From a virus: a stretch of DNA of 24,521 bases. The position numbers were made by a program, and so were the translations under genes. Of this stretch, positions 1 to 24,521 are shown piece by piece (position 1 is the first letter of the stretch; each line of letters starts with the position of its first letter). Below the pieces are notes generated by a model. It saw only the letters and a list, made by a program, of their open reading frames with translations. It had not been told where the DNA came from and ran no database searches. The DNA lies in IMG/VR virus record IMGVR_UViG_3300028925_000439, positions 1-24,521 of that record. One strand, 5' to 3'.

Positions 1-532
1 CATTTACCCATTGAGGTCTTTTGATTGATAGAAATAAAAATGGGAATGATAAACAACCTTCTTTCATTAAAACTGTTTCTTCACTTAAATCTTTAATAAT
101 TGGATTAAAGCAGTTTCTTACTTTGCCATCATCTATCTGTGGGTGACCTCCCATAACAAACATACGAAATGGTAGACCAACTTGATTTGCTGATAATCCT
201 ATGCCACCATATTTAACCATACTCTTATACATTTTATCAGACAATTCTTTTCTATCTTTTATCTCAAACACTTTTAACATATCATCTGTATAAGGTGCTA
301 TATTCATTAACAGTCTAGGGTCTGTAGGTGGTATTAATGGATATGAATTAGGGTCTTTTTTCTTTAAATGTTCGTGCATATCCTTAATTGGTCTTGCTTG
401 ACTATCTAAAATTTTAGGTTCTTCTTTTTTAAAATTTTGGTCTTTATCTAGAATAGGAGTTTTACCACTTGTAATATCTTCGTAGTATCTTACTGCCTCT
501 TCTATTTTTTCTGGTGTTAGTTTTTCTGCCAT
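1..532 (-). CDS. def: Peptide deformylase, 3' end beyond window
   Basis: Partial CDS; 177 codons are visible and the frame runs off base 1. The product would remove the formyl group from the N-terminal formyl-Met of nascent proteins, using a metal held by one Cys and two His. Seen: motif 1 of the family as GIGLSANQVG (residues 110-119; the usual form is GxGLAAxQ) and motif 2 as EGCLSFP (158-164), whose Cys160 is the metal ligand. Motif 3 (HExxH) would lie past the window edge. The conserved core normally begins near the chain start; here about 65 residues of charged, Lys/Glu-rich sequence precede it. The ATG shares its first base with the TAA of gene 46 (TAATG), and an AAGGATGG sequence lies upstream inside gene 46, so it is translationally coupled. 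Phage deformylases are known in marine myophages. The family call is firm; activity cannot be judged without the C-terminal part. Confidence 0.9.
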   Translation of the reverse strand, partial: MAEKLTPEKIEEAVRYYEDITSGKTPILDKDQNFKKEEPKILDSQARPIKDMHEHLKKKDPNSYPLIPPTDPRLLMNIAPYTDDMLKVFEIKDRKELSDKMYKSMVKYGGIGLSANQVGLPFRMFVMGGHPQIDDGKVRNCFNPIIKDLSEETVLMKEGCLSFPFLFLSIKRPQWVN

Positions 533-2247
533 TATTCTGCCATCCTTGTAAAGTTTTTATATTTCTCAAACTTCATTACTCTTGGGAACTTATCTATAAG
601 AGTGTCGCCTTTGTGAGATATGACAAATACATTTTCTTTTTTCAAAGTATAATGAAGTATTCGCATAAACTCATCTGTGCCTGAGCTGTCTAGTGAACTA
701 TCAAATATTTCATCAAGTATAAGTAGATTTGTATTTGTAGAATTTTTAAGTTTAGCAATTTCTCGCCATGTGAATAGTATTGCCAAGTCTATTCTTAACT
801 TTTCACCCTCACTAAATGAATGATAGTTAAACTCATCTCTATGTCTAGATTTTATTGTCTCGTTAAATTCTTCATCTAGACTAAAATTAACAAAGAAATC
901 CATACTTGCTAAATTCTTGTTAATTAATTGATTCATAACTGGTAGATATTGTTTTATAATTTTAGTTTTGATACCAGTATCTTGCATAAGATGTCTAGCG
1001 GTATCTATGTAAAGCATTTCTTTTTTCTGGTCTAACTTATCTTTTTCTAGTTGCGAAGATTGACTGACTAACTGATTTAACTCACCAGTTTGTTCAGCTG
1101 TAGATACCTTTTCATCTTGTAATTCTGTTATCTCTTGACTTAATCTAATTGTTTGTTTTTTTATTTCTTCTATAGATGTCTCATAACGATTAATCAATAA
1201 CTCTTTTTCTCTGATTAAGACCATTGTTTTATTAATCGTGGTTAGTTTCATATCACTAGTTTTAATTTCTTTTTCTATCTGACCAAGTGCTATTTCTAAC
1301 TCTTGTACTTTTTCTGCCTTTTTGCTAATCATTGTAGACTTAAATGCTTCATCAATTGCTTGTTGACAAGTAGGGCAATCATTGTATGTCTGAAAGAAAC
1401 TTAAATCTTTTTTATGTTTGTTACAAGTATTCTCTAACTTTGCTTCCATATTATGAAGCTTCTTATGTTTAGCAGTTATCTTTGTTTCATCTAATACTAG
1501 TTTTTGTAATTCAGCAATCTCTACTCTAACTCGTTTTATATCTTCTTCATAGTTAGATATATCGATTGTAGATTTATCTAAATCTGCCTTTTTAGAGTCT
1601 GCTAAATCTTTACTACGATTACTAATATCATCAATATATTTTCTTTTATCTTCAATCTTGTTATCAACTAACTGAAAATTAAAATCTGTTTGTTTAATTA
1701 ACTCATCTTGGTTCTTTTGTTTCTCTCTAAACAGCAGGTTCATTTTAGAAAATATTTCAATGTCTAATATTTCTTCTACTACTTGTCGCCTATGCCTTGC
1801 TCTTAGTTGCATAAATGGCACAAACGAAGCATTACCTAGTATCACAACTTGAGTAAATGACCTAAAGTTTAGTTTTAATATTTGTTGTTCTAGATGTTTC
1901 TGATAATCTCTTTGAGCAGCGTCTTGATTTAACATATCACCATCACACCATATCTCAAATATATTTGGTTTGATGCCTCTTATAATCTTATAATCTTTTT
2001 GACCTACTGTAAATTCAACTTCAACAACACATCCTTTTTCGTTAATAGAATTAATTAATTGGTCTTTTTTAATCCCACGAAATGGTCTTTGAAACAAACC
2101 AAAACATAAGGCGTCTAACATTGTAGATTTCCCTGCACCGTTTTCACCGACAACTAATGTAGTATTTGCTTTGTCTAAATCTATTTCTATAAACTGTTGA
2201 CCCGTACTTAAAAAGTTTTTATATCTTACTTTTTTAAATAATATCAA
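532..2247 (-). CDS. 46: gp46-like recombination endonuclease subunit (SbcC/Rad50 family)
   Basis: ATPase subunit of the gp46/47 complex that resects DNA ends for recombination-dependent replication and host DNA breakdown. Seen in 571 aa: Walker A GENGAGKST (34-42), a long central region rich in Lys/Glu/Leu that reads as coiled coil, a zinc-hook CPTC (291-294), the ABC signature FSEGEK (478-483) and Walker B LLILDEIFD (508-516). T4 gp46 is of similar size (560 aa). The start is TTG, not ATG: GGAGG lies seven bases upstream and no in-frame ATG is near. The start overlaps the TGA of gene 47 as TTGA, which couples the two subunits. The stop overlaps the deformylase ATG. Confidence 0.97.
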   Translation of the reverse strand: MILFKKVRYKNFLSTGQQFIEIDLDKANTTLVVGENGAGKSTMLDALCFGLFQRPFRGIKKDQLINSINEKGCVVEVEFTVGQKDYKIIRGIKPNIFEIWCDGDMLNQDAAQRDYQKHLEQQILKLNFRSFTQVVILGNASFVPFMQLRARHRRQVVEEILDIEIFSKMNLLFREKQKNQDELIKQTDFNFQLVDNKIEDKRKYIDDISNRSKDLADSKKADLDKSTIDISNYEEDIKRVRVEIAELQKLVLDETKITAKHKKLHNMEAKLENTCNKHKKDLSFFQTYNDCPTCQQAIDEAFKSTMISKKAEKVQELEIALGQIEKEIKTSDMKLTTINKTMVLIREKELLINRYETSIEEIKKQTIRLSQEITELQDEKVSTAEQTGELNQLVSQSSQLEKDKLDQKKEMLYIDTARHLMQDTGIKTKIIKQYLPVMNQLINKNLASMDFFVNFSLDEEFNETIKSRHRDEFNYHSFSEGEKLRIDLAILFTWREIAKLKNSTNTNLLILDEIFDSSLDSSGTDEFMRILHYTLKKENVFVISHKGDTLIDKFPRVMKFEKYKNFTRMAE

Positions 2248-3320
2248 TCTTTGACCTCCGTATCTTGTGCTTCAACATACATTTCTTTAATCATAACTTT
2301 TAACTTGTCTTTGTCCAAGTCAACAGGTAACTGGTCTACATAATCATTAACAAGTGTGATTGTATCTTCGGAACCTTCTGCTACATCATCACTTACATTG
2401 GTATGACTTAAATCAGAATAGTCTTCTATTATCTTTAATTCATGTACACTAATCTCATTGTATAATCTATCAAGGAGTCTATCAAACATTTGATGGTCTT
2501 TTTTGTTTGCTACTACTAGTTTAATAAACTTTTGATTGTAGTCTGTTATATCAAACTTATCATAGTTTTTATCGGTATCATCATACACAAGTTTTTTAAA
2601 TATTGTATGTGGGTTCTTTATAAACTCAACTTCTCTTGTTTCAGTATCGAATACATGAAAACCTTTTTGATTGTTGTAATCCGACCATGTCATTTCATAT
2701 TGACTGCCTAGATAATAAACTTGACCATCGTCATTCTTGTGATGAAAATGACCACTATAAGTTTTTTCAAATCGTGATACAATTGATTTATCATAACCGT
2801 GTCTTTGTACTACGGTGTCCATCATTCTAAATCCGTTTAAGTCAAAATGCCCCATGCATACATCAGCATTTGCTGTGTTCAACATTTCAAAACAATGTGC
2901 TTCGTTTTCAGGATTAATCCAAGGCATCATCAAAATATTTAAACCATCAAACTCTACAACTTTAGGATCCTCGTAAATAAATGGTTCGTTCACGCCATCA
3001 GGTGCTGTACATAATGATTGAATAGCGTTTACTTTATTTGTATTTCGATAATAGATATCGTGGTTGCCTATGAGTATGTGTGTATCTATCTTTTCATCCC
3101 ATAGTCGTTGCATAAACTTATGTTTAAAGTTGTGTGCAATTCTAAAGTTAATAAATTTTCTTCTATCAACAATATCACCTAAATGAATAAGTGTTTTTAT
3201 ATTGTTCTCTTTTAAATAAGGAAAGAATACATTGTCATAAAACTTATAAAAGTATTCATCAAATATATTACTGTCATTTCTGGCACCAAAATGGGTGTCA
3301 TTCAACAATGCTATTTTCAT
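2244..3320 (-). CDS. 47: gp47-like recombination nuclease subunit (SbcD/Mre11 family)
   Basis: Metal-dependent nuclease partner of gp46. Calcineurin-like phosphoesterase motifs appear in order: NDTHFG near the N-terminus (D8, H10), HLGDIVDRR around residue 46, IGNHD near 84 and SGHFHHKND near 190, which together supply the two-metal site. The length of 358 aa is close to T4 gp47 (339 aa); the C-terminal third is acidic and less conserved, as expected for the gp46-binding part. The gene follows gene 55 after a nine-base gap with no obvious Shine-Dalgarno sequence, and its last codon overlaps the TTG start of gene 46. Confidence 0.96.
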   Translation of the reverse strand: MKIALLNDTHFGARNDSNIFDEYFYKFYDNVFFPYLKENNIKTLIHLGDIVDRRKFINFRIAHNFKHKFMQRLWDEKIDTHILIGNHDIYYRNTNKVNAIQSLCTAPDGVNEPFIYEDPKVVEFDGLNILMMPWINPENEAHCFEMLNTANADVCMGHFDLNGFRMMDTVVQRHGYDKSIVSRFEKTYSGHFHHKNDDGQVYYLGSQYEMTWSDYNNQKGFHVFDTETREVEFIKNPHTIFKKLVYDDTDKNYDKFDITDYNQKFIKLVVANKKDHQMFDRLLDRLYNEISVHELKIIEDYSDLSHTNVSDDVAEGSEDTITLVNDYVDQLPVDLDKDKLKVMIKEMYVEAQDTEVKD

Positions 3321-3329
3321 ATTATTATT

Positions 3330-3845
3330 TTAATCTTCTTTTGTATTTTTTTGTAGATAGTCTAACATTTGACTTTGATACTGAGCCTCATCACCAATCA
3401 TTTGGTCCATCATATTATGAGCGCCATATTCAGAAATTAGTTTATTTTTTATAGTTGATTGTTTTTTTTCTTTTTGTATTCTTCTAATAAATGCATAGTA
3501 AATTATTTGTGTAAAATATGCAAATGGATTTTTACTTTTATCTGGATTGAAATTGTACATATATTGTAAACAGTTCTCAATACCATCACTAATCATATCA
3601 TCTCTGTAAGTATAATTAATAAAATTTGGTCTGTAAGATAGGTGATTAGCAATCTTTAAAAAACATTCACCAATATAATTAGTAACTACCGGTTTTTCTT
3701 TACCTTGCTCTTTAGCCTTCTCACAGTTATCCCTATATTCTATCATCGCTTCTAGGAACTGAGCATTATTTACATAATGAGGTTTCTCTCTTGGTTTTAA
3801 TTTTACTTCTTTTACTTCTTTTACTTCTTCGTCTTCTTTTTTCAT
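3330..3845 (-). CDS. 55: gp55-like late sigma factor
   Basis: Small phage sigma factor that redirects host RNA polymerase to late promoters (NATAAATA). Seen: the region-2-like block NPFAYFTQIIYYAFIRRIQKEKK, the gp55 hallmark used for core binding and -10 recognition, preceded by a helical stretch containing IENCLQYMYNF. I chose the ATG at 3845, giving 171 aa (T4 gp55 is 185 aa). The frame is open upstream to a TTG at 3881, but that stretch holds a consensus promoter, so the longer reading (183 aa) is unlikely. No Shine-Dalgarno sequence precedes the ATG, which fits a leaderless mRNA. The N-terminal linker carries a tandem EVK repeat encoded by three exact 9-bp units. Confidence 0.93.
   Translation of the reverse strand: MKKEDEEVKEVKEVKLKPREKPHYVNNAQFLEAMIEYRDNCEKAKEQGKEKPVVTNYIGECFLKIANHLSYRPNFINYTYRDDMISDGIENCLQYMYNFNPDKSKNPFAYFTQIIYYAFIRRIQKEKKQSTIKNKLISEYGAHNMMDQMIGDEAQYQSQMLDYLQKNTKED
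3801..3827 (-). repeat. Three exact 9-bp tandem repeats in gene 55
   Basis: TTTTACTTC is repeated three times head to tail (plus-strand reading), encoding EVK-EVK-EVK in the charged N-terminal linker of the sigma factor. In-frame unit size means copy-number change would lengthen or shorten the linker without a frameshift. Confidence 0.9.
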
Positions 3846-3852
3846 AATTTTT

Positions 3853-3881
3853 ATTATACTACATTTTGTGTTTAAATGCAA
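3853..3881 (-). promoter_or_regulatory. Sigma70-type promoter for gene 55 (leaderless)
   Basis: On the minus strand the -35 is TTGCAT (3881-3876, one mismatch to TTGACA), the spacer is 17 bp and the -10 is a perfect TATAAT (3858-3853). Only seven bases separate the -10 from the gene 55 ATG at 3845, so the expected start point falls at or one base before the A of ATG. No ribosome binding site can fit between them. Confidence 0.75.
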
Positions 3882-3904
3882 GCCTTTCTATAAGTTTTTT
3901 TAAT

Positions 3905-4045
3905 TTAATTTACATATACTATTGTTTCACATTTGGGACAACTAAAATTAGACATAACTAAATATTCCTTATCATCTTCGTCATCATTGTCATGGTCGCC
4001 ACCCCATATCATCTCTATATCTTTACACTTTGGACAACTTATCAT
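3905..4045 (-). CDS. 46-aa zinc-ribbon protein
   Basis: Short gene in the gap between genes 55 and the Sm-like gene. The product has two CPKC knuckles, at residues 4-7 and 36-39, separated by 28 residues that are strongly acidic (DHDNDDEDDKE). Four cysteines in paired CxxC form are typical of a zinc ribbon, so a small nucleic-acid- or protein-binding role is likely; I cannot name a specific family. The start is supported by AAGGATAGAG just upstream of the ATG (GGA about six bases from it). The TAA lies about 60 bases before the gene 55 start. Small zinc-ribbon proteins next to transcription genes sometimes act on RNA polymerase; here that is inference from position only. Confidence 0.78.
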   Translation of the reverse strand: MISCPKCKDIEMIWGGDHDNDDEDDKEYLVMSNFSCPKCETIVYVN

Positions 4046-4072
4046 CTCTATCCTTTTTTTTAATTGAATTTA

Positions 4073-4104
4073 ATTCCTGGTTACTGCTTGACAATCCTAG
4101 GAAT
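4073..4104. repeat. Inverted repeat around the antisense -35
   Basis: ATTCCTGG (4073-4080) pairs with CCTAGGAAT (4096-4104), with one bulged base and a 15-base loop. The -35 hexamer of the plus-strand promoter lies in the loop, so this could be an operator or an mRNA hairpin upstream of the zinc-ribbon gene. Function unknown. Confidence 0.55.
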
Positions 4105-4115
4105 GTGTGTATAAT
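4088..4115 (+). promoter_or_regulatory. Perfect consensus sigma70 promoter, plus strand (antisense)
   Basis: TTGACA (4088-4093), 16-bp spacer, TATAAT (4110-4115): both hexamers match the consensus exactly. It points rightward, against every gene in the window. A transcript starting near 4121-4123 would run through the hairpin at 4130-4181 and then antisense to the 3' end of the Sm-like gene. No plus-strand ORF with a credible start follows directly, so an RNA product or a regulatory antisense role is more likely than a protein. Confidence 0.65.
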
Positions 4116-4181
4116 CGACTATGTCGCTGCTTGATAAGAAGCTAAGCTATAAGACAGTTAGTGTATAGTCTTATTATCAAG
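4116..4181. other. Cluster of overlapping inverted repeats (candidate structured RNA)
   Basis: Several complementary arms overlap here. CTTGATAA (4130-4137) pairs with TTATCAAG (4174-4181). ATAAGAC (4149-4155) pairs with GTCTTAT (4168-4174), nested inside. GACTAT (4118-4123) pairs with ATAGTC (4165-4170), crossing the first pair in pseudoknot or switch fashion. CGAC-TAT-GTCG (4116-4126) forms a small hairpin. The decamer CTGCTTGAYA occurs at 4084 and again at 4127. The stop codon of the Sm-like gene (4158-4160) lies in the inner loop. On the minus strand this could protect or process the mRNA 3' end; on the plus strand it would lie at the start of the antisense transcript. There is no U-tract, so it is not a classical intrinsic terminator. 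Confidence 0.5.
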
Positions 4182-4616
4182 TTCTTCATATTCTAATTGT
4201 GCTTCTTCTTGTTCTTCTTGTTCTCTTAACTCAGTATCTAAATCTTCAGCAACCTCTAACATCCTTTCTATCTCTTGAGGTGTGTAGGCTGCCTTTATTT
4301 TAGTATGTTGTAACTTTGACAATATTACCTCATAATAGTTTGCTAATTCTTTTGCAGCTCTTGAAATAACCATTACCTTATCTTTTGGAACAACAAACAT
4401 TTTATCGTTTGTAAATGGTACCCAAGGTGCTAGGGTGTTATCGTCTTTTAGTCCTTGTGCAGTCATTCTTGGGGTTGTAATTAATTGTAAAGGATTTTGT
4501 ATTCGTAAAAAGTCTTTATCTATAGATATACTTCCGACTAATGTACTGCCGTCTGTTAACCTAACTATTCTATAGTCTGTTAAATCGTTTGGGGCTTTTT
4601 CTTGTAATTTATCCAT
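4158..4616 (-). CDS. Conserved small protein with Sm-like N-terminal segment
   Basis: 152 aa directly downstream of uvsW. Residues about 15-45 (VRLTDGSTLVGSISIDKDFLR and on) read like the strand-turn-strand start of an Sm/LSm fold, where a nucleotide-binding barrel opens with a variable-then-G pattern; this is fold-level resemblance only. The middle has a VPFTNDKMFVVPKDKV segment and the C-terminal 45 residues are a Glu-rich helix. No catalytic motif is visible. The ATG follows GATAAATA by five bases, with no Shine-Dalgarno sequence, so the message may be leaderless and late. The role is unknown; RNA binding is a guess. Confidence 0.75.
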   Translation of the reverse strand: MDKLQEKAPNDLTDYRIVRLTDGSTLVGSISIDKDFLRIQNPLQLITTPRMTAQGLKDDNTLAPWVPFTNDKMFVVPKDKVMVISRAAKELANYYEVILSKLQHTKIKAAYTPQEIERMLEVAEDLDTELREQEEQEEAQLEYEELDNKTIH

Positions 4617-4621
4617 ATAAC

Positions 4622-4629
4622 TATTTATC
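4622..4629 (-). promoter_or_regulatory. Candidate late promoter GATAAATA (leaderless start)
   Basis: GATAAATA on the minus strand overlaps the uvsW stop codon and sits five bases before the ATG of the Sm-like gene. With T4 late geometry (octamer at -13 to -6) the start point would be the A of that ATG. It matches seven of eight bases of the T4 late motif TATAAATA. Confidence 0.5.
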
Positions 4630-6107
4630 TATTCTTTTAGGTCGATATTATGCATCTCGTAATCAAACTCTTCCTCTGTATAGATGTTTATCCTTTCTTG
4701 AAAATGTTTTATTGTAAAGTTTTCTTTAGATTTATAAGTTAAATCATCTGCTATATCATATAAGGTAGCATTAACTTTATTATCACCTAATCTTAAACCA
4801 CGACCTATACTTTGTAAATTTCTTATTCTACTTTTAGAAGGACTAGCAAAAATAATGTTGTGTAAATTTTTAATATTAACACCAGTACTAAATGTACCAT
4901 AACTTGCAACAATAATGGCATCTTTTTCTTTTTCTACTATTCCTCTTATTGCTTCTCTCTCATTAGCTTCAACACCACCAAAAATAAGAAAAACTTTTCG
5001 ATTGGCATCAGCCTTCTTTTTTATTATCTCATGTAAATTCTTACCATGTTTTTCTACTAACTGAAATAAAACTAAAGTGTTACCTTTTAATTTAAGTGCT
5101 AGATTACGAATAAATTTTTGTCTTGATTTACTACTTACTAGATAGTCTATTTCATCTTGATATTTACCACTTGCAACCATTTTACTATTTTCTACTGTGT
5201 GTTTTAAAATTAAACAACGAACAACTAAATTAGACAGCTGTTGTTTGTCCATTAGTTTTCTTGTAGATGTAACTTTATTGACAGCACCAAACAAACCTTC
5301 TAATACTAGTTTATGTGTCTGAGCACCATCTAGTGTACCAGTAAGACCAATACGATATTTACAATCTTCAAGTTTTGTCATAATCTCTGTAAGTGATTTA
5401 GATTTAAATAAATGGGCTTCATCACCAAAGACACAACCAAACTGTTCGAAATATGCTTTTGGTAACTTATATAAACTCTGCCATGTCGATATAAGAACTT
5501 TCTTATCTGTTTGATTTGAATATCCACTATATAATTTATGACAATTTTTCTTTACATTCCAACCGTATGATTCAAAGTCAGAATACATCTGTTCAACTAA
5601 CGAGGTTGTTGGTACAATCAATAATATTCGATTGTTAGGGGCATCTTTGATTAAATGAGTATAGTATCGTATTAACGAATATATGATGAATGACTTACCT
5701 GATGCTGTAGGACTCAGTAGCAACGACCTATTGAACTTTAAACTATGATATATGGCGTCTATCTGATAATCTCTTGCCTCAAACTTTTGACCTAGACTGT
5801 TTGAGAATTTTTTGACAACATCTTTATCTACTTTATTATTAACCTCAACACCTTCTTCTGATACAATATTATATCCTCTTTCTTCAGCAAAGGCTCTAAT
5901 GTATGGAAACAATCCAAAGTATATCTCTTTTGTCTTTTGAGAATATAATCTTATCTTACCATCCCACATACGATTACGGAATGCAGGCATAAACTTGTAG
6001 CCTGGTACATAAAATGTAAAGAACTCTGATATTTCTCGCTGAATGTTAGGGTCACAATCAACAGTTATATAGACTTCATTTTTCTTTTTTAGTATTAAAG
6101 TATCCAT
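4629..6107 (-). CDS. uvsW: UvsW-like recombination DNA/RNA helicase (SF2)
   Basis: Helicase that unwinds R-loops, drives branch migration and switches T4-type phages from origin- to recombination-initiated replication. Seen in 492 aa (T4 UvsW has about 500): an N-terminal domain of about 110 residues, motif I SPTASGKS (132-139), motif II DEAH in GDEAHLF near residue 230, motif III-like LTGTLDG, and a C-terminal motif VI QSIGRGLR. The ATG lies 13 bases inside the end of the upstream oxygenase gene, so translation is probably coupled. Confidence 0.96.
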   Translation of the reverse strand: MDTLILKKKNEVYITVDCDPNIQREISEFFTFYVPGYKFMPAFRNRMWDGKIRLYSQKTKEIYFGLFPYIRAFAEERGYNIVSEEGVEVNNKVDKDVVKKFSNSLGQKFEARDYQIDAIYHSLKFNRSLLLSPTASGKSFIIYSLIRYYTHLIKDAPNNRILLIVPTTSLVEQMYSDFESYGWNVKKNCHKLYSGYSNQTDKKVLISTWQSLYKLPKAYFEQFGCVFGDEAHLFKSKSLTEIMTKLEDCKYRIGLTGTLDGAQTHKLVLEGLFGAVNKVTSTRKLMDKQQLSNLVVRCLILKHTVENSKMVASGKYQDEIDYLVSSKSRQKFIRNLALKLKGNTLVLFQLVEKHGKNLHEIIKKKADANRKVFLIFGGVEANEREAIRGIVEKEKDAIIVASYGTFSTGVNIKNLHNIIFASPSKSRIRNLQSIGRGLRLGDNKVNATLYDIADDLTYKSKENFTIKHFQERINIYTEEEFDYEMHNIDLKE

Positions 6108-6673
6108 GTCATCACACTATATCTATCACCACTAATAACTTTTTTAACTTCATGTGGAAACATAAAGTTTGACGGAAAAACAACTGCTGAACCTTTTTTC
6201 TTTTCTAAAGGTTCACCACATAGTACAAACTCACCACCTTCATAATCATCATTTAAAAATATTAAAGATGTTAGATGTGGATAACCTTGTTTTTGACCAT
6301 GACTATAATGTATATTATCTATATGTTCTTTCATAAAACCCCCTGTGTCGTAACAGTTAATTCTAAAGTTTGTGTATTCTTGTATTTTAATTTTATCATG
6401 TATTGATATATAATCGTTTACGGCTATTTTAAATCCTTTTTGTATAACTTGATAGTCTTGATGTTGTGGTGTAATCCAAAACTCTTTCATATCAACTTTA
6501 GATGTGCCTAGATTTTTATTAGCAGTTGAGAAAGTTGAAGTTTGCCACTTATTAAACGTATCTTTGTTATAATGATTTACTATATTATCACAAGCGACCG
6601 AGTCTAATACTTGTGGATAATAATATATGTAATTATAAACTTTGTCTTTAGAGATTGGCTGACTGAAACTCAT
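6095..6673 (-). CDS. 2OG-Fe(II) oxygenase, prolyl 4-hydroxylase-like
   Basis: 192 aa. The C-terminal double-stranded beta-helix shows the iron ligands H117-x-D119 (MKEHIDN), distal H174 (FPHEV) and the 2-oxoglutarate-binding R184 (GDRYS). The stretch GGEFVL plus KKGSAVVFPS is typical of P4Hc-type enzymes. It should hydroxylate a protein or small substrate using O2 and 2-oxoglutarate; the substrate is unknown. The start has a good GGAGAAC ribosome site and overlaps the end of the next upstream oxygenase gene by 26 bases. Such enzymes are frequent in marine T4-like phages. Confidence 0.9.
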   Translation of the reverse strand: MSFSQPISKDKVYNYIYYYPQVLDSVACDNIVNHYNKDTFNKWQTSTFSTANKNLGTSKVDMKEFWITPQHQDYQVIQKGFKIAVNDYISIHDKIKIQEYTNFRINCYDTGGFMKEHIDNIHYSHGQKQGYPHLTSLIFLNDDYEGGEFVLCGEPLEKKKGSAVVFPSNFMFPHEVKKVISGDRYSVMTWIL

Positions 6674-7247
6674 GATGTTCTCCTACTTGACCTTTTACTT
6701 GCATATTCCAGGCTATACTTATACGTTTGTTTTTTGAATTATTTTGTTGTACCCAATGGGGCAACCACGCAGGAAAAAATATTGCTCTATTTGTTTTTGA
6801 TGCATAACTTAATAGACTAGCATTTAAATCATTTGTTTCAATTTTTTTAGGCACTATAACATCAGCTGCAGGTCTTGGGTCATGAAAAACTATACTTGCA
6901 CCTTGGTCTGATTGCAAATAATAAGTGCCACTTAAAAAATTATTTGAATGTGTGTGAGCAGGGTGATGTTCATTTTGTTTTAAAACATTTGCCCACATAT
7001 CAGTAATGACTAAATCCTTTACATCATAACCTAGTGTGTTACATATATCTTTACCAGTCTTTATAATTAAATCTGAAAACGATTTAAACTCTTTTTTTGT
7101 GTGTAAGTTTGCTGATTTTGTTTGCCAATTAACATCATAGTCTCTTTCTTTCCATAGGTCACCAACATACTCTTTCATTGTATCTGTATCGTCTATGAAA
7201 TTATCTAATAAGAATATATTAGTAGCAAATATTTTTTGATGTTGCAT
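6648..7247 (-). CDS. Putative 2OG-Fe(II) oxygenase, second family
   Basis: 199 aa. It resembles the phage/marine oxygenase family with an HxH entry motif: HPAHTHSNNFLSGTYYL carries H98-x-H100, with a distal H164 in LPHWV and R175 beyond it as possible 2-oxoglutarate anchor. It differs clearly from its downstream neighbour, which uses HxD, so the pair is not a recent duplication. The ATG shares its A with the uvsY stop (TAATG) and lacks a clear Shine-Dalgarno sequence, suggesting coupling. Substrate unknown. Confidence 0.85.
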   Translation of the reverse strand: MQHQKIFATNIFLLDNFIDDTDTMKEYVGDLWKERDYDVNWQTKSANLHTKKEFKSFSDLIIKTGKDICNTLGYDVKDLVITDMWANVLKQNEHHPAHTHSNNFLSGTYYLQSDQGASIVFHDPRPAADVIVPKKIETNDLNASLLSYASKTNRAIFFPAWLPHWVQQNNSKNKRISIAWNMQVKGQVGEHHEFQSANL

Positions 7248-7675
7248 TATATTGCGCCGCTAGTAAACTTTTTCCACTCTATCGCATTTTTAATTAAAAA
7301 GGTTCTGCTGTTTATACTTCTTAAAACTTGTTCAAGATATGTAACGACTTGTTTTAGATATGCAGCTTTTTGGTCTGCTCTCTGTAACTCATCATCTGAA
7401 TCCATATAAATGTGTACATCTGCTTTTAATATTTTTAAATCAAATGGTTTCTCTGTATAAACCGAAGGGTCTGATTTACCTGTATAATATTCCCACTTGT
7501 GTCTTTGTAAAGTTTTATATTCATATTCTGCTTTCTTGAGTAATAAAGAAAACTTATTAAAGTGTTGTAGGTATTTATTATGTAATAAAGGTATTTTAAT
7601 CGACTCAGCATCTAGCTCAGTATCATCTAATTTAAAATCTCTATCTACTTGTTGTTGTAATTCTTCTAATGTCAT
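7247..7675 (-). CDS. uvsY: UvsY-like recombination mediator
   Basis: Loads the UvsX recombinase on single-stranded DNA coated with gp32. 142 aa, close to T4 UvsY (137 aa). The call rests on the overall helical pattern, the basic motif KWEYYTGKSDP near residue 60, and the C-terminal helices (LEQVLRSINSRTFLIKNAIEW) that assemble the hexamer, together with its place in the uvsY-uvsW order. The ATG overlaps the TGA of the upstream glycosyltransferase-like gene (ATGA). A perfect sigma70 promoter ends six bases before this ATG and no ribosome site is correctly spaced. Confidence 0.93.
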   Translation of the reverse strand: MTLEELQQQVDRDFKLDDTELDAESIKIPLLHNKYLQHFNKFSLLLKKAEYEYKTLQRHKWEYYTGKSDPSVYTEKPFDLKILKADVHIYMDSDDELQRADQKAAYLKQVVTYLEQVLRSINSRTFLIKNAIEWKKFTSGAI

Positions 7676-8481
7676 GAGTGTATTATATCACCTTTTGGTT
7701 GGTTTGTCAAGGCTTTAACCATTTCTTTTTGTGTAATATAGGTAAGATTATCACAGTCTTTCCATTCATCTATTTCACAATCTATTGATGATGTGCCAAT
7801 AGTATTCAGATTTACCTTGTAAAAATTAACATCTTTAAATTTATTAAATGTATTTTTATGTTGCAGTATCCAATGGTGTAAATCATCTTTCTCTGATTTA
7901 TCAGGCCTCATCATTGGAGTATCTTTATCTACATAACAAGAAGTTCCTGCATAGATGTTGTTCACTCTATCGTCTGTTGAATATAAATCATGACCGATAA
8001 TATAAACTTCTTTTGCACCAAGTTCACACGCCAGATAGATTGCTCTTGTGCCTGTTGCATATGCAAAGCCATCTATATCTGGCTCTATGTTCTCTACTTT
8101 ATCATTGTTGGTTACTCCGGTGATATAGGTCGTGCCTAAGTTATGCCCTTTTGTGAGCGTAAACACTCCATCAGCACCATGATAAACCACTTCTTCACTA
8201 TCATTCCAAACAATGTCAGTTTTATCTGCCATAGTTTTCATCATTTCTTTTGCAACAAATATTGGCACAGGTGTCCAATATCCTAAATAACAAGTGTTTT
8301 TGTGTGCATATCCTGACCGATATATTTCGTGACCTATTTGTGAATCTAATCCCACAACAATATCTGGTGTGAAATCACGATAGATTGCATTACAACCTAT
8401 TACTGTTCCGTGTTTTTTGAAATCGTCTAGATTTAGACCTTTACGAGAATTACCATTACCAAAGCAAAACGCTGTCATCAT
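7672..8481 (-). CDS. DUF115/GT42-like glycosyltransferase candidate
   Basis: 269 aa. The N-terminus opens with GNGNSRKGLNLDDF and then VIGCNAIYRDFTPDIVVGLD, the pattern of a Rossmann-like fold seen at the start of DUF115 and family-42 sialyltransferase-like proteins. Later AIYLACELGAKEVYIIGHDLY matches the second half of that fold. No membrane segment or signal peptide is seen. It may transfer a sugar onto virion or host glycans; this is inference from fold-level similarity. ATGATG start, AGGATGG ribosome site six bases upstream. Its last bases hold the uvsY promoter. The gene lies between a tail gene and uvsY. Confidence 0.65.
   Translation of the reverse strand: MMTAFCFGNGNSRKGLNLDDFKKHGTVIGCNAIYRDFTPDIVVGLDSQIGHEIYRSGYAHKNTCYLGYWTPVPIFVAKEMMKTMADKTDIVWNDSEEVVYHGADGVFTLTKGHNLGTTYITGVTNNDKVENIEPDIDGFAYATGTRAIYLACELGAKEVYIIGHDLYSTDDRVNNIYAGTSCYVDKDTPMMRPDKSEKDDLHHWILQHKNTFNKFKDVNFYKVNLNTIGTSSIDCEIDEWKDCDNLTYITQKEMVKALTNQPKGDIIHS
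7682..7710 (-). promoter_or_regulatory. Perfect sigma70 promoter for uvsY (leaderless)
   Basis: Minus strand: TTGACA (7710-7705), 17-bp spacer, TATAAT (7687-7682). Both hexamers and the spacing are ideal. Six bases (ACACTC) separate the -10 from the uvsY ATG, which puts the expected +1 on the A of that ATG. The promoter is embedded in the final codons of the glycosyltransferase-like gene. It would let uvsY and the downstream replication/recombination genes be expressed early by unmodified host polymerase. Confidence 0.82.
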
Positions 8482-8505
8482 TATATACCATCCTATATTA
8501 TTCTA

Positions 8506-9105
8506 CTATGAAGTAGATATTTGTACTATATCATAATTCATATAGTTAAAACTAACTGAAGCACTTAAATAATCTACATCAGTTTGTCTTACATCATAAT
8601 TTAAACTACCCAAAGATGTTGGGTAAATATTTTGAGATCTTATTTCTGTCTTAGGAATATTTTTACTATTTAAAAATGTAAGTATTGCGTCAGAATATAT
8701 ACCACCTTCATTTAAAGGTTGTGGTGTAGAGGTACCAGTTACGGCTGAACTTTTAGAAGAACCAGGAAATCTATCTGAACCAGCAGATTGTAAATCTTGA
8801 AACTGCTGATTGTTACTAGGAAATCCTAGACCAAGAATCCAGTCATGTATCTCTTTATAGTTGTTTAAATTTTCGTCAACAAGAAATGACATATCAAGAG
8901 CCGCAAAAGTTATCTTGTCTCCAGGCAGAGGCATATCATACAATGGAGTATTTTGTTGTGCTGAACCTAGATTGATACCAGGTATGTTAGCACTCTGTAC
9001 AAAAAACTCTACTGTTGGAAGTTTAGTACACTTGAACCTAAATTGAATAGGACTAGCATAATCACTCTTAGAAGGTTCTCTATTAATTATATTTGTTGTT
9101 GTCAT
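8506..9105 (-). CDS. gp19-like tail tube family protein
   Basis: 199 aa. Residues about 20-95 align by eye with gp19 of this window: the FFVQSANIPGINLGS segment parallels FLCNATSIPGQNLGT, followed in both by a PGD/VGD turn, an F-x-x-L strand and a helix ending in W (IHDWILGLGF versus LERWMNGMN). It is thus a second tube-fold protein, with a Ser/Gly-rich insertion (about 105-135) and a different C-terminus. By its place after gene 23 it may be a tail completion or tube-end protein; the exact T4 counterpart is uncertain. Five bases separate its ATG from a TATAAATA late promoter and there is no ribosome site. Confidence 0.8.
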   Translation of the reverse strand: MTTTNIINREPSKSDYASPIQFRFKCTKLPTVEFFVQSANIPGINLGSAQQNTPLYDMPLPGDKITFAALDMSFLVDENLNNYKEIHDWILGLGFPSNNQQFQDLQSAGSDRFPGSSKSSAVTGTSTPQPLNEGGIYSDAILTFLNSKNIPKTEIRSQNIYPTSLGSLNYDVRQTDVDYLSASVSFNYMNYDIVQISTS

Positions 9106-9110
9106 ACTTA

Positions 9111-9118
9111 TATTTATA
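9111..9118 (-). promoter_or_regulatory. Late promoter TATAAATA, leaderless tube-like gene
   Basis: Exact T4 late octamer on the minus strand, located between the gene 23 terminator and the tube-like gene. With T4 geometry +1 falls on the A of the ATG at 9105. It restarts late transcription after the terminator. Confidence 0.75.
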
Positions 9119-9150
9119 AAGGTTTTTTAGGGGGGTATTATTAAGGCTTA

Positions 9151-9176
9151 AAAAAAGGGGCCGAAGCCCCTTTTTT
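9151..9176 (-). terminator. Intrinsic terminator after gene 23
   Basis: An 11-bp perfect stem, AAAAAAGGGGC / GCCCCTTTTTT, closes a CGAA tetraloop. It carries both an A-tract and a T-tract, so it can work in both directions. It begins about 25 bases beyond the gene 23 stop codon and is the only strong intrinsic terminator I see in the window. It should end the very abundant capsid transcript. Confidence 0.92.
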
Positions 9177-9200
9177 ACTACTTTTCGAGAAGAATCGAAA

Positions 9201-10526
9201 TTACATAATATTTGTAACTTTAACTCGTCTGTAGTATAGGTTTTGTGCTGTAGCACCAACTGCACCAGAGTTATCTAATGCGCCGTCGCCAGCAGAAGTT
9301 GCGAAAGGATTTTGAACCATTCCGTATCTAGTTTTAAATCCAATTTTTGGTTGGAAACTGTCTTGACCAACTGCACGAACCATTTGTAATGGAACATATG
9401 GGCAATAGAACAGACCAGAATCGTAAGGTGAAGTTCCTTTGTAACCAATTACATAGTACTGACTTGCAGATACGTTAGCAGCATATGGGTCAACATACAC
9501 TTTAAACTTACCGTTAAGTACACCAGCAAAAGTATTACCTGTATCATCAACATTTAAGTTGTTGTTCAACGCAGGAGCGTAATCTAAAACACCAGCCATT
9601 TGTAATGCAGAAGCAACATCAGCAGAACAAATAATAATGTTCCCTTTACCTCTACGAGTTTGTTGACCGATAGCGTTAGCATCTCTTTCTAGTTGATATA
9701 ACAGCCCTTTGAATTTCTCAACTGACCATCTACCGTTTGAGTCAGTATCTAAATCGAAGATACCAGCAGTTGTTACATTTACTTGAGCGCCTGGTTTAGC
9801 GTGACCGTAAATAGTTCTAACTACTTCTCTGTTGATTTCAGCAAGAATTTCACTTGAAAGGATGTTTGCAAGTTCTGTTTCAGCGTCTAAACCGTGGATT
9901 GCTTTTAAGTCTTGTGCAAGTTCCATAGTGTACTCTGCTTTTAGAGCACGAGATTTAGCAGTAACAGTTACTTTGTCGATTGAGAAAGCCATTTCAGCGA
10001 ACTCATCAGTACCATCACCTAAAGTTTCTGCCTGAGCAGTACTCATACCAGAACCAGTTGTGTAAGTTCCAGCAGAAGGTGAATCGTTTAGTGTTGCAGG
10101 GTTAGTACCAGCCTGAGCGTCAGGGGAACCTGAACCTCCAGCAGCATCTCTAGCAGAAAAATCTGAATCTGCTTCATTGAATAGTGCTTCTGCACCTGCT
10201 TGTGTACCGAATCTTGACTTCATTGCGAAGATTAAGCCTGTTGGACCAGTCATTGGTTGTACACCACAAATATCGTATGCGATAAGATTTGGCATAGCAC
10301 GTCTGACTAGCGATATTAAAACTGGATCAAAGTTGTCTACAGAAGCACCAGTTGCGTTTACAGGAGCAGCCTCAGTCATAAAGCTTCGGTCCTCCCTAAC
10401 TGATTTTTCTTGATTTTCTAAAATCACAGTAGTTACAGCTCTTTTATAAGCATCTTCGATTTTTGGTAAATCTGGATGTTCTAGGACTGGCTGCCACTTT
10501 TCCTGTAAGTTTTCAGTAAGATACAT
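9201..10526 (-). CDS. 23: Major capsid protein gp23
   Basis: 441 aa (T4 gp23 521 aa). The family start LTENLQEKWQPVLEHPDLP and the MPNLIAYDICGVQPMTGPTG block are typical of T4-like capsid proteins; the C-terminus IGFKTRYGMVQNPF is also conserved. The N-terminal peptide should be removed by the gp21 protease; MTE-AA (E52/A53) is the likely cut, fitting the hydrophobic-x-Glu rule. It forms the HK97-fold hexamers of the head. AAGGAGAGA gives a strong ribosome site. No late octamer lies in the 39-base gap to gene 22, so it probably shares that gene's promoter. Confidence 0.98.
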   Translation of the reverse strand: MYLTENLQEKWQPVLEHPDLPKIEDAYKRAVTTVILENQEKSVREDRSFMTEAAPVNATGASVDNFDPVLISLVRRAMPNLIAYDICGVQPMTGPTGLIFAMKSRFGTQAGAEALFNEADSDFSARDAAGGSGSPDAQAGTNPATLNDSPSAGTYTTGSGMSTAQAETLGDGTDEFAEMAFSIDKVTVTAKSRALKAEYTMELAQDLKAIHGLDAETELANILSSEILAEINREVVRTIYGHAKPGAQVNVTTAGIFDLDTDSNGRWSVEKFKGLLYQLERDANAIGQQTRRGKGNIIICSADVASALQMAGVLDYAPALNNNLNVDDTGNTFAGVLNGKFKVYVDPYAANVSASQYYVIGYKGTSPYDSGLFYCPYVPLQMVRAVGQDSFQPKIGFKTRYGMVQNPFATSAGDGALDNSGAVGATAQNLYYRRVKVTNIM

Positions 10527-10565
10527 TGTTATCTCTCCTTGTTATGTTTACATTTAATAAGAACA

Positions 10566-11636
10566 TTAAAACGCACCTTTTTGATTGATTTGTTTAAGGT
10601 TCTTTGTTATTGCGGCTGTATATGCAGCCATAGCATCTGACTTACCAGCATTAAAATCAGCTGGTTCGTTTGCCGCGACAGAATCAACAGAATCACTTTC
10701 TGTTATTTCTGATTTTGTTTTAGGGAAGTAAGACTCTTTGATAGTTTCTAACTTTTCTCTAAATTTCTCAGCACTATCATACTCGACATTCTCAGCCATA
10801 GACATAAACTTTTCTTTTTCTGTTTCTGCTAAATCAGCAGTTACTTCAACGATAGCTTGTGTCTTATAAAACTCAGAAACTTCTTTTGACAGATTTACAT
10901 TCTTTTCAATCTGTTCGTTAAGTTTAGATTCTAAATCTTTTGATTGATTTGTTAAGTCTTCTAATACATTGTACTTTTCTTCAGGAACATCAATATAATG
11001 TTCTTTAAATAAAGATTTAAGTCCAGTAATGAAATCTTCAGCAATCTCGGTACGAATACCTCTTTCGACTGCTAATTCATTTTCTTTCATCCATTCTTCA
11101 ACAACATAGTTCAGATACGAGTCAACTTTTTCAGTCATCGCTTCTTTTATTGTTTCAGTCTCTTTTGAAAGTTTTTGTTCATACTTAGACTCTAGTACTT
11201 TAACCTGTTCTTGTATTCTTGTCTTTACAGCAGTTTCAAAAATAGTCGCAGCCTTTTCCTTGAATTCCTCGGATAGGTCAGCGTCTGTTGAAACTAATGC
11301 TTTAACGTCATCAGATAGGTCAATATCCATTTCATCAGAATCAGTTGTTTCAGCAACAGTTTTTACACCGTCATCTACTTCTACTTCTTCTTCTTTCATG
11401 TCAGATGGTTTTTGGTCATTTGGTAATGAGCCGTCATTCGCATCCTTATTAACCTGGTCCGATACTTTAGATACCTTTTTTACAGCGGTTTGGCCATTAG
11501 GGTCAGTAGGTTTAACCACTGCCTTGCCCAAATCTTCGCCGTCGTTTTTAAGATGAGTAGGTTCAGCAGGAGCTGCGTCTTTATTGGCAGCATTCACTAC
11601 TTCGTCTAACTCATTTTTTACTTCGGTTTCAGACAT
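10566..11636 (-). CDS. 22: Prohead core scaffold protein gp22
   Basis: 356 aa, against 269 in T4. Highly charged, Lys/Glu-rich and predicted largely helical, with no enzyme motif. The last 30 residues (FNAGKSDAMAAYTAAITKNLKQ) resemble the conserved gp22 tail that contacts the capsid. The first 110 residues are an acidic, low-complexity extension (EEEVEVDDGVK, DSDEMDIDLSDD) that accounts for the extra length. It lies between protease 21 and capsid 23, as expected. Many x-x-Glu sites would allow destruction by gp21. AAGGAGAGA ribosome site. Confidence 0.9.
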   Translation of the reverse strand: MSETEVKNELDEVVNAANKDAAPAEPTHLKNDGEDLGKAVVKPTDPNGQTAVKKVSKVSDQVNKDANDGSLPNDQKPSDMKEEEVEVDDGVKTVAETTDSDEMDIDLSDDVKALVSTDADLSEEFKEKAATIFETAVKTRIQEQVKVLESKYEQKLSKETETIKEAMTEKVDSYLNYVVEEWMKENELAVERGIRTEIAEDFITGLKSLFKEHYIDVPEEKYNVLEDLTNQSKDLESKLNEQIEKNVNLSKEVSEFYKTQAIVEVTADLAETEKEKFMSMAENVEYDSAEKFREKLETIKESYFPKTKSEITESDSVDSVAANEPADFNAGKSDAMAAYTAAITKNLKQINQKGAF

Positions 11637-11656
11637 TCGGTCTCTCCTTAATATTT

Positions 11657-11674
11657 AAAAATTAATTAATTTTT
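11657..11674. repeat. 18-bp perfect AT palindrome in gene 22 leader
   Basis: AAAAATTAATTAATTTTT reads the same on both strands. It lies between the late promoter and the ribosome site of gene 22. It may be a weak hairpin in the leader or simply AT-rich sequence. Confidence 0.5.
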
Positions 11675-11685
11675 CTTATTGCTAT

Positions 11686-11693
11686 TATTTATA
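11686..11693 (-). promoter_or_regulatory. Late promoter TATAAATA for genes 22-23
   Basis: Exact octamer on the minus strand in the 104-base gap between genes 21 and 22. Predicted leader about 44 bases with AAGGAGAGA at its end. It probably also serves gene 23. Confidence 0.75.
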
Positions 11694-11740
11694 CATCTTA
11701 CCATCTCAAACCTTGCGCTTTTTAATATGTTGCGTAGGTT

Positions 11741-12388
11741 TTAAAATTTAGATATAAAATCTTTGAAGATGTTTGCTTTAACTTCAGCAAGTTTATTACG
11801 TTTAGTTCTTTCAATTTCCCATTTATATTGTTCAACTTCTATACTTTTCAGTATTCCGTTATCCCACACCCATTCTTTATTCTCCATAATACCTTCTACG
11901 AAAGCATCAGGGGCTGATGGGTCTGCAACTATGTCAGCTGCGGTTGCGAGATAAAAGTCTTTTCCAACAACATTTCGTCCTTGAGATTGTTGAATAGAAC
12001 CCATACCTCTTGAAGATACACCTAACTGAGCACCCTCGTCAATTAAATTCTTGACGATTTTACCGTAAGGGGTATCCATTACTTTTGCTTCTCCAATAAA
12101 GTTTTTACCTTCTTGTTTAAGACTAGTAATCATGTGTGAAACTCTTTCAAGGTTAACTGTTGGTCCGTCAGGATGTCCTAGTTCACCGAAAGCACGTTTC
12201 TTGTTTATAAATTCTCTAGTGTATCGTGCAACTTCTTTTGCTAAAGTGTCGACTGGATAAAGTCTACCATTACGGTTTTTGATATCAGCCTGCATAAAGA
12301 CACCACGAATTTTGTAGTTTTTACCACCAGAAGTATTTGCTTCTGTTAATACTTCGATATCTTCGATAGTTTCTGTAATTAGTTTCAT
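11741..12388 (-). CDS. 21: Prohead core protease gp21
   Basis: 215 aa (T4 212). Serine protease that digests the scaffold and trims gp23 during head maturation. Catalytic motifs seen: GELGHPDGP with H72 and LGVSSRGMG with S125/S126; FMQADIKNRNGRLYP is the usual N-terminal block. It starts inside the last codons of the 61-aa gene (4-base overlap), with a GGTGGAG ribosome site. Confidence 0.96.
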   Translation of the reverse strand: MKLITETIEDIEVLTEANTSGGKNYKIRGVFMQADIKNRNGRLYPVDTLAKEVARYTREFINKKRAFGELGHPDGPTVNLERVSHMITSLKQEGKNFIGEAKVMDTPYGKIVKNLIDEGAQLGVSSRGMGSIQQSQGRNVVGKDFYLATAADIVADPSAPDAFVEGIMENKEWVWDNGILKSIEVEQYKWEIERTKRNKLAEVKANIFKDFISKF

Positions 12389-12570
12389 TTCTCCACCTTT
12401 TGTTTATTATTGTAAATTCTATCTACAACTTCTCTTTTCAGTTCTTCTTTTTTTATTCCATACTTTTCTGCAAATGCTTTTTTAAATTCATCTGCAAGAT
12501 AAGTCTTAGATTTTGTTCCTACAATTCTTTCTAAAATTGCTTTCGAATAATCCTTTTTCTTTTTTCCCAT
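12385..12570 (-). CDS. 61-aa basic protein, prohead module
   Basis: Lys-rich at both ends (GKKKKDYSK, NNKQKVEK), helical, no motif I recognise. Sits in the place where T4 has gene 68 (prohead core), but it is less than half that length (T4 gp68 141 aa) and no sequence match is evident. Start and stop each overlap a neighbour by one to four bases. A prohead core or DNA-contact role is possible from position only. Confidence 0.7.
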   Translation of the reverse strand: MGKKKKDYSKAILERIVGTKSKTYLADEFKKAFAEKYGIKKEELKREVVDRIYNNKQKVEK

Positions 12571-12989
12571 TATCTCACTTCTAAAATTATTGTATAATTA
12601 TCACCTGCAACAAAACCTTTTGTCGAAAGTAATATGTCTCCAGCAGGAGATGTATTCGCTGTCAATGTTGCGTTGTTAGGAATACTATTACCAGCAGTAA
12701 AGTAATCGTGAAAACCACGACCAGAGAAAAATCCTATAGTTGCATTAGCAGAACTTGTTCCACTACCTGCCCATAATAACTCTACGCCTGATTTACCATT
12801 AGTCGTATTTACTGACCAATATATCTTTGAGATAATTCTGTTTGCGTCTTCACTCATAAAATTTAATGCACTAGCATCCATTTTAGCTACAAGTGTTTCG
12901 CCAGAACCATCACTTATATTAGTAAACTTCATAACAGTTTTAACACCAACGGTGTCTGCTATTGTTTGTGATGTAACCACATCTGCCAT
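12570..12989 (-). CDS. Beta-rich structural paralogue C (possible capsid decoration)
   Basis: 139 aa. Pattern of short hydrophobic strands and Gly/Asn/Thr turns, no signal peptide. It aligns by eye with the 142-aa protein two genes upstream: IIYWSVNTT against RVWWSLVQG (IYWS / VWWS), then IPNNATLTANTSPAGDILLSTKG against IENNATNTTATSGDLELTALG, and both end in an IILEVR / IIELRK strand. Clear family members. Strong AGGAGAAA ribosome site. Location in the head module suggests a virion-surface or core protein; function unproven. Confidence 0.8.
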   Translation of the reverse strand: MADVVTSQTIADTVGVKTVMKFTNISDGSGETLVAKMDASALNFMSEDANRIISKIYWSVNTTNGKSGVELLWAGSGTSSANATIGFFSGRGFHDYFTAGNSIPNNATLTANTSPAGDILLSTKGFVAGDNYTIILEVR

Positions 12990-12990
12990 A

Positions 12991-13335
12991 TTATTTTCTC
13001 CTAAACTCTGTAATCAACAAATAACTCTCGACATTTGAGTCAGTTGTTAATTTTATTATTTTATCATTCCCAAATTTCAACTGGTCAGGTCGTAAACCAT
13101 ACTTACCATTTCCAGTAAAACTCAAATCATTTGTTTCACTTTCAGTACTTAACTTTAAAGTACCTGTGCCTTTTATTTGAAAATGACACTCAATCAAACA
13201 TAACTTTGATTCGTTTGTGCCACTTGCCAATTTTTCACCGTCAGCTACTATCTGGTCTGTTTCATCCCTGATACCCTTTGATTGTACAATGTACTTTAAA
13301 GTGGTATCAACAATAGCTGTATTCGTAATCGCCAT
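12991..13335 (-). CDS. Beta-rich structural paralogue B (possible capsid decoration)
   Basis: 114 aa. The most diverged of three tandem relatives. It shares the start MAI-T, the run GTGTLKLSTES with a LSFTGNGKYG turn (compare LQLAGTGHYDG in the 142-aa neighbour), and the end YLLITEFRRK (compare VIIELRK). It lacks the WS motif of the other two. Contains two Cys in LCLIECHF. AGGAT upstream of the start. Confidence 0.72.
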   Translation of the reverse strand: MAITNTAIVDTTLKYIVQSKGIRDETDQIVADGEKLASGTNESKLCLIECHFQIKGTGTLKLSTESETNDLSFTGNGKYGLRPDQLKFGNDKIIKLTTDSNVESYLLITEFRRK

Positions 13336-13351
13336 CAGAAAATCCTATCTA

Positions 13352-13780
13352 CTATGCAGTAAATGCTTCGTCTTTTCTTAATTCGATAATAACACTACCA
13401 GAAGTCCCAAGAGCGGTTAACTCTAAATCTCCTGAAGTCGCTGTTGTATTCGTTGCGTTGTTTTCAATCTTACCAGCAGTACCATCATAGTGTCCTGTAC
13501 CAGCAAGTTGAAGTGCTATGGTATCAGATGAAGCGCCCACAAATTGTAACTGTACATGACCTGTATTGTCATCAGCAGTGCCTTGTACTAAAGACCACCA
13601 TACTCTAGTGATATCTAATTTTGCACCGTTAGCGTGTCCTGCCAAACCACTTGCGTCAAGTATGTTTGAGTTAGCAGTAGTGTTATCACTCATGTTTACT
13701 AGAATAGTAACCTTACCGCCTTGAGCACCGCCGCTAGCTTGTAATGATGTATCTTTTAGTGTTCTCGTTGCAATTGCCAT
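13352..13780 (-). CDS. Beta-rich structural paralogue A (possible capsid decoration)
   Basis: 142 aa, Gly/Ala/Thr-rich, alternating hydrophobic pattern of a beta-sandwich. Starts MAIATRTLKDTSLQASGG and ends with a SVIIELRKDE strand. First of three tandem related genes. AAGGAAA ribosome site. Such small beta proteins encoded between portal and protease genes could decorate the capsid or join the core; no catalytic residues are seen. Confidence 0.8.
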   Translation of the reverse strand: MAIATRTLKDTSLQASGGAQGGKVTILVNMSDNTTANSNILDASGLAGHANGAKLDITRVWWSLVQGTADDNTGHVQLQFVGASSDTIALQLAGTGHYDGTAGKIENNATNTTATSGDLELTALGTSGSVIIELRKDEAFTA

Positions 13781-13791
13781 TTTTTATTTCC

Positions 13792-14046
13792 TTACTTAAT
13801 TGTTTCGTTATCAATGTATCTTTCTATATCTGATACTTTAATCCCATGTTTTTTAGCCACTTGATTAATAATACCTTCAACTTTTCCTATAAGAGGGTCA
13901 GAGGTTTTATCAATCATACTATAAACATCATCTATTGCGGCCTTCATTTTAGGAGATAAACTATTATACTCCTTACCCTTTTCGGGGCCACCATACCTTC
14001 TTTCAGATAATTGTACTTTAAACTTCTGAAACGACAGGTTGTTCAT
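13792..14046 (-). CDS. Small helical protein of unknown function, prohead module
   Basis: 84 aa from the chosen ATG. Charged and helical: KFKVQLSERRYGGPEKGKEY, then a SPKMKAAIDDVYSMID helix and a C-terminal KKHGIKVSDIERYIDNE helix. The C-terminal pattern looks like a small helix-turn-helix-type end, but nothing specific is recognised. The start at 14046 has GAGGA five bases before it; an upstream ATG at 14061 would add five residues (MMRNQ) but lacks a spaced ribosome site. It overlaps the end of the gp67-like gene in another frame by 29 bases. Confidence 0.7.
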   Translation of the reverse strand: MNNLSFQKFKVQLSERRYGGPEKGKEYNSLSPKMKAAIDDVYSMIDKTSDPLIGKVEGIINQVAKKHGIKVSDIERYIDNETIK

Positions 14047-14305
14047 TTGGTTCCTCATCATTGTCTATTTCAACAGGTTCTTGTTCAGTAGAGTCTTCTT
14101 GAGAAGGTTTCATATACTGAGCATTTTGTTCTAAGTCCTCTGTTTCATGAGCTGCGTTTAACCAATCATTTGCGACAGTCATTCTTTTACCATCTAAAGC
14201 ACCACCTATCTTATCAGATAAAGCGTCTTTAAATGCGTCTTGAGCTGCGATATTATCGCCGTCTGCAAGAGAATCAACCATTTTCTTTACATTATCATCT
14301 GTCAT
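14018..14305 (-). CDS. 67: gp67-like prohead core protein
   Basis: 95 aa. The N-terminal half has the pattern LADGDNIAAQDAFKDALSDK followed by ALDGKR, as in small prohead core proteins of T4-like phages. The C-terminal half is an acidic tail (EDSTEQEPVEIDNDEEP), as in T4 gp67 (80 aa). It lies directly after the portal gene, the T4 order. A component of the scaffold core, digested during maturation. A TATAAATA lies 16 bases before the ATG. Confidence 0.8.
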   Translation of the reverse strand: MTDDNVKKMVDSLADGDNIAAQDAFKDALSDKIGGALDGKRMTVANDWLNAAHETEDLEQNAQYMKPSQEDSTEQEPVEIDNDEEPNEQPVVSEV

Positions 14306-14307
14306 AA

Positions 14308-15858
14308 CTATTCATCTCCTATATTTATATCATTATTATCATCATCTTCCATTTGTGCGCCTTCTGGATTTGCGATAATACCTTGTTCAATTTCTTTTCT
14401 AATCTGACTATCAATATCTATGATATCTTCATCACTTTGTCTCAACACATTCTTTCTGATATATTCAACAGAGTAATATTTGCCAATATAAGGACTAACC
14501 TCATTTGCAAGACTTATTCGTTCTCTCAATATTTCTGCATTTTTTAGTTCAGCAAAATATCCATCTTTTAAATAATCATATTGTATATGTTCTTTTAGAT
14601 TACTCCAATCTTCTATTGTAATAATACCTTTTAAAACTAATTGTGTTTTAAGTACATCATGAAATAGTTGAGTAAATCTTTTTCTTAATCTTGCAACAAA
14701 CTTAGTAAATTTAAGTTCGTCTCTTGTAATTTCTGCAGCTCTTCCTAGATTAAAACCATTTTGAGAGTCTAATCTTGAAATAGGTACATTTAAAGATTTG
14801 TATAATTTCTTTTGAAAGTACTCTACATCTGATATTTCGCCAAGGTTTTGACCACCTGCAAGTGTAGTAACTTCGGTGCCTTTTGCACCTTCTCTACGAG
14901 GTAACCAAAAATCTTCAAGCATAGACATATGCTTTCTATCATCTCTAATCTCACCTGTAGCGGCGTCATAGACAAGTTTATTTCTGTATCTTGCCATAAC
15001 ATCTCTTAGATAAGCTTCTGCTTTTACTTTAGGTAAGTTACCTACATCAACATAGAATATTCTTCTTTCGGGTGCTCTTACTATTCTGTAAATAACAACA
15101 GCATCTTCAATCATTCTTAATTGATTGACAGGTTTAATTGCCTTATGTAGATGACCCATAACCATATTTTTAGTTTGGTCTATTACACCTGATGTAATAT
15201 AAGAGATTGCGTCAGCAGAAATTTTAAGACCAGCATTTGAATTTGCTGATGATATACCTTTTTCATTATAAACAAACCATTCTGCTGTTTGTTCTATAAT
15301 TTCTATACCTTTAGTGCCTTTAACATCTCTCTTTTTTGTAATCTCACGAACCTTTTTAATTTTTCGTGGGTCAATGTATCGTAATTCTGTTAATCCTTTT
15401 CGTGGACTTTTTGGGTCTATGACCTTGTGAAAGTATATTCTGCCATCAACATAAAATCTTTTGAATATGTCGTGACCTTTTTCGTCAAAATTTAAAAGTT
15501 TCATAACTTCATCAAACTCATCACGAATTTTCGTTTTAATACTATCTGAAACTGCTAATTTATCTAGTGATATTGAAACAGACTGGTCTCTATCGTCTGA
15601 AACAATAACCTCATTGATGATATCTTCAATTGCCATATCACACTCAGGGTGTTGAGCAACTTCTCTATATCTTTTAATTAAATCAACATCATTCTTCGCC
15701 GTAACGTCCATATCCAGGTATTGGCCAAAGTAACCGCCAGCAGATATAGTAGTTGTACCGTCATCGGGAGAAGGAACCGTGAAGGCCTGTTTGGCCTCCG
15801 CCGGTTTATTCCTTTCATCATTCAGTCTTGTTATTTGGAAGCCAAGTAATTGCGCCAT
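14308..15858 (-). CDS. 20: Portal vertex protein gp20
   Basis: 516 aa (T4 524). Forms the dodecameric ring through which DNA enters and leaves the head. Family signatures seen: YLDMDVTAKNDVDLIKRYREVAQHPECDMAIEDIINE near the N-terminus, DGRIYFHKVID, the APERRIFYVDVGNLPK block, and DFWLPRREGAKGTEVTTLAGG. The C-terminus is acidic. AAGGAAAA ribosome site and an AATAAATA promoter upstream. Confidence 0.98.
   Translation of the reverse strand: MAQLLGFQITRLNDERNKPAEAKQAFTVPSPDDGTTTISAGGYFGQYLDMDVTAKNDVDLIKRYREVAQHPECDMAIEDIINEVIVSDDRDQSVSISLDKLAVSDSIKTKIRDEFDEVMKLLNFDEKGHDIFKRFYVDGRIYFHKVIDPKSPRKGLTELRYIDPRKIKKVREITKKRDVKGTKGIEIIEQTAEWFVYNEKGISSANSNAGLKISADAISYITSGVIDQTKNMVMGHLHKAIKPVNQLRMIEDAVVIYRIVRAPERRIFYVDVGNLPKVKAEAYLRDVMARYRNKLVYDAATGEIRDDRKHMSMLEDFWLPRREGAKGTEVTTLAGGQNLGEISDVEYFQKKLYKSLNVPISRLDSQNGFNLGRAAEITRDELKFTKFVARLRKRFTQLFHDVLKTQLVLKGIITIEDWSNLKEHIQYDYLKDGYFAELKNAEILRERISLANEVSPYIGKYYSVEYIRKNVLRQSDEDIIDIDSQIRKEIEQGIIANPEGAQMEDDDNNDINIGDE
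14322..14329 (-). promoter_or_regulatory. Possible late promoter TATAAATA before gene 67
   Basis: Exact octamer in the last codons of gene 20. T4 geometry would put +1 at about 14316, inside the AGGAG ribosome site of gene 67, so it may be only a chance AT match. Confidence 0.35.
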
Positions 15859-15881
15859 ATTATAATTTTCCTTTTAACTTA

Positions 15882-15889
15882 TATTTATT
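15882..15889 (-). promoter_or_regulatory. Late promoter AATAAATA before gene 20
   Basis: Seven of eight T4 late bases on the minus strand, in the 29-base gap after gene 19. Predicted leader about 18 bases, including AAGGAAAA. Confidence 0.55.
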
Positions 15890-16415
15890 ATGTAGTAGTA
15901 TCTGTCTCAAAATACTGGTATGTAAACGAACAACCGAACTCCTCTATAGCATTATTCGTGCCATAGTTAAGTGCGATATCATCTAGAGCAGTTGGGAATG
16001 CACCTCTTAAAGTATAAGATTTAAGGGTATCTCCATTTCTGTCTAAATGGTCAATGAATATATCAACTTGATAATCTGAAGGATTAGTTAACCCCTCGTT
16101 ATCAGTCATATTATTCATGCCGTTCATCCATCTTTCTAGACCTCTGTAAATTTTGAAGTCTGTATCGTTTAATACAGTAATAGACCATGGATTAAATGTT
16201 CTATCACCAACTAGGTTCAGTATTCTTCCTCTAAAGTTTACAGGAACAGTACCAAGATTTTGCCCAGGTATTGATGTAGCATTACATAAGAATGCCAAGT
16301 CAGCTGTTTCTCCACCAACTGCTGAGTAACCAGGGAAAGGTAAAGTTACCTTGAACTGATTGGCTCTTGCACCACCGCCTTTTAGTCGGGCTTTAAAGTC
16401 ATTTATATTCGCCAT
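15888..16415 (-). CDS. 19: Tail tube protein gp19
   Basis: 175 aa (T4 163). NQFKVTLPFPGYSAVGG at the N-terminus and ATSIPGQNLGTVPVNFRGR, then FNPWSITVLND are the family core. Polymerises as the inner tube of the contractile tail. It follows the sheath gene after 12 bases. A second gene of the same family occurs at 8506-9105. Confidence 0.96.
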   Translation of the reverse strand: MANINDFKARLKGGGARANQFKVTLPFPGYSAVGGETADLAFLCNATSIPGQNLGTVPVNFRGRILNLVGDRTFNPWSITVLNDTDFKIYRGLERWMNGMNNMTDNEGLTNPSDYQVDIFIDHLDRNGDTLKSYTLRGAFPTALDDIALNYGTNNAIEEFGCSFTYQYFETDTTT

Positions 16416-16427
16416 TGTGTAACCCTC

Positions 16428-18425
16428 CTATGCGCCTGCTACTTCAGAAAAGGCAACGCCTGTTCTTGTAGCAATAAAGTTAAGTTGAATAAAGTTAATA
16501 GAACGAGCAGGTTTCACATAAATGTCAGCCCTAAATTCGTTTCTATCAATAACATCTCCAGTATTATTTGAATCATCACAAACAACACTAAAGTCTGTAA
16601 TACCTCGTCTGCCTTGTACATCTCTCAAGAATGGTTCTACAAGATTTCTAAATTGAGCCCTTGTAAATTCATCATTAAACTCAAAGAGTTGGAATTTAGC
16701 AGCAGTAGATACAGCTTTTTCTAGAGTAATGAATAATCGTCTTACATTAATTCTATCGAAAGCACTAGGTTTTGCTTGAGCAGTCTTATCGCCAAACAGC
16801 ACAGTTCCCTGTCCAGGGAATGCGACTACTGGATTAATTCTTGCCTTGTACAATTCATCTCTTTGTGTTTGATTTGGATTGAAAGCAAGTTTAACTGCAC
16901 CTCTAATCTGTCCTCTGTTAAATCCAGCGGGTGAGAAGAAAGGGTCTGCGATATTATCTGTTCTTGCACAAAGTCCTGCTATGTCACCATTTAATGGTAC
17001 AAATCTAAAGACATCATTATATCTGTCGTACATATATTTGTAACCACTATCAATAACAGCATAACTTGTTGATGGTAAACCATCAGCAAAAGATATTACA
17101 TTTTGTGCCTGTGTGATTGCGTTAGCAATACCAACAACATCTGCTCTCGCAGGTGATATGAAAGCAACACAATCTTTTCTTGAAGTTGCGATATCCATAA
17201 CAGCAGTTGCCTTTGTGTCGCCAGTAGCGTCAGCATCTGTTTGTGAAGGACCACAAAGTAGTAAAGATATATCTACATTTTCTGTGTCATTAAATTTTTC
17301 ATATGCAGTTGCAATCTCGCCGTTTGTAGCAGCGTAATCGTCTGTTCCAGATGCCAATGAATAAGTCTTAACAGTTACAGCATCGCCTGAAGCGTTATCG
17401 AAAGTTTGACCTTTCTTAGCACTACCTGCGTTTGCAAGTGTTGTTTCATGGTCCATTACATATACAAAACTACTCGTTCTGTATATTACATCAGAATAAA
17501 AGTTTGAATTACCTGAAGCGTCTTTAGCGTCAGAAGCCTGTGAAACGCCAGCAAAAGTTTCTAATATTTCTCCAGCAGTTCCTGTGATTCCGCCATCTTC
17601 GTCTAACACTACGATATGCATTTCATCTAATGAACCGCCAGCAGCAACAACATCATCTGTTGAAGTTGGTGGACCGTCAAAGTTGAAATAATATTCCCAA
17701 TGTCTTAGAACTTTAGCGTTGTCAACAACGGCGTGTCTTAGTCCGCCTGTTTCTGTTTGTCCTGTTGCAGGATTAAATCTTGCAATAGTTAGAACGTGAG
17801 TACTGATTCCTGTGATTTTATAGAAAAATCCTGAAGGCGCACCGTCAGTTGAAGGCACATTACTTGCGTCTCCAAATTCTAGTATGTCACCAACTTGCAT
17901 TAAACTACCATCGTCAACAGTTAATGTTGTATCTCCGATAGCAGCAGAAGCGTCAGCAACTAAATTGCCACTCATTGAATGAGGTCCAAACGCAGTTGAG
18001 TTTGAACAGACAGAAATTTTAAGTGAGTTTCCTAGAGTTCCTGCTTCACGAGCGGCATATGCCCCTACATTAGCAGCAAAACTAGCATCACTTCCATAGT
18101 TGTCTAGGTAATCAGTAGTATTTTTTATTAGAATAGCAGTACCAGACACAGCAGCATTTACCATGCCTGTTATCGGTCTCACTACCTTGAGGTTGTTTCC
18201 GTATCCTAAAAAGTTTGCGGCGCAAAAGAATTCCTCAAAGTTGTCTGTGGTTGGTTTACCAAACACATTGACCAACTCTGATTCAGATGAAATTGTAGTA
18301 ATCTCATCAATCGGTCCTTTTTCTGCCGTCATTACTATTGCACCAGCTGATGTTGAGACAGCAGGTATTACATTAGTAAGGTCCTTTTCAGTAACGAGAA
18401 CTCCTGGTGATACTTGAAAAGCCAT
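16428..18425 (-). CDS. 18: Tail sheath protein gp18
   Basis: 665 aa (T4 659). Contractile sheath subunit. The N-terminus MAFQVSPGVLVTEKDLTNVIP and the C-terminal core (RRLFITLEKAVSTAAKFQLFEFND, FLRDVQGRRGI, FRADIYVKPARSINFIQLNF) are diagnostic. A middle insertion domain of Ser/Thr/Asp-rich sequence is variable among phages. AAGGAGAA ribosome site. Confidence 0.98.
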   Translation of the reverse strand: MAFQVSPGVLVTEKDLTNVIPAVSTSAGAIVMTAEKGPIDEITTISSESELVNVFGKPTTDNFEEFFCAANFLGYGNNLKVVRPITGMVNAAVSGTAILIKNTTDYLDNYGSDASFAANVGAYAAREAGTLGNSLKISVCSNSTAFGPHSMSGNLVADASAAIGDTTLTVDDGSLMQVGDILEFGDASNVPSTDGAPSGFFYKITGISTHVLTIARFNPATGQTETGGLRHAVVDNAKVLRHWEYYFNFDGPPTSTDDVVAAGGSLDEMHIVVLDEDGGITGTAGEILETFAGVSQASDAKDASGNSNFYSDVIYRTSSFVYVMDHETTLANAGSAKKGQTFDNASGDAVTVKTYSLASGTDDYAATNGEIATAYEKFNDTENVDISLLLCGPSQTDADATGDTKATAVMDIATSRKDCVAFISPARADVVGIANAITQAQNVISFADGLPSTSYAVIDSGYKYMYDRYNDVFRFVPLNGDIAGLCARTDNIADPFFSPAGFNRGQIRGAVKLAFNPNQTQRDELYKARINPVVAFPGQGTVLFGDKTAQAKPSAFDRINVRRLFITLEKAVSTAAKFQLFEFNDEFTRAQFRNLVEPFLRDVQGRRGITDFSVVCDDSNNTGDVIDRNEFRADIYVKPARSINFIQLNFIATRTGVAFSEVAGA

Positions 18426-18474
18426 ATTTTAGTTCTCCTTAATAATTAGTTTATTAGTTATAACCCTTTGTGTA

Positions 18475-18482
18475 TATTTATA
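18475..18482 (-). promoter_or_regulatory. Late promoter TATAAATA for gene 18
   Basis: Exact octamer on the minus strand in the 73-base gap between genes 17 and 18. Predicted leader about 44 bases, ending with AAGGAGAA. Drives the sheath-tube pair. Confidence 0.75.
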
Positions 18483-18498
18483 GTATGCCAAAACTACA

Positions 18499-20139
18499 CT
18501 ATTCTCCTTTGCGATATGATACGGGTCGCCAAATTTCTCCTGCGTCAACAAAATAACCGTCTTGACCCTCTGGGTCGTTCAATCCATCGTCTATGAAACC
18601 AAAAGGTGCCATATCTGCCTCGATAGCATTCTGTTGTTCAGAAAACATTTGACCTCTCACATCTACATTTGTTAATTCTTTAAAATATCGTTGATTTGCT
18701 AACCACGAAAATATCACTAAGCACATCACTAAATCATCTGTTGCACCAGCCTCAGCCTCAAAAGATTTTCCTTTAGATATAAAGGTTGATAATTCTGCAA
18801 TAATATCAAAGTCTGTAATAAGTAATTTATCCCCCTCGATTAAACTTTTGAGATTAGAAGTTCCAATCTTTTTCGTACCTTTAGTCATTCTCAAGCCTAG
18901 TTGATTGCCACGACCACTAAATCCCCCACCTAATACTTGTCCAGAACGACCTCTTTGTGTAACCATCATCATGTTATCATATTCTAATTCAAACTGTAAG
19001 TTATCTGCTACTTGTTGTCCTAAATCGTTTATCTCTATTAAAATAAATGCTTTGTTATAATGTTTTGCAACCCTATCTATAATACTAGGAAAAAGAAGAG
19101 GTTTAATTTCATTATTTCTATACTTTGCAACTACTTTATATGGTACACTTGTACAATCTATCACACAAAAGGCTGAATAATCACTTGTTAATCCTCTTGA
19201 TACATCAACTGTCATTGTGTAAAGGCGGTCTTTCTTTGGCATTTCGTAAACATCTAAACCACCACTTCGTTTAGGTTCAACAACAGGCATAAGTTTTATT
19301 TTACTTGCATTGATAAGTGTGTCAACACTACCTAGAAACTCACATTCAAATTCTGTTGCAAATTGTGATTCACTTGTATTCTTAATTGTTTGTTCTTTCC
19401 ATTTCTCATCACGACCTGGTACTTCACTCCAATGTACTTCGACAGGAACAAAAGTACTTTTCTTATTTGTTGCATCCATCCACATCTTGTAAAACATATT
19501 CATACCATGTGGTGTAGATACTATCATCACCTTTGATGATTTACCAGATGATATTGTAGGATAAACTGAACTAAAAAATTCTTCGGCAATATTATTAGGT
19601 ACATAAGCAAACTCATCTAAGAATATTATATTAAAGGTACTTCCTCGAACAGCACTAGAAGAAGTACTTGCCGCTACAATTCTACTTCCATTTTCTAATT
19701 CGAGTGAACCTTTATTCCAATTGAGAACGCCTTGTTGCATCCATTTGGGCAAATGTTCGTAAGCCAATTGCAAACGACCTAATAAATCTCTTGCCGTAGA
19801 AGATTTATTGGCTAATATTGCAACATTCACATTATCATTAAATAATACATAATGTAAGAGGTAGGAAACTATGATAGTTGACTTTCCACTTTGTCTAGGT
19901 AATTTACATATTGTAAACCTATTGTCGTGAAAAGTGTCTACCATCTTCCGCTGAAAGTCGTACATTTCAAAAGGCACTAAACCTTTATCAATGGTAACAA
20001 TTTTTAAATATTCTTGTATAAAGTATTTAGGATCCTCAAGACACTTCATCACTTCTTGAATTTGTTTCTTTGTAAATCTAGAAGGAGTGTGAGCTTTCTT
20101 TAAATTAGGGTTACCTAAATATTGGTCAGTTGTTCCCAT
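18499..20139 (-). CDS. 17: Terminase large subunit gp17
   Basis: 546 aa (T4 610). DNA packaging motor. ATPase: PRQSGKST Walker A (81-88), Walker B IIFLDE with D175/E176. Nuclease: D312 in TVDVSRG, E369 in ILIEIND and the TDDLVM acidic pair near 467, the RNase H-like set used to cut concatemers. Start abuts the TAA of the phosphatase gene with no clear ribosome site, suggesting coupling. Confidence 0.98.
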   Translation of the reverse strand: MGTTDQYLGNPNLKKAHTPSRFTKKQIQEVMKCLEDPKYFIQEYLKIVTIDKGLVPFEMYDFQRKMVDTFHDNRFTICKLPRQSGKSTIIVSYLLHYVLFNDNVNVAILANKSSTARDLLGRLQLAYEHLPKWMQQGVLNWNKGSLELENGSRIVAASTSSSAVRGSTFNIIFLDEFAYVPNNIAEEFFSSVYPTISSGKSSKVMIVSTPHGMNMFYKMWMDATNKKSTFVPVEVHWSEVPGRDEKWKEQTIKNTSESQFATEFECEFLGSVDTLINASKIKLMPVVEPKRSGGLDVYEMPKKDRLYTMTVDVSRGLTSDYSAFCVIDCTSVPYKVVAKYRNNEIKPLLFPSIIDRVAKHYNKAFILIEINDLGQQVADNLQFELEYDNMMMVTQRGRSGQVLGGGFSGRGNQLGLRMTKGTKKIGTSNLKSLIEGDKLLITDFDIIAELSTFISKGKSFEAEAGATDDLVMCLVIFSWLANQRYFKELTNVDVRGQMFSEQQNAIEADMAPFGFIDDGLNDPEGQDGYFVDAGEIWRPVSYRKGE

Positions 20140-20733
20140 TTAATTTTTTAAGAAATCTTTGAAAGCTACTTTGCCTTCATTCATTTCTTGTCCATAATCC
20201 ATTTTATTCATTAACACATACATCTTTTCACCAAGTAAGTTGCCAGTATCATAATCTGAAACATAATGAAACCCTGCCTGTACTCTACCATAACCACATT
20301 CGTAAGCCGCTTTCATTAATTCTTTTTCTAATTGTGGTACTTTACCAGCAACATATCTTGCAAGTATAACTGATTGAGTCGCATGACCACTAGGATATGA
20401 CTTAGTTTTATTTGTTTTACTTGGTAAAGTATTTAAACTAGAAAGAACTTCAACAGGTCTTGGACGATTAAAAACATCTTTAAAGTGTTTAATTATTGGT
20501 ACAGACTCTTTTATAATTTGTTTAAATTCACTATCATGAAACTCTATACCATTTTCCTCACAAACTTTGCGAATTGCATAGTAAGGTTCTTGGTCATGGT
20601 CTTGAATAGACTGAACATCTTTTTCTGTTCTTTGTCTAATTATTTTTTCCACCTGATACGCCTCTGTTAAATCATCAACAGGTGGTTCAGGTAGTGTAAT
20701 TACTTCATGTAGGTTTTGTCTAAAAAATATCAT
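20140..20733 (-). CDS. PAP2-type acid phosphatase-like protein
   Basis: 197 aa. All three motifs of the PAP2/vanadium-haloperoxidase phosphatase superfamily are present: K85-x6-R92-P93 (KDVFNRPRP), PSGH (114-117) and R150-x5-H156-x3-D160 (GRVQAGFHYVSD). H117 and H156 would be the catalytic pair. No long membrane helices or signal peptide are evident, so it looks soluble. It lies between the small and large terminase genes and overlaps gene 16 by ATGA. It may hydrolyse phosphate esters in infected cells; substrate unknown. Confidence 0.88.
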   Translation of the reverse strand: MIFFRQNLHEVITLPEPPVDDLTEAYQVEKIIRQRTEKDVQSIQDHDQEPYYAIRKVCEENGIEFHDSEFKQIIKESVPIIKHFKDVFNRPRPVEVLSSLNTLPSKTNKTKSYPSGHATQSVILARYVAGKVPQLEKELMKAAYECGYGRVQAGFHYVSDYDTGNLLGEKMYVLMNKMDYGQEMNEGKVAFKDFLKN

Positions 20734-21149
20734 TCGTTTTTACCCTTTAACATCTTTTGTAGTTCAGTTGTTGAACCAACAAATAAAGCGTTAGTAACAT
20801 TCTTTGGTCCTTTATCGGGTATATCTTTTATCTTTTTTAATTTATCTTGTAGGTCTAAGAGATTTTGTGATACTTCACTTACTGTCTTGATTAATTGTCC
20901 TGCAACTTCATAAGCACGAGGATGTTCTCCTTCTTTTGCCAAACTAAGTATACCATCAATTGCTTCATTACCTTTATCAAGTAAATTATAAAGATTTTTT
21001 CTACCAGTCTCAAAGTCAATATCTGGACCCTTATCTTCTGGTACTAATACTTCGGTACTTGTTTTCTTAGGTAATACTTCCATCTCGAAAGTTTTATCTA
21101 TCTCAGCAATACCTAGTACTTCGTTTAGATTATCATCAATTTTACTCAT
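20730..21149 (-). CDS. 16: Terminase small subunit gp16
   Basis: 139 aa (T4 164). Recognises DNA for packaging and regulates gp17. Central ARAYEVAGQLIKTVSEVSQNLLDLQDKLKK-type coiled-coil region (PRAYEVAGQLIKTVSEVSQN as written) is the conserved gp16 core. Acidic N-terminus, basic C-terminus. AGAGGAC ribosome site. Position beside gene 15 supports the call. Confidence 0.92.
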   Translation of the reverse strand: MSKIDDNLNEVLGIAEIDKTFEMEVLPKKTSTEVLVPEDKGPDIDFETGRKNLYNLLDKGNEAIDGILSLAKEGEHPRAYEVAGQLIKTVSEVSQNLLDLQDKLKKIKDIPDKGPKNVTNALFVGSTTELQKMLKGKNE

Positions 21150-21165
21150 ATTAAAGTCCTCTTAA

Positions 21166-21978
21166 CTACTTATCATCACCAGACGCTTCATCATAATCTA
21201 AAGTGTCGGTAAAGAAATCTAGCGTGGTAGTGTATGTATAGTCATCATCTTTGTCAGCTGATGTTGGATTTGGTGTAACTGTAACTCTTTCGACTCTTGG
21301 TGAACTAGCACTTTGCGAGTCAGAATATAAGTCAGCTGATACTTTTTTAATTACAGCTGATGTAGATATTGGACCATACAAATATACTTTTGCTGTAAAT
21401 GTTAGTGTGTAAATTATTCTTCTACTACTTGTTAATGTTCCTGTATAACTATCTTCAAAGTCTACATTGTTTAACACGATTGGTATATCACTTTTTGTAT
21501 CCATTGTTCTATCTTCAATCATAGTAACAGTATAATCAGGTTGAAAGTATGGAAGTATTTGTTCTATTATCTGTAATCCGTCATCTGAATTAGCAACATA
21601 AACACTTAAAGCAAATTCAACATTATAAGGCACAGGTGTGTATTGACTATTCAGTTTAGAGGTGTCGGCATTTGTTGTTACTTTAGTTATCTTTTGATTC
21701 TTATTTAACTTACGACCGCCATCGTAACTATATCCAGTAACTTCAAATGACAATCGAGGTAGAGTGATTGCCACAGATGAATCGTCCCCATTTAGGTCCT
21801 GTTGTGCATCTAATCTGGCTAAAAACTTTTCTTTTGGTGAATATGATAAAGGTACTTTAATATTTTGTAAAGGATTTCCGCTAGAATCTAATCTCTTAAT
21901 ATTTATATTATTAAATATTGTACCAAACGCAATAACAGTATTACGAATTTTCTTGTGGTAAAAGTGTTCTCCAAACAT
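21166..21978 (-). CDS. 15: Tail completion/sheath stabiliser gp15
   Basis: 270 aa (T4 272). Forms the hexameric ring that ends the tail and docks with the neck. N-terminus MFGEHFYHKKIRNTVIAFGT, followed by FNNINIKR, is the family mark. Start overlaps the gene 14 stop (TAATG). Confidence 0.95.
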   Translation of the reverse strand: MFGEHFYHKKIRNTVIAFGTIFNNINIKRLDSSGNPLQNIKVPLSYSPKEKFLARLDAQQDLNGDDSSVAITLPRLSFEVTGYSYDGGRKLNKNQKITKVTTNADTSKLNSQYTPVPYNVEFALSVYVANSDDGLQIIEQILPYFQPDYTVTMIEDRTMDTKSDIPIVLNNVDFEDSYTGTLTSSRRIIYTLTFTAKVYLYGPISTSAVIKKVSADLYSDSQSASSPRVERVTVTPNPTSADKDDDYTYTTTLDFFTDTLDYDEASGDDK

Positions 21979-22745
21979 TAGTATTCGTCAACCTCCCCAA
22001 ATGGATTTCTTTCGCTGAAGTCTAATATATCATCAGCCGTTGATGAAGTATTTGTTCCTGCAGCCGTTTCAAATGCCTGGCCTTGGTCAGTAGGTGATTG
22101 TGTTGCCATTGTGAAACTTTCATTAATTATATAATCTATTGCACCAATACTATTTTCTAAAACAAAAGAACCAGTTTCATTTTCTAAACTAAATTGGAAA
22201 TTCATTGTATCAGTTGATAGACTATCTTCAACACTATCAATCTGAGCAATACCAGTATCAATTCTTTCTGAACTGTATTCAAATCGAGTACAAGATAACT
22301 TGTATGTTGGTAAAGCGCCTTGTTGATAGAACGGTTGTTCATGTTCTACAAACTGTATTTCAAAGAATGATTTTGTTGTAGGGAAATAAACTAAATCCCC
22401 CTCTTGTGGTCTATCAGCAACTAAATCTGAATTATTACCTACTAGAGTTTCCCATCTCAATTTAGATAAAGTAAAAGTAATATCATCTCTTAATTCTAAA
22501 CCAAACTTTTTAATAATCTCTTGTTCGCCCATATATCCATCAGTATTGTCCACATACATTTCAATGATGTATGAGTCATCAAATGAGCTTGCAGGATCCT
22601 CACCAAGGTTTGTATCTTTATTAGCAATCTTTCTTGGTAAGTAAAAGACATCTTGGCCGTAAATCTTGAGCTGTTCTATAATTAAATCTTCGTATAGTCT
22701 TTGCTCAGATGTTGTGCCTGTGTCAAAATAGACATTAGTTGGCAT
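21978..22745 (-). CDS. 14: Neck protein gp14
   Basis: 255 aa (T4 256). Joins the portal-neck to the tail. TSEQRLYEDLIIEQLKIYGQ and DVFYLPRK near the N-terminus are conserved, as is GDLVYFPTTKSFFEIQFVEH. Four bases separate it from gene 13. Confidence 0.94.
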   Translation of the reverse strand: MPTNVYFDTGTTSEQRLYEDLIIEQLKIYGQDVFYLPRKIANKDTNLGEDPASSFDDSYIIEMYVDNTDGYMGEQEIIKKFGLELRDDITFTLSKLRWETLVGNNSDLVADRPQEGDLVYFPTTKSFFEIQFVEHEQPFYQQGALPTYKLSCTRFEYSSERIDTGIAQIDSVEDSLSTDTMNFQFSLENETGSFVLENSIGAIDYIINESFTMATQSPTDQGQAFETAAGTNTSSTADDILDFSERNPFGEVDEY

Positions 22746-22749
22746 TTAA

Positions 22750-23556
22750 TTATCCTTGTTGCATGTGGGCAGGTTCTTCATAGTTACTTCTAATTTCTTC
22801 CTCTAACTGTCTTTGTTCTTGAATTGCTGTAGAGAATAATTCAGGTCCATTTAGAGTAACCCCACCTAACATAGCAGTACCTGAAAATTTTGAAAGATTT
22901 TGTCCCCATTGTTTTTTAATTAAAGTGGTTGTATATCTTTTTAAATAAAGGTCATCAAACATATCTGTACTTGTTGCAGGGTCTAATCTTCTAAAAACCT
23001 CAAAGATTAAAAATTCACCTGCTGTAATATCATTGTTCCAGTCCATATCAAGAAATAATTTATTTGATAGATGATTAAATCTCATAGGTTTCTCTCCTAC
23101 TAATATATGGTCAAGAAAGTCTAAATGTTGCATTGTCATCTGATAATGTACAATACTTGTAGATGAGAAATCGTATAGGTCGTTTAATCTTAATTGATAT
23201 CTAACATCAAACATATTTAAGTTTGCTCTATCAGATAAAGGAAATACATTGACAACTGAGATAACAGTTTCAGGAACTATAAGAAAGTTATTTCCTTGTT
23301 TCCATGTAGTGGTAACACTATTCTCTGTAACCGATTCAGATGTATCAGTAGTCATACGAGTTATATCGGCTGCCGTCACTTCATATTTTAGATACATTCT
23401 CTCAACACCGTCTGTATGATATTGACAGAAATATTGTACTGCCTCGTCTATTCTATCATCTACTTGGTCGTCATCAACATTTATATCAATTACAGGCTTA
23501 CCTAATGCTCGTAGACAGTATTCTTTTAGTGATGCTTTTGTACTTGGGACTGCCAT
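22750..23556 (-). CDS. 13: Neck protein gp13
   Basis: 268 aa (T4 309). Head-completion protein binding the portal. N-terminal SLKEYCLRALGKPVIDINVD and the helical DDRIDEAVQYFCQYH segment, then YLKRYTTTLIKKQWGQNLSKF, are typical. AAGGAAGAA ribosome site with a late promoter just upstream. Confidence 0.95.
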   Translation of the reverse strand: MAVPSTKASLKEYCLRALGKPVIDINVDDDQVDDRIDEAVQYFCQYHTDGVERMYLKYEVTAADITRMTTDTSESVTENSVTTTWKQGNNFLIVPETVISVVNVFPLSDRANLNMFDVRYQLRLNDLYDFSSTSIVHYQMTMQHLDFLDHILVGEKPMRFNHLSNKLFLDMDWNNDITAGEFLIFEVFRRLDPATSTDMFDDLYLKRYTTTLIKKQWGQNLSKFSGTAMLGGVTLNGPELFSTAIQEQRQLEEEIRSNYEEPAHMQQG

Positions 23557-23570
23557 ATATTATTCTTCCT

Positions 23571-23590
23571 TTATAACTATTTATAACTAT
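23571..23590. repeat. Two exact 10-bp tandem copies at the gene 13 promoter
   Basis: TTATAACTAT occurs twice in a row. The late octamer spans the junction and the stop codon of the upstream fibre-like gene lies in the second copy. Confidence 0.7.
23578..23585 (-). promoter_or_regulatory. Late promoter TATAAATA for gene 13
   Basis: Exact octamer on the minus strand, 21 bases before the ATG. Predicted leader about 16 bases with AAGGAAGAA. Confidence 0.78.
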
Positions 23591-24521
23591 CCTAATGCGA
23601 CTGCTTGAGCGATTGCAAAGGCTTTACTTGATTTGTTATCTAATTGTGTTTGTATAGCACTAGTAACTCCATCAAGATATCCTATTTCAGTTGATGTTAC
23701 AGCACTCACAGATACATCACCATTGCCATCAGAAACTAATGCTCTTGAAGCAGTTAAGTCTGCCATTTTACTAAATGCAATTGCAGCTGCTGATTTAATA
23801 TCTGCATTAACAATATTTGTAATTGTGTTATTATCACTATCAATACTCTTATTAGTAAGTGTATCAGTTGTTGCTTTACCTACTAGTGTATCAGTAGCAT
23901 TTGGTAATGATACTGTTCTATCTCCTGTTGGGTCAACAGCAGCTAAAGTTGTTTCATGTGCGTCATCAGTTGCGCCTTCAAATATAACACTTGTATTAAC
24001 TTTAACAGTTGAGAACTCTGACGCACCACCGCCTGTAATATCTGTTAGATATGCAACTGTACCAGAAGCGTCTTGAATTGTAACTGTTCTATCTGCTGTT
24101 GGGTCTGTAATTGCAAAAGTTGTTTCAAAAGCGTTTGCAGTTGCACCTTCAAATACAAGTGGACTAGCACCTGCAAAGACAGCACCTGTTGCTGTTACTA
24201 CGCCAGTTATTGTTGGTGCTGTTAAAGATTTATTTGTAAGAGTTTGTGCAGCCGCAAGACCAACAAAACTTTCACTTTGTAAAGCACTATTAAATTCTGC
24301 TAAAGTTCCTGTAAGTGTGTTTGCGCCTAAATCTATTGTTTTATTTGTTAATGTTTGAGTAGCTGCAAGACCAGCAAAACTCTCACTCTGTAATGCACTA
24401 TTAAATTCTGTTAAAGTTCCTGTAAGTGTATTAGCGTCTAAATCAATTGATTTATTTGTAAGTGTTTTTGATGTGCCAGAAAATAAAGTATCTAGTTGTG
24501 ATAATGCGGCTCTGCCTTCAG
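23587..24521 (-). CDS. Repeat-rich fibre-like structural protein, 5' end beyond window
   Basis: Partial: 310 C-terminal residues are visible and the frame stays open to base 24521. Ser/Thr/Asn/Ala-rich, no membrane segment. Two nearly identical 37-aa units begin TLTNK and contain ANTLTGTL and FNSALQSESF; a third TLTNKSL begins after them. A second motif, FEGATxxAxETT then DPTxDRTV, occurs twice later, and another TLTNKSID follows. TLTNK-type repeats are typical of marine phage fibres and other virion appendages built of beta-repeat trimers. The last residues (SKAFAIAQAVALG) are hydrophobic. Host-attachment or neck-whisker role is inference. It ends 30 bases before gene 13. Confidence 0.85.
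   Translation of the reverse strand, partial: EGRAALSQLDTLFSGTSKTLTNKSIDLDANTLTGTLTEFNSALQSESFAGLAATQTLTNKTIDLGANTLTGTLAEFNSALQSESFVGLAAAQTLTNKSLTAPTITGVVTATGAVFAGASPLVFEGATANAFETTFAITDPTADRTVTIQDASGTVAYLTDITGGGASEFSTVKVNTSVIFEGATDDAHETTLAAVDPTGDRTVSLPNATDTLVGKATTDTLTNKSIDSDNNTITNIVNADIKSAAAIAFSKMADLTASRALVSDGNGDVSVSAVTSTEIGYLDGVTSAIQTQLDNKSSKAFAIAQAVALG
24244..24465 (-). repeat. Two tandem 111-bp direct repeats in fibre-like gene
   Basis: 24355-24465 and 24244-24354 are in-frame copies differing at few positions, encoding the 37-aa units (S/T, D/G, T/A, A/V and T/A substitutions). A third copy starts at 24243 but diverges after seven residues. More copies may lie beyond the window edge. Confidence 0.88.

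Follow-up and report, generated by a model that had tools for sequence, protein, structure and literature searches.

The question raised by this locus is why a stretch of phage DNA whose genes all face in one direction should carry a perfect promoter that faces in the other. The window, by which we mean the whole stretch of 24,521 nucleotides analyzed here (positions 1 to 24,521 of the IMG/VR record IMGVR_UViG_3300028925_000439), represents part of the genome of a T4-like marine phage, and its nearest named relatives are the Pelagibacter phages HTVC008M and Mosig, and cyanophages. All of its genes are located on the minus strand, in the order peptide deformylase, gp46, gp47, gp55, a zinc-ribbon gene, an Sm-like gene, uvsW, 2 genes for 2OG-Fe(II) oxygenases and uvsY, followed by the genes for the major head protein, portal, tail sheath and terminase. 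An earlier note on this DNA had reported an exact TTGACA-N16-TATAAT on the plus strand, directed against every gene in the window, and this was confirmed (Table 1). Judged by the gene families on either side, the promoter site is a seam where the head and tail genes together with uvsY, uvsW and the Sm-like gene end, and where gp55-gp47-gp46 begin. The antisense promoter is located at the boundary between this late module (capsid, portal, tail, uvsY, uvsW, Sm-like) and the gp55-gp47-gp46 module.

Table 1. Positions of the promoter elements, the hairpin and the neighboring genes in the window.
Feature	Position	Strand	Remarks
-35 hexamer TTGACA	4088..4093	+	TTGACA in 222/278 and TTGACT in 50/278 distinct elements
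16-nt spacer	4094..4109	+	Spacing of 16 in 99/278 and 17 in 177/278 distinct elements
-10 hexamer TATAAT	4110..4115	+	TANNNT in 278/278 distinct elements; TATAAT in 121/278
Hairpin CGAC-TAT-GTCG	4116..4126	+	4-6 bp in the family; CGACT-ATGT-AGTCG in sister clades
TGT in the hairpin loop region	4122..4124	+	Near-invariant
Purine-rich stretch, local version TTGATAAGAAG	4131..4141	+	Just 3' of the hairpin
Late sigma factor gene gp55	3330..3845	-	phrog_234, E 1.1e-60
Small zinc-ribbon gene	3905..4045	-	46 aa, CPKC...CPKC; between the promoter and gp55
Sm-like gene	4158..4616	-	152 aa; phrog_471; the antisense RNA would enter its 3' end
uvsW helicase gene	4629..6107	-	UvsW_N, ResIII; last long gene of the module facing the antisense promoter

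The Sm-like protein matched PDB entry 3by7 (E 1.7e-7) and the TIP60 cage subunit 7eq9 (E 8.3e-10). The former was deposited as an uncharacterized protein, which we take to be an Sm-like protein of putative cyanophage origin. It was also noted that the gene at 4158-4616 is labelled 'methylamine utilization' in many records, whereas its relatives of solved structure are 3by7 and the TIP60 cage protein. The zinc-ribbon insertion at 3905-4045 was also found in locus L002 and was absent from most near relatives. The 2OG-Fe(II) oxygenase genes, located between uvsY and uvsW at 6095-7247 (-), form an adjacent pair and belong to different families.

Only 2 sites in positions 1-12000 of the window matched the sigma-70 hexamers (TTGACA/TATAAT, 16-18 nt apart) at 12 of 12 letters, namely the antisense promoter with its 16-nt spacer (4088-4115, +) and a site at 7710-7682 (-). 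The latter, TTGACA-N17-TATAAT with a TG before the -10 hexamer, is sense-oriented and located just upstream of uvsY. Since an occasional perfect match may arise by chance, the relatives were compared. A query with the Sm-like protein gave 69 IMG/VR loci, 66 of which held the region, and the promoter was found at the same place in all 66, mostly with 12 of 12 letters, while the identity of the Sm-like protein dropped to 46%. Four gp55 queries gave 320 further loci. Overall, 402 of 410 related loci, from both pelagiphages and cyanophages, had the antisense promoter where the Sm-like gene ends; this set includes near-duplicates and comprises 278 distinct elements. A genuine antisense promoter next to the Sm-like gene was thereby supported; it points into the 3' end of this gene, in cis-antisense placement, in the window and in the relatives alike. 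Judged against these relatives, the predicted promoter is decisively above chance.

The exceptions among the 410 loci include incomplete contigs and a weaker version in phage Melnitz, which has kept the -10 hexamer, the TGT and the purine stretch without a good -35 hexamer. The promoter was identified in the cultured phages HTVC008M, Mosig, S-PM2, Syn9, P-HM2 and P-TIM68, among others, and the annotated genomes that contain it, some with 1-2 letters off consensus, are those of HTVC008M, Mosig, P-TIM68, S-PM2, P-HM1/2, S-RSM4, S-CAM3, P-SSM7, S-SKS1 and ACG-2014b/d/e. Its link to the late sigma factor gene, placed 2 genes away in the earlier note, turned out to be loose: where genes were inserted before gp55, the promoter followed the Sm-like gene and remained at its end, about 310-660 nt from gp55. 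Within the 16-nt spacer, CCTAGGAAT was kept among the near relatives and not family-wide. The spacer segment AATCCTAGGAAT (4094-4104) was largely kept in the window and its pelagiphage relatives (L035-L053) despite changing flanks, hinting at a further bound factor in the pelagiphage group. The purine-rich stretch reads TTCAAGAGA in cyanophages and TGGGGATAAG in many pelagiphages.

The complementary arms that had been noticed right after the promoter were also present, and they covary across the relatives. Among the arm pairs were CGCC/GGCG, AGGC/GCCT, AACGG/CCGTT, GGTCT/AGACC, AACAG/CTGTT, AACTTT/AAAGTT, CCGG/CCGG, ACCC/GGGT and many more, as well as AACTCT/AGGGTT, with one G.U pair, in one clade. 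The compensatory change that the earlier note had suggested looking for in related phages was found: stems of at least 4 bp were formed by 123 of 168 distinct 20-mers, as compared to a mean of 48 and a maximum of 62 when the 3' halves were permuted (300 trials). About a quarter of the distinct elements had a stem of less than 4 bp. Placed on a gp55 tree, 272 elements displayed 54 different versions of the 5' arm with about 87 changes, and 215 of the 272 retained at least 4 bp; loci with near-identical gp55 could have wholly different arms that still matched each other (L307 versus L304, L241 versus L246). The TGT, in contrast to the variable arms, was almost constant: 276 of 278 distinct elements have it 5-6 nt downstream of the -10 hexamer, where transcription would be expected to start.

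In an alignment of 34 elements made with MAFFT, the named 5-bp stem scored 0.425 versus 0.185 after shuffling, with none of 500 shuffles as high; these 34 rows were hand-picked for arm diversity, and the weight therefore rests on the unselected permutation test and the gp55 tree. RNAalifold predicted no consensus structure from this MAFFT alignment of 34 hand-picked elements, probably because the loop lengths shift the register. Folding of the hairpin beat shuffles under both RNA and DNA parameters (-1.81 versus -0.45 kcal/mol for DNA). The sequences point decisively to a hairpin above chance that evolves by compensatory change, its structure kept and its letters free. The element combines a fixed loop with a free but pairing stem inside a promoter. 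Other strong promoters of six genomes were mostly without the TGT and hairpin, the few exceptions including related sense copies, which ruled out that these are a general feature of early promoters.

The other arms described in the earlier note were real as letters and fared less well in the comparison. The complement between 4118-4123 and 4165-4170 exists with the first arm displaced by one base, ATAGTC at 4165-4170 pairing with GACTAT at 4117-4122; it was kept in the nearest 11 sequences, which are uninformative because five of the six pairs never vary there. The arms CTTGATAA/TTATCAAG at 4130-4137/4174-4181 were present, but the long stem to which they belong (4130-4141/4170-4181) had no covariation support, with 74% paired versus 71% in shuffles. 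Similarly, ATAAGAC/GTCTTAT at 4149-4155/4168-4174 could be found but was no better than shuffles. All 3 sets of arms were missing in other clades, GACTAT/ATAGTC for example in L035, L038 and L059. The inverted repeat over the -35 hexamer at 4073-4104 was recovered as ATTCCTgg/ccTAGGAAT (4073-4080/4097-4104) but is shared by only some of the near relatives; its upstream arm is gone in L035-L053, where the promoter is still present. The decamer CTGCTTGAYA does occur twice, with no extension beyond near relatives, and the repeated copy sits in the purine-rich stretch 3' of the hairpin that reads TTGATAAGAAG in this clade. Since covariation did not extend beyond near relatives and the crossing arms, in which no compensatory changes were seen, were lost in other clades, a pseudoknot or crossing-arm switch was not accepted.

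Folding of 4121-4200 against shuffled controls, proposed as a check on a structured RNA, was unremarkable (z -1.1), and the intervals 4116-4190 (z -1.5) and 4121-4190 (z -1.7) were unexceptional as well. No conserved structure or sequence was found in the relatives past about the Sm-like stop codon, and no terminator or 3' end of the antisense RNA could be defined from the sequence. There was no Rfam match at the gathering threshold in the window, the interval and L008 gave none even at E<=2, and no tRNA or tmRNA was found. A short plus-strand peptide was rejected, since the sister clades, read by eye, run into stops immediately.

Which strand and which nucleic acid carry the hairpin could be approached from its pairs and its position. 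G.U bridged 58 stems, whereas A.C, which is G.U on the other strand, did so in only 9, and this indicates that the plus strand is the selected one, with the caution that the signal is partly an effect of base composition and that many of the G.U cases come from the single AACTCT/AGGGTT clade. In sigma-70 promoters, transcription begins about 7 nt downstream of the -10 hexamer, a distance that puts the predicted first base of the antisense RNA at G4123, the G of the TGT. Only 0-1 nt separate the 5' arm from the -10 hexamer, and the arm thus begins about 6 nt before this predicted start; the hairpin therefore probably acts in the non-template DNA of the promoter rather than in the RNA. Thus, of the structured RNA proposed in the earlier note, a covarying element after the promoter was retained, whereas a hairpin within the RNA is doubtful. 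The non-template strand is unpaired in both the open complex and the initially transcribing complex. Under RNA parameters, however, the plus strand was the more stable in 111 cases and the minus strand in 18, a far larger difference than under DNA parameters (61 versus 42), and in this respect an RNA hairpin fits better than a DNA hairpin.

In 207 of 275 elements, as compared to 19 of 275 after shuffling, another strong promoter lies within 140 nt on the other strand; it is directed towards gp55 and is often back to back with the antisense promoter or overlaps it. This feature was weaker (61/118) in the group to which the window belongs, where the antisense -10 hexamer is TATAAT; the best candidate in the window is TTGTCA-N16-TAAATT at 4094-4067. 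In most cyanophage loci (such as L085, L092 and L099) only a few bases separate the 2 -35 boxes, or the boxes overlap (TGTCAA..GCTTGACA). Furthermore, the promoter and start region occur a second time, in sense orientation, ahead of small early genes in S-PM2 (162737), S-RIM32, S-H38, S-WAM2, S-RSM4, S-H9-1, Syn9 (52741) and Melnitz (39729). These copies, although present in few phages, suggest that the element behaves as a promoter module and that the antisense role is not its sole use. They were seen in L466 (at 1238-1300, the S-PM2 copy at 162737), L467, L477, L479, L480 and L481, with downstream early genes of different kinds, and in some of them the purine stretch resembles a ribosome-binding site.

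The promoter, its orientation and place, the TGT, the covarying hairpin and, in most relatives, the back-to-back promoter towards gp55 are features read directly from the sequences. The reading that we prefer, while holding it tentatively, is a dedicated early-type (host sigma-70) antisense promoter with an initiation-tuning hairpin, kept across the Kyanoviridae where the Sm-like gene ends, with a predicted start site and a putative function. As long as the polymerase still works with the host sigma factor, a non-coding RNA would be made from this promoter against the 3' ends of the Sm-like gene and uvsW, and this RNA may hinder read-through or premature expression of the Sm-like/uvsW module. 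The antisense promoter would also compete with the promoter of gp55, and would go silent once gp55 takes over the polymerase. The hairpin would act on the non-template promoter DNA at about -6 to +8, forming upon melting or scrunching of the start region or under DNA supercoiling, and may tune initiation or escape, with the stem letters free as long as they pair, as in phage N4. The uvsW gene of T4 is served by a late promoter (PMC3016281), which fits a need for a quiet uvsW module early in infection. It is a more doubtful proposition that these elements represent an undescribed, family-wide class of promoters for the host polymerase that require folding of the start region in the melted non-template strand, with a variable covarying stem and a near-invariant TGT loop, and from which an antisense transcript arises at the late/early boundary.

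We consider it unlikely that the promoter instead drives a small non-coding RNA gene with a functional 5' hairpin (for stability or protein binding), perhaps with the Sm-like protein as a partner and acting in trans or on the Sm-like mRNA. Such an RNA would account for the G.U covariation on the plus strand, the larger strand difference under RNA parameters and the purine stretch conserved after the hairpin, and the Sm-like gene adjoins the element in the annotated genomes examined; however, with a normal start site the 5' arm would be left untranscribed, nothing is conserved beyond about the Sm-like stop codon, and Rfam gave no match. Less probable again is a replication origin, at which RNA from the promoter would form an R-loop and prime the leading strand as at T4 oriF, while the hairpin held the displaced strand open. 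The hairpin is on the strand that an R-loop would displace, and uvsW and uvsY are adjacent. The precedent is a sigma-70 -10 promoter with an A+T-rich unwinding element, R-loops and an exposed non-template strand at oriF, and UvsW unwinds R-loops and acts on sites of the oriF/oriG type (PMC3016281). The locus resembles oriF (uvsY) and oriG (gene 34) in its sigma-70 -10 promoter, its A+T-rich downstream stretch (66% A+T, though the genomes are themselves A+T-rich) and its uvsY/uvsW region. It differs from them in its hairpin, none being mentioned for the T4 origins in the review (PMC3016281), and in the absence of a skew switch: GC skew tracked gene direction at the site in six genomes, although this is a weak test for recombination-replicating phages. 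Furthermore, the downstream RNA would be pyrimidine-rich (62% on average, 67% in the window) and form weak RNA-DNA hybrids, and the sense copies precede ordinary genes.

The hairpin could also belong to the minus-strand mRNA, as a trailer of the Sm-like gene or a leader of gp55, with the antisense promoter merely overlapping it. A minus-strand messenger would contain both arms without any start-site problem, and the minus strand of the window at 4046-4160 folds slightly better than shuffles (z -2.0). This is nevertheless very improbable, given that many lineages carry A.C mismatches on the minus strand where the plus strand has G.U, that the fixed position relative to the -10 hexamer of the plus-strand promoter is left unexplained, and that about 310-660 nt can separate the hairpin from gp55. 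There is even less to recommend the idea that the arms match through quasi-palindrome correction, by template switching during replication and with no selection on the hairpin. Template switching at inverted repeats is documented in T4 replication (PMC3016281) and the arms do change fast, but such correction leaves unexplained both the one fixed place family-wide, with the near-invariant TGT always at the center of the palindrome, and the large number of stems bridged by G.U, in which repair would restore perfect pairs.

The preferred reading of a promoter hairpin has its closest parallel in the early promoters of phage N4, which themselves contain a small, short-looped hairpin, with the stem free if paired and the loop letters fixed (PMC4496689). 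The element studied here is alike in its small promoter hairpin, fixed loop letters and free pairing stem. N4, however, uses its own virion RNA polymerase and a template-strand hairpin within -17 to +1, centered at -11, an arrangement that was not found here, where the promoter has sigma-70 -35 and -10 hexamers, the plus (non-template) strand is favored and the hairpin surrounds the start (about -6 to +8). The cfrI RNA is a non-coding antisense RNA of the T4-like cyanophage S-PM2 on the 3' side of psbA (PMC5931967); it differs in locus and in its association with a host-derived gene, whereas the present element is near-universal in the family. The manA, wcaG and PhotoRC-II RNAs of cyanophages were also found by covariation (PMC2864571) and are likewise structured non-coding elements of marine T4-like phages. 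Most of them serve as 5' leaders of metabolic genes; they have Rfam entries, and none of them matches here.

The conserved antisense promoter and hairpin appear to be undescribed so far. The accessible parts of the S-PM2 and P-HM2 transcriptome papers contain no mention of such an antisense RNA, and start sites have reportedly been mapped in a transcriptome study of Syn9. The Kyanoviridae are abundant ocean viruses, and their transcriptional switch from the host sigma factor to gp55 is poorly understood. An antisense promoter kept by nearly all of them at one place, with a structure-only signal that is very clear for so short a stretch, would represent a site of control missing from the annotation. 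Should the hairpin operate as DNA within the initiation complex, N4-type hairpin promoters would have a counterpart that is read by ordinary bacterial RNA polymerase; should it operate as RNA, the element would define a new family of phage small RNAs next to a phage Sm-like protein. Both readings of the hairpin can be tested in cultured phages.

Elsewhere in the window, a strong terminator-like hairpin, AAAAAAGGGGCC-GAAG-CCCCTTTTTT, was observed at 9151-9176 (+), by the 3' end of the gene for the major head protein, and its symmetry is sufficient for action on both strands.
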